From the NCBI RefSeq assembly GCF_021789175.1, contig NZ_CP084560.1:3782001-3846000 (forward strand): a stretch of DNA of 64,000 nt. Reading direction: 5' to 3'. Within the stretch, counting starts at the first letter, position 1. The number at the start of each line of letters is the position of its first letter. Positions 1 through 64,000 of this stretch are shown here, one piece after another. The notes under the pieces are model-generated. The model worked only from the letters and a program-made list of their open reading frames with translations. It searched no databases and had not been told where the DNA came from. The DNA is from Arthrobacter sp. FW306-2-2C-D06B. Its GTDB lineage: Bacteria > Actinomycetota > Actinomycetes > Actinomycetales > Micrococcaceae. The position numbers and the translations under genes were made by a program.

Positions 1-180
1 CCCACGAGCCACACCATCGCCCCCGACGACGACCCCGACTTTCTCCGCAACCTCGAGGTCCGCCGTCGCAACCAGGCCGAAGCCGAACGGCTGAAGAAAC
101 TCAAGGCCGAACTGGAAGCCAAGGAACGCAAGCTCAAGGGCGAATCCAAGGCCGACGACAGCGGCGACGTCAACAGCTGA
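1..180 (+). CDS. C-terminal fragment of a probable PLDc_N-like membrane protein
   Basis: An open frame enters from the left edge and stops with TGA at 178-180, giving 59 residues. The fragment starts with the acidic motif APDDDPDFLRNL and continues as a charged Glu/Lys/Arg helix, probably coiled coil, ending in a polar tail. An APDDDPEFL-type tail after two membrane helices is typical of small actinobacterial proteins with a phospholipase D nuclease N-terminal (PLDc_N) domain; that is family knowledge, and the diagnostic helices lie outside the window. The assignment is therefore tentative; it could be another membrane protein with a cytoplasmic charged tail. It converges on the ccsB operon across a hairpin terminator. 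Confidence 0.4.
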   Translation, partial: PTSHTIAPDDDPDFLRNLEVRRRNQAEAERLKKLKAELEAKERKLKGESKADDSGDVNS

Positions 181-210
181 CGTTCCCTTCCTGACCTCCT
201 TTAAACCAAG

Positions 211-256
211 AACGACGGCGACACGCCCGCAAGTGCGGAGTGTCGCCGTCGTCGTT
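211..256. terminator. Bidirectional terminator between convergent genes
   Basis: A 13-bp stem (212-224 with 240-252, ACGACGGCGACAC and its complement) closes a 15-nt loop. It lies between the plus-strand gene ending at 180 and ccsB ending at 304 on the minus strand. The T run is short (GTTAATT on the plus side), so strength is uncertain, but position and stem suit termination of both genes. Confidence 0.65.
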
Positions 257-303
257 AATTCAAAAGGGGTCAGGACGGCAAGGCGCCCGTTCGGAGCGAA
301 GCC

Positions 304-1368
304 CTACTGCGAAAGCCCCGAGTAAGAGTGCAGACCGTTGAAGAACACATTGACCACGGTGAAGTTGAAGATCACGCACAGGTAGCCTGCAATCGACAAC
401 CAAGCCGCGCGGGTTCCCGTCCAGCCGCGGGTGGCGCGCGCGTGCAGGTAGCCGGCGTAGACCACCCAGATCACGAAGGTCCAGACTTCCTTGGTGTCCC
501 AGCCCCAGAAGCGGCCCCAGGCTTTCTCGGCCCAGATGGCGCCGAACATGAGGGTAAAGGTCCAGCCCACGAATCCCACAGTGTTGATGCGGTAGGACAG
601 GTTTTCCAGGCTCAACGCGTTCGGTACGAGCCGCATGAAGCCCAGTTTGTCCACGCCGCCGGCCGCCAGGGTCTTCTGCCGGTGCGATTGCAGCAGCTGC
701 AGGGCCGACATGGCGAACGTCAAGGTGAACAGGGACGCGGACATCACGGCGATGGAGACGTGGATGACCAGCCAGTAACTCTGCAGCGCCGGGACCAGGT
801 GGCCCACCGGGGTCCAGTACGTCACGGACGCGGCCACCATCATGATCACGGCGAGGCCCAGCACGAAGGTGCCAAGGAAGCGCAGGTCGCGGCGGATGAG
901 CGAGAGCAGGAAGACTGCAACCACAAGGAAAGCGCCCGTGGTGAGGAACTCGTACATGTTGCCCCACGGCACGCGGCCTGCGCCGATCGCACGGGTGATG
1001 ACTCCGGCACCGTGGATTGCCACGCCGATGATCGCGACTGCCACCGCCACGCGGGCGGGAATGCGGCGCTCGGCGGCGTACTTCATGTCGCCGCCGGCGG
1101 TCTGGTTGACGGAGGTGATCGCCGACGTCGGGCGCTCGGTACGGCCGGCAGGTCCCCCGACGTCGTTTCCGCCGGCACGGCCGGCAGCCACCGGAACCTT
1201 GACCTCGGCTGCCACCGAAGAGGCCGCCTTCAGGTCAACTGCCTTCAGCATTTTGCTGCTCTTGGCGAGGTCCCACGCGAAAGCGATGAACGCCACCGTG
1301 TAGGTGCCGGCCGCGAGCAGCATGAAAAGCTCGCTGTACTGGCCCATGGTTTCGTTGATGGGGAACAT
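304..1368 (-). CDS. ccsB: Cytochrome c biogenesis protein CcsB (CcsA/ResC family)
   Basis: 354-residue polytopic membrane protein, the haem-handling subunit of System II cytochrome c maturation. An N-terminal helix (about 12-32) and a polar Ala/Gly-rich linker are followed by several more helices. The tryptophan-rich haem motif WGRFWGWDTKE lies near residues 285-295, as in the CcsA/CcmF/CcmC haem-handling family, and conserved His residues flank it. The ATG at 1368 overlaps the stop of resB (TAATG), which fixes the start and implies translational coupling. It works with ResB to move haem across the membrane and attach it to apocytochrome CXXCH motifs outside the cell. It is the last gene of the minus-strand operon. 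Confidence 0.95.
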   Translation of the reverse strand: MFPINETMGQYSELFMLLAAGTYTVAFIAFAWDLAKSSKMLKAVDLKAASSVAAEVKVPVAAGRAGGNDVGGPAGRTERPTSAITSVNQTAGGDMKYAAERRIPARVAVAVAIIGVAIHGAGVITRAIGAGRVPWGNMYEFLTTGAFLVVAVFLLSLIRRDLRFLGTFVLGLAVIMMVAASVTYWTPVGHLVPALQSYWLVIHVSIAVMSASLFTLTFAMSALQLLQSHRQKTLAAGGVDKLGFMRLVPNALSLENLSYRINTVGFVGWTFTLMFGAIWAEKAWGRFWGWDTKEVWTFVIWVVYAGYLHARATRGWTGTRAAWLSIAGYLCVIFNFTVVNVFFNGLHSYSGLSQ

Positions 1369-3095
1369 TACTGGTCCTTCGAGGTTGAGGAAGAAACGGT
1401 GTCGGTGGACTGCTCTGTGGTGAGCAGCCATTCTCGTTGTAGCAGTTCGCGGATCGCGGCAGCTTCGCCGGCCAGCCTGTGGTCCTCGCCGCGGGCAAGG
1501 AGACCGTACTCCACCATTGTGCGCCCGTCGTCGTGGGTTCCGGTCCGGACCCAGACTCGGCGGCGGTTCAGGTAGAGGGAGAGAATCAATCCGGCGACCG
1601 CCAGCAAGGCGAACACGAGCGCGGTGGCCTGGCCCGGATTGTGGTGGATGTCGACGCCAACGTACTTCTTGACGCCGTCGAAAGTGATGCTGCCCTTGCC
1701 GTTCGGAAGCGTGTAGGTGCCTCCGGGGGCGAGCGCGATGGCCTTATCGGCCATGCCGCGGCCATTGAGCGGGGTCAGCTTGGCCACGTCGAGCTCGAAG
1801 ACGTTCTGCGGGGTGCCCTTGTTCAGGCCGAGGTCGCCGTAGTACGAGTTGAGGTTCAACTGCGGATTGATGAGTGAGGGATCGCCGCTGAAGGCGACCC
1901 CCTTGTCCGTGACCATCGCCGTGGGCAGAAAGAACCCTGCGAAGCCGAGCTGATCGGGCTTGGCATCGGGAACCTTGATGACCACGGAGGAGTAGTAGTT
2001 GTCACCTTGCAGCTTGGCTACGACAGGTCCCTGCATGGCGACGTTGCCGGCGCCGTCCCGGACGGTGACGACGGGAGCATAGCCGTTGCCGGTCAGGTAA
2101 ATGCTGGTATCGCCAAGCGTCACGGGGTCGTTGACCTTGAGGACCTGCTTCTTGGCGGGCGCGTCCGGGGTGTCCTTGGTGGTGACGTCGGCGGTGAAGT
2201 CGATGGGCTGCCCGAAGTGCGCCGGCGATTCGCGGTCGAACTGGACGTCGAACTTGTTCAGCTGGATGGAATACGGCTGAAGCCAGCTGCTCTGGAAGTT
2301 GGTGCCCGGGCTGAACTGGTCATAGCCCACCAAGGTGTTCACGAAGGTATCGCCTTCCACCAGGATGCGCTGGCCGCTGTAGCCAAACAGCCCGCCGGCC
2401 GCCACCGAAACCAGCACTCCGATCAGCGAAGCGTGGAACACGAGGTTGCCCACTTCCTTGAGGAAGCCCCGTTCGGCACCCAAGGAAGGCATGGCGGCGT
2501 CGACGTCGCGCACCTCGACGCGATAGCCGCGCTTCTTCAGTACCGCGGCGGCGTCCGAGATAGCCTTCGACGCCGGGATCCCGGCGTCGGCGGGCAGCAC
2601 GAGCGTGCCGTACTCCGGGAGGCGCGAGAGACGCTTCGGGGTCCGCGGCGGCTGGGAGCGCATCGCCTTGTAGTGGGCGATGGCCCGTGGCGTCACACAG
2701 CCGATCAGGGAGATGAACAGAAGAATGTAGATCGCCGAGAACCAGGCAGAGGAGTACACGTCGTAGAGCTGCACGGAGTCCAGGAGCTTGCCGTAGTCCG
2801 GGTGGTCGCTGATGTACTGCGTCACGATCGAAGGGTTGGCCGGACGCTGCGGGAACAGCGAGCCGGGAACCGCCGCGACGGCCAGGAGCAGCAGGAGGAA
2901 AAGCGCAGTACGCATGCTGGTCAGCTGGGTCCAGGCCCAGCGCAGCATGCCTACGATCCCCAGGACAGGCAGTGCGGCCTCGGCCTTGGCCTTGTCGATC
3001 GCCTTGTCATTCGCCTTGTCAGCTGCGTTGTCAGCTTTCGCGGAATCGCTGGCGGACTTGTTGGACTTCTTTTTACCTTGCACGGGCTCGCTCAT
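1368..3095 (-). CDS. resB: Cytochrome c biogenesis protein ResB
   Basis: 575-residue ResB/Ccs1 family protein, partner of CcsB in System II haem ligation. A Lys/Ala/Asp-rich cytoplasmic head of about 45 residues precedes two closely spaced membrane helices (about 60-80 and 115-135). A third helix lies near 210-235, then a large extracytoplasmic domain of about 270 residues, and a last helix near 505-525 before a cytoplasmic tail. This is the usual ResB topology. The ATG at 3095 shares its A with the ccdA stop (TGATG), and the stop overlaps the ccsB start, so three genes are tightly coupled. The charged N-terminal head with DKA repeats looks lineage-specific. Confidence 0.95.
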   Translation of the reverse strand: MSEPVQGKKKSNKSASDSAKADNAADKANDKAIDKAKAEAALPVLGIVGMLRWAWTQLTSMRTALFLLLLLAVAAVPGSLFPQRPANPSIVTQYISDHPDYGKLLDSVQLYDVYSSAWFSAIYILLFISLIGCVTPRAIAHYKAMRSQPPRTPKRLSRLPEYGTLVLPADAGIPASKAISDAAAVLKKRGYRVEVRDVDAAMPSLGAERGFLKEVGNLVFHASLIGVLVSVAAGGLFGYSGQRILVEGDTFVNTLVGYDQFSPGTNFQSSWLQPYSIQLNKFDVQFDRESPAHFGQPIDFTADVTTKDTPDAPAKKQVLKVNDPVTLGDTSIYLTGNGYAPVVTVRDGAGNVAMQGPVVAKLQGDNYYSSVVIKVPDAKPDQLGFAGFFLPTAMVTDKGVAFSGDPSLINPQLNLNSYYGDLGLNKGTPQNVFELDVAKLTPLNGRGMADKAIALAPGGTYTLPNGKGSITFDGVKKYVGVDIHHNPGQATALVFALLAVAGLILSLYLNRRRVWVRTGTHDDGRTMVEYGLLARGEDHRLAGEAAAIRELLQREWLLTTEQSTDTVSSSTSKDQ

Positions 3096-3850
3096 CAGAT
3101 CGGCAACTTCACATCGGTTTGGAACCAGTACTGCAGCCCGGTAACCCAGGCACCCCACACTCCCGTGGCCATCAGGATTCCCAGGAGGATCAGGATGCCC
3201 CCGCCCATCCGCTGGATCGCGAGGCGATGCTGGCGGAAGAAGGACATCACACCCATCCCCCGGCGGACTGCGAGGGCTATCAAAAGGAAGGGAATGCCAA
3301 GGCCAAGACTATAGACAAACGCCAGGAGTGCCCCCTTCGCCGCGGACGACCCACCGGAAAGGCTCAGCAACTGGACCGCGGAATAGGTCGGGCCGATACA
3401 AGGTGCCCAACCGAGACCGAAGGTGATGCCCAGCAAGGGTGCACCCCACAGCCCCGCGGGCGGCTTGGCATGGATTTTGGCGTCGCGCTGCAACCACCCG
3501 AAGCCGCCCAGGAAGACGACGCCCATGATAATCACCAGCACGCCCAGCAATTGCGTGATCCACGCGTTCTGAGGGCCGGTGATAAGGGTCCCTAGCTGGC
3601 CGAAGGCGCCACCGAGCAGGACAAAAATCACGGAGAATCCGAGGACGAACAGGCCGATTCCGGCGAGCATGCGCCCGCGCCTTTGCTTTTGGAGGTCGAC
3701 GCCGGTCAGCCCGGTCACATAGCCAAGGTAGCCAGGCACCAGGGGCAGGACGCACGGCGACAGGAAGGACACGAGTCCGGCCAGCAGAGCCACGGGGATG
3801 GCCAGCAGCAGGGAACCGCTCAGGATGGTCTCGGCGAAAGGACTGTTCAC
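3095..3850 (-). CDS. ccdA: Cytochrome c biogenesis protein CcdA (DsbD transmembrane family)
   Basis: 251-residue, six-helix membrane thiol transporter. The two redox cysteines are in SPCVLPLVPGYLGY (Cys33) and GWAPCIGP (Cys151), each at the start of one half of the inverted repeat, as in CcdA/DsbD-beta proteins. It carries electrons from cytoplasmic thioredoxin to extracytoplasmic thiol reductases, here most likely the TlpA-like lipoprotein encoded just upstream, keeping apocytochrome cysteines reduced. The start is GTG at 3850, 15 bp after the upstream stop. The stop overlaps resB. All three neighbours belong to the same pathway, so the assignment is firm. Confidence 0.95.
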   Translation of the reverse strand: MNSPFAETILSGSLLLAIPVALLAGLVSFLSPCVLPLVPGYLGYVTGLTGVDLQKQRRGRMLAGIGLFVLGFSVIFVLLGGAFGQLGTLITGPQNAWITQLLGVLVIIMGVVFLGGFGWLQRDAKIHAKPPAGLWGAPLLGITFGLGWAPCIGPTYSAVQLLSLSGGSSAAKGALLAFVYSLGLGIPFLLIALAVRRGMGVMSFFRQHRLAIQRMGGGILILLGILMATGVWGAWVTGLQYWFQTDVKLPI

Positions 3851-3864
3851 GCTGTCGGGGCCAC

Positions 3865-4521
3865 CTACTCGGCAACCGCGGTAGTGATGAGTGCCTTGAG
3901 CGTGCTCTTCTCGATCTCGCCCAGGACGCGGGCGGCAACCTTGCCTTCTTTGTCCAGCACAAGTGTGGTGGGCACCGCACCGGGAGGCACGATACCGGAG
4001 ACAGACAGCAACACGGCGCCGTCTTCGTCGTCGAAGCTGGGGTACGTGAGGTTGAACGTCTTGTCGAACGCGTCGGCCGTTGCCTTCTCGTCCCGGAGGT
4101 TCACACCGTAGAACTGGACGCCTTTGCTCTTGAACTCCTGGTGCAGTTCCTCAAGGATGGGTGCTTCAACCCGGCACGGCGCACACGCGGCGAACCAGAA
4201 GTTGAGGACGGTCACCTTGCCAAGCAGGTCCTGCGGTGTCACGGCAGTTCCGTCGAACAAAGTGCCTTTGATCCCGACGGCGGCCTTGCGGTCCGCTTTG
4301 GCGAATTCGGTCACCGAGCCGTCCCCGGCAACGTAGTTCTTGTTGTCGCCGGCTTTCGCTTGCTGGGCCAGGGCATCTTCCTGGGCACAGGCGGACAGGC
4401 CCATGGTCAGTGCGGAGAGCGCCACTCCCCCGACGGCGAGGAAGCTGCGACGCGAAGTCAAGGCGGCATTGATCTTCTGGCCGCTGGTCTTGCGGCTCGT
4501 GGTGTTCCCGTACATTGTCAT
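3865..4521 (-). CDS. TlpA/ResA-like thiol-disulfide oxidoreductase, Tat lipoprotein
   Basis: 218-residue thioredoxin-fold protein anchored outside the membrane. The signal has a twin-arginine motif SRRSFL (residues 23-28), a hydrophobic stretch, and lipobox LSAC with the lipidated Cys45, so export is likely through Tat. The redox site is FAACAPCRVEAP (Cys113 and Cys116), followed by the cis-Pro region GAVPTTLV, as in AhpC/TSA-type TlpA and ResA proteins. It probably reduces the CXXCH cysteines of apocytochrome c before haem attachment and is recharged by CcdA. ATG at 4521 overlaps the preceding phosphatase stop (ATGA), which selects this start over longer readings. Confidence 0.9.
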   Translation of the reverse strand: MTMYGNTTSRKTSGQKINAALTSRRSFLAVGGVALSALTMGLSACAQEDALAQQAKAGDNKNYVAGDGSVTEFAKADRKAAVGIKGTLFDGTAVTPQDLLGKVTVLNFWFAACAPCRVEAPILEELHQEFKSKGVQFYGVNLRDEKATADAFDKTFNLTYPSFDDEDGAVLLSVSGIVPPGAVPTTLVLDKEGKVAARVLGEIEKSTLKALITTAVAE

Positions 4522-5180
4522 GCTCCGGGCGTCTTCGCGGCACCGGGCAGCAGCACGGCGGCGGGTTCGCTGTACTCCACCCGCGCAACCTTGCCGTCGT
4601 CGAACACCAGGGAAGTCAGGGACGTCAGAGTGCACTCGCGTTTGCGCGGATCGTGCCACAGGGGCCGGCCCTCGGCGCTGAGGCGCGTGGCGTAGATGGG
4701 GAGCTGGTGGCTAACGAGGATGGCTTCGGCGCCATCGCCGCCGAGTTCGATCGCTTTCAGCCGGGCATCGTCGACGGCGGCACGCATGCGGGTGACCTGG
4801 TCCTGGTAAGACTCGCCCCAGGACGGGCGCAGCGGATTGCGGTACTCGAGCCAATGCTTGGGCTTGATGAATTCGGAGATGTTCGCCTTGAGCCCTTCGA
4901 AATGGTTCTCCGCCTCGATGATCCGCGGTTCCGTGTGGATCTGGAGGTCCAACGCCTGGGAAGTGGGGAGGGCGGTTTCCTGTGCGCGGGTCAACGGCGA
5001 GGAGACAAGGTAGACGATGTTCGCCCCCTGGGCGACGCGGGCAGCGAAGTGGTCCGCGAGCATCTTGGCCATCTCGCGGCCGCGTTCGGAGAGGTGGAAT
5101 TCGGGCAGCCTGCCGTACAGAATGCCGTCGGGATTGTAGACCTCGCCATGGCGGAGCAGATGGACAGTTGCTTGGGGCAT
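4518..5180 (-). CDS. Histidine phosphatase superfamily protein (phosphoglycerate mutase-like)
   Basis: 220 residues. The catalytic RHGE motif comes right after the first strand (Arg10, His11, Gly12), and a second catalytic His lies in ILVSHQLPI in the C-terminal half, both typical of branch 1 of the family. The substrate cannot be read from sequence; family members act on phosphoglycerate, sugar phosphates or alpha-ribazole phosphate. It is first in the cytochrome c maturation operon and its stop overlaps the tlpA start, a linkage common in Actinobacteria whose functional reason is unclear. The start is the ATG at 5180 just before the first strand; upstream in-frame codons would add about 70 residues with no family resemblance. 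Confidence 0.85.
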   Translation of the reverse strand: MPQATVHLLRHGEVYNPDGILYGRLPEFHLSERGREMAKMLADHFAARVAQGANIVYLVSSPLTRAQETALPTSQALDLQIHTEPRIIEAENHFEGLKANISEFIKPKHWLEYRNPLRPSWGESYQDQVTRMRAAVDDARLKAIELGGDGAEAILVSHQLPIYATRLSAEGRPLWHDPRKRECTLTSLTSLVFDDGKVARVEYSEPAAVLLPGAAKTPGA

Positions 5181-5278
5181 GTTTACCAGTTTCTCAAAGA
5201 AGGCGGGCGATCTGAAATCTTCTACGTTTCGTAGAACTGAAAGTTTCTCCAGAATGTTCCCTGAAGGTGGAATAAAAG

Positions 5279-5290
5279 ATGCATTTGCAT
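5279..5290. promoter_or_regulatory. Palindromic operator candidate between divergent genes
   Basis: ATGCA-TT-TGCAT is a perfect 5-bp palindrome with a 2-nt centre, in the AT-rich gap between the histidine phosphatase (minus) and the YceI gene (plus). Two TTGACA sequences follow at 5299-5304 and 5315-5320 and could serve as -35 elements toward yceI, though no convincing -10 is seen. A dimeric regulator, for example of the MarR type, would fit; no regulator gene is adjacent. Confidence 0.35.
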
Positions 5291-5383
5291 GTTTATACTT
5301 GACACAAGGTTCGGTTGACACTTCAACTAAGTACGGCCGAACGACCGATGAAGCTACGATCACCACTTCCCAAGGAGAACCCC

Positions 5384-5932
5384 ATGACTCTTCCCGCAAA
5401 CGTCACCACCGGCGTCTGGACCCTCGACAACTCCCACAGCGAGATCGGCTTCACCGTCCGCCACGCAGGCATCAGCAAGGTCCGCGGCCAATTCACCGAC
5501 GCCGAAGCCACCCTGGAACTCGGCAGCGGCCTGACCGACTCCAAGGTCGCAGCAACCATCCAGACCGCCAGCTTCGACTCGGGCGACACCAACCGCGACG
5601 GCCACGTCAAAGGCGAGGACTTCTTCGATGTGGAGAAGTTCCCGGAAATCACCTTTGTCTCCCGGCACGTCAAGGCCAACGGCGACAGCTTCGACCTCGT
5701 GGGCGATCTGACCATCAAGGGCGTCTCCAAAGAGGTCACCATCGAGACCGAGTTCAACGGCGTGGCTGTTGACCCGTTCGGCAACACCCGCGCAGGCGTC
5801 TCCGGTGAGACCACCATCAGCCGCAAGGACTTCGGCCTGACCTGGAACGCAGTGCTCGAGGCCGGCGGCGTGCTGGTCAGCGACAAGGTTGTCATCAACC
5901 TCGAACTGGCTTTCATCGCACCTGCCGCCTAA
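5384..5932 (+). CDS. YceI family protein
   Basis: 182 residues forming a YceI-like lipocalin-type beta barrel. Family hallmarks are visible: the opening GVWTLDNSHSEIGFTVRHAGISKV, split by strand breaks, then NRDGHVKGEDFFDVEKFPEITF, then VGDLTIKGVSKEV, and the late DFGLTWNAVLEAGG segment. Characterised members bind polyisoprenoid-like lipids in the barrel. There is no signal peptide, so this copy is probably cytoplasmic, as in many actinobacterial homologues. ATG at 5384 follows a good AAGGAG site at 5372-5377. It is a single-gene unit ended by a strong terminator. Its exact role is not deducible from context. Confidence 0.9.
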   Translation: MTLPANVTTGVWTLDNSHSEIGFTVRHAGISKVRGQFTDAEATLELGSGLTDSKVAATIQTASFDSGDTNRDGHVKGEDFFDVEKFPEITFVSRHVKANGDSFDLVGDLTIKGVSKEVTIETEFNGVAVDPFGNTRAGVSGETTISRKDFGLTWNAVLEAGGVLVSDKVVINLELAFIAPAA

Positions 5933-5968
5933 TCCATCGGGTTCCCGATCCTCCGGGTTCCCGCACCG

Positions 5969-6026
5969 AATGGCGCCTTCGGGGCCGCACACGATCACGT
6001 GTGCAGCCCCGGAGGCGCCATTTTTG
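5969..6026 (+). terminator. Strong intrinsic terminator after yceI
   Basis: A long nearly perfect stem starts with AATGGCGCCTTCGGGGC, is matched by GCCCCGGAGGCGCCATT, and ends in TTTTT at 6020-6025. The inner arms (GCACACG/CGTGTGC) extend the pairing. This is a classical GC-rich stem plus T run. Confidence 0.9.
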
Positions 6027-6130
6027 CTTGCGGTGTCACCCGCCTATTGTTCGGGGAAAAGCCGATACTTAGCGGCGAATTAGCCAAGAATTTCCTATGA
6101 ATCCTTAAACCTCAGGTCTAAAGTGATGCC

Positions 6131-6793
6131 ATGAGTAACCCAAACGAAGCTCCTCAGCCTCAGCAGCCCGGAGCCCAGCCACCGCAGCCCGGCAATGTCC
6201 CTCCTGCGGGTTACCAGCCTCCGCAGGGATACCAAGCACCTCCTTCTTACCAAGCCCCTCCCTCCTACCAGCAGCCCGCCCCCGGATACCAGCAGCCGGG
6301 CCAACCCGCCTACGGCATGCCAGCGGGTCCGAACGCCGCCCCACCGGCAGGGCTCGGCTACGCGGCCCCGGCGAGGAACACTTTTGGACTCGACTTCAAC
6401 AACATCGCGCAGCGCTTCCGGGACACCACCGGAGTGCCGCAGCAGCTGACCATCTCCTACTGGTTGTGGGTTGCGGCTGCCGCTTTGGGTATTGTTGCCA
6501 GCTTCCTGAATATCTTCACCATGCGCGGCCTCTTCGGCGAGATGATGGTGGGGCCTGGCATTGTGGGCCTGATTTTCAGCCTGGTGTTCGCAGCCCTCTA
6601 CATCTTCATTGCCATTCGGCTCAAAGAGGGCTCCCGCTGGGCGCGACTTGTCCTGACCATCCTGGGAGCGTTCGCGGTAATTTCCCTTCTGGTCCAGGTG
6701 GTTACCCTTAACCTCAACTTCATCGGATCGGCGGTAGCCGTCGCTGCTGCGGTCTTGATGTGGCTTCCGGAGTCCAGGAAGCACTTCGTATAA
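6131..6793 (+). CDS. Four-helix membrane protein with Pro/Gln-rich N-terminus
   Basis: 220 residues. Residues 1-85 are low complexity, rich in Pro, Gln, Tyr and Ala, with repeated YQQP/YQAPP units and presumably disordered in the cytoplasm. Four hydrophobic segments follow in the C-terminal 120 residues, ending in a short basic tail. No catalytic motif is seen and the function is unknown. It is a paralogue of the next gene: both share a SYWLW/SFWLM-type first helix, a basic loop with RxGxxWAR after the second helix, and a last helix ending in LPxS. No Shine-Dalgarno precedes the ATG; instead TAAAGT at 6119-6124 lies exactly 6 nt upstream, suggesting a leaderless transcript. Confidence 0.8.
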   Translation: MSNPNEAPQPQQPGAQPPQPGNVPPAGYQPPQGYQAPPSYQAPPSYQQPAPGYQQPGQPAYGMPAGPNAAPPAGLGYAAPARNTFGLDFNNIAQRFRDTTGVPQQLTISYWLWVAAAALGIVASFLNIFTMRGLFGEMMVGPGIVGLIFSLVFAALYIFIAIRLKEGSRWARLVLTILGAFAVISLLVQVVTLNLNFIGSAVAVAAAVLMWLPESRKHFV

Positions 6794-6815
6794 CGGCAAC
6801 GCAGCACCCATAGCC

Positions 6816-6856
6816 GAAGGCCGCGGCCGGTCCCCGGAGGACCCCGCGGCCTTCCG
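6816..6856 (+). terminator. Terminator after first four-helix protein
   Basis: The 11-bp perfect arms GAAGGCCGCGG (6816-6826) and CCGCGGCCTTC (6844-6854) enclose a GC-rich loop, and CGTTTGT follows. It lies 23 bp after the stop codon. The T run is weak. Confidence 0.65.
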
Positions 6857-7027
6857 TTTGTCCTCGCTCCATTCCCAGGGGATCCGCCGAAGCTTGTTCG
6901 GCGAGAATTCTTCCTGTGAATCATCACCAGCACTGTGCCGTCGGGGTACGGTGGAATTAAGCCGAGCTGGGGGCAGGGCACGTTGCACCCGGCAGCCGTA
7001 TCTGCAGTCGACACGCAAAGGAATGCC

Positions 7028-7852
7028 ATGAGCACCCCTCCGTACCCGCCGTCCACTCCGGGCGAGAATCCCACCCCTGAGCAGCCGAAATACGGCCAGC
7101 AGACACCCCAGCAGGGCCAGCAGCCGCAATACGGCCAGCAGGCTCCCCAGTACGGCCAGCCTTCCGCACCTCAGTACGGGCAGCAGTCACCGCAGCAGGG
7201 TCAGCAGCCTCCCTACGGCCAACCCTCCGCACCGCAGTACGGCCAACCTTCCGCGCCCCAGTATGGGCAGCAGGCTCCGCAGTACGGGCAGCAGGCACCT
7301 CAGCAGCCGCAGTACGGCCAGTCTCCTGTCCCGCAGTACGGGCAGGGCGGGGCCACCACGTGGCCGAGCCAGCAGCCTGCTGCGACCTCCGGAGTCCCCC
7401 AGTTGGTCAACATCTCCTTCTGGCTCATGATTGCCGCCGGTGTACTGACCTTGATCGGCATTCCCTTCACTATCGCGACGCTGAACTCGCCTGCAGGCAA
7501 GAGCATGTTCGATCAGGCCTTGGCGGCGCAGGGAAACAACGCTTCCGGCGTCGACACGAGCACCTTCATCAGCATTGCGATCACCTTCCTGGTTATTTTC
7601 TCGGTGATCTTTGCCGGGCTCTACGCGCTGGTTGCGTTCAAGGTCCGCAAGGGCAAGAACTGGGCCCGCATCCTGGGCACGGTCTTTGCCGCAATTTCCC
7701 TGTTCGGGCTGACCCAGCTCGGCATGGGCACCATCACCATCCTCCTGGGCATCGCCGCGATCGTGCTGCTGTACTTGCCGGCCTCGGCGCCGTATTTCCG
7801 GAAAGCCCAGCCGTTCGCCAACCCCTACGGCCAGCCTCCGTACGGCCGATAA
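7028..7852 (+). CDS. Four-helix membrane protein with QYGQ repeats
   Basis: 274 residues. The N-terminal 125 residues are built from about a dozen variants of QYGQQ(A/S)PQ / QYGQPSAP, giving tyrosine every 7-9 residues, a composition typical of disordered sticky segments. The C-terminal half has four membrane helices with the basic RKGKNWAR loop after helix 2, and the chain ends in another YGQPPYGR repeat. It is a tandem paralogue of the preceding gene, so a duplication with repeat expansion is likely. ATG at 7028 follows AAAGGA (7017-7022). No enzymatic motif is present. Roles as a membrane scaffold or envelope protein are possible but not shown. Confidence 0.8.
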   Translation: MSTPPYPPSTPGENPTPEQPKYGQQTPQQGQQPQYGQQAPQYGQPSAPQYGQQSPQQGQQPPYGQPSAPQYGQPSAPQYGQQAPQYGQQAPQQPQYGQSPVPQYGQGGATTWPSQQPAATSGVPQLVNISFWLMIAAGVLTLIGIPFTIATLNSPAGKSMFDQALAAQGNNASGVDTSTFISIAITFLVIFSVIFAGLYALVAFKVRKGKNWARILGTVFAAISLFGLTQLGMGTITILLGIAAIVLLYLPASAPYFRKAQPFANPYGQPPYGR

Positions 7853-7899
7853 GCACAGCGCCGTACGGTCGATAGGCCTATAGCCAAGAACACAACCAA

Positions 7900-7956
7900 C
7901 AACGGGCGCAGACCCGGTTTGGCCTAGAGGGCCTGCCGCGGAGTCTGCGCCCGTTG
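7900..7956. terminator. Terminator hairpin overlapping the 3' end of rex
   Basis: 14-bp perfect arms CAACGGGCGCAGAC (7900-7913) and GTCTGCGCCCGTTG (7943-7956) enclose a 29-nt loop. The right arm lies inside the last codons of rex, and the rex stop codon sits in the loop. It separates the convergent four-helix protein and rex transcripts. Confidence 0.7.
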
Positions 7957-8631
7957 TGCGTGATACGCCAGGATCTGAAGCTCAGTGGCCATGTCCACCT
8001 TCCGCAGATTCACGTAGGGCGGAACCTGCAGCAGCACCGGAGCAAAGCTGAGGATGCTCCGGATACCCGCGCTGATCACGCGGTCGCAGACATCCTGTGC
8101 CACCGCTGCGGGAAGGGCCAGGACAACCATGTTGGTGCCGGTCCGCTGAAGGACCGTTTCAAGATTGGCGGCATCGCTGACCCGCAGCCAGCCGACTTCG
8201 TTCCCGATAATCATGGGATCGGCGTCGAGGATCGCCACCACGTCGAACCCACGCGACTCGAATCCGCCGTACCGTGCCAAGGCTTTGCCAAGGTTTCCGG
8301 CGCCCACAATGGCCACTTTCCAGTCGTGTGTCAGGCCAAGCGCCGCCGCGATGTGCCTGCTCAGGTACTGGACCTCGTATCCCACGCCACGCGTTCCATA
8401 GGAGCCGACGTAAGAGAGGTCCTTGCGCAACGTAGACGAACTGACTCCAGACGCCTCAGCCAACGCCTCGGAGGAAACCCGTTCCACACCTTCGCCCAGG
8501 AGGGAGTTCAGAGCGCGCAGGTAAAGCGTCATCCGGGCCACAGCCGCGGGCGGTATCTGCTTCGCGGCAGAGTCCTTGTCCCCGGGTACAGCTTCGGCGG
8601 ACGGTTCCAGCGCAGTCACGTTCTTCTCCAT
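7924..8631 (-). CDS. rex: Redox-sensing transcriptional repressor Rex
   Basis: 235 residues. A winged-helix DNA-binding domain (about 27-85) has the family signature SSSTLRKDLSYVGSYGTRGVGY. A Rossmann domain follows with the NAD(H) motif GAGNLG (110-115), and a C-terminal domain-swap helix ends the protein. Rex senses the NADH/NAD+ ratio and represses respiratory and fermentative genes when NADH is low. The ATG at 8631 is preferred; a GTG at 8676 would add 15 residues, and neither has a convincing Shine-Dalgarno. The glutaredoxin gene ends 51 bp upstream, so the two probably share a transcript. The 3' end is folded into a terminator stem. Confidence 0.93.
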   Translation of the reverse strand: MEKNVTALEPSAEAVPGDKDSAAKQIPPAAVARMTLYLRALNSLLGEGVERVSSEALAEASGVSSSTLRKDLSYVGSYGTRGVGYEVQYLSRHIAAALGLTHDWKVAIVGAGNLGKALARYGGFESRGFDVVAILDADPMIIGNEVGWLRVSDAANLETVLQRTGTNMVVLALPAAVAQDVCDRVISAGIRSILSFAPVLLQVPPYVNLRKVDMATELQILAYHAQRAQTPRQAL

Positions 8632-8682
8632 TGCGTCGCTTTGTTTTCCCACTCTATTGCCAACAAAGCTCTGCACGCATGT

Positions 8683-8937
8683 TCAGGCGACGATGGCCTT
8701 CTTCAGGACCCGCACCAATCGCGCCTCGTCGATTTTCCAGAAATCCCGCTGAATTCCGTCCACGAAGACCACCGGGATCTCCTCGGCGTAGCGCTCGCGG
8801 AGTACGGGGTCTGTGTCGATCGACTGTTCCGTCCACGTGAGCCCGAGGCTTGAGGTCACGCGTTCGACGGCGTCACGCGCCGCGGCGCAAAGGTGGCAGT
8901 CAGCCTTGGTGAGGAGTACGACGTCGGGATTTGGCAT
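8683..8937 (-). CDS. Glutaredoxin family protein
   Basis: 84 residues with thioredoxin-fold order. The redox motif TKADCHLC (Cys14, Cys17) is at the end of strand 1, and the cis-Pro loop EEIPVVFVDG lies near residues 53-62. It belongs to the small glutaredoxin-like group common in Actinobacteria, which probably uses mycothiol-linked or thioredoxin systems rather than glutathione (inference). No Shine-Dalgarno precedes the ATG at 8937; TACCGT (8944-8949 on the plus axis) lies 6 nt upstream, fitting a leaderless mRNA. It probably forms a transcript with rex and is divergent from the HAD phosphatase. Confidence 0.88.
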   Translation of the reverse strand: MPNPDVVLLTKADCHLCAAARDAVERVTSSLGLTWTEQSIDTDPVLRERYAEEIPVVFVDGIQRDFWKIDEARLVRVLKKAIVA

Positions 8938-9014
8938 GGTTCAACGGTATCGCTTCAGCGTCGGCACGGCCGTCGCGAACGGCACGGGGCCGGGCGATTG
9001 ACTAGACTCAAGGC

Positions 9015-9833
9015 ATGCCCGTCGAGAAGAACGCCGTTGTGGCCACCGCGCCGACTGCAACGCAGCAACACGGCGAAGCCGCATTCTTCGACGTCGACAA
9101 CACCCTCATGAAGGGTGCCAGCCTCTTCCACGTCGCCCGGAAGATGTATGAACGCAAGGCCTTCACACTCTCGCAAGCCGCGGGTTTTGCCTGGAAGCAG
9201 TTCAAGTTCGTCCTGCGGGGCGAAAAAATGGAGGACGTCCATTCCGTCCGGGATTCCGCGCTGATCCTCGCGGCCGGTATCAAGGTGTCCGATATCAAGG
9301 AACTGGGCGAAGAGGTCTACGACGAGATGATCGAGTCGCGGATCTGGCCCGGCACCAAGGCCCTGGCAGAACAGCACCTGCGTGTTGGCCGGAAGGTCTG
9401 GCTCGTGACGGCGACGCCCATCGAAGTTGCCACTGTCATTTCCACGCGACTCGGCCTGACCGGGGCACTGGGTACCGTCGGCGAAGTCGAAGATGGCGCC
9501 TACACGGGCCGGCTGGTGGGCGAGATCCTCCACGGACCAGCCAAAGCCGTGGCTGTGCAGCGCATAGCGGACGAAGAAGGCCTGGACCTGAAGCGCTGCT
9601 GGGCGTACAGCGATTCACATAACGACATCCCGCTGCTCACCTTGGTGGGCCACCCGGTGTGCATCAACCCCGACGCCGGGCTACGCCGCCATGCGCGGGA
9701 GAACAACTGGCCCGTTTACGACTTCCGCTCCGGCCGCCGGGCAGCCACGCTCGGCCTCAAAGCCGCGACCGTCGGTGGCGCCGTCTACGGTTTGTGGCGG
9801 GGCTTCTCCAAGTTCCGCAGCCCGAGGGCCTGA
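9015..9833 (+). CDS. HAD-IB family phosphatase (SerB-like)
   Basis: 272 residues. Motif I FFDVDNTLMKG carries the nucleophile Asp26 and acid/base Asp28, motif II is the VTATP segment, and motif III/IV is in AYSDSHNDIPLL with the metal-binding Asp residues. A helical cap sits between motifs I and II, as in HAD-IB hydrolases related to phosphoserine phosphatase. The C-terminal hydrophobic segment near 250-262 could associate with a membrane. Substrate is unknown; related actinobacterial proteins act on phosphoserine or phospholipid-like substrates. TAGACT at 9003-9008 lies 6 nt before the ATG and no Shine-Dalgarno is seen at normal distance, so a leaderless start is likely. Confidence 0.85.
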   Translation: MPVEKNAVVATAPTATQQHGEAAFFDVDNTLMKGASLFHVARKMYERKAFTLSQAAGFAWKQFKFVLRGEKMEDVHSVRDSALILAAGIKVSDIKELGEEVYDEMIESRIWPGTKALAEQHLRVGRKVWLVTATPIEVATVISTRLGLTGALGTVGEVEDGAYTGRLVGEILHGPAKAVAVQRIADEEGLDLKRCWAYSDSHNDIPLLTLVGHPVCINPDAGLRRHARENNWPVYDFRSGRRAATLGLKAATVGGAVYGLWRGFSKFRSPRA

Positions 9834-9840
9834 CCCAGGC

Positions 9841-10063
9841 GACGCTCGCTCACTTATAGCCGCCTCCCCAGCAACCCTCGCTCACCTATAGCCGCCTCCC
9901 CGGCGACCCTCGCTCGGATATAGGGGCCTTTCCGGCAACCCTCGCTCGGATATGACGCAAGAATCGAGAACCATCCCGCACATGATGTGAAGGAGGGTTC
10001 CGGCAGGTGGCCACATACGTGAGCGAGCGTTGTCGAACTGGCCGACATACGTGAGCGAGCGTC
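9841..10063. repeat. Intergenic array of degenerate 32-bp repeats, direct and inverted
   Basis: CTCGCTC recurs at 9845, 9877, 9909 and 9941, an exact 32-bp period, inside units of the form AACCCTCGCTCACCTATAGC plus a GCCTCCCC tail. Units 1 and 2 are nearly identical; 3 and 4 diverge. The reverse complement GAGCGAG then occurs at 10021 and 10053, again 32 bp apart, with a TATGTGGCC/TATGTCGGCC flank. The direct and inverted blocks could fold into a large cruciform or RNA hairpin between the HAD gene and the bS22 gene. No coding frame or cas gene is associated. Confidence 0.8.
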
Positions 10064-10132
10064 TCCGGGGAGGAGCGCAAAAATGCCCGCCGCCTTGAGA
10101 GGCAACGGGCATTCACGCTGTAGGAAGTATCT

Positions 10133-10231
10133 CTACTTCTTATTGCGACGCTGGTGGCGGGTCTTACGAAGCAGTTTGCGGTGCTTCTTCTTGGCCATAC
10201 GCTTGCGGCGCTTCTTAATAACTGAACCCAC
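10133..10231 (-). CDS. 30S ribosomal protein bS22 (AURKAIP1/COX24 domain)
   Basis: A 32-residue, extremely basic protein starting MGSVIKKRRKRMAKKKHRK and ending RRNKK. This is the short actinobacterial ribosomal protein related to mitochondrial mS38, known in mycobacterial small-subunit structures as bS22. The start is GTG at 10231, with AAGGAA about 6 nt upstream. The stop is TAG at 10133-10135. It lies just downstream of a small HTH gene in the same orientation, the same pairing as Rv0500A/Rv0500B in Mycobacterium tuberculosis (family knowledge). It is too short for standard ORF length cut-offs but the sequence match is unmistakable. Confidence 0.93.
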   Translation of the reverse strand: MGSVIKKRRKRMAKKKHRKLLRKTRHQRRNKK

Positions 10232-10404
10232 GTAAGTTCCTTACCAAACTAGATTGAGATTCTGTCTGCTGGGTGAGGTCCTTGAACTGAGCAACAGACT
10301 TTACAACTGACAGATTCTTACAATGACGTAAAACGTTCCTTAACAGGGTACCGCTTATCGGGGGCACCCAATGACCGCCGGCCCCTGCGGGAACCAGGCA
10401 TGGC

Positions 10405-10617
10405 TCAAGCCGTCTCCGAGTGTCCGTCGACGACCGCGCCCTTGAGGTACTGGCTCACGGCTTCTTCGGGGACCCGGAATGATCGTCCAAATCGGACGGC
10501 CGGCAATTCTCCCGAGTGGACCAGGCGGTACACGGTCATTTTGGAAACCCGGAGGACTTCGGCAACTTCAGCCACTGTCATGAAACGCGCGTTCGAGAAG
10601 TTAGTCTCTGCGGACAT
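10405..10617 (-). CDS. Excisionase-family helix-turn-helix DNA-binding protein
   Basis: 70 residues. A MerR/excisionase-type winged HTH fills residues 12-60 (FMTVAEVAEVLRVSKMTVYR, then GELPAVRFGRSFRVPEEAV). This is the Rv0500A-like group, distinct from BldC, whose recognition helix differs. The conserved position before the bS22 gene suggests a chromosomal regulator, not a phage excisionase. ATG at 10617 follows GGAGAA. Targets are unknown. Confidence 0.88.
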   Translation of the reverse strand: MSAETNFSNARFMTVAEVAEVLRVSKMTVYRLVHSGELPAVRFGRSFRVPEEAVSQYLKGAVVDGHSETA

Positions 10618-10775
10618 TTCTCCATATTCCTTTGCTCTCAGCGGTTAGCGGCGAACCCCAGCATTCATTACCTGGTGTGCCGATGCTGAGCCATCAAACA
10701 ACCATGTGCTAGATACTCTAGAGGCTGCTGGTACCAAAGTGAAAGTCTTTCGGCCAACTGGAGACTAGGTTTCAC

Positions 10776-11918
10776 TTAGTTGGAAGCAGCCATCCGACGC
10801 TTGCGGGCCGAGGCCGCCAACTGGTCCAGGACGGACACCGTGACGTCCCATTCCATGCAGGCGTCCGTGACGCTCTGGCCGTACACCAGCTCTTGCTCGC
10901 CAGCAGACTGCCGCTCCACATCCAGGTTCTGCGCCCCACCGACAAGGAAGCTCTCCAGCATGACGCCGGCGATCGGCGAAGCCACGTCATCTTCCAACTG
11001 CGCACCGATCTCCAAGGCGACTTCGGCCTGCCGATGGTGGCTCTTGCCGCTGTTGGCGTGGCTCGCGTCAACAATCAGGCGCGGATTCAGCCCCTTCGCC
11101 GAGAGCTTCTCCGACGCAACCGCGACTTGCCCGGCGGCGTAGTTCGGACCCTTGCGACCGCCGCGCAGGATCACATGCGTGTCCGGGTTGCCTGCAGTCG
11201 CCACCAGGGCGGCGCGCCCATCGCCGTCGATCCCCAGGAACGCCTGGGGAGCCGCAGAAGCGCCGCAGGCATCGATCGCTACCTGGAGGTCGCCGTCGGT
11301 CCCGTTCTTGAAGCCGATCGGCATGGACAGACCGGAGGCGAGCTGACGGTGGATCTGGCTCTCGGTGGTCCGCGCACCGATGGCGCCCCACGCCACGAGG
11401 TCGGCCATGTATTGCGGGCTGATGGGTTCCAGGAACTCAGTGGCGGTCGGCAAGCCGAGGGCCGTGACTTGCTGCAGGAATCCACGCGCCGCACGGAGTC
11501 CGGCCGCGATGTCATGGCTGCCGTCCAGGTGGGGATCGTTGATGAGGCCCTTCCAGCCCACCGTGGTCCGCGGCTTCTCGAAGTACGCCCGCATGACGAT
11601 CAAAAGGTCTTCCTTGTGCTTCTCCGCCTGGCCGACCAGCCTGCGTGCGTATTCCAGGCCGGCCTTCGGATCGTGGATGGAGCACGGGCCCACGATCACC
11701 AGGAGGCGATCGTCAACCCCGTCCATGATGGCGCGGACTCCATCGCGCCCGCGCTCGACGACGGTGGCGGACCTCGCGTCGAGCGGCAGTTCGGCGCTGA
11801 TTTCCTGCGGCGTGGGGAGCGGCTCGAAGCGGCTGACGCGCAGGTTCGACGTCGGCTGGGCGGCGGCATTCTCGACGTCGACGTTATGCGTGGTGGGCTC
11901 TGCGGCGATGCTGGTCAT
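10776..11918 (-). CDS. aroG: 3-deoxy-7-phosphoheptulonate synthase, class I (AroG/AroF type)
   Basis: 380 residues. It condenses phosphoenolpyruvate and erythrose 4-phosphate, the first step of the shikimate pathway. Class I hallmarks are VIVGPCSIHDPKAG (around 72-86), MRAYFEKPRTTVGWKG (PEP/E4P site), GARTTESQIHRQLASG, GFKNGTDGD, and IVDASHANSGK before a C-terminal metal ligand region. Class I enzymes are usually feedback-inhibited by Phe, Tyr or Trp; which one cannot be read reliably. ATG at 11918 has AGGA 8 nt upstream, but that site lies in a stem. Upstream is an aromatic-rich leader peptide with competing hairpins, so transcription or translation attenuation is very likely. Confidence 0.95.
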   Translation of the reverse strand: MTSIAAEPTTHNVDVENAAAQPTSNLRVSRFEPLPTPQEISAELPLDARSATVVERGRDGVRAIMDGVDDRLLVIVGPCSIHDPKAGLEYARRLVGQAEKHKEDLLIVMRAYFEKPRTTVGWKGLINDPHLDGSHDIAAGLRAARGFLQQVTALGLPTATEFLEPISPQYMADLVAWGAIGARTTESQIHRQLASGLSMPIGFKNGTDGDLQVAIDACGASAAPQAFLGIDGDGRAALVATAGNPDTHVILRGGRKGPNYAAGQVAVASEKLSAKGLNPRLIVDASHANSGKSHHRQAEVALEIGAQLEDDVASPIAGVMLESFLVGGAQNLDVERQSAGEQELVYGQSVTDACMEWDVTVSVLDQLAASARKRRMAASN

Positions 11919-11923
11919 GAAAG

Positions 11924-11952
11924 GGGTCCTGTTCCGAAAGAGGTGCGGACCC
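11924..11952 (-). promoter_or_regulatory. Stem covering the aroG ribosome-binding site
   Basis: GGGTCC (11924-11929) pairs with GGACCC (11947-11952). On the transcript the AGGA Shine-Dalgarno (11930-11927) of aroG overlaps the 3' arm, so the folded stem would hide it. This suggests a translational layer of control below the leader-peptide attenuator. Confidence 0.5.
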
Positions 11953-11954
11953 TG

Positions 11955-12062
11955 CTCAGAGCCCGCCTGGAAATGGCGAAGGGCAGAGAATCATCTCTGC
12001 CCTGTTGGCTCTGAAGGAAAGTTGGATGCGTGTCAGTTAGACGCGGGCCCCTCCAGAGCCAA
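11955..12062 (-). promoter_or_regulatory. Attenuator-like competing hairpins in the aroG leader
   Basis: Read in transcript order: arm A (12062-12050, TTGGCTCTGGAGG) overlaps the last codons of the leader peptide. Arm B (12017-12005, CCTTCAGAGCCAA) pairs with A over 13 positions with one G-U. A perfect 9-bp hairpin (12002-11994 with 11989-11981, GGGCAGAGA arms, 4-nt loop) follows at once. Arm E (11964-11955, GGGCTCTGAG) can also pair with CAGAGCC of arm B. A and E therefore compete for B. The 9-bp hairpin lacks a good T run, so the outcome could be termination or control of ribosome-site access. Confidence 0.65.
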
Positions 12063-12092
12063 CGAAAAATACGCATACCAACGCTTAGTCAT
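12033..12092 (-). CDS. Aromatic amino acid leader peptide of aroG
   Basis: A 19-codon frame, MTKRWYAYFSLALEGPASN, ends with TGA at 12035-12033, 114 bp before aroG. Codons 5-9 read Trp-Tyr-Ala-Tyr-Phe, so four of five consecutive codons specify the end products of the pathway that aroG opens. The frame ends inside the region that forms one arm of a long hairpin, as expected for an attenuator leader. It has no Shine-Dalgarno, but TATGGT (12099-12104 on the plus axis) lies 6 nt before the ATG, so the transcript probably begins at the start codon itself. Conservation in relatives would confirm it. Confidence 0.8.
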   Translation of the reverse strand: MTKRWYAYFSLALEGPASN

Positions 12093-12098
12093 AGCCAA

Positions 12099-12104
12099 AC
12101 CATA
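12099..12104 (-). promoter_or_regulatory. -10 element of the aroG leader transcript
   Basis: TATGGT on the minus strand, with TTGCGG 18 bp further upstream as a weak -35. It places the transcription start at or next to the leader-peptide ATG (12092). Confidence 0.5.
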
Positions 12105-12149
12105 ACCTCAGGCTCCGGATGCCCGCAAATTGAAATGCAACGACATCAA

Positions 12150-12164
12150 GGGAAACCGTTTCCC
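12150..12164. promoter_or_regulatory. LacI-family operator upstream of lacI-type gene
   Basis: GGGAAAC-C-GTTTCCC is a perfect 7-bp palindrome with one central base. The AAAC/GTTT core is typical of LacI-family operators. It lies 80 bp before the lacI-type gene and about 46 bp upstream of the aroG leader -10, so it could serve autoregulation and might also touch the divergent aroG promoter. Confidence 0.6.
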
Positions 12165-12243
12165 CACGCAATATAAACTTCACCTCAGAACAAATGTCCC
12201 CGCCGCGTTGGAACAGGGCGGCCCCAGCTCCAGGAAGGAAACC

Positions 12244-13257
12244 ATGCCAGGCAGAAGGAACACCCGGCGGGTGGGCATCGCAGATGTGGCATCCATGGCC
12301 GGTGTTTCGCACGCCACGGTTTCCCGCGTCATGAACGGAAATACAACCGTGGACGCGGACATTGCCGCGCGCGTGCGCGCGGCCGCCTTGGAGCTGAAGT
12401 ACAAGCCGAACCCGGTAGGCCGCAGCCTGGCCCTGGGAAAAACCGACACTATCGGAATCGTGGTGCCGGACCTGTCCAACCCCACGTTCCAGGCCATTCT
12501 CCGCGGACTGAGTATTGCCGCGGCCCGCGACGGCTACCGCGTATTGATCGCGGACTCCTCCGAGGTCTCCAGCGAAGAAGCGATCCTCGCCGGGGAAGCC
12601 CGGAGGCGATGCGACGGCGTCGTTCTTTGCGCCCCCCGCATGAGCGACGCGGAACTGGAAGAACTCGCCCCCACGCTCTATCCGCTCGTCCTCATCAACC
12701 GGACCACCGAGTCGGTGCCGACCCCCAGCCTCGTGGTGGACTACGGCCAAGGCATCCAGGAGCTCGCCGCCCATCTGGTGGAGCTGGGCCATCGCAAACT
12801 GGCCTATCTGACGGGACCGGACCGCAGCGCGTCCAACGTGCAGCGCCTTCGCGGTCTCGAAAAGTTCACGGCCGAATTCCCCAACGTCGAATTGCAGTTC
12901 ATTCCCGGAGGCAACACGTTCGACGCCGGATTCGAGTCAAGCGATGCCGTCGCCTCGTGCGGTGCCACCGGGATCCTCGTCTTCAACGACGTCGCGGCGA
13001 TGGGCCTCTTGAGCGGACTAAGCCAGCGCGGCATCCGCGTACCGGAAGACTTGTCGCTCACCGGTTTCGACGACATGCCCTTCGCCCGGTACACCATGCC
13101 TCCGCTGACCACCGCCGCCGTGCCGATCTCCGACCTCGGGGACCTTGCATGGCGCCGCATGCGGGAGCAGATCCAGGCCAAAGACGCCGCCTCCCCCACG
13201 AACTACTTCCCGCCGCGGATTGAGCTCAGGGGCAGCACCGGACCCGTCAAAGCCTAG
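12244..13257 (+). CDS. LacI family transcriptional regulator
   Basis: 337 residues. The N-terminal HTH begins at about residue 9 (GIADVASMAGVSHATVSRVM) with the hinge helix near 48-58 (NPVGRSLALG). A periplasmic-binding-protein-like sensor domain fills the rest (DTIGIVVPDLSNPTFQ, later GFDDMPFARYTMPPLTT). The ligand is not identifiable; no sugar enzyme or transporter gene is adjacent, so targets are probably elsewhere. ATG at 12244 has a good AGGAAGGAA site. A matching palindrome sits upstream, suggesting autoregulation. Its stop overlaps the convergent fadR-type stop by 4 bp. Confidence 0.9.
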   Translation: MPGRRNTRRVGIADVASMAGVSHATVSRVMNGNTTVDADIAARVRAAALELKYKPNPVGRSLALGKTDTIGIVVPDLSNPTFQAILRGLSIAAARDGYRVLIADSSEVSSEEAILAGEARRRCDGVVLCAPRMSDAELEELAPTLYPLVLINRTTESVPTPSLVVDYGQGIQELAAHLVELGHRKLAYLTGPDRSASNVQRLRGLEKFTAEFPNVELQFIPGGNTFDAGFESSDAVASCGATGILVFNDVAAMGLLSGLSQRGIRVPEDLSLTGFDDMPFARYTMPPLTTAAVPISDLGDLAWRRMREQIQAKDAASPTNYFPPRIELRGSTGPVKA

Positions 13258-13952
13258 GGTTCCTCAGGGGCTTGCCCCAGCCCGGCTTCACGGTAGTACC
13301 CCTCGATGTGCGCGGCAACCAGCGTCGCTGCCCGGCCGCCGTCGCGGTCGTTCACTGCCGCCAAAATGGCGCGGTGCTCGGACCGCAGGCGCTGGGCGGT
13401 GCTATCCCAATCCGGCAGGTTTGCCGTGAGCGCCGCGGCGTACCCCTCAATCGCTTCCCGGAGCGATCCCATGATGGTGCTTACCACCGCATTTCCGGCG
13501 GCTTCCGCCAGTGCGAGGTGGAAGGCGACGTCCAGCGCGAGGAAGTCGTCGACGGCGGCACTCACGTCCATTTCGTCCAGGAGCCTCGCTGCTTCCCCGA
13601 GTTCGGGGGCGTCAGTTTTGGCGCGGGATACCGCCCACGATTCGAGCAGGACCCGCGTTTCCACGATGTCGGCGACCGGCAAATGCTGCGTGGCCACATG
13701 GAGGCGGAGCGCGGAGCCGAGAGCCGCGGCCGGTTCCGCGATGACCACGGTCCCGGCATCCTTTCCGGAGCCGACACCGGCCCGCACCACGCCCATGGCC
13801 TCGAGGATCCGGATGGCTTCGCGGACCGACGTCCTTGAGACTTCCAGCTGTTCGGCCAGTGCCCGCTCAGCGGGAAGCCGTCCACCAAGCACCAAGTGCC
13901 CGTCGGACAATTGCTTTTCGATCCAACTCAGGACGAGCTCGTGCGTTCGCAT
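13254..13952 (-). CDS. FadR-type (GntR family) regulator, probable lactate-utilisation repressor
   Basis: 232 residues. The winged HTH at about 10-70 contains LPAERALAEQLEVSRTSVREAI and GVGSGKDAGTVV. The C-terminal FCD helical effector domain follows, with Asp/His metal-ligand candidates (FLALDVAFHLALAEAAGN, and EHRAI). It is divergent from the lactate dehydrogenase gene across an 80-bp gap holding two TGGTNNNACCA operators, so it most likely represses lldD and itself until lactate or a related hydroxy acid binds. That role is inferred from context; LldR proteins of this family are well known. ATG at 13952 starts right at the HTH domain. Confidence 0.88.
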   Translation of the reverse strand: MRTHELVLSWIEKQLSDGHLVLGGRLPAERALAEQLEVSRTSVREAIRILEAMGVVRAGVGSGKDAGTVVIAEPAAALGSALRLHVATQHLPVADIVETRVLLESWAVSRAKTDAPELGEAARLLDEMDVSAAVDDFLALDVAFHLALAEAAGNAVVSTIMGSLREAIEGYAAALTANLPDWDSTAQRLRSEHRAILAAVNDRDGGRAATLVAAHIEGYYREAGLGQAPEEP

Positions 13953-13971
13953 GGATAAATAGTAGTTGATG

Positions 13972-14007
13972 TGGTTGGACCACATGGCATAGAGTGTGGT
14001 CCAACCA
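13972..14007. promoter_or_regulatory. Twin FadR/LldR-type operators
   Basis: TGGTTGGACCA (13972-13982) and TGGTCCAACCA (13997-14007) both match the TGGT-N3-ACCA consensus of FadR-subfamily GntR regulators. They are spaced 25 bp centre to centre and are near reverse complements of each other. They occupy the gap between the divergent regulator and lldD, so one dimer per site could block both promoters. Confidence 0.75.
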
Positions 14008-14031
14008 CACAAGCACACTGGAGACAGCACC

Positions 14032-15336
14032 ATGACGCAGACCGTCCAGCCGAGCAACGCCCCTTCCCTTGAGGTGCCCGCGAACGTCCCCGCCGCCGTC
14101 GGGCGTCCAGCTGCACTCAAGCGCCGCGTTCCCAAATACGCGGACCTGGCGCCCCTGATGAAGTTCAAGAAGCCCGAGTTCAGCAACGCGGCGAAACTGC
14201 GCCGCGCGTCTACCGTTTGGGAACTTCGGGACATGGCCAAGCGGCGAACTCCCCAGGCACCATTCGACTACACGGATGGTGCTGCGGAGGCAGAGATCAC
14301 CCTTCGCCGCGCCCGGCAGGCATTCCAGGACATCGAGTTCCGGCCGGGAATCCTGCGCGACGTCTCCAGTATCGACCTCAGGACCGAGATCCTGGGCAAG
14401 GAATCCCGGCTTCCGTTCGGCATCGCACCTACTGGATTCACCCGCATGATGCAGTCGGAGGGTGAGTACGCGGGCTCGCAGGCGGCCGAAGCGGCTGGTA
14501 TTCCCTACACCCTCTCCACGATGGGCACGGCTTCCATCGAGGACGTGGCCGCAGCGGCTCCGAACGGCCGCAACTGGTTCCAGCTGTACCTCTGGACGGA
14601 CCGGGACCGCTCCCTGGAACTGATCGAGCGCGCCGCCAAGGCCGGGAACGACACCCTCATGGTCACCGTGGACACCGCCGTCGCGGGCGCACGGTTGCGG
14701 GACGTCCGCAACGGCATGACCATTCCTCCCGCCCTCACCGTGAAGACCGTGCTGGACGCCTCCTACCGGCCCGCTTGGTGGTTCAACTTCCTCACGCACG
14801 AGCCATTGACCTTCGCCTCACTGTCGCGCTACACGGGCACCGTTGCCGACCTCATCAACTCCATGTTCGATCCCACCCTGACCTTCGACGACCTCGACTG
14901 GCTGCGCGAAACCTGGAAGGGCAAGCTCGTAGTCAAGGGCATCCAGACGGTGGAAGACGCCCGCAAGGTGGTGGACCACGGCGCGGACGGCGTCGTGATC
15001 TCCAACCACGGCGGGCGCCAGTTGGACCGGGCACCGATTCCGCTGCACCTCGTTCCGGAGGTCGCCGCCGCGCTGAAAGCGGACAACAGCGACGCCGCCA
15101 TCATCCTGGACACAGGCATCATGAACGGCGCGGATATCGTGGCGGCCCTGGCCCTCGGTGCCGACTTCGCGCTGATCGGCCGGGCCTACCTCTACGGGCT
15201 CATGGCCGGTGGCCGCCCCGGCGTGGACCGCACCATCCAGATCCTGGAGAAGGACATGGCCCGCACCATGGCCCTGCTTGGAGTCACGAAGGTCTCGGAA
15301 CTCAACCCGGACCACGTGCGCCTACTACAGCACTAG
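14032..15336 (+). CDS. lldD: FMN-dependent L-lactate dehydrogenase / alpha-hydroxy-acid oxidase
   Basis: 434 residues, TIM-barrel FMN enzyme oxidising L-lactate (or a related 2-hydroxy acid) to pyruvate. Typical features are [17 protein letters not shown] near the N-terminus, [20 protein letters not shown], the FMN-contacting QLYLWTDR, and the catalytic SNHGGRQLD with base His326 and Arg329. [20 protein letters not shown] and GRAYLYGL bind the FMN phosphate. The N-terminal extension of about 35 residues is longer than in minimal oxidases. ATG at 14032 has GGAG upstream. The gene is controlled from the twin operators and the divergent FadR-type gene. Substrate specificity within the family is not certain. 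Confidence 0.92.
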
Positions 15337-15345
15337 CTCGGGCTG

Positions 15346-15411
15346 CCCAACTAGCTCGCATTTGTTGTCGTTTTGGGGCCTCAAAACGACAACAAATGCG
15401 AGTCAGTTGGG
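15346..15411. repeat. 66-bp palindromic repeat, copy 1
   Basis: CCCAACTAGCTCGCATTTGT begins a 30-bp arm, with a short GC centre and the complementary arm ending GCGAGTCAGTTGGG. The stem is almost perfect apart from the CTAG/GTCA region. A nearly identical element is at 57803-57868. Both lie between convergent genes, here lldD and gdhA. It can act as a bidirectional terminator structure, and its duplication suggests a dispersed REP-like element. Confidence 0.85.
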
Positions 15412-15465
15412 TGGGGTGGGCAGGATGACGCGGGTGGCGCGGGGGCGCGCGTGCGTGCGTGGGGC

Positions 15466-17252
<1,787 letters not shown>

Positions 17253-17260
<8 letters not shown>

Positions 17261-17578
17261 TTGAGCGCGTCACGTTACTTCCGCAATAGTCGGTCGCCGT
17301 CTGGATGTCATTGCTTTCCACTCTCCAGTTCACCGCCCTGGTTCCGTAGTTGAAGACATGGTCATAGCGCCGGTGTCCGCGTAGCGTTTGGCGGTGCCGG
17401 AGTAAAACGTGGCTGGCGCGTAGGAGTAAGTCACGACGTGTACCCACACGACCTGCCCCACGGGGCAGCTGAGCGAGCCGCTGACGCTCGTCACTGCTGC
17501 CTGCGCGGGCATCGCGGATGCCGCTACCAATGCCATTGCCGCACAAATGCCGATCGTGCCGACTTTTCGAGTTTTCAA
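17253..17578 (-). pseudogene. Small secreted protein gene broken by a frameshift
   Basis: From a TTG start at 17578, preceded by AGGGGG, the frame encodes a signal peptide (basic KTRKVG, hydrophobic core, cleavage after AQA) and a mature part SLSCPVGQVVWVHVV, then meets a stop at 17332-17330. The frame ending at 17255-17253 carries the expected continuation FNYGTRAVNWRVESNDIQTA and a late Cys. Joining them needs one extra base near 17345-17355. The intact product would be about 108 residues, resembling small secreted Cys-pair proteins of Actinobacteria. The overlap with the downstream gene's start supports the second frame as the ancestral 3' end. A sequencing error is possible. Confidence 0.65.
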
Positions 17579-17991
17579 TGCTTCCCCCTGAGCGTCCGGA
17601 CGGGAATTTTCGATGCAAGCCCGCCACTTGGTTTTTACGGTCCTGGAAATTCGAAAATGCCAAAACGTCATTCCTACCTCCCGATAGCAAAGACGAATGG
17701 GACTAGCAAGAATAGACGATGTCCCAAGCACGGACAAGATCTTTTGACAAACAGGTCAGAGGGACTTTTCTAGAAATCCCTCAATGGATTTCTGCTGGCC
17801 ACCTAGTGTCTTCGTAACCTTTACCATCGCGACAAAGCGTCTGATGTATTTGTCAGCACTCAATTCACGCTCGACACCACTCAAAAAATGGTTTCTATGT
17901 ACTCAATTTCGGCTTTTCACCACTCAGCAGGTCCGGGAAACGCCTCCGCAGAAGCCAATCATGGCGTCGGCGGGATCATGCCGGCTTGCTG
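17579..17991. other. AT-richer intergenic stretch
   Basis: About 410 bp with no credible gene on either strand. Base composition is clearly lower in GC than the flanks between roughly 17640 and 17930. A short inverted repeat AGAAATCC/GGATTTCT (17772-17779 with 17786-17793) is present without a T run. The promoter of the small secreted-protein gene should be here, but I cannot place it. Confidence 0.5.
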
Positions 17992-18579
17992 CTACTTCTT
18001 CCGCCCGAACTTCGGCAGGTTCGGCAGGTTCGGCAGGTTCGCCAAGAGGTCGGCAGCCTTCGTGGCGGCACGGCCAACCGTACGGCCGATCTGCTGCGGC
18101 ATGGTGTCGTCGATACCCGCGACTGGGGCAACAGCTCCCGAGGCGGGAACGGTTTCAGGCGAGCGCTCGACGTCGGTGCTCGCCGGGGAGGTGCCGAGCG
18201 GCTCGCCGTGGGGCTGCGTCCGCGGGGTGCCCTGCTGACCAACCGCACCCGGCTGGCCACCCGAACGTGCGCGGGGGCTGCGGGCCGGTGTGGCGGGCTC
18301 GGCCGCGGGCTTCGCGGGACCGACGTCGAACGTCTCCAGCCAGCTGGCAACCCCGGCGAGCGGCTTCGGGTTCAACGCGTAATAGCGCTTCTGCCCCTGT
18401 GCGCGCATGCTGACGAGATCCGCCTCGCGGAGTACCTTCAAGTGTTTTGAGATGGTGGGCTGGCTCGCTGCGAGCTCCTCCACCAGTTCCCCCACAGCCT
18501 TATCCCCAGAGCGGAGGGAAACCAGAATGTCACGCCGGGTTGCCTCAGCAATGACGGCAAATACGTCGTCAGTCACCAT
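17992..18579 (-). CDS. ArsR family winged-helix regulator with disordered tail
   Basis: 195 residues. Residues 1-75 form an ArsR-type winged HTH (VFAVIAEATRRDILVSLR, SQPTISKHLKVLREADLV, GQKRYYALNP). No metal-binding Cys/His cluster is seen, so this is probably not a metal sensor. Residues 95-195 are Pro/Ala/Thr-rich, presumably disordered, and end with the reiterated NLPNLPNLPKFGRKK encoded by three tandem 9-bp GGCAGGTTC repeats. ATG at 18579 has GGGAGG upstream. The basic tail could bind DNA or a partner. It lies between the AT-rich patch and the acuC gene. Confidence 0.85.
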   Translation of the reverse strand: MVTDDVFAVIAEATRRDILVSLRSGDKAVGELVEELAASQPTISKHLKVLREADLVSMRAQGQKRYYALNPKPLAGVASWLETFDVGPAKPAAEPATPARSPRARSGGQPGAVGQQGTPRTQPHGEPLGTSPASTDVERSPETVPASGAVAPVAGIDDTMPQQIGRTVGRAATKAADLLANLPNLPNLPKFGRKK

Positions 18580-18677
18580 GCCTCCCACCCTAGCGACATA
18601 TACGCCAAAAGGCATCAACTATTTCGCCTCTGCGCGTGCCGTTGACCCGAGCCTTGCGCCAGCTGGGCAAACACGCA

Positions 18678-19889
18678 TCAGTCGAACCAAGGATCCAGTC
18701 CGTAAAGCGGGAAAATCTCCTTGCGGGTGGCGATGATGGTGCGGTCCACGGCATCCGCGGGGTCGTACCCGACCTCCCACGAACGCCACCACGTATCGAC
18801 GCCGTCGCCCATGAGCTCCGGTACCGTTTCCCCGTACTTTTCCCGGACATAGCTGCGGAAAGCCTCCGGGACCGGAGCCGTCAGCTGGACGGGATGTTGG
18901 GCCACGATGCCTATCAAGTGGCTCCACGTGCGCGGTACCACTCCCGTGATGTCGTAGCCCCCTCCCCCGGTGGCGATCCAACGGTTTTCGCAGAACCTGG
19001 CGGCGAGGCCCGCGACGGCGGTGGCCGCCTCGCGTTGGCCGTCAACACTCAGGTTGAGGTGCGTGAGGGGATCGAGTTTGTGGGAATCGCAGCCATGCTG
19101 GCTCACGATGACTTCCGGTTCGAAGGCCTGCACGAGTTGCGGCACCACCGCGTGGAAGGCCCGCAACCACCCGGCGTCGCCCGTCCACGCAGGCAACGCC
19201 ACGTTGACGGCCGTGCCCAGCGCGTCCTGGCCGCCGATCTCGTTGGCGAATCCCGTTCCGGGAAACAACGAGAGCCCGCTTTCGTGCAGGGAAATCGTCA
19301 GGACCCTGGGGTCGTTCCAGAAGATGCTCTGGGTGCCGTCGCCGTGGTGGGCATCGACGTCGATGTACGCGACCCGCCGGACACCGCCGTCGAGCAGCCT
19401 CTGCACGGCGAGAGCGGCGTCGTTATAGATGCAGAAGCCGCTGGCACGCTCGCGGGAGGCGTGATGCATGCCGCCGCCGAAGTTGACGGCCCGCACGGCG
19501 GTCCCGGACAGAATGGCCTCGGCCGCGAGCAACGACCCTCCGGCAAGCCGGGCGCTGGCTTCGTGCATCCCGCCAAAAGCGGGATCATCCTCGGTGCCGA
19601 GCCCGCGTTCCGGGTCCGGCGTCGTCGGGTCTTCGCTTGCACGCCGCACCGCGGCAACATATTCGGCACTGTGCACTGCCAGGAGTTCGACGTCGGACGC
19701 GACCTCGGGCGCCTGGACGGACACATGCTCCAAGTCGAATAGTCCGAGCGCCGCTGCGAGCCTGGCAGTCAGTTCCAGCCGGGCTGGAGCCATCGGATGC
19801 GAGGGCCCGAAATTGTATGCGGTCATGGCGGGATCCCACGCCACCGTCGTTGGCAGCGGGGACGGACGGAGGCCTGCCCAGGAAGTCAT
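18678..19889 (-). CDS. acuC: AcuC-type class I histone deacetylase-like amidohydrolase
   Basis: 403 residues. The zinc-deacetylase pattern is complete: NFGGGMHHA with the catalytic His pair, YIDVDAHHGDG (zinc Asp/His), HGCDSHKLDP (zinc Asp), and ATGGGGYD near the C-terminus. In Bacillus, AcuC deacetylates and activates acetyl-CoA synthetase; an acs gene is present at 49451, so it is a plausible substrate here (inference). ATG at 19889 has no Shine-Dalgarno, but TAGCCT (19897-19902, minus strand sense) lies 7 nt upstream, consistent with a leaderless mRNA. It is divergent from the trkH gene. Confidence 0.92.
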   Translation of the reverse strand: MTSWAGLRPSPLPTTVAWDPAMTAYNFGPSHPMAPARLELTARLAAALGLFDLEHVSVQAPEVASDVELLAVHSAEYVAAVRRASEDPTTPDPERGLGTEDDPAFGGMHEASARLAGGSLLAAEAILSGTAVRAVNFGGGMHHASRERASGFCIYNDAALAVQRLLDGGVRRVAYIDVDAHHGDGTQSIFWNDPRVLTISLHESGLSLFPGTGFANEIGGQDALGTAVNVALPAWTGDAGWLRAFHAVVPQLVQAFEPEVIVSQHGCDSHKLDPLTHLNLSVDGQREAATAVAGLAARFCENRWIATGGGGYDITGVVPRTWSHLIGIVAQHPVQLTAPVPEAFRSYVREKYGETVPELMGDGVDTWWRSWEVGYDPADAVDRTIIATRKEIFPLYGLDPWFD

Positions 19890-20001
19890 CAATGACAGGC
19901 TACCCGAGCGGCGGGAGCGCACCTGCCCCGTTACGGCGGGCGATTAGTGGTTTACTACTCAGGAAAGCAGAATCAATCGACAAGAAGCGAACAGCACTGC
20001 C

Positions 20002-21435
20002 ATGACTCAGAGCCAGTCGAGGTCCCGAGACCCGGCCAGCTGGCAAACCGTCCAGCCGGAGCGGGGAGGCCTGTGGATATTCACGGGTATCCGCGACTTC
20101 ATCGACAACATCGCCAACTCCTCGCCGGCGCGATTGGCGCTCACGGCGTACGTCTTCGCGATTCTCTTGTTCACCGGTCTGCTTTCCCTGCCGGCGGCAT
20201 CGGCGGACGGTTCGGTCACTCCCATCCACCAAGCCTTGTTCACCGCTGTTTCCAGCGTTTGTGTTACCGGTTTGACGGTTGTCTCGACGGCGACGCACTG
20301 GACCTTCTTCGGCCAGCTCGTGATTCTCGTGGGCATCTTCGTGGGTGGATTGGGAACCCTGACACTCGCATCCCTCCTGGCGCTCATGGTCAGCAAACGG
20401 CTGGGCGTGAGGGGCAAGCTCATTGCCCAGGAGGCCATGAACAACGCCGGACGCTTGGGCGAAGTGGGTACATTGTTGCGGATCGTCATCTCGACGTCCG
20501 TGACCATCGAGGCCGTCCTGGCCGTCGCGATGATTCCCCGGTTCCTGACACTCGGAGAGGACTTCTGGCAGGCCGTCTGGCACGGGGTCTTCTATTCGAT
20601 TTCTTCCTTCAACAATGCCGGTTTCACACCTCATTCCGACGGAATCGTGCCGTACGAGGCGGATCTGTGGATTCTTGTGCCGCTCATGCTTGGAGTGTTC
20701 CTTGGCAGCCTCGGCTTCCCGGTCATGTTGGTGCTCCGACGGCACGGCCTCAATTGGAAGAAGTGGAGCCTTCACACCAAGCTGACCATCCAGGTTTCCC
20801 TGATTCTCCTCGTTGCCGGCGCAGTCCTCTGGGCTTTGATGGAATGGGACAACACCAACACCATCGCCAACATGAGCTTTGGGGATAAGATCACGCATTC
20901 CATTTTCGCCTCGGTGATGACGCGCTCCGGTGGCTTCAACCTGGTTGACCAGAGCCATATGGATTCCACCACAAGGCTCCTGTCGGACGCGCTCATGTTC
21001 GCCGGCGGTGGTTCGGCGTCGACGGCGGGCGGCATCAAGGTGACCACCATTGCGGTCATGTTCCTCGCCATCGTCGCTGAGGCCCGGGGCGACGACGACG
21101 TCAAAGTTTACGGGCGCACGATCCCCGAAGGCACCATGCGGGTAGCCATCTCGGTGATCGTCGCCGGTGCTACCTTGGTTTGCGCATCCGCATTCCTGCT
21201 GTTGGCCATCAGCGGCGCGAGCCTGGACCGGGTGCTCTTCGAAACCATTTCGGCCTTTGCAACTGTGGGACTTAGCACGAACCTCAGCGCCGAGCTGCCG
21301 CCGTCGGGGGTCTACGTTCTCGCCGCACTCATGTTCGCCGGCCGCATCGGCACCATAACCCTTGCCTCAGCCCTGGCCCTCCGCCAGCGCAGGCAGCTAT
21401 TCCATTATCCGGAAGAGAGGCCGATCATTGGCTAA
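20002..21435 (+). CDS. TrkH/KtrB family potassium uptake protein
   Basis: 477 residues. It is the membrane channel subunit with four M1-P-M2 repeats. The four filter loops are recognisable: SSVCVTGLTV, SFNNAGFT, MTRSGGFN and SAFATVGLS, with the key glycine in each. The length and a short N-terminal cytoplasmic segment resemble KtrB more than E. coli TrkH. It pairs with the downstream NAD-binding subunit, whose start overlaps this stop by 8 bp, so the two are made together as one K+ transporter. Confidence 0.93.
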   Translation: MTQSQSRSRDPASWQTVQPERGGLWIFTGIRDFIDNIANSSPARLALTAYVFAILLFTGLLSLPAASADGSVTPIHQALFTAVSSVCVTGLTVVSTATHWTFFGQLVILVGIFVGGLGTLTLASLLALMVSKRLGVRGKLIAQEAMNNAGRLGEVGTLLRIVISTSVTIEAVLAVAMIPRFLTLGEDFWQAVWHGVFYSISSFNNAGFTPHSDGIVPYEADLWILVPLMLGVFLGSLGFPVMLVLRRHGLNWKKWSLHTKLTIQVSLILLVAGAVLWALMEWDNTNTIANMSFGDKITHSIFASVMTRSGGFNLVDQSHMDSTTRLLSDALMFAGGGSASTAGGIKVTTIAVMFLAIVAEARGDDDVKVYGRTIPEGTMRVAISVIVAGATLVCASAFLLLAISGASLDRVLFETISAFATVGLSTNLSAELPPSGVYVLAALMFAGRIGTITLASALALRQRRQLFHYPEERPIIG

Positions 21436-22114
21436 TTCAACAGGCGCCCCCAACCGGCCGGCGCACAACGCGCCCGTGCTGGTGATCGGCTTGGGCCGAT
21501 TCGGTGCTGCCACCGCCGAGCAGCTCGTCAAGCAGGGACGCGAAGTCCTGGCCATCGAGCGGGACCGCACGCTCGTCCAGAACTGGGCTTCCGTGCTGAC
21601 CCACGTCGTCGAGGCCGACGCCACCAACATCGATGCCCTCCGCCAGCTCGGCGCGCAGGAATTCAGCTCTGCCGTGGTGGGCGTGGGAACGTCGATCGAG
21701 TCCTCCGTGCTGATCACAGTGAACCTCGTGGATCTGGGCATCGAACACCTCTGGGTGAAAGCCATCACGGCATCGCACGGCAAGATCCTCACCCGCATCG
21801 GCGCCAACCACGTCATCTACCCCGAGGCCGACGCGGGCGTCCGTGCGGCACACCTGGTCTCCGGGCGCATGCTGGACTTCATCGAGTTCGACGACGATTT
21901 CGCCATCGTGAAAATGTATCCGCCCAAGGAAACAGTGGGCTTCACGCTGGATGAGTCCAAGGTCCGTTCCAAGTACGGCGTGACCATTGTCGGCGTGAAG
22001 TCCCCCGGCGAGGACTTCACCTACGCCCGGCCGGACACGAAAGTTTCCGGCCGCGACATGTTGATTGTGTCCGGGCACGTGGACCTGCTGGAACGGTTCG
22101 CGGCGCGACCGTAG
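21428..22114 (+). CDS. TrkA/KtrA family potassium channel regulatory subunit
   Basis: 228 residues. It has an RCK-N Rossmann domain (VLVIGLGRFGAATAEQL, with Glu after strand 2 in LAIERD) and a C-terminal RCK-C domain. The soluble subunit gates the TrkH/KtrB channel by binding ATP/ADP or NAD(H). The chosen start is TTG at 21428, with GAGAGG about 7 nt upstream, inside the trkH 3' end. This gives the usual KtrA length; an earlier ATG would add a stretch that is a frame shadow of trkH. Translational coupling by the 8-bp overlap is likely. Confidence 0.9.
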   Translation: MANSTGAPNRPAHNAPVLVIGLGRFGAATAEQLVKQGREVLAIERDRTLVQNWASVLTHVVEADATNIDALRQLGAQEFSSAVVGVGTSIESSVLITVNLVDLGIEHLWVKAITASHGKILTRIGANHVIYPEADAGVRAAHLVSGRMLDFIEFDDDFAIVKMYPPKETVGFTLDESKVRSKYGVTIVGVKSPGEDFTYARPDTKVSGRDMLIVSGHVDLLERFAARP

Positions 22115-22140
22115 CTGACTCTGGCTGCGGCCGCCTGGAA

Positions 22141-22971
22141 CTAGGCGAGCTGCTGCGTGATCTCCGCGGCCCGGGCCGCTGCCGCGCGGGCTCCGTCGGC
22201 GATGATCGCAGGTATGCCGCCGTCGTTGAATGCCGCGATGGCACGTTCCGTGGTGCCATTGGGGCTGGTCACGGCGATGCGCAGCGCAGTGGGGTCCGCA
22301 CCCGGCTCCGCAAGCATGAAACCCGCGCCTGCCACAGTCTCGCGTGAAATCATGAGGGAGAGCTCGGGGTCCAGGCCAAGCTCGACGCCGGCGGCCGCCA
22401 TGGCCTCGGCAAGGTAGAACGCGTACGCGGGGCCAGAGCCGCTGATGGCGGACAGTGCATCCACCTGCTCCTCCGGGATCTCGACCACGGTGCCGGCGGC
22501 GGCGAGGATGTCCTTGGCCAGCTGGAGCTGCTCGGGCGTGCAGTTGGTCCCAGCTGAAACGGAGACCACCCCACGTCCGAGTTTGGCGGGCGTGTTGGGC
22601 ATGGTGCGGATGACCGGCTGACCTGCGGGAAGGGCTGCTTCCAGCTGGGCGATGGACACAGCGGCGGCAACGCTGATCACAATGGTGTTCTTAGCCAGCG
22701 AGGGCGAGATTTCCCGTGCGAGATCGGCAATGCCGACAGGCTTGACACCAAGTATGACAACCGAAGCGCCCTTCGTAGCCAGCTTGTTGTTGTCTGGCTC
22801 CTCGGCTCCGGCGATGGTCATGACATGGTGGCGCTCAGCCAGTTCGGCGGCGCGCTCTGCTCGACGTACGGTTGCGACGACGTCCGAGGGATCCGTTCCG
22901 GCGGCAAGCAGGCCGCCCAGGATGGCCTCGTTCATGGACCCACAGCCAAGGAATGCGATTCGGTTGCTCAT
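22141..22971 (-). CDS. proC: Pyrroline-5-carboxylate reductase
   Basis: 276 residues. It reduces pyrroline-5-carboxylate to proline with NADPH. The N-terminal Rossmann motif FLGCGSMNEA is at residues 6-15. Later family motifs are VIRTMPNTPAKLGRG, the substrate-binding ALSAISGSGPAYAF, and VTSPNGTTERAIAAF (the usual SPGGTT signature reads SPNGTT here). ATG at 22971 has GGAG just upstream. It ends convergently with trkA, 26 bp apart. Confidence 0.94.
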   Translation of the reverse strand: MSNRIAFLGCGSMNEAILGGLLAAGTDPSDVVATVRRAERAAELAERHHVMTIAGAEEPDNNKLATKGASVVILGVKPVGIADLAREISPSLAKNTIVISVAAAVSIAQLEAALPAGQPVIRTMPNTPAKLGRGVVSVSAGTNCTPEQLQLAKDILAAAGTVVEIPEEQVDALSAISGSGPAYAFYLAEAMAAAGVELGLDPELSLMISRETVAGAGFMLAEPGADPTALRIAVTSPNGTTERAIAAFNDGGIPAIIADGARAAAARAAEITQQLA

Positions 22972-23151
22972 GGCTCCATGATGCCAGTTCAGCTGCGCCA
23001 CCGCAGAACCAATGCCGTACTGTCCAGAGGTGCCCAGGATTCCCAGCTAGTTCCCAAGATTATTGCAGGCTGCACCCAATATCGCTCCGTAACGTAGTAA
23101 TTACCTCATTGAGGGTGCGAGTGATGAGGCGGGCATGGGGATGTCCGCCAC

Positions 23152-23212
23152 AAGCACCGGTGGTCGAACGGGTTTCCCCCCATTTTCCCGTATCGACCGC
23201 CGGTGCTTTCTC
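23152..23212. terminator. Long hairpin downstream of the sugar isomerase gene
   Basis: Arms beginning AAGCACCGG (23152-23160) and ending CCGGTGCTT (23200-23208), with further GGTCGA/TCGACC and CGGG/CCCG pairing inside, form a long imperfect stem 12 bp after the isomerase stop. T residues follow only on the plus side. It likely ends the minus-strand operon. The rest of the 22972-23223 gap holds nothing recognisable. Confidence 0.55.
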
Positions 23213-23223
23213 GTTTAAGGAGC

Positions 23224-24060
23224 TTAGATCTCGAAGGCTCCCACGAGCGGGGCTCCCAAGTGCTGGCGCGCAAAACGCAGCGTCTCGGCGAGCCATTCCT
23301 CGCGTTCACCGGCAGCTTTGGCCTTGCGTGTCGAAATCTCGGCAACCACGGTGCCCTCGAATCCGTTGGATGCAAGATACTGCAGCGCCTCGGCGCACTG
23401 TTGGGTCCCGTAGCCGGGGATCAAGTGTTCGTCCTTGCCCGAGCCCGAACCATCCGTGAGGTGGACGTGGCGGAGCTTGCTCCCGAGCGCCCGGATCGCC
23501 TCAAGGCTGTTGGCACCCGCTGTGGCCGCGTGCGAGAAGTCCCAGGTGACGTCGTCGTAATCCTGGCCCATCGGATCCCAGTGCGGAAGGTAAGCGAGCG
23601 CCTCACGGCCGCGCACGCGCCACGGGTACATGTTCTCTACCGCGATGTGCACCTGATACATCGCCGCGATCTCGCGGACACCGGCAGCGAAGTTCTCTGC
23701 GTAGTTCGACTGCCAGCGGAACGGCGGATGGACCACCACGGTGTTGCAGCCGACTTCGCGCGCCATCTGGCAGGACATCTCGATCTTGTTCCACGCCGGA
23801 CCCCAAACCTGCTGGGTCAGGAGCAGGGTGGGGGCGTGGATGGAGACGATCTGCTGGTCGTATCGATGGCTTAGCTGGATGAGGGCATCCGGGTTCTGGC
23901 TGGTGGCGTTGTTAGTCACCATCACCTCGACACCGTCGTACCCCAGGTCCTGGGCCACGGCAAAGGCGTCATGGACGCTGAGCGGATAGACAGAGGCGCT
24001 GGATAGCGCCACCGGGATCCTCGGCGTGTCTTCTTCGGAATGCTCGACGTCGGTGCTCAT
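23224..24060 (-). CDS. Sugar phosphate isomerase/epimerase (xylose isomerase-like TIM barrel)
   Basis: 278 residues, AP-endonuclease-2/xylose-isomerase-like TIM barrel. Conserved metal-binding positions appear as VSIHAPTLL, VVVHPPFRW, IAVENMYPW (Glu), TWDFSHAATAG (Asp/His), HVHLTDGSG (His) and VVAEIS (Glu). The precise substrate is unknown; it is a common neighbour of Ppx in Actinobacteria. The ATG at 24060 lies 1 bp after the ppx stop (TAAC-ATG), so the two are co-translated. The last gene of the pair is followed by a long hairpin. Confidence 0.85.
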   Translation of the reverse strand: MSTDVEHSEEDTPRIPVALSSASVYPLSVHDAFAVAQDLGYDGVEVMVTNNATSQNPDALIQLSHRYDQQIVSIHAPTLLLTQQVWGPAWNKIEMSCQMAREVGCNTVVVHPPFRWQSNYAENFAAGVREIAAMYQVHIAVENMYPWRVRGREALAYLPHWDPMGQDYDDVTWDFSHAATAGANSLEAIRALGSKLRHVHLTDGSGSGKDEHLIPGYGTQQCAEALQYLASNGFEGTVVAEISTRKAKAAGEREEWLAETLRFARQHLGAPLVGAFEI

Positions 24061-24061
24061 G

Positions 24062-25126
24062 TTAGTTGGCCTGCCTCCCGGCGATGGGGATTGGTAAAGA
24101 TACTGCCGCGGGCGCGGCCGTTCCGGTGTTGGCGCCCTGGCGTGGTACCGGTACCGCGCCTCCGAGCCCGACATGCGGAGCCGGGGCCAGCGGGCCATCG
24201 AAGATCAGCTGGTCGAGCCGGCGCAGGATCAATCCCTCGCGCAAGGCCCAAGGGCAGATCTCCATGCTGGGAAACTCGAACATTTCCAATGCGGCCTCGG
24301 CCACGAGGGCACCCGCAAGGATCTGCGCCGCCCGCGCATCCGAGACGCCCGGAAGGTACAGCCGATCCTCGACGGTCATGGCCGAGATCCGCTGCGCCCA
24401 GAGACCAAGGTCCGTGGCGTGGAGTTCGCGCTTGACGTACGGGCCGGCGCCGCTCGGTGCCGCGCCCGCGATGCGCGCAAGCGAACGGAAGGTCTTGGAG
24501 GTTCCGGCCACCAGGTTGGCCCGGCCCAGTTGCTTGAACTCACGCACCACGGGCTTGAGAGTGTGGCGGATGTACTTGCGCAGCTCTTTGACGCTCTTAG
24601 CCGTAGGCGGGTCATTGTGGAGCCAGTCCCTGGTCAAACGGCTGGCGCCAAGCGGTACTGACACTGCGAGCTCGGGCAGCTCGTCCTGGCCGAGCGCCAT
24701 TTCGAAGGAGCCACCGCCGATGTCCAGGTCCAGGATTGGACCGGCGCCCCAGCCGTACCAGCGGCGGACCGCGAAGAACGTCATGGATGCTTCTTCGCTG
24801 CCGGTCAGTTCCTGCAGGGTCACGGTGGTCTCGTGCTTCACCCGGGCAAGGACCTCGACGCCGTTGGTGGCTTCGCGGATGGCCGAAGTACAAAAAGCCA
24901 GGAGGTCCTCGGCCTTGTGGCGGGCTGCGAACTCCCACGCTTCGAGGACGAATTCGATCAACTCGTGTTGTCCGGCGTCGTTGATGTTACCGTCGGCGTC
25001 CAGGAACTGAACCAGCGAAAGCGGTCGCTTATGGGAGGCAAACGCGACCGGGCGTGCGCCTGGATGCGCATCCACCAAAAGCAAATGGACGGTGTTGGAA
25101 CCGATGTCTAGGACGCCAAGACGCAT
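24062..25126 (-). CDS. ppx: Exopolyphosphatase / guanosine pentaphosphate phosphatase (Ppx/GppA family)
   Basis: 354 residues of the ASKHA fold. Nucleotide/phosphate loops are visible: VLDIGSNTVHLLLVD (residues 4-18) and LDLDIGGGSFEMAL (phosphate 2). The catalytic Glu is expected in GSEEASMTFFAVRR. It hydrolyses terminal phosphates of polyphosphate or pppGpp. The length is that of the short actinobacterial Ppx with no C-terminal HD domain; the last 40 residues are Pro/Ala/Gly-rich and probably disordered. ATG at 25126 starts exactly at the first strand. It is translated with the isomerase gene downstream. Confidence 0.92.
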   Translation of the reverse strand: MRLGVLDIGSNTVHLLLVDAHPGARPVAFASHKRPLSLVQFLDADGNINDAGQHELIEFVLEAWEFAARHKAEDLLAFCTSAIREATNGVEVLARVKHETTVTLQELTGSEEASMTFFAVRRWYGWGAGPILDLDIGGGSFEMALGQDELPELAVSVPLGASRLTRDWLHNDPPTAKSVKELRKYIRHTLKPVVREFKQLGRANLVAGTSKTFRSLARIAGAAPSGAGPYVKRELHATDLGLWAQRISAMTVEDRLYLPGVSDARAAQILAGALVAEAALEMFEFPSMEICPWALREGLILRRLDQLIFDGPLAPAPHVGLGGAVPVPRQGANTGTAAPAAVSLPIPIAGRQAN

Positions 25127-25197
25127 TCTGCCATTATTCCCCGATTCGAAGCGTGTGAAGCAAGTTCGACTGCCGATTCGTGCCGGCGGTTAGTCAA

Positions 25198-25686
25198 TTA
25201 GTCCCGGGGTCCGTCGGTGCGTGCTTCGGCAGTTGGGTCGGCGGCTTCGTCGGCTTCATCGGCTTCGTCGGCTTCGTCGGCGCGGGTGAAGTCACGGCGG
25301 ACGTTGGCGATGCCTTCCGGACCCATCTCGAAGCCGTGCTCGCTGCCGGGGTTGATCACGAGGCCCAGCTCGTCACCGATGCTGTCCAGAATCGCAGAAC
25401 CGTGGGTGCCGAGGACGTTGGGTGCGGCCTCAAGGAAGTGCGACTCCACCCGGCTCGGGTGGCTGAAAACGGCGAGTACGGGCTGGCCCTCGGAGTTGGC
25501 GAGGACAAGTGGCTCCACGGCGGCGTCAGGCTTATCCAAGTTGTCGGTGCTCAGGATGTAGACCTCGTTGTTCAGGAAGGCCAGGATGACGTCCACCGGG
25601 TTCGCGTCGGGTTGCCCGGACTTTGCGAGCTTGGACTCAAGGTCGTTCAAAGGCAGGGATTCCGGGGGTGCAGGCTGATCTGTCAT
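25198..25686 (-). CDS. SseB family protein with acidic repeat tail
   Basis: 162 residues. The N-terminal 110 residues match the SseB-type fold (PLVLANSEGQPVLAVFSHP and a following alpha/beta unit). From residue 130 the chain is ADEADEADEADEA and then polar residues to the end. The tail is encoded by tandem 9-bp units (GGCTTCGTC on the plus strand) at about 25243-25280, a likely slippage hot spot. SseB-domain function in Actinobacteria is unknown; the name derives from an enterobacterial secretion protein. ATG at 25686 has a weak site upstream. Confidence 0.82.
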   Translation of the reverse strand: MTDQPAPPESLPLNDLESKLAKSGQPDANPVDVILAFLNNEVYILSTDNLDKPDAAVEPLVLANSEGQPVLAVFSHPSRVESHFLEAAPNVLGTHGSAILDSIGDELGLVINPGSEHGFEMGPEGIANVRRDFTRADEADEADEADEAADPTAEARTDGPRD

Positions 25687-25810
25687 GATTCCACTCGATC
25701 ACGGTTCCCCTGTCCGAAGCAATTCCCGGGCCTCTCGCTGGCCTCTCTCTGGCCTCGATCCCGGCCCTCCCGACGCCCGCCCGCCGTCGAGCCTGCCCGC
25801 CCGCCGTCGC

Positions 25811-25872
25811 GATCGTGGGTGCGGGCCGGGGGCTGCGTTCCGGAACGTAGCCCCCGGCCCGGACCCACGATC
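25811..25872. terminator. Very strong hairpin after the AbiEi/DUF559-like gene
   Basis: Arms GATCGTGGGTGCGGGCCGGG and its counterpart ending GGACCCACGATC pair with few mismatches over more than 25 bp, centred on TTCCGGAA. It abuts the stop of the minus-strand gene at 25873. There is no T run, but the stem is exceptional. Confidence 0.7.
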
Positions 25873-26934
25873 TCAGCCCCGAAGAAGCCTGAGCAAACGC
25901 ACTTTCAGGCCGCGTTCGTCGAAGAGCCCTTTCCACTCAATGCGCAGGATCCGCCAGCCCTGCTCAGTCAGCAGTTTCTCCCTTTGCCGTTCTTCGAAGA
26001 TCACTTCCGCAGTTGGCTTGTAGTCGAAATACTTTGCCTTGCCGTCGAATTCGAGCGCGGCCCGAAGGTGCGGCCACGCGAAATCGAACCGGTAGGCGCC
26101 ACGGGGTGTTTGGACCCGCAGCTGGAGCACGGGATCCGGGAAGCCGAGCCTGGCGATCGCGTCCCGGGTCAGTGTCTCCCCCGGGGACTCGGACAACGGG
26201 TTCGCAAAGGCCAGTGCTTTTCGGACCGCGGTGACTCCCCGGGCACCGACCAGATTGGCGCACGCTGACTCCAGCCACTCACGATTGCATCCGAGCCTCA
26301 AGCCGTGGTCCACGAGAATCAGGCCCTGCCGATAATTAAGTATCTGCGCGCAGTCCAGAACGGTGCGGTCGAGTGCTGTCACTGGAAGTCCGTCAATCTC
26401 GATCCTCTGCCCGGGCAGGAGCGGGCCTGAATGGGCCCTGACGTCGGCAGCGTGGGATCCACTGGCTGCGTGGTAGGGAATGATGACGTGGATCAACTGG
26501 TCCGCCCTCCACAAAAACAAACGGTGCAGTCGTGCGGCGGAGGTGTGGCTGAACGTCAACCCATCCGCCGTAACGCGGAGGGTCCGATGGCAATACGCCG
26601 CCAACTGAGCGCGCTCCCGGCCATCGTCCGAAAGCCCATGCCAGAAGGTGCCCCGGACCAGGACGCCGGTCCGGACCCTCACCAGTGCGCCGGAGCGGAG
26701 GTTCTCATTGATGTGTCGCTTGTTCAGTCCTTGGGACAGCAATTCCTCCGTCCGCCACATGTTCCCGCCCGCGGGAAGCGGAGGCACTCCCGAGTTTGAG
26801 CGCGCCGAAAGCACAGCGGTTTGAGCGCCTGGCGGTGCAGAAGCTGCCGAGGACTTCGCCGGTTCCATGTAATCCCAAAGTTCCGCTAGCGGGTCCACCG
26901 GGACGACGGAGTCAATGTTTCCGTAACTGTTCAC
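25873..26934 (-). CDS. AbiEi-like winged-helix protein with DUF559-type nuclease domain
   Basis: 353 residues. Residues about 60-130 look like the N-terminal AbiEi-antitoxin type winged helix (LLSQGLNKRHINENLRSGAL, VRTGVLVRGTFW). The C-terminal 100 residues resemble DUF559/Vsr-like endonuclease folds: RFDFAWPHLRAALEFDGKAK, then QREKLLTEQGWRILRIEWKG. The D/E-x-D/E-x-K spacing of a restriction-like site is present as D(F)AW...EFDGKAKY. Such proteins are frequent in Arthrobacter and relatives, usually as solitary genes; function is untested. No cognate AbiEii toxin gene is next to it. The start is GTG at 26934; Met codons further in are alternatives. Confidence 0.7.
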   Translation of the reverse strand: MNSYGNIDSVVPVDPLAELWDYMEPAKSSAASAPPGAQTAVLSARSNSGVPPLPAGGNMWRTEELLSQGLNKRHINENLRSGALVRVRTGVLVRGTFWHGLSDDGRERAQLAAYCHRTLRVTADGLTFSHTSAARLHRLFLWRADQLIHVIIPYHAASGSHAADVRAHSGPLLPGQRIEIDGLPVTALDRTVLDCAQILNYRQGLILVDHGLRLGCNREWLESACANLVGARGVTAVRKALAFANPLSESPGETLTRDAIARLGFPDPVLQLRVQTPRGAYRFDFAWPHLRAALEFDGKAKYFDYKPTAEVIFEERQREKLLTEQGWRILRIEWKGLFDERGLKVRLLRLLRG

Positions 26935-27024
26935 TGCACAAGCTTCGGCGAACAGCGGAGTGCCCGGAAGCAGCCAATCGAGCTATGTGGAAACCCGGAA
27001 TTCCCTAATCATCCGACCAGCAGT

Positions 27025-27098
27025 CCGAACGGGAGTGATCCGGCAGCGTGCGTCTAAGCGAGGAACGAGCGAGCACGCAGAGGATTGCTCCCGTTCGG
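27025..27098. repeat. Long imperfect inverted repeat downstream of topA
   Basis: CCGAACGGGAG (27025-27035) pairs with CTCCCGTTCGG (27088-27098), and the pairing continues inward (ATCC/GGAT, GCGTGC/GCACGC). The loop holds GCGAGGAACGAGCGAGC. It lies 15 bp after the topA stop and can be its terminator, though without a T run. Confidence 0.6.
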
Positions 27099-27112
27099 AG
27101 CTGCCCCCGAAA

Positions 27113-29842
27113 CTACTTCTTCGCCGCAGCCCTCTTCGCGGGAGCCTTGCGGGCCGTCGTGGTGGTCCGCTTGACCGGGCCCTTGGCGCGCTTCTCGGCA
27201 AGCAGTTCGATGGCCTGCTCCCGGGTCAGCTCCTCCAAGGACGTGGCGCGCGGAACGGTGATGTTGGTGACGCCGTCGGTGATGTACGGGCCGAAACGGC
27301 CTTCCTTCACCACGATGTTCTTCTCCGAGACAGGGTCCGGACCGAACTCGGCCAGGGGCGGCACGGCAGCACGGGCACCACGCTGCTTCGGCTGGGAGTA
27401 GATTTCCAGTGCCTGGTCCAGGGTGATCGTGAAGATCTCTTCCTCGGATCCAATGGACCGCGAGTCCGTGCCCTTCTTCAGGTAGGGCCCGAAGCGGCCG
27501 TTCTGCACCGTGATGGGGTTGCCTTCGGCGTCCGCGCCGAGGACGCGGGGCAGGCTCATGAGTTGAATGGCTTCATCGAGCGTTACCGAGTCAACGGACA
27601 TTGACTTGAAGAGCGAGCCTGTGCGCGGCTTGGCCTTGACGGGCTTCTTCGGCGGCTTGGGTTTGCCGTTTTTGTAGTACTCCACCGGCTGGTTTGCCAG
27701 TTGCTCTTCCGTCATCTCGGGGATGATCTCGGTGACATAAGCGCCGTAGCGGCCGTTCTTCGCAACCACGGTGTGCCCGGTGTGCGGGTCTGCACCCAGG
27801 ACACGTTCCTCGGGGGCAGCCGTTTCCATCAGCTCCACGGCTTTGGCCGCAGTGAGCTCGTCCGGTGCGAGGTCCTCGGGGACGTTGGCACGCGCCGACT
27901 CCACGACCTCGCCGGTCTTGGGATCGATAGTGGGGATCGAGCTTTCCAGGTACGGGCCGAACTTGCCGACTCGCAGCGTAATACCTTCGGCGATCGGCAC
28001 CGAGTTGATCTCGCGCGCATCGATTTCACCGAGGTTGTTGACGATGCTCAGGAGACCCGGATCGGCGTCTTCACCGTAGTAGAAGTGCTTGAGCCAAGCA
28101 GCACCGACGGCCTGGCCGTTGGCGATCTTGTCCAGGTCACCTTCCATGTCCGCCGTGAATTCGTAGTCCACGTAGTCGGTGAAGTGCTGCTCCAGCAGGC
28201 GGATCACGGAGAAGGCGATCCAGCTGGGAACCAGCGCAGACCCTTGCTTCCGGACGTAGCCGCGGTCCTGGATGGTGGAGATCGTGGACGCGTAGGTGGA
28301 CGGACGGCCGATGCCGCGCTTTTCCAGCTCTGCCGTCAACGATGCTTCCGTGTACCGCGGCGGCGGCGAGGTCTCGTGGCCAACGGCAACAATTTCCGAA
28401 GCGGTGAGGGAATCGTCCTTGGCCACGTTGGGCAGGCGCCGGGCTTCGTCGGAATCGTCGTCGCCGCGGCTCTCGTCCTTGCCTTCTTCGTAGGCCGCGA
28501 GGAAGCCCGGGAAGGTGATGACCGTTCCGGATGCCGAGAACTCGGCGTCGCGACCATCGCTAGCCACTGCGCCGAGGCGGATGGTGGCGGTGGAGCCCTT
28601 GGCGTCGCCCATCTGGGAGGCAATGGTGCGCTTCCAGATGAGTTCGTAGAGGCGGAAAGCGTCGCCGGTCAGGTGGTTGGCCACCTGGGCCGGTGTGCGG
28701 AAAGAGTCACCCGCGGGGCGGATGGCTTCGTGGGCTTCCTGCGCGTTGGCGGCCTTGTTGGCGTAGACGCGCGGAGACTGGGGCACGTACTCGGGACCGT
28801 ACAGTTCGGCGGCCTGGCGGCGTGCGGCCGTGAGGGCTTCGTCGCTCAAGGCGGACGAGTCCGTACGCATATAGGTGATGTAGCCGTTTTCATACAGGCG
28901 CTGGGCGATCTGCATGGTGCTCTTGGAGGAGAAGCGCAGCTTGCGTCCGGCCTCCTGCTGAAGGGTCGACGTCGTGAACGGCGCCGCGGGACGGCGCGTG
29001 TAGGGCTTGGTGTCGACCGAACGGACGCGGAAGTCCGCGTTCTCGAGTCCGGCGACCAACGACGTCGCGAGTTCCTCGTTGAGGTGCACCGCGTTCGCGG
29101 AGGTGAGGACACCGTCGTCGTTGAAGTCACGGCCGCTGGCTACCTTCGCGCCGTCGACGGCGGCAAGCTTCGCTTTGAACGTCGCGGAGCCGGTACCGAA
29201 CTGGCCGGTCAGGTCCCAGTACGATGCGGACTTGAAGGCCATGCGTTCGCGTTCACGGTCGACCACCATGCGGGTCACCACGGACTGAACTCGGCCGGCC
29301 GACAGGCCACGGGCAACCTTGCGCCACAGCACCGGGGAGATTTCGTATCCGTACAGGCGGTCCAGGATGCGGCGCGTTTCCTGGGCATCGACGAGGGCGC
29401 TGTCGACGTCGCGCAGGTTGTCCATGGCGCGGTGGATGGCTTCCTTGGTGATTTCACCGAAGGTCATGCGGTAGACGGGAACCTTGGGTTTCAGGACCTC
29501 CAGGAGGTGCCACGCGATGGCCTCGCCCTCGCGGTCCCCATCGGTTGCGAGATAGAGCGCGTCAGCATCTTTCAGCTGGGCCTTGAGTTCGGCGACTTTT
29601 TTCTTCTTGTCCGGAGACACGACGTAATACGGTTTGAAGTCGTTCTCGATGTCTACGGCGAACTTGCCCACCGAGGTCTTCTTCAGTTCTGCAGGGAGGT
29701 CCGAGGGCTGTGGGAGGTCGCGGATGTGACCGATCGAGGCCTCGACAATGAAGCCTTCGCCCAGGTACTTGGCGATGGTCTTGCTCTTGGCCGGAGACTC
29801 CACGATCACGAGTTTCTTGCCGGTTTTTGCCTTGCTGGGCAC
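27113..29842 (-). CDS. topA: DNA topoisomerase I
   Basis: 909 residues, type IA topoisomerase relaxing negative supercoils. The N-terminal Toprim domain starts KLVIVESPAKSKTIAKYLG, with the acidic DxDxE motif in ATDGDREGEAIAWHL. The catalytic tyrosine is Tyr324 in TYMRTDSSALSDEAL. Four C-terminal repeats of the VGKFGPYLES / KNGRYGAYV / QNGRFGPYL / KEGRFGPYI type follow, and the chain ends in a Lys/Ala/Arg-rich tail, the typical actinobacterial arrangement without zinc fingers. GTG at 29842 has a clear GGAG site; a longer frame adds only unrelated residues. The gene is single in its transcript and essential in relatives. Confidence 0.96.
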   Translation of the reverse strand: MPSKAKTGKKLVIVESPAKSKTIAKYLGEGFIVEASIGHIRDLPQPSDLPAELKKTSVGKFAVDIENDFKPYYVVSPDKKKKVAELKAQLKDADALYLATDGDREGEAIAWHLLEVLKPKVPVYRMTFGEITKEAIHRAMDNLRDVDSALVDAQETRRILDRLYGYEISPVLWRKVARGLSAGRVQSVVTRMVVDRERERMAFKSASYWDLTGQFGTGSATFKAKLAAVDGAKVASGRDFNDDGVLTSANAVHLNEELATSLVAGLENADFRVRSVDTKPYTRRPAAPFTTSTLQQEAGRKLRFSSKSTMQIAQRLYENGYITYMRTDSSALSDEALTAARRQAAELYGPEYVPQSPRVYANKAANAQEAHEAIRPAGDSFRTPAQVANHLTGDAFRLYELIWKRTIASQMGDAKGSTATIRLGAVASDGRDAEFSASGTVITFPGFLAAYEEGKDESRGDDDSDEARRLPNVAKDDSLTASEIVAVGHETSPPPRYTEASLTAELEKRGIGRPSTYASTISTIQDRGYVRKQGSALVPSWIAFSVIRLLEQHFTDYVDYEFTADMEGDLDKIANGQAVGAAWLKHFYYGEDADPGLLSIVNNLGEIDAREINSVPIAEGITLRVGKFGPYLESSIPTIDPKTGEVVESARANVPEDLAPDELTAAKAVELMETAAPEERVLGADPHTGHTVVAKNGRYGAYVTEIIPEMTEEQLANQPVEYYKNGKPKPPKKPVKAKPRTGSLFKSMSVDSVTLDEAIQLMSLPRVLGADAEGNPITVQNGRFGPYLKKGTDSRSIGSEEEIFTITLDQALEIYSQPKQRGARAAVPPLAEFGPDPVSEKNIVVKEGRFGPYITDGVTNITVPRATSLEELTREQAIELLAEKRAKGPVKRTTTTARKAPAKRAAAKK

Positions 29843-29962
29843 GGTTCTCCTACAGAAAAATGAATTGCTTGGGCTCGTGCCCATATTGGCCTAGTTCACC
29901 ATATTTTGCAGAATCGTGCGTTTTCATGTGCACAGTTGGTGTGGAGGATCAGTGAGTCTGGG

Positions 29963-30604
29963 CTATGTTGAAGACGGCGTCCGGTCGTCTGGAATCATCG
30001 ACCACATCGTAGCGATTCGCACCGCTCCTTCGGGAATCCGCGTGGGATCTTCGAGTTCATATGACCTGATGAGGTTCTGGAATTTGGCCTTGAGATCCGT
30101 CCGCTGATCCGGAGTCAAGTAAAGCAGATCGCTGGACAGCACCATGGCGGCTGCCTCGTTCGCGGCCTCTCCGCGCTGGCGCCGCTCACCCCGGGCCCGG
30201 GTAAACGCGGTGGCCCGACGCCGGAAGGCGTCCAGTTCGAGTTCGACGACGGCGATCTCCGGGCTCGGAGCGTTGCCGCCGGATTTGATGGTGAAGTCCG
30301 AACCCGCGGCCTTCCAACGGCGTTCGCGCGCATCGCCCTCGTTGTCCGCAGCCGTCACAATCCCCCATTTCTGGAGGGCCCTCAAGTGATAGCTCATGGC
30401 GCTCGGCGTGAGCCCTGTCTGCGCGGCGAGCTCCGTGGCCGTGCGGCTCAACTGCGTGGAATACAGCTCCGAGATGACCTCAAGCCGGGCGGCATGCGCA
30501 AGCGCACGGATCGCTTTGGGGTCGGTGATCTCCACCGTCTTCTCGGGCCGTTTCCGGCGCTTCGGGGATGCCAGCCCGGCGGGTCCCCCATTGTCTTCAT
30601 TCAC
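29963..30604 (-). CDS. ArsR-like helix-turn-helix regulator
   Basis: 213 residues. Residues 25-110 are a winged HTH of the ArsR/HTH_20 type (ALAHAARLEVISELYSTQ, TELAAQTGLTPSAMSYHLRAL, ADNEGDARERRWKAA). A C-terminal helical region of about 100 residues, rich in Arg and Glu, may dimerise. The effector is unknown. GTG at 30604 has no Shine-Dalgarno, but TAAACT (30611-30616, minus sense) lies 6 nt upstream, fitting a leaderless mRNA. It is followed at 120 bp by the divergent-free upstream end of topA in the same orientation. Confidence 0.85.
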   Translation of the reverse strand: MNEDNGGPAGLASPKRRKRPEKTVEITDPKAIRALAHAARLEVISELYSTQLSRTATELAAQTGLTPSAMSYHLRALQKWGIVTAADNEGDARERRWKAAGSDFTIKSGGNAPSPEIAVVELELDAFRRRATAFTRARGERRQRGEAANEAAAMVLSSDLLYLTPDQRTDLKAKFQNLIRSYELEDPTRIPEGAVRIATMWSMIPDDRTPSST

Positions 30605-30640
30605 CGGAACAGTTTATCCGCCGGTGCCGGCGCAAATGTC

Positions 30641-32314
30641 CTATGCCGCGGGAAGCAGGAAGCCGTCGCGGACAAGGTTCTCCACGTCCGAAAGCAGCCG
30701 TGCGCGGAATGCGTCGTCGTCGAAGTCGTCCGCTCCACCCAGCAGAGCGGCCAAGGCACCGATCAGCTGGCGGACGGACAACTCGCCGTCACATGCCGAC
30801 ACGAAGCCGGCGAGCTCGGTGCTCAGTAGATTCGTCCGGCGCAGCCCCGCGCCTTGGCGCAACAGGATGACGCCTGGGTGTTCGGCGCCGGGCCGCTGGT
30901 GGCGTTCCTCGGTCACGTCTTCGGCCACTACCAGGTGGGCGTCGGAGAGCTCGTCGGTGACCAGCCAGTCGGCGCGTTCGACGGCGGCGGCAAGGTGCGG
31001 GCCGATCGGTTGCTCGATGGGGTAGGTGATTTCTTCGAAACGGGTCTGCGCAGTTCCTGGATACTCGCCCAGCGGCCGCCGGAGCCAGATCATTCCGAAG
31101 CCAATTGCCTCCACATTGCGGGACGCGAAGTCCTCCAGGTAGGCCGCATAGGCATCACGGTAGAGCCTACGGTCGCGGCCTTCGGAGGCGTCCTGCAACC
31201 ACGTCTCCGCGTACAGCTCGGGACTCACCTGTTCCCGCTGGATGAACCACGCCTCCGTGCCGGACCCCGCCAGCCACGACGCAGGCCGTTCGCTCCAGCC
31301 GCTGCCCGCAGGGATCTCCCAGTTGCCGAGCATCTGCGCCGTGCCGCCGGGCGCGAGGACATCGGGCAGCGTGCGGACGAGGTTGGCGACGATGTCGTCG
31401 CCGGGCAGCCCGCCGTCGCGATAGGTGAACTGCTCCGAAGAGTGCTCGCCGGCACTTCGCGGCGTAATGACGAAAGGCGGATTGGACACCACCAGATCGA
31501 AAGTCTCACCGGCCACGGGTTCCAGGAGCGAGCCCAGCCGCAAGCTCACCCGCGATTCGAGATCAGCAGGGTCAACGTGCAGGGCCTCCGCATTGAGCAT
31601 CAGATTAAAGCGGGTGAACGCGAGGGCCCGTTCGGAGATATCCGTGGCCGTGACGTGCTCGCAGTGGTGCAGGAGATGGAAAGTCTGGATCCCGCAGCCC
31701 GTCCCGAGGTCGAGGGCGCGTTTCGAGTGCCGCCGGATGGTGGTCTGGACAAGCGTGGTGGATGCCTGCCCGATGCCCAGCACGTGGTCGTGCCGGAGCA
31801 CGCCGGGCTGCTGGTGGGCGGCGAGATCGCTGGAGACCCACAGATCGGCGCCGCCGCTCCGACTGTTGTCTGCTCCGGAGTCGCCCTCCCAGCCGTACGG
31901 CCGCAAATCCACTTTGGCAGCGACAGCGCCGCCGTCGTTCTTCTCCACCAAGCCAAGCTCAATCAGGCCCGAGGTGCGGACGCGCGGCAGGGCGGCGTCG
32001 ACGTCGCCTTCGGTTTGCGGGACAGCGAGAAGCCACAAACGTACGACGACGGCGAGCGCGGCTTTCGCGCGGTCCGTCGCCGGGTCTCCGGTCAAGGCAG
32101 CCGGTTCGGTGACGATGAGTGCAGGGATGAGCTGATCCCGGGCGAGAGCGGCGTGAGCGGACCCTCCCAGAAGTGCTGCCACGCCGTCCACGGTGTAGCC
32201 AACGTTCCGCAGGTCGTCGGCGAGCGCTGTGAGCAGCTCGGGAAGGTCGCTGCGCGGAGCGTCGAGGGTGGCGGGGGCGGTCCCAAAGATGGCGGGCGTT
32301 GCGGGATCAGTCAC
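30641..32314 (-). CDS. HemK/PrmC-like class I methyltransferase, long actinobacterial type
   Basis: 557 residues. A helical N-terminal domain (1-170) precedes a class I SAM-binding domain with motif I ALDLGTGCGIQTFHLL, motif II VTATDISERAL, and the target-site motif LVVSNPPFVITP. An NPPF/NPPY tetrad indicates methylation of an amide or amino nitrogen, as in PrmC or RNA enzymes. The C-terminal 200 residues are an extra domain with an acidic region found in actinobacterial homologues. Substrate unknown. GTG at 32314 is preceded by TAGACT (32321-32326, minus sense) at 6 nt and no Shine-Dalgarno, again suggesting leaderless translation. Confidence 0.85.
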   Translation of the reverse strand: MTDPATPAIFGTAPATLDAPRSDLPELLTALADDLRNVGYTVDGVAALLGGSAHAALARDQLIPALIVTEPAALTGDPATDRAKAALAVVVRLWLLAVPQTEGDVDAALPRVRTSGLIELGLVEKNDGGAVAAKVDLRPYGWEGDSGADNSRSGGADLWVSSDLAAHQQPGVLRHDHVLGIGQASTTLVQTTIRRHSKRALDLGTGCGIQTFHLLHHCEHVTATDISERALAFTRFNLMLNAEALHVDPADLESRVSLRLGSLLEPVAGETFDLVVSNPPFVITPRSAGEHSSEQFTYRDGGLPGDDIVANLVRTLPDVLAPGGTAQMLGNWEIPAGSGWSERPASWLAGSGTEAWFIQREQVSPELYAETWLQDASEGRDRRLYRDAYAAYLEDFASRNVEAIGFGMIWLRRPLGEYPGTAQTRFEEITYPIEQPIGPHLAAAVERADWLVTDELSDAHLVVAEDVTEERHQRPGAEHPGVILLRQGAGLRRTNLLSTELAGFVSACDGELSVRQLIGALAALLGGADDFDDDAFRARLLSDVENLVRDGFLLPAA

Positions 32315-32398
32315 CGTTCAAGTCTATTGGGGGTAGCTGGCGGGTCTCGCCGGGTTCCGGCGTCGGCGGGGAGGCGTTCGAGCAGGTAGCGTTGAATC

Positions 32399-32836
32399 AT
32401 GGCATTTCACCCCTCCACTTGGCGTCGCGCCGCACTTTTGCTCATCGCCGCAGCCACCCTCGCGATGACGGCGTGCTCCTCGGGAGGGTCTGTATCCAAC
32501 GCCGACATCCCCGCGTGGAAGGCGACAACCATGCCCTCGGCAGCCGGGGTCGTCCTGGAGGACTCCGGGAAAATCCTGAACCGCGACCCCCTGGTCAAGA
32601 GCTTCGCGAACGTCGCCGCCGGTAGCTACACCTTGACTGTGGCCTGCGACGGCGGCGGCAAGGCATTCTTCGACGTTTCCTCGGGCCATACGCAGATCAC
32701 AGAGGCCGGGGCGGCATGCAATGGCAGCCGCGAAACGTCCCGTATCAAGATTCCCTCGACAGGTCCGCTGAGCATCAGCGCAAGCAGCGTCGATGCTCCC
32801 GTGATCTACGCGTACCAACTGGTACCGGCTTCGTAA
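32399..32836 (+). CDS. Small lipoprotein, unknown function (paralogue 1)
   Basis: 145 residues. The signal peptide ends in lipobox MTACSS, so the mature protein is membrane anchored outside. The mature part is a predicted beta-rich domain with two conserved cysteines (TVACDGGG and GAACNGSR) flanking GSYTLTV-type strands. The next gene encodes the same pattern, so the two are tandem paralogues. TAGCGT at 32387-32392 is 6 nt before the ATG and no Shine-Dalgarno is seen, so leaderless expression is likely. No known family is recognised. Confidence 0.75.
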   Translation: MAFHPSTWRRAALLLIAAATLAMTACSSGGSVSNADIPAWKATTMPSAAGVVLEDSGKILNRDPLVKSFANVAAGSYTLTVACDGGGKAFFDVSSGHTQITEAGAACNGSRETSRIKIPSTGPLSISASSVDAPVIYAYQLVPAS

Positions 32837-32877
32837 CCCGCCCCCTCGTTCGGGCCTACAGCCCGGCGTAGAGTCGG

Positions 32878-33417
32878 ATGATGGGGTGGGCACGCGCCCT
32901 GAAGGTAGCGACGACGCGGCCGGCGATTCCCGCCGTCGTGCTTTGCGGTGTGCTCGTGTGCGGCACCATGGCGTCGTGCGAATACACCTACGGGGACGGT
33001 CGTGCGGCGGCAAGCAGTCCGCCGTCGGCGGCCATCACGGATCCGGTACTGACGCGAGACCCTGGGCTGGGACAAACCGTCACGGGCGACGCGCTGAAGG
33101 CCTGGGCGCAGGACGTGCTTCCGGACGTGAACGGGCTGTCCTTCTATAGCAACTTCGGCGTGTTGTCGGCCGGCGAATCCCGCGACGAAGAGACCACCCA
33201 GCTTCCCGGGGGCACGTACGCGGTGACTCTGGCGTGCCGAGGTGCCCGCAGCGCCGAATTCATCGTGCGGAACGGAAGCGAAGTCCTCACCGATGTGATG
33301 CTGCGGTGCGGCACCACAAGGGTCAAGGTCCTGAAGCTGGACACGGACGCCATCCTGGTTATCACGATCACCGCCAATGCACCGGCGAATTTCGCGTACC
33401 GGGTGAGCCGGATCTGA
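32878..33417 (+). CDS. Small lipoprotein, unknown function (paralogue 2)
   Basis: 179 residues. The signal ends in lipobox TMASC with the lipidated Cys near residue 34, followed by a Ser/Pro-rich spacer. The C-terminal domain repeats the layout of its upstream neighbour: GGTYAVTLACRG, then a strand pair, MLRCGTTRVKV, and a final beta pair. Conserved cysteines are probably disulfide-bonded. Two ATG codons are in tandem; TAGAGT (32869-32874) is 6 nt before the second one, at 32881, which may be the true leaderless start. Role unknown, perhaps envelope sensing or adhesion. Confidence 0.72.
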   Translation: MMGWARALKVATTRPAIPAVVLCGVLVCGTMASCEYTYGDGRAAASSPPSAAITDPVLTRDPGLGQTVTGDALKAWAQDVLPDVNGLSFYSNFGVLSAGESRDEETTQLPGGTYAVTLACRGARSAEFIVRNGSEVLTDVMLRCGTTRVKVLKLDTDAILVITITANAPANFAYRVSRI

Positions 33418-33426
33418 TGACCGGAG

Positions 33427-34320
33427 CTAGGCAGCGCAGCCTTCCGGGCAACGCAACGTTTCCGGGCTCGAGGCACATTCCGCGCAGTACAGTGTGAGGT
33501 TGCGGCAGCTCAGATTGGAGCAATTTTCAAATTTATTGGTGGGCGCCTGGCAGCGGACGCATTGGCCGATGGTCTTGGCGTCCTCACTGAATTCCACGTG
33601 CATGCGTTTGTCGAAAACGTACAAGGAGCCTTCCCACAGGCCCTGGTCCTTATAGGTTTCGCCGTAGCGGACAATCCCGCCGTCGAGTTGATAAACCTCC
33701 TTGAAACCGCGGTTCACCATGAGGCTGGACAGGACTTCGCAACGGATTCCGCCTGTGCAGTAGGTGACGACAGGCTGGTCCTTGAGATCGTCGTATTTTC
33801 CCGAGTCGAGTTCCTTGATGAAGTCGTGGGTCGTGGCGACGTCGGGAACAATCGCGTCCTTGAACTTGCCGATCTGGGCTTCGAAGGCGTTGCGTCCGTC
33901 GAAGAACTTCACATCCTTCCCGGCCGCCCTCTTTTCCTCCAGGAGCGCGTGGAGCTCTTCAGGCTGAAGGTGGGTGCCGCCGCCGACGACGCCGTTCTCA
34001 TCCACCTTCAGTTCGCCGGGGGCGCCGAAGGACACGATCTCATCGCGAACCTTGACGCTGAGCCTCGGAAAGTCGTCGGCTCCGCCTTCGGACCATTTGA
34101 AGTCGATACCGTGGAAGCCCTTGTATTCCTTGGTGGTCTTCACGTACTGCTTGACGTTGTTCAGTTCCCCGCCAACTGTGGCGTTGATGCCGTCGCGCGA
34201 AATAAGGATGCGTCCGGTCAGGCCGAGCTTCTCGCACAGGGCACGCTGCCAGAGCCGAACGGCGTCCGGGTCCGCAATCGGAGTAAAGCCATAGAAGAGC
34301 ACAATTCTGTTTAAAGCCAC
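33427..34320 (-). CDS. trhO: tRNA uridine(34) hydroxylase TrhO (rhodanese family)
   Basis: 297 residues. The N-terminal ferredoxin-like domain starts [17 protein letters not shown] and contains [18 protein letters not shown]. The central rhodanese domain has the active loop [10 protein letters not shown] with Cys188 as nucleophile. A C-terminal Cys-rich segment ([33 protein letters not shown]) probably binds zinc. Homologues hydroxylate uridine 34 of tRNAs. The GTG at 34320 matches the family start, and TACCCT (34328-34333, minus sense) is 7 nt upstream with no Shine-Dalgarno; TTG at 34347 is a less likely alternative. Confidence 0.93.
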
Positions 34321-34445
34321 GTATTTAAGGGTACTTGGTGGCCCCAAACCCAGCTGTCGGGCCGTCGTCGGGCCGCCCTAAGTGTTAATGGAGCTGTTAC
34401 TGACCGCCCCTGTTGATTCCCAGACCGCTGGCATAGTCTCTCTAC

Positions 34446-35141
34446 ATGAGTCACGACGCCTTGGTTGAAGACATCGCTGAGCTGCTCGAAGTCTGGGTGG
34501 CTGGCTGGTCCGGGTCCCGGAGCTATGAAACGCGAAAGGAAGGCCGGTTCCCGGCAGCCCTGCGTGCGGACAAAACCGGCGATTGGGAATTCTTCGCACA
34601 TGACCCGTCGGATGCCGAATTCGCCGAGCTGGCTGCCAAGACCGCCCAGGCGGACACTCGTATCCTGACGATCCTCACGAACGACGCCGGCCGCTATACC
34701 CAGTTGGCCCGCGAGAACGGGCTGAACGTCACCTCCGATTCCCAGACCATGATGATCGTGGACATGGGGACACAAGATGCGGAAGATCCATGGCTCTCGG
34801 ATGACGACCTCAAGCTCACCACCTTCGACAGCAAGGGCGTCCATTACGCCGTGGTCCATGCCGGCGAAGAGGTGGCAGCCAGCGGCCAGGTATACGTGGT
34901 CAAGCAGACAGCAGTGTTCGACAAAATCGTCACCGAGCCCAACTACCAGCGCCGGGGCCTGGGCAGTTTCATCATGAAAGCCCTCGCCGCGCAGGCATTT
35001 CAATACGATGTTGAAAGCGGTCTGCTCCTGGCTTCGTTGGATGGACAGCATCTCTATTCGCACCTTGGCTGGAAGCACGTGTGCCAGGTGCTCATGATGT
35101 CCACCAAACCGGTCGACGAGACTGACCTGTCTGTGGCGTAG
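34446..35141 (+). CDS. GNAT family N-acetyltransferase
   Basis: 231 residues. The C-terminal half has the GNAT fold: VYVVKQTAVFDKIVTEPNY, the acetyl-CoA loop QRRGLGSFIMKALAAQA, and the last strand with ASLDGQHLYSHLGWKHV. The N-terminal 110 residues resemble a second, degenerate GNAT-like domain (FFAHDPSDAEFAELAAKT). The acceptor is unknown. No Shine-Dalgarno is seen; TAGTCT (34434-34439) ends 6 nt before the ATG. It is divergent from trhO over 125 bp. Confidence 0.85.
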   Translation: MSHDALVEDIAELLEVWVAGWSGSRSYETRKEGRFPAALRADKTGDWEFFAHDPSDAEFAELAAKTAQADTRILTILTNDAGRYTQLARENGLNVTSDSQTMMIVDMGTQDAEDPWLSDDDLKLTTFDSKGVHYAVVHAGEEVAASGQVYVVKQTAVFDKIVTEPNYQRRGLGSFIMKALAAQAFQYDVESGLLLASLDGQHLYSHLGWKHVCQVLMMSTKPVDETDLSVA

Positions 35142-35188
35142 CCGGCCTTCGGCGCCGGTCGGTTCCGGCGCGGTGACAGAATGTTCAA

Positions 35189-37531
35189 GTGAACGCAACT
35201 GAATCGATGATCTCCCTTCTGGGCAGGAGCCCGGACCCGGAGCAGTTGCGACACGTCCGCACTATTCCGGCGCGCCAGGCGATCCATGAGCCATGGCCGG
35301 CCTGGACCCATCCCGATGTCGTTGCCGCCTACGGAACCTTGGGCATCCACGAACCGTACCGGCACCAGATCGAAGCAGCCGAGCTCGCCCACTCCGGCCA
35401 GAACGTCGTCATCGCCACGGGGACCGCCTCCGGGAAGTCGCTCGCCTATCAGCTGCCTGCCCTCGACGCGATCCATCGTTCCGAGTTGCGGGTGCTGTCC
35501 GAGCCGGGCAGGATCCACGACGACGGCGCCGTCACCCTGTATCTCTCTCCCACCAAAGCACTTGCAGCCGACCAGCTGGCAGCGATCCGCGCCCTCAAGC
35601 TCCCCACGGTCCGGGCGGAAACGTACGACGGCGATACCGAGCAGTCCCAGCGCCGCTGGATCCGTGATCACGCCAACTTCATCCTCGCCAACCCCGACAT
35701 GCTGCACTTCGGGATACTGCCCAACCACACGTGGTGGGCCCGTTTCTTCCGTCGGTTGCGGTACGTCATCGTGGACGAGGCCCACAGCTACCGCGGGGTG
35801 TTCGGGTCCCATGTCGCCAACCTCATGCGGCGGCTCCGGCGAATCTGCGCCTACTACGGTGCCGGCACCTCCTTTCCTGAACCGGTCTTCATTGCGGCGT
35901 CGGCGACAGCGTCGGACCCCGGCACATCCTTTGCGCGGCTGATTGGCACTCCCGTCCGCGAAGTTTCCGAGGACTGTTCACCGCATGGCTCCACTACGGT
36001 GGCTTTTTGGGAACCCGCCCTGACCGAGCTGAAGGGCGAAAACGGGGCAAAATCCCGCCGGACCGCCGTGGCCGAGACCGCGGACTTGCTGGCCAATCTG
36101 GTGTCCTCCCGTGTCCGTACCATCGCCTTCATCAAGTCCAGGCGCGGCGCAGAAACAATTTCGTCGATCACCAAACGCCTCCTCGATGAGGTGGACCCCA
36201 GCCTGCCCCAACGGGTTGCCGCGTACCGCTCCGGCTATCTCCCCGAGGAGAGACGGGCTTTGGAAAAGGCATTGCGTTCCGGTGAGCTGCTTGGCGTCTC
36301 CAGCACATCGGCATTGGAATTGGGTATCGACATTTCCGGACTCGATGCAGTGCTGGTAGCCGGCTGGCCCGGGACGAGGGCATCCCTGTTCCAACAGATC
36401 GGACGAGCGGGGCGTGCAGGCCAAGACGCCATTGCGGCCTTCGTGGCAAGCGACGATCCCTTGGACACTTACCTCGTCAACCATCCGGAGGCGATCTTTG
36501 ATGTGTCAGTCGAGGCCACCGTCTTCGATCCCGGAAACCCCTATGTGCTCGGGCCCCACCTGTGCGCGGCAGCCGCCGAGCTCCCGATCGGCGTGCCCGA
36601 ACTTGAGCTGTTCGGGCCAACATCCGAATCCCTGCTGAATCAGCTGGTGGAACAGGGTTACCTGAGGAAACGGCCTGCGGGCTGGTTCTGGACCCATCCC
36701 GAGAGCGCCGCAGCCATGGTGAACCTCCGGGCAGATGGAGGCGGCCCCGTAAGCATCGTTGACTCCGAGACTGGCTCCCTGTTGGGCACCATGGACTCGC
36801 CGCAAACCCACTACCAGGCCCACACAGGCGCGATCTATGTGCACCAGGGCGACAGTTACTTGGTCGAGGAACTGAACGAAGAGGACCATTGTGTAGTGGT
36901 TCGTCGAACCAACCCGGACTACTACACCACAGCACGGGACGTGACCCAGATCGAGGTCCTGCAGACTCTCCGGACCATGGAATGGGGCGATATCGCGGTC
37001 CACTTCGGCGAAGTGAGGGTAACAACACAGGTGGTCTCCTTCCAACGCAAGGCACTGATTTCCAATGAAGTTTTGGGGGAAGAACCGCTGGAACTCGGGG
37101 CCAGGGATCTTTTCACCAAGGCGGTATGGTTTGTGGTTCACAACCGTTCGCTGACTGGAGCAGGCCTCGTTGAGGCGCAGTTCCCGGGTGCGCTTCACGC
37201 CGCCGAGCACGCCGCCATCGGGCTTCTCCCGCTGGTCGCTTCGAGTGATCGTTGGGATATCGGTGGAGTCTCAACGGCGCTCCACGCCGACACCGGAGTT
37301 CCCACGATCTTTGTCTACGACGGCCATCCAGGCGGTGCCGGATTTGCCGAACGTGGCTTCGAAAAAGCCAAAGTGTGGTTGACCGCCACAAGGGACGCCA
37401 TCAAAGCATGCGAGTGCGATACCGGCTGCCCTTCCTGCGTCCAGTCCCCCAAATGCGGCAACAAGAACAATCCGCTGGACAAGGACGCCGCAGTCACGCT
37501 GATCAACGTGCTCCTGCGGGACGCGGCTTAG
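35189..37531 (+). CDS. DEAD/DEAH-box helicase, MrfA/YprA type with DUF1998 zinc cluster
   Basis: 780 residues. Helicase motifs in order: Q-type YRHQ, Walker A ATGTASGKS (about 74-82), YLSPTKAL, DEAH variant VDEAHSYRG, motif III ASATAS, then helicase C-terminal motifs FIKSRRGAE, SSTSALELGIDI and QQIGRAGRAG. The C-terminal domain ends with the four-cysteine cluster CECDTGCPSC followed by SPKCGNKNN, as in Bacillus MrfA, a 3'-5' helicase implicated in repair of mitomycin-type damage. The start is GTG at 35189, with CAGAAT 6 nt upstream and no Shine-Dalgarno. It converges on the Tad operon, 18 bp apart. Confidence 0.92.
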   Translation: MNATESMISLLGRSPDPEQLRHVRTIPARQAIHEPWPAWTHPDVVAAYGTLGIHEPYRHQIEAAELAHSGQNVVIATGTASGKSLAYQLPALDAIHRSELRVLSEPGRIHDDGAVTLYLSPTKALAADQLAAIRALKLPTVRAETYDGDTEQSQRRWIRDHANFILANPDMLHFGILPNHTWWARFFRRLRYVIVDEAHSYRGVFGSHVANLMRRLRRICAYYGAGTSFPEPVFIAASATASDPGTSFARLIGTPVREVSEDCSPHGSTTVAFWEPALTELKGENGAKSRRTAVAETADLLANLVSSRVRTIAFIKSRRGAETISSITKRLLDEVDPSLPQRVAAYRSGYLPEERRALEKALRSGELLGVSSTSALELGIDISGLDAVLVAGWPGTRASLFQQIGRAGRAGQDAIAAFVASDDPLDTYLVNHPEAIFDVSVEATVFDPGNPYVLGPHLCAAAAELPIGVPELELFGPTSESLLNQLVEQGYLRKRPAGWFWTHPESAAAMVNLRADGGGPVSIVDSETGSLLGTMDSPQTHYQAHTGAIYVHQGDSYLVEELNEEDHCVVVRRTNPDYYTTARDVTQIEVLQTLRTMEWGDIAVHFGEVRVTTQVVSFQRKALISNEVLGEEPLELGARDLFTKAVWFVVHNRSLTGAGLVEAQFPGALHAAEHAAIGLLPLVASSDRWDIGGVSTALHADTGVPTIFVYDGHPGGAGFAERGFEKAKVWLTATRDAIKACECDTGCPSCVQSPKCGNKNNPLDKDAAVTLINVLLRDAA

Positions 37532-37549
37532 ACGCCGGTCCGGGCTGTT

Positions 37550-37981
37550 CTAGGGAGGAGGCCCGGCGCGAGAGCGGCCGGTCGCGGTCCCGAAGACTGC
37601 GCCGCGGTCCAGCTCAGTGCGGATCTCCACGATCCCGCCTTCGCCCACCGTGCATGCCGACAGCGAAGCTCCCTGCCGCGCGGCCGTTTCGCTCGCGACC
37701 ACGCAAGGATCTCCCGTGGTCAGGCCGCGGGCTGCGTCGGCTCCTGCCAGCGCCGCGAGATCGGCGGCAGATGCTGCGCGGTGCCCCATCGCCACGGCCT
37801 GGGCCAGCATGAACGCCGCCGCCATGCAGATCATGACAGCAAGGCCCAGAGCAACGGCGAGGATGGTTCCCGAACCGTATTCCGCAACACGCCCCCCATC
37901 GCTGGCGCGGGCGCTACCTGCCCTCACGCCGCGCTTCGCCTCGCCGGAGCCATCGCTGGCGCGGGCGCTACCTGCCCTCAC
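37550..37981 (-). CDS. Rv3654c-like TadE-related pilus/secretion protein
   Basis: 143 residues. A repeated N-terminal VRAGSARASDG stretch precedes the prepilin-like segment EYGSGTILAVALGLAVMICM, then GHRAASAADLAALAGADAAR, typical of the Rv3654c/TadE-like family encoded last in actinobacterial Tad operons. Three later cysteines and a C-terminal Pro run follow. The chosen start, GTG at 37981, overlaps the upstream TadE stop (GTGA). A 38-bp direct duplication repeats the start region, so a second in-frame GTG lies 18 codons downstream. It is the last gene of the operon. Confidence 0.8.
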   Translation of the reverse strand: MRAGSARASDGSGEAKRGVRAGSARASDGGRVAEYGSGTILAVALGLAVMICMAAAFMLAQAVAMGHRAASAADLAALAGADAARGLTTGDPCVVASETAARQGASLSACTVGEGGIVEIRTELDRGAVFGTATGRSRAGPPP

Positions 37982-37987
37982 GCCGCG
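37896..37987. repeat. 38-bp direct repeat spanning the TadE/Rv3654c-like junction
   Basis: CCATCGCTGGCGCGGGCGCT, plus 18 further bases ending in ACGCCGCG, occurs at 37896-37933 and again at 37950-37987. The offset of 54 bp is a multiple of three, so the reading frame is kept. Each copy contains the GTGAGG start context. Confidence 0.9.
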
Positions 37988-38619
37988 ACCTCTTCCACAG
38001 CGGCTTCGAGCCCAAGCAACGGCACAGAACCTCTGAAATCCACAACGCCATCCCGGGCGAGGAATGGAACGGTGGCCGCCGACGATTGCGGGGCCTCTCC
38101 CCTTGCCGATGCCGTCGCCGAAAGCCTCCACGGGATGAGAGAGCCCAACGGGCCGGCGACCCGGGCGGAGACTGTGACGTTGATCCATTCGCCGTCTTCG
38201 GAAACGGCAGCCGAGGCGCCATCGCCTGCCAGTCTTCGAACGATTCCGTCTACGACCGCGTGGCCATCTCCGCGGGCGAGGGCCCTGGCTCCTGCCCTGG
38301 CCGCCTCTTCCAAGCGAAGCTGCGTAATTCCCGCGGCCGATCCTGCCAGAAGCAAGGCCAAAAGAAGCAGGACAGCTGGCAGTGTCACCGCGAATTCCGC
38401 AGTGACGGCGCCGTGGTCCCTCTCAGGGCAAGCATCTCGCCGACGGTCCCTCCGCGGGACATCCAGCTTCTCCGTCGGAGAAGGCCGTCTGATCGAAGGA
38501 GGCCACTGCAGCGCACTTCCCTCAGCGGAACGGGGTTGCTTCGCGGCGAACCGCCAAGCCAATACCCGCTGATGAATCGAATTCCCCGCACGGCGCTCTG
38601 AACCCCACCGCGGCGTCAT
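37978..38619 (-). CDS. TadE family pilus minor pilin
   Basis: 213 residues. After about 70 Arg/Pro-rich residues comes the TadE segment DHGAVTAEFAVTLPAVLLLL, an N-terminal prepilin-like helix with the conserved Glu, followed by QLRLEEAARAGARALARGD. The remaining domain is extracytoplasmic. The ATG at 38619 overlaps the DUF4244 stop (ATGA), supporting this start, although the long N-terminal stretch is unusual and an internal start near the helix is possible. TadE proteins are minor pilins or assembly proteins of Flp/Tad pili. Confidence 0.82.
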   Translation of the reverse strand: MTPRWGSERRAGNSIHQRVLAWRFAAKQPRSAEGSALQWPPSIRRPSPTEKLDVPRRDRRRDACPERDHGAVTAEFAVTLPAVLLLLALLLAGSAAGITQLRLEEAARAGARALARGDGHAVVDGIVRRLAGDGASAAVSEDGEWINVTVSARVAGPLGSLIPWRLSATASARGEAPQSSAATVPFLARDGVVDFRGSVPLLGLEAAVEEVAA

Positions 38620-38996
38620 GGCAGGGAGAGCGCGCTGCGAATGAGGTTGAGGAGGAAGCCACGCACTTCCTCGCTGCGAAGGATGACCACCAAGAGTCCG
38701 GCGAAGCCCACTGCGGCAAGCGTTGCGATTGCATATTCGGCCGTTGCCATCCCCAGCTCGGATCCCATGAGCCGCATCTTCGACCGTTTCGGAGCGGCAG
38801 ATTCGTCGCTGGGCCGCGCACGGCCTGTTTCAACGTTGGAATGCAGGAGGGTTGGCAGCCGAACGGGCTTCCTTCCCGACGAGCCCGGGAACAGTTCAAG
38901 GACCTCGGCCTCAGGCCGAGGAAGGGATACCTGCGCAAGGGGCAGGGCGGTCTGGGCGGTATCGACGGTGTGGGCGGTATCGACGGTTGCGTTCAT
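38616..38996 (-). CDS. DUF4244 Flp-type pilin
   Basis: 126 residues. Residues 75-126 carry the Flp-like segment SELGMATAEYAIATLAAVGF with the conserved Glu, then a hydrophobic helix and a short C-terminus. Cleavage after the Gly by a prepilin peptidase is expected; the 80-residue leader is longer than in classical Flp pilins, as in other DUF4244 proteins. No peptidase gene is in the window. ATG at 38996 follows GGAAAGGAAC. The leader includes a VDTAHTVDTAQT duplication. This is probably the major pilin. Confidence 0.85.
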   Translation of the reverse strand: MNATVDTAHTVDTAQTALPLAQVSLPRPEAEVLELFPGSSGRKPVRLPTLLHSNVETGRARPSDESAAPKRSKMRLMGSELGMATAEYAIATLAAVGFAGLLVVILRSEEVRGFLLNLIRSALSLP

Positions 38997-39170
38997 TTCA
39001 GTTCCTTTCTTCGCACCGGCTTGGCTGCCGGCCGTACTTCGACTCTTCCGTTGGCATTTGGGCTTCGAAAGGCCTCAAGTCTCCTAAGTGGAAAACTCGC
39101 TTCTGACCTTTCCTGTGGAGGGAAACTGGCATGTGCGGCAACGCTCAAGTCGACCCGGGCGGGGCCCCGG

Positions 39171-39821
39171 CTATCCCCCGGACGGAAGCATGGCCAACAG
39201 CACCGGGACGACCCCAAGACAAATGAAGGCCGGCAAGGAACACAAACCCAGTGGAATCACGAGTTTCACTCCGAGCGCGGCAGCGCGCTTTTCCGCCATC
39301 CTGAACTGTTCACGCCGGAGGCGAGCGGCCTGGGCATAAAGGATGGCCGAGGATGGCGCGCCGGTCAGGGCAGCGAAGGCGAGCGCATCCTTGAGCTTGC
39401 GCGCTTCAACGCACAGCTGGCCCGGACTCCGCCATGCCGTTTCCCACTCCGCTCCGATGTCGAGTGCCGCAACCACGGTCCCCAGGGTGCGGCCAAGCTG
39501 CGGGGACGCGCATCCGGCGATCAACTCAAGGGACCGTCCGAGCCCCGCCCCGGAGTCGAGCATGGCAGCCACCAACTCCAGAATCATCGGTACATTGCGC
39601 AAGCCTTCCTGGCCCTCGGGATTCGGGAAAGCAGCGACGGACTCACCCCTGCGAACGTTCCCTGGCGGGCCGTTGCGCCCGGACGTGCCGTTCCTTCCAG
39701 GTGAGCCGCGAAGCATCCGCAAGGCTGTGCGCCGCTGGATTCTTCCCTGATACGCCAGCTCGAGAATTGCTGCGAAGATCAATGTCAGGGACACCGCGAG
39801 TGCAGGAAAGGCCGAGCCCAT
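39171..39821 (-). CDS. tadC: Type II secretion F family protein TadC
   Basis: 216 residues. An N-terminal membrane helix and an Arg/Gly-rich linker precede the T2SSF domain (ILELVAAMLDSGAGLGRSLELI, KDALAFAALTGAPSS), and two C-terminal membrane helices end in LAMLPSGG. It is the inner-membrane platform partner of TadB. ATG at 39821 lies next to the upstream TGA (39827-39825). The 174-bp gap to the pilin gene downstream is the only sizeable gap in the operon and may carry mRNA processing or an extra promoter. Confidence 0.85.
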   Translation of the reverse strand: MGSAFPALAVSLTLIFAAILELAYQGRIQRRTALRMLRGSPGRNGTSGRNGPPGNVRRGESVAAFPNPEGQEGLRNVPMILELVAAMLDSGAGLGRSLELIAGCASPQLGRTLGTVVAALDIGAEWETAWRSPGQLCVEARKLKDALAFAALTGAPSSAILYAQAARLRREQFRMAEKRAAALGVKLVIPLGLCSLPAFICLGVVPVLLAMLPSGG

Positions 39822-39824
39822 CAG

Positions 39825-40619
39825 TCAACGCCCCGCTGCGGCATGCACCAATCGAGATGACCAGAGCCTGCCAGCGACGGTCAGGACGCCCCCGGCCGCG
39901 AGCGCTGCCAATCCGGCGCCGTTGGCCAGCAGGACCCCCAGCGGGTCCACGCCCAGCATCATGCCCAACCCCAAGCCGAACACCGGCAGCCACGTCAGAA
40001 GGCGCACCGTGGCTTTCGGGCCGGCCAAGGCAGTTTGCCGCGCATCACCGGCGTCGTCCTCGGCCTCAAGCTGGGCGGCGAACCGGGTCAGCACGTCGGC
40101 TAAGGGACAACCACTCGCCTCCGCAACGTCCAAGCATGCAGCAAGCTCTCCCCAGATTCGGCGTTCCACGGAGTTCCCGCCCTGAAGATCCTTCGCTGAC
40201 GACGCCCTGATGGCTCCGGCCACCGACGTCCCCATCATCGAGGCCGCCCGCGCAGCCGCGAGAACTTGGAGAGACCCAGACGACAGCTTTCGTCGCGCAT
40301 CAATGACTTCCGCGTCGCTTGAACCAAGGCGGCGTTCCCTGCCTCCATGCACCATCCAGAGTTCCTCCCAGAGCCTCGACGTCGAACGGCCTCCCCGGAG
40401 GAGAGCGGCCAACTGCTGTACGAGAACCGTGAGCGGCAATGCGTCCGCGCGAGGGCGTCTCCGCAGCGTGCGCGCCTCAGCCCCGGCCACGGCCCCAGCC
40501 GCTGCAGAAGCCGAGAGAGCACCCGGCAGGGCACGCACCACCCGTTTGCCAAGTCGCCGGGACGGTTGGAAGACCATCCACGCAGCGGCCGCCAGGACGA
40601 GGACGAGGAGTCCGCTCAC
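39825..40619 (-). CDS. tadB: Type II secretion F family protein TadB
   Basis: 264 residues. N-terminal helix (MSGLLVLVLAAAAWMVF), a basic cytoplasmic region, the T2SSF domain (LVQQLAALLRGGRSTSRLWEEL, CLDVAEASGCPLADVLTRFA), and two C-terminal helices separated by GVDPLGVLLANG. Together with TadC it forms the membrane platform on which the TadA ATPase acts. GTG at 40619 overlaps the tadA stop (GTGA). Confidence 0.86.
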   Translation of the reverse strand: MSGLLVLVLAAAAWMVFQPSRRLGKRVVRALPGALSASAAAGAVAGAEARTLRRRPRADALPLTVLVQQLAALLRGGRSTSRLWEELWMVHGGRERRLGSSDAEVIDARRKLSSGSLQVLAAARAASMMGTSVAGAIRASSAKDLQGGNSVERRIWGELAACLDVAEASGCPLADVLTRFAAQLEAEDDAGDARQTALAGPKATVRLLTWLPVFGLGLGMMLGVDPLGVLLANGAGLAALAAGGVLTVAGRLWSSRLVHAAAGR

Positions 40620-41881
40620 GCGACCGCCCCAAGATGATCTGAACGGGAAATCGGTCCTGCTGACCCGGGCAGTGGCATAGGCAGGAGCCCGGGATCCAGT
40701 TCAAGACGCGATGCGAGGTCACGCCACGCGGGGCCGGCAACGGCGGCGCCCGCCCGCAGTTCGACGGCCGGCACGATCGATTGGCCTGACGCATCCTCCG
40801 ACAACAATCCAATGCAGGAAACTCTTCTACCGGCCGGCGTCCGCTCGACATGAACCACTGCGTCCAATGCCGTGGAAAGCTGCAATTGAACGGCTTCCCG
40901 GCTCAAGCCTGCGAGCGCGCCCAACGCCACAAGCCTGGCCGGGACGGCGGACGCAGTGTTTGCGTGGATTGTGCCGCCGCCACCCGTGTGGCCGGTATTG
41001 AGTGCCGTCAACAGCTCACGGACTTCTGCACCGCGGCACTCGCCCACGATCAACCGGTCCGGCCGCATCCTCAGCGCCTGGCGGACGAGTTCGCCGAGGT
41101 CGAGTGCGCCACTGCCTTCAAGGTTTCCGTGCCTGGACTCAAGGGAGACGACGTGCGGGTGCACCGGATTCAGCTCCGACGCGTCCTCAATCAGGACGAG
41201 CCGATCACGCGGGCTGCTCAAGCCGAGCATCGTGGACAGTAGTGTGGTCTTCCCGGAACCGGTGGCCCCACTGATCAGGAAGCTCAACCGGTGGTCTACG
41301 ATGGCCTGCAGCATCTGCTGGAGGCGCGTTCCGAACATGCCTGCATCACGCAGCTCGTCCATGGAGAAGACCTCCTCGCGCCGGATCCGAACGGACAACA
41401 AAGTTCCGGCGGCGGAAATCGGAGGCAACACTGCGTGCACCCGGTATCCGCCGTCGAGACGGACATCGACGCACGGCGAACCGTCGTCCAAACGACGCCC
41501 ACCGGCCGCCACAAGCCGGGAGGCCAAGGCACGGATCTGAGGTTCGCCGTCGAAATGCACCCGTGCCCGTTCCAGCCCCTTGCCGCGGTCAAACCACACC
41601 GAGTCCGGGCCATTCACGAAGATGTCCGTCACCGAGGGATCGCGTGCAAGCTGTTGGAGCGGTCCAAGTCCGCTCAGTTCGGCGCTGATCGATTCGACGG
41701 CGGCAAGCGCCCCTGCGGTTCCGAGCAGCCTGCCCGTGGCGTGGACCGCCGCCGCCACGCGCGATGGAGTGACCGGTCCGGCGTCGGCCATGACGGTTTC
41801 CCGCACGGTTTCAAGGAGCGCGGCGTCCACGAGCCGGGTATTGCGTCGGCGCTCGCCGCTGGGGAATGCAGGGGTACTCAT
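40616..41881 (-). CDS. tadA: TadA/CpaF family ATPase
   Basis: 421 residues, secretion ATPase powering Flp pilus assembly. Walker A is FLISGATGSGKTTLL (around residues 200-212), the Asp box is LVLIEDASELNP, Walker B is in DRLIVGECRGAEVRELL, and the His box is GGGGTIHANTA. The N-terminal domain has the usual VTDIFVNGPDSVW and RRLDDGSPCVDVRL segments. It belongs to the CpaF branch found in actinobacterial Tad loci. ATG at 41881 overlaps the upstream ssd stop (ATGA). Confidence 0.93.
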   Translation of the reverse strand: MSTPAFPSGERRRNTRLVDAALLETVRETVMADAGPVTPSRVAAAVHATGRLLGTAGALAAVESISAELSGLGPLQQLARDPSVTDIFVNGPDSVWFDRGKGLERARVHFDGEPQIRALASRLVAAGGRRLDDGSPCVDVRLDGGYRVHAVLPPISAAGTLLSVRIRREEVFSMDELRDAGMFGTRLQQMLQAIVDHRLSFLISGATGSGKTTLLSTMLGLSSPRDRLVLIEDASELNPVHPHVVSLESRHGNLEGSGALDLGELVRQALRMRPDRLIVGECRGAEVRELLTALNTGHTGGGGTIHANTASAVPARLVALGALAGLSREAVQLQLSTALDAVVHVERTPAGRRVSCIGLLSEDASGQSIVPAVELRAGAAVAGPAWRDLASRLELDPGLLPMPLPGSAGPISRSDHLGAVA

Positions 41882-43104
41882 GCCGCGCCGTCGTCGAGTA
41901 GTTGGAGGACGGATTCCGCAAAGCGATGCACGGCCTTGCGCTTGCCGAATTCCAGAAGGCGTCCGAGTTCAGCCGCCGCGGCAGTACCGCGGAGTTCGGG
42001 GAGCACTCCGTGAAGCGGCAGCCCCAGCGATTCGGCAATGAGGGGTCCGTCGAGCGCCGAACCGGCATTCCCCCGGACCACCAGGGCTGTGTCCACGGGC
42101 GGCAGCTCCTGCAGAAGCCTGGCCGCAGCTACTGCACCCCGGAGTAGAGCCGGTGCCACGAGAAGGATCCTGTCGCAGTCCCAGGCGAAACTGCCAAGCG
42201 ACTCCGTTCCGCGGCCGATGTCGACGATGACCAGTTCAAATCCCCGCCGCGCCGCATCAAGGACAGTCGCGACGGCTCCGGGCTCCACATCCGGGGAACG
42301 GTCGGGACTGCCCGGCCAAGATAAGAAGGAGAATCCTCCAGCTACGGGCAGTGAGTCGCTCAGCTGCCCGGTGCCGATGCTGCCGCTGGCACCGGAAAGA
42401 TCCGGCCAGCGCAGTCCGGGTACATCTTCAGCGGCCAGGCAAAGCTCAAGCCCCCCTCCCCGGGGATCACCATCAACCAGCAGCGTCCGGACTCCGTGGA
42501 GGGCCGCTTCCTGGGCCAGCCAGATGGCAGCCGTGGACGCGCCCGCACCCCCGCATCCTCCCGTCAACCCGAGCACCAGTCCTCCGGGGTCCGGTTCACG
42601 GGACCTGCCGAGGTGCTCCGCCAGCCAGGCTGCAGCTTCCGGCAATACGGCCACGCGTTCGGCCCCCAGCGCCGCTCCCAATTGCCACAAAGAGTCCTCC
42701 TCGCCGTTGAGGCCCAGCAAGATGGAAGGTGCACGACGACGGGGCGGAAGTTCGCGGACATCGCTGCCGATAAGCACCATCCCCGCGGTGTCCCACATGG
42801 GCAAGGCAGCGGATGAATCGACGACTGTCCGGAAACTGACACCGACGGCGGCTGCGATCCTTTCGGTTTCGGCTTGCAGCCTGACATTCGCCGTCACCAG
42901 AAGGACTTCCCCGGAATTGGCAGGAAGCCAGGGCCCTCCAGAAACCGGGTCTGAGGACGCCGGGTCCGGCTCGGCTCCGGACAATGGACCCGATCTTCCG
43001 GGCCGCGGGCGCCCACGTTGCAGCGCCGTCGGGCCGCCCGCGCCGTGATACCCGACCCCGTTTCCCCGGCTGTTGTGGCTCCGTTCGAGATGTTGCCCAC
43101 TCAT
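41878..43104 (-). CDS. ssd: CpaE/Ssd-like septum-site determining protein
   Basis: 408 residues, MinD/CpaE-type P-loop protein. A response-regulator-like N-terminal half (GEVLLVTANVRLQAETER) is followed by the ATPase domain with a deviant Walker A LTGGCGGAGASTAA, then LLVDGDPRGGGLEL and LVIVDIGRGTES. Canonical CpaE/MinD have KGGxGKT; here the first Lys is absent and the second is replaced (GAGAST), as in mycobacterial Ssd. Ssd homologues affect septation and usually begin actinobacterial Tad operons, where they may localise the pilus machine. ATG at 43104 follows GGAGAGAG. It is the first gene of the operon. Confidence 0.88.
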   Translation of the reverse strand: MSGQHLERSHNSRGNGVGYHGAGGPTALQRGRPRPGRSGPLSGAEPDPASSDPVSGGPWLPANSGEVLLVTANVRLQAETERIAAAVGVSFRTVVDSSAALPMWDTAGMVLIGSDVRELPPRRRAPSILLGLNGEEDSLWQLGAALGAERVAVLPEAAAWLAEHLGRSREPDPGGLVLGLTGGCGGAGASTAAIWLAQEAALHGVRTLLVDGDPRGGGLELCLAAEDVPGLRWPDLSGASGSIGTGQLSDSLPVAGGFSFLSWPGSPDRSPDVEPGAVATVLDAARRGFELVIVDIGRGTESLGSFAWDCDRILLVAPALLRGAVAAARLLQELPPVDTALVVRGNAGSALDGPLIAESLGLPLHGVLPELRGTAAAAELGRLLEFGKRKAVHRFAESVLQLLDDGAA

Positions 43105-43264
43105 GAAGCCACTCTCTCCGTTCCACCACGAGCGTTGAAGGCACGTATCGGCGTATGTGGATAAGCAACGACAACAAGCCCTGTGGGGGACGGGTCGTAC
43201 ATCGCGGACGGCAGCTGTCCGCAAGGTGCAGGGTTCCGCGGAATCACAAGGCAGAATTGTCAGC

Positions 43265-44959
43265 ATGTACCTGCTGCTCGCCCCCCATCCAGACGGCGCA
43301 GCCATCCTGGAAAGCAATGCTGCCGGAGTAGCCGTGGCGGAGCCGCGCGTCGTACGAAAGTCCGATCTGGCCGGCGTCGTCAGCGTGTTGGAGAAGAGCC
43401 GTCCGCGCTGGGTCTGGAACCGGACCCAGGATTGGTACCCGGCGATGCTCCAGGCCGGGGTGGAACTGGAACGTTGCCATGACCTCACGCTCTGCCGCGC
43501 CATCCTCGTCCATTCCGAGTTCACGGCCCATACGGACTATGCCCGCAGCGCGGAAAAACTCACTCTAGACGACGACATCCCGGTTCCGCCTCGGGCCCTC
43601 CAGCCTCCCCCGCCGCCCGCCAATCAGGACGCGCTGTTCGACGACCTCGTCCCGCGCAGCACCGAGCCGGGCCTGCAGGAGGTCCGGGCCGAGTTCGCGG
43701 CACAGCAACACGCGCTCGGCCAGGCCTCCAAGGAGGAAGGCCGGCAGCACCGCCTGAAACTGCTGCTCGCTGCGGAATCCGCCGGCACGATGATCGCCGC
43801 CGAAATGCAGTTCACGGGTGTGCCGTGGCAGGAGGCGTTGCACGAAGAAATCCTGGAAGGCCACCTCGGTCCCCGGCCTCCCGCCGGCCACCGCCCAGCC
43901 AGGCTAGAGGCTCTCTGCAACGAGCTTCGCGGGATTCTCCAGTCTCCGAAGCTCAATCCGGATTCACCCCAAGACCTCATGCGTGCGCTGCACCGGAACG
44001 GGATCGAAGTAAAAACCACCCGCCAGTGGGAGCTCAAGGAATCGAAGCATCCGGCCATCGAGCCACTGCTGGAGTACAAGAAACTCTCCCGCTTGTTCAC
44101 TGCCAACGGCTGGTCGTGGCTGGACGCGTGGGTGAGCGACGGGCGGTTCCGTCCTGAGTACGTGGTGGGTGGCGTGGTTTCCGGCCGTTGGGCGTCCAGG
44201 GGCGGCGGGGCGTTGCAGATTCCCCGCCAAATCCGGGGCGCGGTGCATGCCGACCCGGGGCACAAATTGATCGTCGCAGACGCCTCCCAGCTCGAGCCGC
44301 GGGTTCTGGTGGCGCTGGCGCTGGATTCGAAAATGGCCGAGGCTGCGCGCGACAAGGACTTGTACGCCGGCATCGCCGCGCAGGGCTTCGGTGGCGACCG
44401 TTCGAAAGCCAAGATCGCACTACTCGGCGCAATTTACGGCGCCACCACGGGCGAATCCGGTCGCCTCATGCCTCAGCTGACCCGCACTTATCCCCGGGCA
44501 GTCGGCTTCGTCGAACAGGCCGCCCGCGACGGCGAAGGCGGCCGCACCGTGACCTCAAGGTTGGGCCGCAGCAGCCCGCCGCCGTCGGAACGCTGGATCC
44601 GCAGCCAGCAATCCACGACGGCGGAGGAACAGCGGCGCGCGGACAGCATCGCCCGCTCGCGGGGCCGTTTCACGCGGAACTTCGTGGTCCAAGGTTCCGC
44701 TGCGGACTGGGCCTCGTGCTGGCTTGCCGAACTTCGACGGCGGCTGCGCACCGCGCGGAACGACGGCTTGCCCGCCGGGGAACTCGTGTTCTTCCTGCAC
44801 GACGAGGTCATGGTCCACGCGCCTGAAGAGTCGGTGGAAGCGTGCATCAAGGCCATCGAAGAGGCCGCGGCCGCGGCGAAGGAATTGCTGTTCGGGCGGG
44901 TTCCGGTGGAATTTCCGGTGAGTGTCGCCGTCGTCGATTCCTACGACAAAGCGAAGTAA
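43265..44959 (+). CDS. PolA-like 3'-5' exonuclease/DNA polymerase family protein
   Basis: 564 residues, family A polymerase fold without a 5' nuclease domain. Polymerase motif A is IVADASQLEPRVLVALAL (near 338-350), motif B (O helix) is KAKIALLGAIYGATTG, and motif C is FFLHDEVMVHAP (Asp near 512). The first 200 residues occupy the place of the exonuclease domain, but I see no DxE or DEDD-type catalytic set, so proofreading is probably lost. The family is an actinobacterial accessory polymerase of unknown role. ATG at 43265 is chosen because the family starts with MYLLLAP-like strands. It is divergent from the Tad operon. Confidence 0.87.
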   Translation: MYLLLAPHPDGAAILESNAAGVAVAEPRVVRKSDLAGVVSVLEKSRPRWVWNRTQDWYPAMLQAGVELERCHDLTLCRAILVHSEFTAHTDYARSAEKLTLDDDIPVPPRALQPPPPPANQDALFDDLVPRSTEPGLQEVRAEFAAQQHALGQASKEEGRQHRLKLLLAAESAGTMIAAEMQFTGVPWQEALHEEILEGHLGPRPPAGHRPARLEALCNELRGILQSPKLNPDSPQDLMRALHRNGIEVKTTRQWELKESKHPAIEPLLEYKKLSRLFTANGWSWLDAWVSDGRFRPEYVVGGVVSGRWASRGGGALQIPRQIRGAVHADPGHKLIVADASQLEPRVLVALALDSKMAEAARDKDLYAGIAAQGFGGDRSKAKIALLGAIYGATTGESGRLMPQLTRTYPRAVGFVEQAARDGEGGRTVTSRLGRSSPPPSERWIRSQQSTTAEEQRRADSIARSRGRFTRNFVVQGSAADWASCWLAELRRRLRTARNDGLPAGELVFFLHDEVMVHAPEESVEACIKAIEEAAAAAKELLFGRVPVEFPVSVAVVDSYDKAK

Positions 44960-45003
44960 TCGGCGCTATTGCCCCGGGCGCAACAGCAGAGGACGATTGC
45001 CCC

Positions 45004-45867
45004 GTGGGACACAAAGGCCACGCACCACTGGCTGCATATATCGCCTTCCAACTGACCGAGTTGGAAGGACAATTACCGCTGATCGCAACGGCCGATCCGG
45101 AAGCCGTGCACAACGCCAGGCTTGCCCTTCGCCGGCTCCGTTCAGTGCTTAGCTGCTATCGCGGCATGATCCCGAAACTCCCCCGGCCGGCCCGTGAGGA
45201 AGTCAGCTGGCTCGCCACGTCGCTCGGTGAGTCCAGGGACGCCTATGTCCTGGCGCAGAGAATACGGCTATCCCTCGACACCAAGGATTCCTGGAAAAGC
45301 CCCGAGGCCGTGCGCGTGGCCGTGGAGGAACTGGAAGCGTCCAGCGCCCGGCTCGCCGCTTCCCTTGGAAGCCACAAGCGCAGCAAACGCACCGTGCGGG
45401 CCGCAAGGGCAGCGCTACTGGAGGTCCCCGCCGCCAGGGAATACAAGCACCCGACGGCGGACCTCGCCGAGCGCCTCCAGGCACGGTGGGAGCGGTTGCA
45501 GCACAGCCTCGCTGAGCAGGCGGGCAGCAGCGACCCCGAGGTACGCAACGCAGCGCTCCACCAGGCGCGCAAGGACGTCAAGTGCCTCCGTTACTCGGTG
45601 GAGGCAGTTGCGGACGCCTTCACCCATCATGCTTCCGGGGTGATCCAGCCGGCGATCGGCCTGCAGCGGTTGTTGGGCGAGCAGCATGACGCCGTCGTGG
45701 CTGGCGAATGGATCAGGGAACTGGCAAAAAGCCCCGGCATTGACGCCGAAGATGCCCAAAGGCTGGAATCGATGGAGGCCCGGCGGCGACTCAACGCGGA
45801 GGAAGAGTTCCGCATGGCGATCGCCGAATACCCGGTGCCGGCCCCCAGGCGCGCGCTGATCTTCTGA
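45004..45867 (+). CDS. CHAD domain protein
   Basis: 287 residues. Two CHAD half-repeats are visible through their conserved His/Arg helices: HNARLALRRLRSVLSCYRGM and HQARKDVKCLRYSVEAV, with Lys/Arg faces that in characterised CHAD proteins bind inorganic polyphosphate. The window also encodes a Ppx homologue, so polyphosphate metabolism is represented (context, not proof of linkage). The start is GTG at 45004 with AGAGGA about 10 nt upstream, 45 bp after the polymerase gene stop, so co-transcription is likely. Confidence 0.88.
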   Translation: MGHKGHAPLAAYIAFQLTELEGQLPLIATADPEAVHNARLALRRLRSVLSCYRGMIPKLPRPAREEVSWLATSLGESRDAYVLAQRIRLSLDTKDSWKSPEAVRVAVEELEASSARLAASLGSHKRSKRTVRAARAALLEVPAAREYKHPTADLAERLQARWERLQHSLAEQAGSSDPEVRNAALHQARKDVKCLRYSVEAVADAFTHHASGVIQPAIGLQRLLGEQHDAVVAGEWIRELAKSPGIDAEDAQRLESMEARRRLNAEEEFRMAIAEYPVPAPRRALIF

Positions 45868-46089
45868 AGCCCGGAACCCTAGCCGCCGGCGGGTCCGAAA
45901 GCGAGTCATATGGCGGAAACGAACCTGGCATGACCCGGGCAAGTAATGTACCCCAAAGTAACTTCAACACCCCCGTTCCTTCTGGATAGTCTCGTCTTGT
46001 GGCGTTCGAAGTGAGGAGCGCCACAGTGCAAAGACGCACTGACTTTGCGAGTCAGCGTGCAAGGCAGTATCCAAGGGGGAACAGCAACG

Positions 46090-46290
46090 ATGGCTGGACG
46101 ATTCGAAATTCTCAAAGACGGCGAAGATGGCTACCGGTTTCGGTTGACCACTGCCGATGGAACCCTGGTGGCGGAATCACCGCGGTTCAAACACCTGAAA
46201 GCCGCCGTTGCCGGAATCAACGCAGTGCGTGAAAATGCCGCTACGGGCATCGTCGTGGATCGCTCAAACACGGCCCGGCGCGCAGCGTAG
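46090..46290 (+). CDS. YegP/DUF1508 family small protein
   Basis: 66 residues holding a single DUF1508 repeat: GRFEILKDGEDGYRFRLTTA, then a TLVAESPRFKHLKAAVAGIN unit and a variable tail. Many homologues such as E. coli YegP carry two repeats, so this is a half-size form, as often in Actinobacteria. Function unknown. ATG at 46090 has GGGGGAA about 8 nt upstream. Downstream are two direct copies of a GCGTAGCCGGAGCC sequence just after the stop. Confidence 0.86.
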   Translation: MAGRFEILKDGEDGYRFRLTTADGTLVAESPRFKHLKAAVAGINAVRENAATGIVVDRSNTARRAA

Positions 46291-46357
46291 CCGGAGCCAG
46301 CAGCGTAGCCGGAGCCGGCGGCGCGGCCTGGGGCGCGCACGGAGCTACGCCGCGAGG

Positions 46358-47038
46358 CTAGATCTCGATTTCAAGCAGGCGTTCCGTGTCCCAAGGAACA
46401 GTCCAGCCCAAAGCGTCGAACAACCCGCTGAGCACCATCCCGGTGAAACCCCACACCACAAGTCCGTTGACTTGGAAAACGGGGCTCGAGAAGGTCTGGC
46501 CGAGCCGGGTGAGCGTCCCGGTGTATCGGTTGTCGGGATCCAGGAGGTCCCGCACCGGAACGCGGAACACTTGCGCGGATTCGGCGTAGTCCACCACCCT
46601 CACAGGCGACGGCGACGCCCACCACGCCAGGACCGGTGTGACCACAAAATTGCTGCGGATCAGGCCGAGTTCCGGCATGACGCCCAGCACCTGCACGCCA
46701 CCGCTGTCCAGGCCGGTCTCCTCCTCGGCTTCCCTGAGGGCCGCCGCGACGGCTGACTCATCCCCGGGATCGATGCTGCCGCCTGGGAACGCCACCTGCC
46801 CCGGATGGTCGTCCAGGGTGTGGGCGCGTTCCAGGAGCAGCACGTCCAGATCCGCCGGGGCCACTGGTTTCGCGGATTGGGCGGGAACGTCGTCCAAGAC
46901 GCCGAAGAGCATGAGTACGGCCGCTTTTCGCGCCTTGTCCGGATCCACGGTTGCGGCGGCGATCCGCGGATCAGGGCCGGGATGCAGCCCGGAATCGATC
47001 CTGGTGATGAGGCTGACGAGGTCCTCGAGCGCGGTCAT
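46358..47038 (-). CDS. NUDIX hydrolase, CoA pyrophosphatase type
   Basis: 226 residues. The Nudix box reads [20 protein letters not shown] followed by EETGL, matching Gx5Ex7REUxEExGU. The upstream [21 protein letters not shown] fits the CoA pyrophosphatase signature LLTxRxxxxxHxGQxAFPGG. It likely hydrolyses CoA to phosphopantetheine and 3',5'-ADP. ATG at 47038 overlaps the nth stop (ATGA), the usual gene pair in Actinobacteria. Confidence 0.92.
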
Positions 47039-47826
47039 GCCGGTCTCCTTTGCGATTCCATCCGAATCTCAGCCGCGCGATGGGTCTCGGCAAGCAGCTT
47101 TGCGAGAAGCGTTTCGTTGCCCGGCGCCAATTCGTACTTGAGCAACTTGGCCGCTTTCACGGGATCCTTTTCGCCTTCGCCATAACTCGGGCACCAGTTG
47201 GCCACCGCACACGCCCCACACGCCGGCCGGCGCGCATGGCAAACCCTGCGCCCGTGGAAAACCACGCGGTGGGACAGCATGGTCCAGTCCCTGGGCTCGA
47301 ACAGTTCCGCGACGTCGAACTCGATCTTCACCGGATCCTCGGACCTCGTCCAGCCGAACCTGCGCGCCAGCCTGCCAAAATGGGTGTCCACAGTGATTCC
47401 CGGAACGCCGAACGCATTTCCCAACACCACATTTGCCGTTTTACGCCCGACGCCGGGAAGCGTCACGAGATCCTCCAGCCGGCCGGGAACCTCGCCGTCG
47501 AACTCGTCCACCAAGCGCGTGCTGAGCGCCACCACGTTCTTCGCCTTGGCACGGAAGAAGCCCGTAGGCTGCAGGATCGCCTCCAGCTCGGCAATCTCAG
47601 CCTCGGCCATGCTCCGGGCATCCGGATAGCGTGCGAACAGGATCTTTGTGACTTGGTTGACCAGCACGTCCGTGGTCTGGGCGGACAGCACCGTGGCCAC
47701 TACCAGCTCGAACGGGTTCCGGAAATCAAGCTCAGCGTGGGCGTAGGGATAGAGCTCAGCAAGCGCCTTGTTGATTTTGCGCGCGCGCCGCTTCAGTGCC
47801 AGCGGGGTCTCGACGGCGGTGTCCAC
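47035..47826 (-). CDS. nth: Endonuclease III
   Basis: 263 residues. Base-excision repair glycosylase/AP lyase for oxidised pyrimidines. The helix-hairpin-helix [14 protein letters not shown] contains the catalytic Lys (about 127), the catalytic Asp is in [14 protein letters not shown], and the [4Fe-4S] cluster cysteines follow the C-x6-C-x2-C-x5-C spacing in [19 protein letters not shown]-terminal extension of about 50 residues beyond the cluster is present. GTG at 47826 starts the conserved part, 11 bp after the preceding gene's stop. Confidence 0.94.
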
Positions 47827-47837
47827 GGCCGGCCTGG

Positions 47838-49031
47838 TTAGCCGCGTTCGATGTGGCTGAGATCGCGCAGGATGCCCACACTGCCGTCGGTATCCTGCAC
47901 GAGGAATTCTTCGCCGCGGTCTTCGAGGGCCAGGACCCACGCGCCCGGTTCGATGGTGAAGGCGGGCATTCCTGTGCGCTCGTCGACAACGACGCGGGGA
48001 TGGGCCACGGCGAACCAGAATGCCTCGTACCCGGAGGCATGGTAGGACTCGTCCTTTCGAGTGGCTGGATCCACCGTAGCGCCGATGGGCTCGTGCGCCC
48101 GGGGCTGATCGACCGTGCCGATGTGCTGGGTGGCTGCCCCGGCTCCCAGATCCGGGCCACCCACGATCGGCGTAGCCATAGTGGCGGTAGGCAGGTGCTT
48201 GGGCTCCTCGGGTGTAGGGGCCGGCGCCTCACGCCCGCCGTCTGCAACCGCGGCTTCTGTGGACGCTGCGGGTACGACGGCGGCGGGCACGGCTGCCGCG
48301 ACGGCGGCCGCCTCAGTGGCCGCGGGTTCAGGGGCCGCGGCTTCTGGGGCGCCGGCCTCAGGGGCAGCGACGGGTGCGGCTGAGGCGGGTGCGGCAGGTG
48401 TCTCTACGGGTGCCGGGGTGGCTGCTGCCGGCTTAGGCTTGGCGGGCTTCGGCACGGCCGGCTTGCGGGTTGGAATGGCCGATTCCCGAGCCACAACGTG
48501 TGCTGGCTGTTCTTCCCGGTCCTGGAAATCGTCGCGGAGGAGCGGCAAGTGGGGAGCCAGGACCGTCGCGGCCAGAAGACCTACCGAGCCGATGAGCCCG
48601 ACGAGCACGAAAACGGTAAACGCGCCTGCAGCGGACAGGAAGTACAGGGTCAGGGCGAACGACGCCACGACGGAAGCGAACTGGTCGGTCGAAAGGGAAC
48701 CGATTCTCACAATGTTCCCCGGCTGCAGGCGACGGGCAACGAACAAAGCGGTAACTACGAGGGGAAGAATGATGCCCAGTGCCAGGAAGAAAAGGTTGTC
48801 AAGGTTCCACAGGTTGTAGCGCCCGCCAAACATCGGCAGGAGCGACCCCACGAACATCAGCAAGGTGGAGCCGAAAACGGTCGCATCCCGGATAGTGAAC
48901 GGACCCAGCACGGCCTGGTACTTCGGGGAGGTCATGCTGCCGGGCTCTGGCGCCCCGGATCCAGCTGCTGCTTCGGGGGCCGTTCCAGGCGCGATTGCAC
49001 CGTATTTCGGACCTTGGCTCGTCTGGTTCAT
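47838..49031 (-). CDS. Membrane protein with Ala/Pro-rich linker, unknown function
   Basis: 397 residues. About 45 polar residues, then four membrane helices (about 55-75, 80-100, 118-140, 145-165), a long Ala/Pro/Glu-rich disordered linker (about 185-300), and a C-terminal globular segment with [18 protein letters not shown] and [19 protein letters not shown]. The last part resembles an SH3-like beta unit. I do not recognise the family, but it is conserved in position upstream of nth in related genomes as far as I can judge (inference). ATG at 49031 has AAGGAG upstream. Confidence 0.78.
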
Positions 49032-49450
49032 ATGCAAATCTCCTTTGTACGGCGGCGCCCGGTACGCTGCCGCACGAGGCTGCAGCCCGTGTTTTCGGGC
49101 CAGGCCAGGCGGCGAGATTTCGCGTCTCGAGACCTCTTCAGCCTATGCCACGCGTCTGACAGTCCACTAGTTGGCACCGGCGCCGAGGCAGGCATGCTGC
49201 GCCGTAACATTCCCCGCGTTGGAGCCAAGGGAAAGCCTTCAGCGCCGTTCGGCGCGAATCACCAGCCGCTCACTGTCCGGATTGTGACGGCAGACACTTG
49301 TTGTCGGCCCAAAACGCTAAGGTGGGTTCCGGAAAAGCTCTTTGCGGAATCCCGTGAGGCGCCGTAGCCCAACGCCGTGCACGATTGGTGGTGGAGCGGC
49401 CTCGCTGCGGGACTGCCGCGCGGCAGAGATCGATGAATGATGAGGTTCAC
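49032..49450. other. Divergent intergenic region before acs
   Basis: About 420 bp without a supportable gene. It contains small GC-rich inverted repeats (GGCGCC-type) and a TAAGGT at about 49317-49322 that could be a distant -10 for acs, giving a 5' leader of about 120 nt. Nothing further is recognised. Confidence 0.45.
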
Positions 49451-51487
49451 ATGTCCCAGGACGCCAATGGATCGACGACCACCGCTGCACCCGGATCCGA
49501 CGGGGCAGGCAACGGCGATGCCCTCGAAAACCTTCTCCACGAGAACCGGAAGTTCGCGCCCACCGCTGAGTTCGCTGCGAACGCGGTAGTCGGCGCCGAA
49601 GTCTATGAGGAAGCGGATGCGGACCGCCCCGCGTTCTGGGCCAAGCAGGCCCGCGAACTGCTGGACTGGGACACGGACTTCACCGAGGCCCTGGACTGGT
49701 CCAACCCGCCGTTCGCGAAGTGGTTCGTCGGCGGGCAGGTCAACGCCGCGTACAACGCATTGGACCGGCACGTCGAGAACGGGCTCGGGGACCGGGTGGC
49801 CATCCACTTCGAAGGCGAACCCGGCGACACCCGAAGCTACACGTACGCCCAGCTCACCGAAGAGGTGAAGAAGGCCGCCAATGCGTTCGAATCCCTCGGG
49901 GTGGCAAAGGGCGACCGGGTGGCCGTGTACCTGCCCATGATCCCCGAAGCCGTCATCACGATGCTGGCCTGCGCCCGGATCGGGGCCGTGCACTCGGTGG
50001 TGTTCGGTGGCTTCTCCGCCGACGCCCTGCGCTCCCGGATCGACGACGCCGAGGCCAAGCTCGTGGTCACCGCGGACGGCACGTACCGGCGCGGCAAGCC
50101 CAGCCCGCTCAAGCCGGCAGTGGACCAGGCCCTGTCCAGGGAGGGACACTCGGTCCGGAACGTCGTGGTGGTCAAGCGCAACGGCGAACCCGTGGACTGG
50201 CACGAGGGCCGGGACCAGTGGTGGGAGGACACCGTCGGCGCCGCCTCGGGCGAGCACATCGCCGTCGGGCATGACGCCGAACACCCGCTCTTCATCCTCT
50301 ACACCTCCGGGACCACCGGCAAGCCCAAGGGCATCCTGCACACCACCGGCGGCTACCTCACCCAGACCGCGTACACGCACAAGGCGGTCTTCGACCTGCA
50401 CCCGGAAACGGACGTGTTCTGGTGCACCGCCGACGTCGGATGGGTCACCGGCCACTCCTATGTCGCCTACGCGCCGCTGGTCAACGGCGCCACCCAGGTC
50501 ATGTACGAGGGCACCCCGGATTCCCCGCACCAGGGCCGCTGGTGGGAAATCGTGGAAAAATACAAGGTCTCCATCCTGTACACCGCCCCCACGGCGATCC
50601 GGACCTTCATGAAATGGGGCAAGGAGATCCCGGGCAAGTACGATCTGTCCTCCATCCGGGTCCTGGGCTCGGTGGGCGAACCGATCAACCCCGAGGCCTG
50701 GATGTGGTACCGGGACGTCATCGGCTCCAACGCCGGCAAGAACGGGGAAAAGAAGGACCACCCCGCCCCGATCGTGGACACCTGGTGGCAGACCGAGACC
50801 GGCGCCCAGATGATCGCGCCCCTGCCCGGGGTCACCGCGACCAAGCCCGGCTCCGCGCAGGTCCCGCTGCCGGGCATCGCGATCGACGTCGTGGACGAGG
50901 CCGGCGAGTCCGTCCCGGACGGGCATGGCGGCTACCTCGTGGTCCGCGAACCGTGGCCGGCCATGCTGCGCGGCATCTGGGGGGACCCGGAACGGTTCAA
51001 GGAGACCTACTGGTCCCGTTTCGAAGGCATGTACTTCGCCGGCGACGGGGCCAAGAAGGACGAAGACGGCGATATCTGGCTCCTGGGCCGGGTGGATGAC
51101 GTCATGAACATCTCCGGGCACCGGCTCTCCACCACCGAAATCGAATCCGCGCTCGTGTCCCACCCCTGGGTGGCGGAGGCCGCCGTCGTCGGAGCCTCCG
51201 ACGAAACCACCGGCCAGGCCGTCGTCGCGTTCGTGATCCTGCGCGGGGATGCCGTGAACGACGGCGACACCACCGTCGCCGAACTGCGCAACCACGTGGG
51301 CAAGGAAATCGGCCCCATCGCCAAACCCAAGCACATCCTCGTGGTCCCCGAACTCCCCAAGACCCGCTCGGGCAAGATCATGCGCCGACTCCTCAAAGAC
51401 GTTGCCGAAGGCCGCGAAGTCGGCGACGCCACCACCCTCTCCGATCCCACCATCATGGCCCAGATCGCGGAGTCGCTAAAGAAGTAG
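49451..51487 (+). CDS. acs: Acetyl-coenzyme A synthetase
   Basis: 678 residues, ANL superfamily. The adenylation motifs are [19 protein letters not shown] (P-loop), the A5 motif [15 protein letters not shown], the hinge [14 protein letters not shown], and the regulatory lysine in [14 protein letters not shown]. The latter is the Lys acetylated in bacterial Acs and removed by deacetylases; an AcuC homologue is encoded at 18678-19889. N-terminal 25 residues are a disordered Gly/Ala/Thr extension. ATG at 49451 follows TGAGG; an ATG six codons earlier is possible. A strong terminator follows. Confidence 0.95.
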
Positions 51488-51525
51488 GCTCAGGCCCAAA
51501 CCACGCGGCGCCATGCCGCCACGCA

Positions 51526-51566
51526 AGGGCGGCGGTTCTCTGCACAGAGGACCGCCGCTTTTGTGT
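51526..51566 (+). terminator. Intrinsic terminator after acs
   Basis: GGCGGCGGTTCTCTG pairs with CAGAGGACCGCCGCT with one mismatch and a 2-nt loop core, followed by TTTTGTGT. A textbook hairpin and T run. Confidence 0.85.
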
Positions 51567-51642
51567 CAAAAACCCTCCGTCGCAAGAATGTTATATTTAG
51601 TTCTTTCATGTTCTCTTTTGAGCGGTTATAGTCGAGTTCTAC

Positions 51643-51656
51643 GTGAGAAAACTCAC
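51643..51656. promoter_or_regulatory. Operator candidate upstream of the first ABC importer operon
   Basis: GTGAG-AAAA-CTCAC is a perfect palindrome centred 34 bp before the solute-binding gene, directly downstream of a TATAGT at 51627-51632 that could be the -10. It is a plausible site for the DeoR-type regulator encoded at the operon's end. No second copy was found near the other transporter. Confidence 0.45.
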
Positions 51657-51683
51657 AAGCACCACGCTTTCAAGGGAGAGAAC

Positions 51684-53000
51684 ATGGCAGCGAATCTTGA
51701 CCCGTTCCAGTCGGCCCACAACGCCGGCCCTGGACGCCGCACCATCCTGAAGACGCTCGGTATCGGCGCTGCGGGGCTCGCCGGCATTCCGCTGCTGACT
51801 GCCTGCACCGGTGGCTCCGGGCCGGCTCCCGGGGCCTCCTCGAACAGCCTGACCTTCGGCTCGGGCTCCTCGGACGATGTTCCCAAGGCCGCCTACAAAG
51901 CCGTTACCGATGCCTTTACCAAGAAGTCCGGCATCACGGTGGCCACCAACGTCGTCCCGCACAACGACTTCCAGAACAAGATCAACTCCTACCTCCAGGG
52001 CAGCCCGGACGATGCCTTCACGTGGTTCGCCGGCTACCGCATGCAGTACTACGCGGGCAAGGGCCTCCTGGCTCCCGTGGATGATGTGTGGGCAACCATC
52101 GGCAGCAACTTCTCCGACGCGATGAAGAAGGCCTCCACCGGGCCGGACGGCAAGATGTACCTGGTTCCCAACTACAACTACCCGTGGGGCTTCTTCTACC
52201 GGAAGAGCTTCTGGGCCGAAAAGGGCTACGCAGTCCCCAAGACGTTCGATGAGCTGAAGACCTTGGCCACCAAGATGAAGTCCGACGGCATCATCCCCAT
52301 CGGCTTCGCGGACAAGGACGGCTGGCCCGCCATGGGCACCTTCGACTACATCAACATGCGCCTCAACGGCTACCAATTCCACGTGGACCTGACCGCCCAC
52401 AAGGAAAGCTGGGACCAGAAGAAGGTCAGCGATGTCTTCGACACCTGGAAGGCCCTCCTGCCGTTCCAAGACCCCAATGCCCTCGGCCAGACCTGGCAGG
52501 ACGCGGCCAAGGCCCTCGAAGCCAAGAAGACCGGTATGTACCTGCTGGGTTCGTTCGTGACCCAGCAATTCACGGATCCCGCTGTGCTGGCGGACATCGA
52601 CTTCTTCCCGTTCCCGGAGATCGCCGTGGAAGGCACCGACGCCGTCGAAGCCCCCATCGACGGACTACTCCTCTCCAAGAAGGGCGGCGACAACAAGGCG
52701 GCGCACGACTTCCTGGCGTTCATGGGATCCGCAGAAGGCCAGAATGCCTACTCAGCCGTTGATGGCTCCAACATCGCCACCGTCAAGGGCGCCGACACGT
52801 CGAAGTTCACCCCGCTGAACAAGAAGTGCGCGGACACCATCGCCAATGCCAAGTACATCAGCCAGTTCCTGGACCGGGACGCCCTCCCTGCCATGGCCAA
52901 CAACGTGATGATCCCCGCGCTCCAGTCCTTCATCAAGGACGGCACCGTGGACGTCAAGAACCTTGAAGCGCAGGCCAAGACCCTTTACGCAGCCCAGTAG
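51684..53000 (+). CDS. ABC sugar transporter, solute-binding lipoprotein
   Basis: 438 residues, bacterial extracellular solute-binding family 1. The signal has an RR-motif (GRRTILKTLG) and lipobox LLTACTGG with Cys41, so Tat export and lipidation are likely. The mature domain shows family patterns such as GSSDDVPKAAYKAVTDAF and FFYRKSFWAEKGYAVPKTFD. It captures an oligosaccharide, probably a beta-galactoside given the GH42 enzyme downstream (inference). ATG at 51684 has AAGGGAGAG just upstream. It opens a five-gene operon with two permeases, GH42 enzyme and DeoR regulator. Confidence 0.9.
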   Translation: MAANLDPFQSAHNAGPGRRTILKTLGIGAAGLAGIPLLTACTGGSGPAPGASSNSLTFGSGSSDDVPKAAYKAVTDAFTKKSGITVATNVVPHNDFQNKINSYLQGSPDDAFTWFAGYRMQYYAGKGLLAPVDDVWATIGSNFSDAMKKASTGPDGKMYLVPNYNYPWGFFYRKSFWAEKGYAVPKTFDELKTLATKMKSDGIIPIGFADKDGWPAMGTFDYINMRLNGYQFHVDLTAHKESWDQKKVSDVFDTWKALLPFQDPNALGQTWQDAAKALEAKKTGMYLLGSFVTQQFTDPAVLADIDFFPFPEIAVEGTDAVEAPIDGLLLSKKGGDNKAAHDFLAFMGSAEGQNAYSAVDGSNIATVKGADTSKFTPLNKKCADTIANAKYISQFLDRDALPAMANNVMIPALQSFIKDGTVDVKNLEAQAKTLYAAQ

Positions 53001-53014
53001 CTGAAGGAATCCCC

Positions 53015-54019
53015 ATGAGTACTACCGCCGAGAAACCGGCAGCACCGGACAGCGAGCCCGGTGCTGCCGGGCGAACCATTGCCGGCAAGAGCCGGTCCGG
53101 CACCGGCAGGCGGACCGGCAAAGCAGGCAAGGTCCGCCGCCTCACACGCCGCGACAAATTCATCCTCGCTGTCATGGTGGGCGTGCCTACCCTGATCCAG
53201 CTCCTGCTGGTCTGGCTGCCCACGCTCTTCTCCATTGCGCTGAGCTTCACCCGCTGGAACGGCCTGGACCTGAAGGACATCAAGGCCGCAGGGACGGACA
53301 ACTACCGCTACGTGGTCCAGGACTATCCCCCGTTCTGGCCCGCCATCCAACACAATGTGCTGTGGCTCGTCTTCCTGGCCCTGATCGCGACACCCCTCGG
53401 CCTCCTGCTGGCCGTGCTCCTGGACCAGAAGATCCGCGGCAGCAAGATCTACCAGAGCATCTTCTTCACACCCGTCATGTTGTCGCTGGCCCTCATCGGC
53501 ATCATCTGGCAGCTGTTCTACAACCGGGACAGCGGGCTGCTGAACTATCTTCTGGGCACGGCGGGCACACCGCAAGCGGTGGACTGGTTCGGAAATTCCA
53601 ACGTCAATATCTGGGCGGCCATGGTTGCAGCTACGTGGCGTCACGCGGGCTACGTCATGATCCTGTACTTGGCCGGGCTGAAGGGCGTGGACCCCTCGCT
53701 GAAGGAAGCGGCGTCGATCGACGGCGCCAACGCGGCGCAGACGTTCTTTCGCATTGTGTTCCCGGCAATGCGCCCCGTGAACATCGTGATCGTGGTGATC
53801 ACGATCATCGAGTCGCTGCGTGCCTTCGACATCGTGTACGTCATCAACCGAGGGACCAACGGCCTTGAATTGATCAGCGCCCTGGTGATCCAGAACTTGA
53901 TCGGCGAAGGCCAGGTAATCGGCGTCGGCTCCTCCCTGGCGGTGATTCTCCTGGTCATCTCGCTGATTCCCATCGTCTTCTACCTCATCCGCACCTTCGG
54001 CAAGGAGAGCAAGGCATGA
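53015..54019 (+). CDS. ABC sugar transporter, permease (MalF type)
   Basis: 334 residues. A basic cytoplasmic N-terminus of about 45 residues precedes six membrane helices. The EAA loop that docks the ATPase reads LKEAASIDGANAAQTFFRIV before the last helices. ATG at 53015 follows AAGGAA. The stop overlaps the next permease start (ATGA). No ATPase gene is present, so a shared MsiK-like ATPase elsewhere is expected. Confidence 0.9.
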   Translation: MSTTAEKPAAPDSEPGAAGRTIAGKSRSGTGRRTGKAGKVRRLTRRDKFILAVMVGVPTLIQLLLVWLPTLFSIALSFTRWNGLDLKDIKAAGTDNYRYVVQDYPPFWPAIQHNVLWLVFLALIATPLGLLLAVLLDQKIRGSKIYQSIFFTPVMLSLALIGIIWQLFYNRDSGLLNYLLGTAGTPQAVDWFGNSNVNIWAAMVAATWRHAGYVMILYLAGLKGVDPSLKEAASIDGANAAQTFFRIVFPAMRPVNIVIVVITIIESLRAFDIVYVINRGTNGLELISALVIQNLIGEGQVIGVGSSLAVILLVISLIPIVFYLIRTFGKESKA

Positions 54020-54924
54020 GCACCCTCGCCAACCCCATCCCGCGCACGGCAGCCGCAAGCGAAACCCGGACGTCCGGGAAGCGCCACTACGGGACGCATA
54101 TCTTCCTCACCGTCATGGCAATAATGTGGCTGATTCCGCTGGGTTGGTCCTTGTTCACGGCATTGCGTCCCAAGGCCGATACGGACAAATACGGCTATTT
54201 CAGCCTGGGCGGCACCTTCAATTTCGACAACTTCATCACGGCCTGGACCCAAGGCGGATTCTCGAAATACCTCCTGAACTCGGTGATCATCACCGTACCG
54301 GCGGTGCTCCTGACCCTGTTTTTTGCCTCGATGATGGCATTCGCCGTCTCCCGGGTGAGCTGGAAGTTCAACGTCACGCTCCTGATCATGTTCACCGCCG
54401 GGAACCTCCTGCCCCCGCAGGTCCTGGCAGCCCCGTTGTTCGAGATGTTCAAACATGTCACGCTGCCTTACTCCTTCAGCGATTCGGGCAACCTGCTGAA
54501 CACCTACATCTCGGTGATCGCCGTGGACACGGCGTTCCAGATCGGTTTTTGCACGTTCGTGCTCTCCAACTACATGAAGGCCCTCTCGTCCGACCTGACG
54601 GAGGCCGCGCTCGTGGACGGTGCCGGGATCTGGCGGCAGTACTGGAACATCATCCTGCCGCTGTGCCGGCCAGCCCTCGCGGCGCTCGGGACCCTGGAAG
54701 TCATTTTCATCTACAACGACTTCTTCTGGCCGCTGCTCTTCATCCAAAGCGGTAACCGGCTGCCGATCACCACAGCCATCAATAACCTGCAGGGCGAATT
54801 CCTCAGCAACTACAACCTGCTGGCGGCCGGCGCCACCATCACCGTGATACCCACCCTGATCATCTACCTCGTGCTGCAGCGCCAATTCGTGGCCGGCCTC
54901 ACGCTCGGTTCCAGCAAAGGATAA
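54016..54924 (+). CDS. ABC sugar transporter, permease (MalG type)
   Basis: 302 residues with six membrane helices. The EAA loop reads LTEAALVDGAGIWRQYWNII. The N-terminal 25 residues are polar, and RPKADTD is a typical first periplasmic loop. ATG overlaps the stop of the first permease. The stop is 5 bp before the GH42 gene, so both are translated from one mRNA. Confidence 0.9.
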   Translation: MSTLANPIPRTAAASETRTSGKRHYGTHIFLTVMAIMWLIPLGWSLFTALRPKADTDKYGYFSLGGTFNFDNFITAWTQGGFSKYLLNSVIITVPAVLLTLFFASMMAFAVSRVSWKFNVTLLIMFTAGNLLPPQVLAAPLFEMFKHVTLPYSFSDSGNLLNTYISVIAVDTAFQIGFCTFVLSNYMKALSSDLTEAALVDGAGIWRQYWNIILPLCRPALAALGTLEVIFIYNDFFWPLLFIQSGNRLPITTAINNLQGEFLSNYNLLAAGATITVIPTLIIYLVLQRQFVAGLTLGSSKG

Positions 54925-54929
54925 AACGC

Positions 54930-56984
54930 ATGGCAATGGATTACATCGTGGACAAGCTGGGCGGCCGGATCGCCTTCGGCGGCGACTACAACCCCGAACA
55001 ATGGCCCGAAGAGGTCTGGAAACACGACGTCGCCCTCATGAAGGAAGCCGGAGTGAACCTGGTCAGTGTCGGCATCTTCAGTTGGGCCCTTCTGGAGCCC
55101 GAAGAAGGCCGGTACGAGTTCGGCTGGCTGGACAGGATCCTTGACCTGCTCCACACCAACGGCATCAGTGTGGATCTCGCGAATGCGAGCGCTTCTCCCC
55201 CGCCCTGGTTCAGCCGCAAGTACCCCGATTCACTCCCGGTGGATGCCGGCGGCGTCCGGCAAAGTTATGGTTCGCGCCAGGCCTTCGCGGCGTGCTCGCC
55301 GGACTATCGCCGGGCGGCAGCAGCCCTGACGACGGCGATCGTGCAGCGCTACGCGGGGCACCCCGCCGTCGTGATGTGGCATGTCCACAACGAGTACGGC
55401 TGCCACAACCAACCGGACTTCGGCCCGCACGCGGAGCGTGGCTTCCAGGAATGGCTCCAGGCCAGGTACGGGAGCCTTGACGCGCTCAATGAGGCCTGGG
55501 GAACGGCCTTCTGGTCCCAGCATTACTACGACTGGGCCGAAATCCTGCCGCCGCGCCGCTCGGGAACGTGGGTGAACCCCACGCAGCAACTGGATTTCGC
55601 GAGGTTCTCTTCCGATGCCCTGCTTGAGTGCTTCAACGCAGAGGCAGACATCATCAGGGCACATTCGAAGCACCCGGTGACCACCAATTTCATGGGCTTC
55701 AACATGGGCCTGAACGCCCCTGTGGACTATTGGCGCTGGTCCGGACACATGGACGTCGTGTCCAATGACCACTATCTGATCGCCGCCGACGAACGGAACT
55801 TCCAGGATCTGGCCATGACGGCTGACCTCACGCGGGGCTGGGCACAGGGCAAACCCTGGCTCCTGATGGAACACTCCACCTCGGCAGTCAACTGGCAACC
55901 CCGCAATGTGGCCAAAGCGCCGGGCGAAATGCTGCGTAACTCCCTGCAGCACGTGGCCCGCGGAACCGATGGCGTGCTGTTCTTCCAATGGCGCGCCTCC
56001 CGCGCCGGGGCCGAAAAGTACCACTCCGGACTGGTCCCCCATGCCGGCCGCGACAGCAAAGTGTGGCGCGAAGTGGTGGAGCTCGGCCGTGCACTCGAGA
56101 GCATTTCGGAGGTGGCCGGCTCAACTGTCCAGGCCGAAGCCTGCATCATCCACGACACCGACGCCCGCTGGGGCACCGAACTGGACTCGCACCCCAGCGA
56201 GGACGCCCGGAACCTCCCGGAAACACGGCGTTGGCACGATGCCCTCTACCGGGCCGGCGTCACGACGGACTTCAGGCAAAGCACCGATGACCTTTCCGGC
56301 TACAAACTAGTGATCGCGCCCATGCTGTACCTGGTCACGGATGATCGCGCGGCAAAACTCCACGAGTATGTCGAAGCCGGTGGAACCCTCGTGATCACCT
56401 ATTTCTCCGGAATCGTCGACCAGAACGACCACATCCGCATGGACCCTGTCAACGGCGGCGGCTATCCAGGGGCGTTCTCCGAACTTCTCGGCGTGAGCAT
56501 GGAGGAATTCTTCCCCCTGCGATCCGGCGATGCCGTCGGTTTGAGCCGCTTCGGCTCCGGGACGGTCTGGAGCGAGCTGGGTAAGGCAACCGCGGCGGAG
56601 GTTCTTGCCACGTTCGACGGCGGTGCAGCCACTGCCGGGTCCGGCGTCGGCGGCTCGCCGGCAGTGACCCGCCGGGCCGGATCCGCCGGACGCGGCGCCG
56701 CCTATTACGTGGCCACGAGCCTGGGCCGCGAGGGGCTCGCCGAACTGGTGCAGCTCATCTCCTCGGACGCCGGCGTGGAGCCGGTTCTGGGTGTTCGGCC
56801 TCCGGAAGACGTGGAGATCGTGCGCAGGAGCAACGGCACCAAGGACTGGACCTTCGTCATCAACCACAGCGCGCAGGACGCGGAGGTGGCGCTCGACGGC
56901 GTCGAGCTCCTGAGCGGGACACCCACCGGAGGTACGCTAAACCTTACTGCCGGAGGCGTCGCCGTCGTCGCCACTTCCGCCTAG
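54930..56984 (+). CDS. GH42 beta-galactosidase
   Basis: 684 residues. GH42 layout: an N-terminal TIM barrel with FGGDYNPEQWPEEVW at the start, acid/base Glu155 in WHVHNEYG, and nucleophile Glu314 in LLMEHSTSAVNWQ; then a trimerisation domain (LYLVTDDRAAKLHEYVEAGG) and a small C-terminal beta domain. There is no signal peptide, so it acts in the cytoplasm on imported beta-galactosides. The last 120 residues include a Gly/Ser/Ala-rich linker. It is in the operon with the importer and a DeoR regulator. Confidence 0.93.
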   Translation: MAMDYIVDKLGGRIAFGGDYNPEQWPEEVWKHDVALMKEAGVNLVSVGIFSWALLEPEEGRYEFGWLDRILDLLHTNGISVDLANASASPPPWFSRKYPDSLPVDAGGVRQSYGSRQAFAACSPDYRRAAAALTTAIVQRYAGHPAVVMWHVHNEYGCHNQPDFGPHAERGFQEWLQARYGSLDALNEAWGTAFWSQHYYDWAEILPPRRSGTWVNPTQQLDFARFSSDALLECFNAEADIIRAHSKHPVTTNFMGFNMGLNAPVDYWRWSGHMDVVSNDHYLIAADERNFQDLAMTADLTRGWAQGKPWLLMEHSTSAVNWQPRNVAKAPGEMLRNSLQHVARGTDGVLFFQWRASRAGAEKYHSGLVPHAGRDSKVWREVVELGRALESISEVAGSTVQAEACIIHDTDARWGTELDSHPSEDARNLPETRRWHDALYRAGVTTDFRQSTDDLSGYKLVIAPMLYLVTDDRAAKLHEYVEAGGTLVITYFSGIVDQNDHIRMDPVNGGGYPGAFSELLGVSMEEFFPLRSGDAVGLSRFGSGTVWSELGKATAAEVLATFDGGAATAGSGVGGSPAVTRRAGSAGRGAAYYVATSLGREGLAELVQLISSDAGVEPVLGVRPPEDVEIVRRSNGTKDWTFVINHSAQDAEVALDGVELLSGTPTGGTLNLTAGGVAVVATSA

Positions 56985-57012
56985 CCACCCGCCGTCGTCC
57001 AGAAAGGCTCCG

Positions 57013-57792
57013 ATGCTTCAGGCAGCCCGCCACACCGCCATTGTCGACGCCGTCCAGCGTGAACGGGTTGTCCGTGTCTCGGACCTCGCTCAACTGCTGG
57101 GCGTCTCAGCCATGACAGTTCGGCGCGACATTGAGTCGCTCGAGGAGTCCGGACTCGTCGAACGTATCCATGGCGGGGCCAAGATACCCGGCGATGCCCG
57201 GACCCACGAGCCCGGCTTCGAACTGAAGTCAACCCAGCTGATCGAGGAAAAGCACGCGATCGCCGTCGAGGCCGCCACCCTGGTCCATGAGGGCATGGCC
57301 GTGGGCCTGAGCGCCGGAACCACCACCTACGAGCTCGCCAAGGTGCTCCTTGAGGGGCCACGGATCACGGTGGTGACGAACTCCATCAGGATTGCGGATC
57401 TCTTTCACAATGCCTCGGGTTCCCGGGAGGGTTTCCCGGTCATCGTGACGGGTGGCGAGCGGACGCCGTCGGACGCCTTGGTGGGTCCCATCGCCACGGC
57501 CGCGCTGAAGCAACTGCACCTGGACACGCTGTTCCTGGGCGTCCACGGCATGGATGCCGACGCGGGATTCACCACGCCCAACCTGCAGGAAGCCGAAACC
57601 AACAGGGCCTTCATCAGTGCGTCCCGCAACGTGGTGGTCTTGGCGGACCACAGCAAGTGGGGAACGGTGGGCATCGCCTCGATTGCCCAGCTGGAGGAAG
57701 CCGACGTGCTCGTGACGGATTCGCATCTCGGCGAGGATGCGCGGCGCATCCTCGCCGACGGCGTCGGGAAGCTCAGGATCGCCGCACCTTAG
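57013..57792 (+). CDS. DeoR/GlpR family transcriptional regulator
   Basis: 259 residues. DeoR HTH at about 18-55 (RVSDLAQLLGVSAMTVRRDI, LVERIHGGAKI), then the DeoRC ligand domain with GLSAGTTTYELAKVL, TVVTNSIRIADLF, and FLGVHGMDADAGFTTPNLQE. The effector is probably a sugar phosphate from galactoside breakdown. ATG at 57013 has GAAAGG upstream. As the last gene of the importer/GH42 operon it likely represses its own operon through the palindrome at 51643. Confidence 0.9.
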   Translation: MLQAARHTAIVDAVQRERVVRVSDLAQLLGVSAMTVRRDIESLEESGLVERIHGGAKIPGDARTHEPGFELKSTQLIEEKHAIAVEAATLVHEGMAVGLSAGTTTYELAKVLLEGPRITVVTNSIRIADLFHNASGSREGFPVIVTGGERTPSDALVGPIATAALKQLHLDTLFLGVHGMDADAGFTTPNLQEAETNRAFISASRNVVVLADHSKWGTVGIASIAQLEEADVLVTDSHLGEDARRILADGVGKLRIAAP

Positions 57793-57802
57793 CGGGGCCG
57801 GC

Positions 57803-57868
57803 CCCAACTAGCTCGCATTTGTTGTCGTTATGAGCCCTCAAAACGACAACAAATGCGAGCTAGTTGGG
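57803..57868. repeat. 66-bp palindromic repeat, copy 2
   Basis: Almost identical to the element at 15346-15411; it differs mainly in the loop and at the CTAG/GTCA position, where this copy is fully self-complementary (AACTAGCTCG with CGAGCTAGTT). It again lies between convergent genes, the DeoR-type gene (stop 57792) and the LacI-type gene (stop 57881). Confidence 0.88.
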
Positions 57869-57880
57869 CTGGGGAGGGCG

Positions 57881-58900
57881 TTAGGGGCACCCGCACGATT
57901 GCCGGATACGGAGCTGGGTGGGGAAGACCCTGTGCCGCGGGGGTTCGTTGCGGTTCTCGCCCACCAGCGCGGATACTGCGGCCTCTGCCATCTCCCACAC
58001 GGGCTGCTCCACCGTGGTCAGGGCCGGCCAGCTGTATTCGGCCTCGATCGAACCGTCGAAGGACGCCACGGCGATATCGTCCGGAACGGACAAGCCAGCC
58101 TCGCGGATCGCCCGGAGGAGTCCGATGGCCTGCATATCGGAGCTGGCGAAGATCGCCGTCGGGCGGTTGTCCATGGCCAGGAGGCGTTGTCCGGCAGCAT
58201 AGCCCCCGGGACGGTCGAACCCGCCGCGGGCGAGCGGCCCAACCGGGAGTCCGGCAGCTTCCAGCGCCCGCCGCCAACCCTCCTCGCGCCCGTCAGCCTC
58301 GTTGTCCGCCGTGATGCCCATGGCGAGTCCGATGTTGGTGTGTCCGTGGCCGATCAAATGTTCCACGGCCAGGCGGGCGCCGGCTTCAAGGTCCACGCCC
58401 ACGCTGTTGAAACCGGGAGCGACCGAGGCATGGTTCAGCAGGACCGAGCGGATTTCCGTGCCGAAAAGCTCCAGTAGATCGGGTTCGAACATGACGCTGG
58501 CCAGGACCACTCCATCAACCTGCCGGTCAGCGAGGTTGCGTATGTGGCGGCGTTCGGAGTCCAGGTTGTTGTCGGAATTCGTCAACAGCAGGGCATATCC
58601 GCGCTCGGCGGCAGCCACTTCCACCGCGTGTCCCAGCAGGGCCCAGAACGGGTTGCTGGAGTCGGGAATCACGAGGCCGAGGGTTTGGTTGGACCCCATT
58701 TTGAGCGCACGCGCGGCGGCATTCGGCCGGTACCCCAGAATCCGGATGGCTTCCTGGACCTTCGCTTCCGTTGCCGGCGCCACCTTCTTGGGGCCGCCGT
58801 TCACCACATAGCTCACGACGGCGGTGCTCACCCCGGCGTACCGGGCCACGTCTTTGCGCGTCACCGGTCCGCGCGGGGTGTGCACTGCCGAAGTAGTCAT
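57881..58900 (-). CDS. LacI family transcriptional regulator
   Basis: 339 residues. HTH near residues 14-35 (TRKDVARYAGVSTAVVSYVV), hinge helix NAAARALKMG, and a sugar-binding sensor domain with VVLASVMFEPD and SFDGSIEAEYSWPALTTVEQ, ending in CGCP. It lies 13 bp behind the Gfo/Idh gene, so both are one transcript. Divergent from the second importer operon, whose promoter holds a matching palindrome at 60285-60300, it is the best candidate repressor of that operon. ATG at 58900 begins at the HTH region. Confidence 0.9.
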   Translation of the reverse strand: MTTSAVHTPRGPVTRKDVARYAGVSTAVVSYVVNGGPKKVAPATEAKVQEAIRILGYRPNAAARALKMGSNQTLGLVIPDSSNPFWALLGHAVEVAAAERGYALLLTNSDNNLDSERRHIRNLADRQVDGVVLASVMFEPDLLELFGTEIRSVLLNHASVAPGFNSVGVDLEAGARLAVEHLIGHGHTNIGLAMGITADNEADGREEGWRRALEAAGLPVGPLARGGFDRPGGYAAGQRLLAMDNRPTAIFASSDMQAIGLLRAIREAGLSVPDDIAVASFDGSIEAEYSWPALTTVEQPVWEMAEAAVSALVGENRNEPPRHRVFPTQLRIRQSCGCP

Positions 58901-58913
58901 TGGATCATGCTAG

Positions 58914-60116
58914 CTACAAAGCCTCCGGAGCATCGCCGAAATCGCGGATGGGAAGCCGCTCGCCGCCGCGGAGGGCGGATTCGTGAGCCACGACGCCGGG
59001 AAGCGTGAAGCGCGCCGCCACCCAGGCGTTGACCGGGGGAAGGCTTCCTTTGTTCACGGCCGTGACGAAGTCGTCCACCAGGAACTGGTGGCTGCCTTCG
59101 TGCCCGGTGGGGGCTCCCTCGAATTCAACCGGGAGCCGGCCGGCGTCATGCACCGGGGCGAGGCCGGAGATGAACGCACCGCGAAGTTCGGGGGCCACGT
59201 CCGCCAGCGAGGGGTCATCGGCCGACATGCTCGGCTTGGTCTCCACCTGGTCCGAGACGTCGAGCACTCCCTTTTTGTCCTGCCACAGCGTGGTGGTGGC
59301 CAGCTGTTCAAAGCTTGCCTCCGTGCCGAAGAAGCGGAAGCGCGATTCCCGAATGTGCGAGGGGTAGCCGACGCGGCGCATCTCATTGGTGCGCATCACG
59401 CCGCCGTCGTTCATTTCGAACAGCGCCGTGGCGTTGGAGAAGTCATTGTCGAACATGCTGACTTCCTTGTCGAAGACGCCGTCGCCTAGATCGTCCTTGA
59501 CGCCGATGCAGCTGACGCTCACGGCGTGTCCCGGTATGGCGCCCAGCACGCCTCCGATGGCGTGGGTCGGGTACAGCATGGGCGGGTAGCTTGCAGTTGC
59601 TTTCCAGTTTTCGCCGCCGCTGTACTGGTAGGCCTCGTAGAAGCCCAGGTCCATGTCGTGGACATAGTCGCCTTCGGTGTAGAAGATGCGCCCGAACTTG
59701 CCGGCGGCGTGCTGCTTTCGGGCATAGACGGTGGCGGGGTTGTAGAAGCTGGTCTCTCCCATGGCATAGACAAGCTTGGTTTCACGCACGGCGTCGATGA
59801 TTCCGGCGATCTGCTCCTCGGAGATTGCCATGGGAACGGCCGAATAGACGTGCTTCCCGGCGCGCAGCGCCTTGATCACCAGCGGCCCGTGCGTCCAACG
59901 CTGCGTGAAGATGGCGACGGCGTCGACGTCGGAGGCCAGCAACTCGTCGAAACTGCCCATGGTGCCGTCGAGCCCCAGCTGTTCAACAGCTTTGGACGCG
60001 CGTTCAGGGAGCTCGTCCACTGCGTAGACCGCGGAAACCCCTGGGTGGAGCTTGAAGAGGTGGGCAAATTGGCCGCCAAACTGGCCAAGGCCTACTACTC
60101 CCATTGAAAACGTCAT
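58914..60116 (-). CDS. Gfo/Idh/MocA family oxidoreductase
   Basis: 400 residues. The N-terminal Rossmann motif GVVGLGQFGGQFAHLF and the family EKP-type motif position (HVYSAVPMAIS, so EKP is replaced by AVP) are followed by a C-terminal alpha/beta domain with GDYVHDMDLGFYEAYQY. The altered EKP lysine means catalysis may use another residue or the protein may not be a standard sugar dehydrogenase. Many GH109-type members also depart from the motif. ATG at 60116 has AAGGG upstream. It is divergent from the second importer operon and co-transcribed with the LacI regulator. Confidence 0.85.
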   Translation of the reverse strand: MTFSMGVVGLGQFGGQFAHLFKLHPGVSAVYAVDELPERASKAVEQLGLDGTMGSFDELLASDVDAVAIFTQRWTHGPLVIKALRAGKHVYSAVPMAISEEQIAGIIDAVRETKLVYAMGETSFYNPATVYARKQHAAGKFGRIFYTEGDYVHDMDLGFYEAYQYSGGENWKATASYPPMLYPTHAIGGVLGAIPGHAVSVSCIGVKDDLGDGVFDKEVSMFDNDFSNATALFEMNDGGVMRTNEMRRVGYPSHIRESRFRFFGTEASFEQLATTTLWQDKKGVLDVSDQVETKPSMSADDPSLADVAPELRGAFISGLAPVHDAGRLPVEFEGAPTGHEGSHQFLVDDFVTAVNKGSLPPVNAWVAARFTLPGVVAHESALRGGERLPIRDFGDAPEAL

Positions 60117-60271
60117 TGTTAGCCCTTCGATTCATGTGGATGGCTTCAGAATGCCCTCGCCAGGCCGGGAGGGGCTCAACGAGTGACTCAGGCCAGTGAA
60201 TCACCGGGATCTACTCGAGTCAACAAAAAGCAAGAAATCTAAAATAATCGAACAAAACTTCACAAATCCAC

Positions 60272-60300
60272 TTGACCCCTTCATATCTACTCGTGTAGAT
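60272..60300 (+). promoter_or_regulatory. Promoter with overlapping LacI-type operator for the second importer
   Basis: TTGACC (60272-60277) and GTAGAT (60295-60300) are separated by 17 bp, a good sigma-70-like pair. The palindrome ATCTAC-TCGT-GTAGAT (60285-60300) overlaps the -10, so binding would exclude polymerase. A partial copy ATCTACTCGAGT lies at 60209-60220 nearer the divergent oxidoreductase gene. Confidence 0.7.
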
Positions 60301-60344
60301 TTCCATCAGTTGTAACCCACATCACAGTCAGGAAAGGGTCGAAG

Positions 60345-61286
60345 ATGACCACCCTTGCCAAACAAGCGGAGCCCGCCGCGCTTCCCCAACCGGGCAAACC
60401 AGCGAAGTTCGGCATTCGCCGGATCGGTGACTTGAAGATCGCGTTGCTCTTCATCTTCCCGGCGATGATCGGCTTCGTTCTTTTCTTCCTGGTCCCCACC
60501 ATCCGGGGGATCTACCTCAGCTTCACCGAGTACAGCATCCTGGGTGATCCCACCTGGATCGGCCTGAAAAACTACACGACGATTTTCAGCGACGACCTGT
60601 TCTGGAACGCCATGGCGGTCACCGTGCAGTACGTGGCACTGAACATCGGCTTCCAGACCGTCATCGCCATCGGACTCGCGCTCCTCATGCACCGCGTGGC
60701 CAAATCGACCTTCATCCGCGGCGTCCTGCTGCTGCCGTTCCTGGTGGCGAACGTGATCGTCGCACTGCTCTGGTTCTGGATGCTGGACTACCAGCTGGGC
60801 ATCGTCAATGAAGTCATCAGCTGGATGGGACTGCCCCGCATCGCCTTCTTCGGCAGCGAACAGTGGGCCATTCCCACCATTGCCTTCGTCAACGTCTGGC
60901 GGCACATGGGCTACACCGCCCTGCTGATCTTCGCAGGACTCCAGTCCATCCCCAACCACGTCTACGAAGTAGCCAACCTTGACGGGGCCTCCCCCACCCG
61001 CACCTTCTGGAGCATCACCATGCCGCTCCTTCGCCCGGTGCTGGCCCTGGTCCTGGTGGTCACCGTGATCGGTTCATTCCAAGTCTTCGACACCGTGGCT
61101 GTCACTACGCAAGGCGGACCTGTCAATGCCTCCAGGGTCATCCAGATGTACATCTACCAGAAGGCCTTCGGCGAGTCCGACTTCGGCTACGCCTCAGCGC
61201 TGTCCGTGATTCTCTTCATCATTCTCGCCCTGGTGGCCTTCATCCAGATGAAGTTCCTCAAGGGCAACGAGACGGACCTGGACTAA
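60345..61286 (+). CDS. ABC sugar transporter, permease (MalF type)
   Basis: 313 residues with six membrane helices after a 28-residue polar head. The EAA loop reads VYEVANLDGASPTRTFWSIT. ATG at 60345 has GGAAAGG upstream. First gene of the second importer operon; a downstream permease, a binding protein and an alpha-galactosidase follow. The ATPase is not encoded. Confidence 0.9.
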   Translation: MTTLAKQAEPAALPQPGKPAKFGIRRIGDLKIALLFIFPAMIGFVLFFLVPTIRGIYLSFTEYSILGDPTWIGLKNYTTIFSDDLFWNAMAVTVQYVALNIGFQTVIAIGLALLMHRVAKSTFIRGVLLLPFLVANVIVALLWFWMLDYQLGIVNEVISWMGLPRIAFFGSEQWAIPTIAFVNVWRHMGYTALLIFAGLQSIPNHVYEVANLDGASPTRTFWSITMPLLRPVLALVLVVTVIGSFQVFDTVAVTTQGGPVNASRVIQMYIYQKAFGESDFGYASALSVILFIILALVAFIQMKFLKGNETDLD

Positions 61287-61298
61287 GGAAACCCCGCC

Positions 61299-62258
61299 AT
61301 GAGTACCTCCACCAATTCCCGCCACTCCCGCGAGTCAGCCACCGCCGTCGTCGGGTCCCCGCAGTCGCGCCGCCCCCGCACGAAACCCTTCAACTGGCGC
61401 CGCGCAGGCGCCTGGATCCTCGTAGTGACCGCCGTCGTGGTCACGGTCGCTCCGTTCCTCTGGATGCTCCGGACAGCATTGTCCAGCAACCATTCGCTGG
61501 CCTCGAACGCCGGCAACCTCCTTCCGGCCGATTTCAGCTGGGGCGCGTTCCAGCGGGTCTTCGGGTTGCAAAGCCCCGAGCAAGCCATCGCCGAAGGCGG
61601 TTCCGGCGCCGACATCAATTTCTGGCTCTACCTGCGCAACTCGATCATCTTCGCCACCATGACCACCGCGGGCCAGGTGTTCTTCAGCGCAATGGCCGCC
61701 TACGCCTTTTCCAGGCTGCGCTGGCCCGGCCGGAACAAGGTCTTCGCGATCTTCCTGGCCACCATGATGGTCCCGCCGATCTTCACGGCGTTGCCCAACT
61801 TCCTGATGATCAAGAACCTGGGCCTGCTCAACACCTTCGCCGGACTGGCACTGCCCTTTATGTTCATGACGCCGTTCGCCATCTTCTTCCTGCGCCAGTT
61901 CTTCCTCAGCATGTCCCGCGAAGTGGAAGAGGCCGCCATGCTCGACGGCGCCAAGCACCTCCGGATCTTCTTCCAGATCGTGATCCCCAACGCCGCAGCA
62001 CCCTTGGCCACCCTGGCCCTGCTGACCTTCATCGGTCAGTGGAATGAGTACTTCTGGCCGCTCCTGGTGGGCCAGGACGAAAGTGTCCGCGTCCTCACCG
62101 TGGGCCTGGGCGTCTTCAAATCCCAGTCCCCGCAGGGGGCGCCGGACTGGAGCGGGCTCATGGCCGCCACCCTCGTGGCAGCGCTTCCCGTCCTGATCCT
62201 CTTCATCGCCTTCGGCAAGAAGGTGGTCAACTCCATCGGCTTCTCCGGCATCAAGTAA
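61299..62258 (+). CDS. ABC sugar transporter, permease (MalG type)
   Basis: 319 residues with six helices. The N-terminal 34 residues are Ser/Arg-rich. The EAA loop reads VEEAAMLDGAKHLRIFFQIV. The ATG at 61299 has AAGGAA upstream, 13 bp after the partner permease gene. Confidence 0.9.
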   Translation: MSTSTNSRHSRESATAVVGSPQSRRPRTKPFNWRRAGAWILVVTAVVVTVAPFLWMLRTALSSNHSLASNAGNLLPADFSWGAFQRVFGLQSPEQAIAEGGSGADINFWLYLRNSIIFATMTTAGQVFFSAMAAYAFSRLRWPGRNKVFAIFLATMMVPPIFTALPNFLMIKNLGLLNTFAGLALPFMFMTPFAIFFLRQFFLSMSREVEEAAMLDGAKHLRIFFQIVIPNAAAPLATLALLTFIGQWNEYFWPLLVGQDESVRVLTVGLGVFKSQSPQGAPDWSGLMAATLVAALPVLILFIAFGKKVVNSIGFSGIK

Positions 62259-62309
62259 GTCCTCCGCCAGCACTGCCCCGTTCTATCGCAACCCCCTGAA
62301 AGGTCCACC

Positions 62310-63665
62310 ATGAAGAAATCCATTGGCACCGTCGCAGCTGCCGTCACCGTCGCTGTCGCGGCCGCACTATCACTCTCCGCTTGTGGCGGCGGGTCCGCCC
62401 CCGCCTCCAGCGAAGCCAAGGGCGAGATCAACTACTGGCTGTGGGATGCCAACCAGCTCCCGGCCTACCAGCAGTGCGCGAGTGACTTCACCAAGGCCAA
62501 CCCGAATATCACGGTCAAAATCACCCAGCGCGGCTGGGACGACTACTGGACCACCCTGACCAACGGTTTCGTGTCCGGTACCGCTCCGGATGTCTTCACT
62601 GACCACCTGTCGAAGTACCCGGAGTTTGCTTCCAAGAAGCAGCTGCTGGCCCTCGACGACGCAGTGGCCAAGGACGGGGTCAAACTGGACAGCTACAACA
62701 AGGGCCTGGCCGATCTCTGGGTGGGTCAGGACGGCAAGCGCTACGGCCTCCCGAAGGACTGGGACACCGTGGGCCTCTTCTACAACAAGGCCATGACCGA
62801 TTCCGCCGGCATCACGGCCGAGCAGATGGCCAAGCTCGATTGGAACCCCAAAGACGGCGGCAGCTACGAAAAGACCATCGCCCACCTGACCGTCGACAAG
62901 AACGGCAAGCGCGGAGACGAAGCAGGCTTCGACAAGAACAACGTGGCCGTCTACGGACTGGGCTTGGCGGGCAGCGGTTCCGGCCAGGGCCAGACCGAGT
63001 GGAGCTTCCTGGCAGCCACCACCGGCTGGACCGCCACCGACAAGAACCCGTGGGGCACCAAGTTCAACTACGACGACCCCAAGTTCCAGGAGACCATCGC
63101 CTGGTGGGCCGGGCTCGCGGACAAGGGTTACATGCCCAAGCTTGAGACCACCGTCGGCGCCAGTGTGGCGGACAACTTCGGCGCCGGCAAGGCCGCCATC
63201 AACACCTCCGGCGACTGGATGATCGGCCAGTACACCGGCTATAAGGGCATCCAGACTGCCTTCGCTCCCACCCCGGTCGGTCCAAGCGGCAAGCGTGCAT
63301 CCATGTTCAACGGCCTGGCCGACTCCATCTGGGCCGGCACCAAGAACCCCGCAGCAGCCACCAAGTGGGTCGAATACCTTGGTTCCTCAGCTTGCCAGGA
63401 CGTCGTCGCCAACAAGGCCGTCGTGTTCCCGGCGATCAGCGCGTCCTCGGATTTGGCCGCCAAGGCTTTCGCAGCCAAGGGTGTTGACGTCTCCGCATTC
63501 ACCCAGCAGGTCAAAGACGGGACCACGTTCCTCTTCCCCATCGCGGACAAGGCTGCAAAAGTTGACGGCATCATGAAGCCCGCAATGGACGCCGTACTCA
63601 GCGGCAAGAAGCCGGCCAGCTCCCTCTCCGATGCCAATAACCAGGTCAACAACCTCTTCAAGTAA
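62310..63665 (+). CDS. ABC sugar transporter, solute-binding lipoprotein
   Basis: 451 residues. Sec-type signal with lipobox LSACGGG (Cys25). The mature protein shows family 1 features: INYWLWDANQLPAYQQCASD, WDTVGLFYNKAMTDSAGI, and GKAAINTSGDWMIGQY. It likely binds an alpha-galactoside such as melibiose or raffinose because an alpha-galactosidase follows (inference). ATG at 62310 has AAAGG upstream. A 15-bp perfect hairpin sits 20 bp after the stop. Confidence 0.9.
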   Translation: MKKSIGTVAAAVTVAVAAALSLSACGGGSAPASSEAKGEINYWLWDANQLPAYQQCASDFTKANPNITVKITQRGWDDYWTTLTNGFVSGTAPDVFTDHLSKYPEFASKKQLLALDDAVAKDGVKLDSYNKGLADLWVGQDGKRYGLPKDWDTVGLFYNKAMTDSAGITAEQMAKLDWNPKDGGSYEKTIAHLTVDKNGKRGDEAGFDKNNVAVYGLGLAGSGSGQGQTEWSFLAATTGWTATDKNPWGTKFNYDDPKFQETIAWWAGLADKGYMPKLETTVGASVADNFGAGKAAINTSGDWMIGQYTGYKGIQTAFAPTPVGPSGKRASMFNGLADSIWAGTKNPAAATKWVEYLGSSACQDVVANKAVVFPAISASSDLAAKAFAAKGVDVSAFTQQVKDGTTFLFPIADKAAKVDGIMKPAMDAVLSGKKPASSLSDANNQVNNLFK

Positions 63666-63684
63666 CACCAGCCCCTGAAAACCA

Positions 63685-63728
63685 GTCCGGGCGCCGCCGC
63701 TTCACTCCTTTGACGGCGGCGCCCGGAC
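63685..63728 (+). terminator. Intercistronic hairpin after the second solute-binding gene
   Basis: 15-bp perfect arms GTCCGGGCGCCGCCG (63685-63699) and CGGCGGCGCCCGGAC (63714-63728) with a 14-nt loop. No T run follows, and the alpha-galactosidase gene begins 51 bp later in the same direction. It is more likely a stabiliser or partial terminator that raises the level of binding protein over the enzyme than a full stop. Confidence 0.65.
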
Positions 63729-63779
63729 TCTCCACTCCCTCGTAACGCGACACACGACTCTCTGAAAGTGAACCAGCCC

Positions 63780-64000
63780 ATGGACCCGCTCCACCTCCGT
63801 TCCGCCGGCACAAGCCTGGTGGTCAGTTTCGATAGCGGAGAGGCCGAAGTGATCCACTGGGGCGCCGATCTCGGCAGCACCCTCCCCGACCTCGCCATCC
63901 TGGGCGAACCCATCCCGCACTCCGCCGTCGACGCCAACGTACCGGCAGCGCTCCTCCCCCAAGGCTCCTCCGCCTGGCAGGGCCGCCCGGGCCTGCGTGG
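63780..64000 (+). CDS. Alpha-galactosidase, GH36 family (N-terminal part)
   Basis: The frame runs off the window after 73 full codons. It begins MDPLHLRSAGTSLVVSFDSG and continues into EVIHWGADLG, which is the opening beta-sandwich pattern of GH36 alpha-galactosidases. The catalytic barrel is outside the window, so this rests on the N-terminal pattern and on the neighbouring sugar importer. ATG at 63780 follows GAAAG. Cytoplasmic, as no signal peptide is seen. Confidence 0.75.
   Translation, partial: MDPLHLRSAGTSLVVSFDSGEAEVIHWGADLGSTLPDLAILGEPIPHSAVDANVPAALLPQGSSAWQGRPGLR

Follow-up and report, generated by a model that had tools for sequence, protein, structure and literature searches.

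The aroG gene for class I DAHP synthase in Arthrobacter sp. FW306-2-2C-D06B is preceded by a real and widely conserved regulatory element that is apparently homologous to a known attenuator, the aroR attenuator of Corynebacterium glutamicum, but is probably a wider sensor and has no terminator in the lineage of the window (the whole stretch of 64,000 nucleotides analysed here; all features given below lie on its minus strand). The observation is real and far above chance. Specifically, the regulated gene (10776..11918; TIGR00034, 468.6 bits) is preceded by a 19-codon frame encoding MTKRWYAYFSLALEGPASN followed by a stop codon (12033..12092; the A of the ATG is 12092 and the stop codon ends at 12033), the codons of which are ATG ACT AAG CGT TGG TAT GCG TAT TTT TCG TTG GCT CTG GAG GGG CCC GCG TCT AAC TGA. 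Thus, Trp-Tyr-Ala-Tyr-Phe is present at codons 5-9 of a minus-strand frame upstream of aroG, as the sequence-only reading had it, with aromatic codons at 5, 6, 8 and 9. Along the RNA, segments a and b in the leader are followed by its stop codon, segments c and d, hairpins e and g, segments f1 and f2, the Shine-Dalgarno site and the aroG start (11918). Our working model is a ribosome-stalling element that would sense a shortage of aromatic aminoacyl-tRNA and control aroG translation; for this model with its full polarity, we put the probability slightly below even. Comparison of sequences shows the leader, its aromatic codons, the helices together with their incompatibility, and the place before DAHP synthase.

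The element was found ahead of aroG in all 80 relatives retained (the best 80 of 580 candidates in a scan with the aroG protein). A peptide pattern recovered the leader in 78 of the 80, and the two loci that it missed (L069 and L080), which carry VIDRRYAYDCSALEGPQRA and VIIRRSWRYRVVALEGPLAS, match covariance model R1, whose 34 source sequences (the window plus 33 loci) did not include them. R1 matched 33/297 genomes of the order (E<=0.001) and 26/394 genomes of the class (E<=0.01), and all 54 distinct R1 matches lie 36-188 nt upstream of a same-strand TIGR00034 gene (class I DAHP synthase). Because TIGR00034 is commoner than R1 matches (74/297 order genomes and 78/394 class genomes), R1 sees fewer than half of the aroG genomes; part of this gap consists of distant members caught by the leader script or by a second model, R2. 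A leader with at least three aromatic residues in seven and with a TANNNT box ahead of its start was present at no fewer than 22 order loci (22 of the 30 among the matches listed) and at no fewer than 10 loci at class level (10 of the 30 among the matches listed). All 27 new loci of family f22 have a leader; none was present in the eight family f4 loci and the 20 family f35 loci examined. R2, built from 54 sequences without the f22 genus g210, recognized L195 (E 4.1e-9) and L193 (E 2.7e-7; both E values are rough), the two g210 loci held out, and at E<=1 matched none of the 28 leaderless f4 and f35 loci. In a phylum scan with R2, 10/296 genomes matched, four of them with a best E of 6.8e-4 to 5.6e-3. 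Within its own genome the element is single, the covariance model giving no convincing further copy (next E 8.67). No Rfam 15 family, T-box included, was found on window positions 11000-13000, with only a sub-threshold IRE_I match elsewhere, and no Rfam 15 match was obtained in seven relatives at E<=0.5. In total, 128 sequences were collected, of which five were duplicates and 123 were left; L047 has no aroG start, and L072 was excluded from alignments A1 and A2.

A -10 promoter element, TATGGT (12099..12104), ends 6 nt ahead of the leader start codon. In 116 of the 123 sequences a TANNNT motif ends 6-7 nt ahead of this codon; of the remaining seven, three have it at 8 nt, and in the other four the script had picked an upstream start, the next in-frame ATG being 6-7 nt from TANNNT. 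Because the -10 box sits 6-7 nt before the start codon, the transcript probably begins at or beside this codon, which would make the leader leaderless. Leaderless transcripts have been published for several leader peptides of Streptomyces lividans, as described in a part of PMC8079986. We note that the box at 12104-12099, the a:c helix and the f2/Shine-Dalgarno hairpin described below had been missed in the sequence-only reading.

The 103 unique leaders gave 53 distinct seven-residue cores ahead of segment b (no core was obtained for three leaders, and a handful of cores, e.g. KRWYAYF and VRRSRYF, are offset by two residues). Seven cores contain two aromatic residues, 28 contain three and 18 contain four; W is present in 46, Y in 52, F in 48 and all three in 41. 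This count is partly selected: for some leaders, entry required three or more aromatics within seven residues as well as a -10 box, and the start assigned in L082-L132 was the most aromatic of those nearby. Because leaders were selected on aromatic content, the presence of two to four aromatics in all cores is partly built in. As a control, we compared reading frames in the folding set. In all 46 distinct leader regions the leader frame was the most aromatic of the three, with a mean of 3.33 aromatics vs 0.46 and 1.04 in the other frames, the leader frames having been partly chosen by aromatic content beforehand; among loci found by the RNA model, the leader frame was the most aromatic in 33/33. 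In the window, the leader uses only TAT for Tyr and only TTT for Phe; across 22 window ORFs, TAT makes up 19% of Tyr codons and TTT 9% of Phe codons.

These data also bear on two readings in which codon-dependent stalling plays no part. In the first, the RNA binds a metabolite or protein and the short frame is incidental, which would fit the strong nucleotide conservation over ~150 nt and the several hairpins; however, the aromatic content is frame-specific, the -10 box is tied to the start codon in 116/123 sequences and there is no Rfam family on the sequences searched, and we consider this reading very unlikely. In the second, the nascent peptide RWYAYF..ALEGP would itself arrest the ribosome, perhaps sensing a free aromatic amino acid. 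Among leaders found by the peptide pattern the peptide is indeed near-invariant, Microbacterium records excepted, but this constancy is accounted for by the helices b:d and b:b' described below. Moreover, the order of aromatic residues differs among families (RWYAYF, RRWRYF, RWYWRF, RRYPYF, RWFTYA, YWRF), as does the C-terminal half of the leader, segment b is read in another frame in L107, and a one-base insertion shifts the frame in L040, so that peptide arrest is in our judgement highly improbable.

The 176-nt RNA has a folding energy of -76.7 kcal/mol (z -5.71 vs shuffles, none of 200 being as stable). Its minimum-energy fold has a:c, the b hairpin and f2 paired with the Shine-Dalgarno site, along with d:f1 forming a junction with e and g. 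Segment a (12071..12082; GUUGG-U-AUGCGU, codons 4-8) pairs with segment c (12021..12031), immediately 3' of the leader stop codon, in an 11-bp helix (12082-12071/12031-12021) that lies inside the leader and competes with b:d. Segment b (12050..12063; codons 10-15) can pair with d or, in a local hairpin that is incompatible with b:d, with b' (GGCUC..GGGCC; 12046..12060). For b:d, the sequence-only reading had proposed a pairing over 13 positions; the pairing holds but its length does not, the helix having 14 bp (12063-12050 with 12017-12004). Segment d (12004..12017) can alternatively pair with the downstream segment f1 (11956..11967), as had also been proposed, here through 12014-12007 and 11963-11956, and the predicted perfect 9-bp hairpin was borne out as hairpin e at 12002-11981 (11981..12002). 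It is followed by hairpin g (11964..11978; CGCC..GGCG, in relatives CGUC..GACG). Besides d, f1 can pair through 11966-11961 with f2 (11945..11952; GGGUCCGC), which in turn can sequester the aroG Shine-Dalgarno site AGGACCC (11924..11930) in a hairpin (11952-11947/11929-11924).

Covariation was tested on an alignment of 43 diverse sequences built without structure. In this alignment, b:d is paired in 93.7% of cells, with two-sided changes in five pairs, and e in 97.7%, with seven two-sided changes in nine pairs; jointly they reach 95.2% of cells, falling to 47.5-56.0% when slid by one column and to 35.8-56.0% over slides of 1-3 columns. The covariation score of b:d and e was reached by none of 500 shuffles, and the covariation recurs on 54 sequences including f22. 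Hairpin g is paired in 88.8% of cells (two pairs with two-sided changes), d:f1 in 85.4%, b:b' in 81.8% with no two-sided change, and a:c in 59.4%, there being indels in that stretch. The sequence-only reading had called for the regions upstream of class I aroG genes to be aligned, and across the relatives compared aromatic codons recur in the leader frame, in changing order, and b:d and e carry compensatory changes. In alignment-free duplex tests of 41 representatives (<88% identity) against mononucleotide shuffles, p<=0.05 was reached by b:d in 41/41, a:c in 32/41, f1:f2 in 24/41 and d:f1 in 23/41, with z<-2 for b:d in 41/41 and for a:c in 29/41. That leader translation merely boosts aroG translation by reinitiation, with no sensing, would be in line with a short frame ~110 nt upstream of aroG; yet it assigns no role to mutually exclusive covarying helices or to aromatic content, and we regard it as scarcely probable.

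Many lineages retain a hairpin that covers the Shine-Dalgarno site of aroG. In the same duplex tests, f2 paired with this site at p<=0.05 in 16/41 representatives and f1 in four; pairing of f1 with the site was therefore rejected as a general feature. Scored as a helix and not by duplex energy, f2:SD reached p<=0.05 in 15/41, in several sequence versions (GGGUCC:GGACCC, CGGUCC:GGACCG, GUCCCG:CGGGAC, CCUGUC:GACAGG, GGCUCC:GGAGCC). A segment that fully pairs with both f1 and the Shine-Dalgarno region reached p<=0.05 in 22/78, a set that includes related sequences and in which some aroG starts are doubtful (regions of 33-44 nt), and the triples vary (GGGCUC/GGGUCC/GGACCC, GGCAGG/CCUGUC/GACAGG, GGCACC/GGUGCC/GGCACC). 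The first of these is that of the window, with p=0.07; in 27/78, including typical Arthrobacter and both Corynebacterium-like loci and some sequences with a doubtful aroG start, the segment is absent. Support for f1:f2 and f2:SD is weaker than for b:d, e, d:f1 and a:c, and they do not occur in all lineages.

The helices exclude one another in a chain: b:d is incompatible with b:b' and with d:f1, d:f1 with f1:f2, and f1:f2 with f2:SD. We also considered an H-type pseudoknot with full a:c and b:d and rejected it by reasoning, a loop of ~7 nt having to cross ~13 bp; because on this geometric estimate the loop is too short, full-length a:c and b:d are treated as alternatives. These exclusions lead to two global states, state I with a:c, d:f1 and f2:SD and state II with b:d and f1:f2. 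In the proposed mechanism, the transcript would begin at the leader's own AUG. With charged tRNA plentiful, the ribosome would clear the leader, a would pair with c and b would fold on itself, upon which d would pair with f1 and f2 would be free to cover the aroG Shine-Dalgarno site, turning aroG off. With aromatic tRNA in short supply, a ribosome stalled on the aromatic codons would cover a and prevent a:c; b would then pair with d, and the released f1 would capture f2, opening the Shine-Dalgarno site and turning aroG on. Control by stalling is well supported, and the stalling logic that had been suggested for the pathway's entry enzyme agrees with a W/Y/F leader and competing helices with compensatory changes; we infer stalling itself, predict that the leader is translated and that the response depends on tRNA charging, and suggest that the output would be translational. 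The assignment of helices to ON and OFF is the weakest step, and either b:d or d:f1 may mark the ON state.

We folded the RNA with a ribosome masked onto it. When the RNA extended to the aroG AUG, opening the Shine-Dalgarno site was cheaper with the ribosome on aromatic than on later codons in 31/41 representatives (p=0.0012), with a mean difference of -1.07 kcal/mol, against +0.01 in the mononucleotide-shuffled control (n=205). Relative to free RNA the gain from aromatic stalls was smaller (27/41, p=0.01), and with an 18-nt edge there was no significant difference (p=0.26); relative to a ribosome at the stop codon, aromatic stalls were never significantly different (p 0.14, 0.082, 0.5). In a set of 90 of the 123 sequences, those in alignment A4, from which the 41 representatives were drawn, a stall at the last aromatic codon brought the opening cost below that of free RNA in 74/90, while a stall at the first aromatic codon lowered it by >0.5 kcal/mol in 36/90 and raised it in 29/90; the last-aromatic stall was better than the first in 52/90, often with d:f1 formed. 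A ribosome stalled at Phe9 in the window shifts folding towards d:f1 and not b:d, and in many Arthrobacter the Phe9 stall has the lowest opening cost, which is thus attained by another route than b:d. Because a:c is ahead of b:d at equilibrium in only 25/90, the OFF state would have to arise by kinetic folding.

The effect of blocking d depended on the length of the RNA. Opening was eased in 65/90 when the RNA ended at the aroG AUG, eased in 47 and hindered in 43 when 15 nt of aroG were included, and eased in 33 and hindered in 57 with 28 nt; L109-L111 had the opposite sign in this folding, and folding with 20 nt of aroG gave no consistent Shine-Dalgarno switch. Because blocking d has opposite net effects on the shortest and the longest RNA, the polarity is not robust. 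The sequence-only reading had implied the reverse polarity, in which a stall masks b, d:f1 forms and aroG is on; this sign is obtained with 28 nt of aroG and is reversed with RNA ending at the AUG. As a translational switch of this polarity, a stall on Tyr8/Phe9 would mask b and the resulting d:f1 would free a Shine-Dalgarno site that f1 otherwise covers. It would fit the Phe9 stall in the window, the low cost of last-aromatic stalls and the 57/90 just mentioned, as well as the pairing of f1 itself with the Shine-Dalgarno site in the Arthrobacter-group representatives L048, L050 and L071. However, such pairing reached p<=0.05 in only 4/41, stalls at Trp5 and Tyr6 would leave b unmasked and the a:c helix would have no role, and we consider this polarity unlikely. 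On these folding models, that starvation would open the Shine-Dalgarno site is somewhat better supported than which helix would do it.

We also considered classical transcription attenuation as for C. glutamicum aroR, in which e (or a Rho site) would terminate transcription unless a ribosome stalls. A terminator scan called no intrinsic terminator between the leader and aroG, and the tail of e in the window, UUCGCCAUU, has only 4 U in 9 nt. As a separate observation, the scan gave two terminator-like matches upstream of the leader. The nine nucleotides after e include 6-7 U in 8 of 14 f22 members (L174, L182, L194, L196, L200, L205, L212, L215) and 6 U in 4 of the 40 others (L101, L107, L121, L136); these tails speak for termination, and attenuation of transcription is also what has been reported for aroR in a part of PMC11802643. 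But no helix that competes with e was found, and the Shine-Dalgarno hairpin would be left unexplained. For the element as a whole, we judge transcription attenuation rather unlikely. In the window, hairpin e may be a pause hairpin, and a single sensor may act through different outputs from one lineage to another.

The sequence-only reading had taken a combined W/Y/F sensor on aroG to be, as far as known, no textbook case; the element is not without precedent, given the published aroR attenuator and the match of Corynebacterium-like leaders to the same RNA model. The aroR attenuator of C. glutamicum aroF was reportedly first described by Neshat et al. 2014. According to the text seen of PMC11802643, aroR is a published attenuator before aroF with Phe-Tyr-Phe codons that acts by transcription attenuation, with limitation of Phe but not of Tyr mattering; in a passage of PMC7356990 it is described as control of translation by Phe and Tyr, and it is also treated in portions of PMC4046766 and PMC6892785. 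Both the window element and aroR have an aromatic-codon leader peptide before a class I DAHP synthase. The window differs in its Trp-Tyr-Tyr-Phe codons, the lack of a U-tailed terminator, the a:c helix and the Shine-Dalgarno hairpin. The Corynebacterium-like loci L193 (MRNWRFYF.., MRNWRFYFEWGSGR) and L195 (MRMWRFYF.., MRMWRFYFSKAPEAETS), which match R2, have Phe-Tyr-Phe as in AroR and a TANNNT box 7 nt ahead of the start codon, and their AroF starts with MTPPTSLEN, to be compared with MSSPVSLEN for the aroF start in a primer given in PMC7356990. Through these loci, the element appears to be homologous to the aroR attenuator, the RNA of the latter being known by description only.

Stalling logic with competing segments is also that of E. 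coli trpL, which has a U-tailed terminator and Trp codons only. The trp attenuators of Corynebacterium and Streptomyces, as described in a section of PMC1262725, share this logic and differ from the present element in the same two respects. The LEU element before leuA in Actinobacteria, described in the same source, likewise has a control-codon leader and alternative structures involving the Shine-Dalgarno box; it differs in gene, sequence and amino acid, and in that the leucine codons themselves pair with the Shine-Dalgarno box, with a pseudoknot proposed. Such pairing of control codons was not encountered here, where the codons are aromatic, the gene is aroG and f2 does the pairing. Compared by the description in a part of PMC8632094, uORFC-13-1 likewise places a uORF with Phe codon(s) ahead of a gene for DAHP synthase, Acholeplasma aroF, and differs in its intrinsic terminator, its own RBS and its unrelated phylum. 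In the portion concerned, the 2005 study PMC1262725 states that conserved RNA structures were not seen ahead of actinobacterial phenylalanine or tyrosine operons. In searches of the open-licence PMC set, we found no description of the element in Arthrobacter, Microbacterium or relatives.

We conclude that the sequence-only interpretation is partly supported overall, its claim of novelty to be reduced and its mechanism to be extended. What is new is the breadth of the element, a predicted sensor for W, Y and F together, and two structures, a:c and the Shine-Dalgarno hairpin, and a covariance model is supplied for a family unmatched by Rfam 15 in the eight sequences searched, together with a clear set of segments for mutation. 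Tentatively, and as a possibility clearly short of even, we propose a widespread actinobacterial RNA family in which one leaderless leader would integrate the charging of three aromatic tRNAs and relay it via a:c, b:d, d:f1, f1:f2 and f2:SD to translation initiation of the shikimate entry enzyme; some members, those of the aroR lineage among them, would instead have their output via a U-tailed terminator. DAHP synthase determines the flux towards all aromatic amino acids; if the proposal is true, one RNA would weigh three amino acids together, and translation or termination may be driven by one and the same sensor, depending on the lineage.

By eye, an early stretch of aroG, CAGAGCCC (positions 11902-11895 of the window, minus strand), is complementary to GGGCUCUG in segment f1 of the leader RNA (11956..11967), the segment that pairs with either of the segments d and f2. 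This early part of the gene may provide an additional competing pairing with f1 in the lineage of the window. On the other side of the leader/aroG promoter region, a gene for a LacI-family regulator (12130-13257, plus strand) is transcribed divergently from it.

Among the aroG loci of relatives, two leaders depart from the usual reading around segment b, the RNA of leader codons 10-15 (12050..12063 in the window): a one-base insertion shifts the frame there at locus L040, and at L107 the same b RNA is read in another frame. In both, the aromatic codons ahead of segment b keep their usual reading. At L132 (genome G477), a partial element precedes aroG, scoring 26.6 bits with R1 and 39.3 bits with R2, the two covariance models of the element RNA, and has no recognisable aromatic leader frame. 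A complete element is also present at L059, on a record (NZ_JADHDY010000003.1) that bears the name Sporosarcina beigongshangi; its aroG is Arthrobacter-like, being 78% identical to that of the query, and the assembly is possibly mislabelled.

In family f4, genomes with a match mostly carry two class I DAHP synthase genes near each other (e.g. G237, G068, G192). At the eight f4 loci examined, the region ahead of the class I gene showed no aromatic leader.

The genome of our strain also encodes a class II DAHP synthase (PF01474; C1:1708551-1709843, outside the window), and C. glutamicum likewise has matches for both the class I and class II families. Because of this second gene, aroG in the Arthrobacter genome is one of two isoenzyme types.
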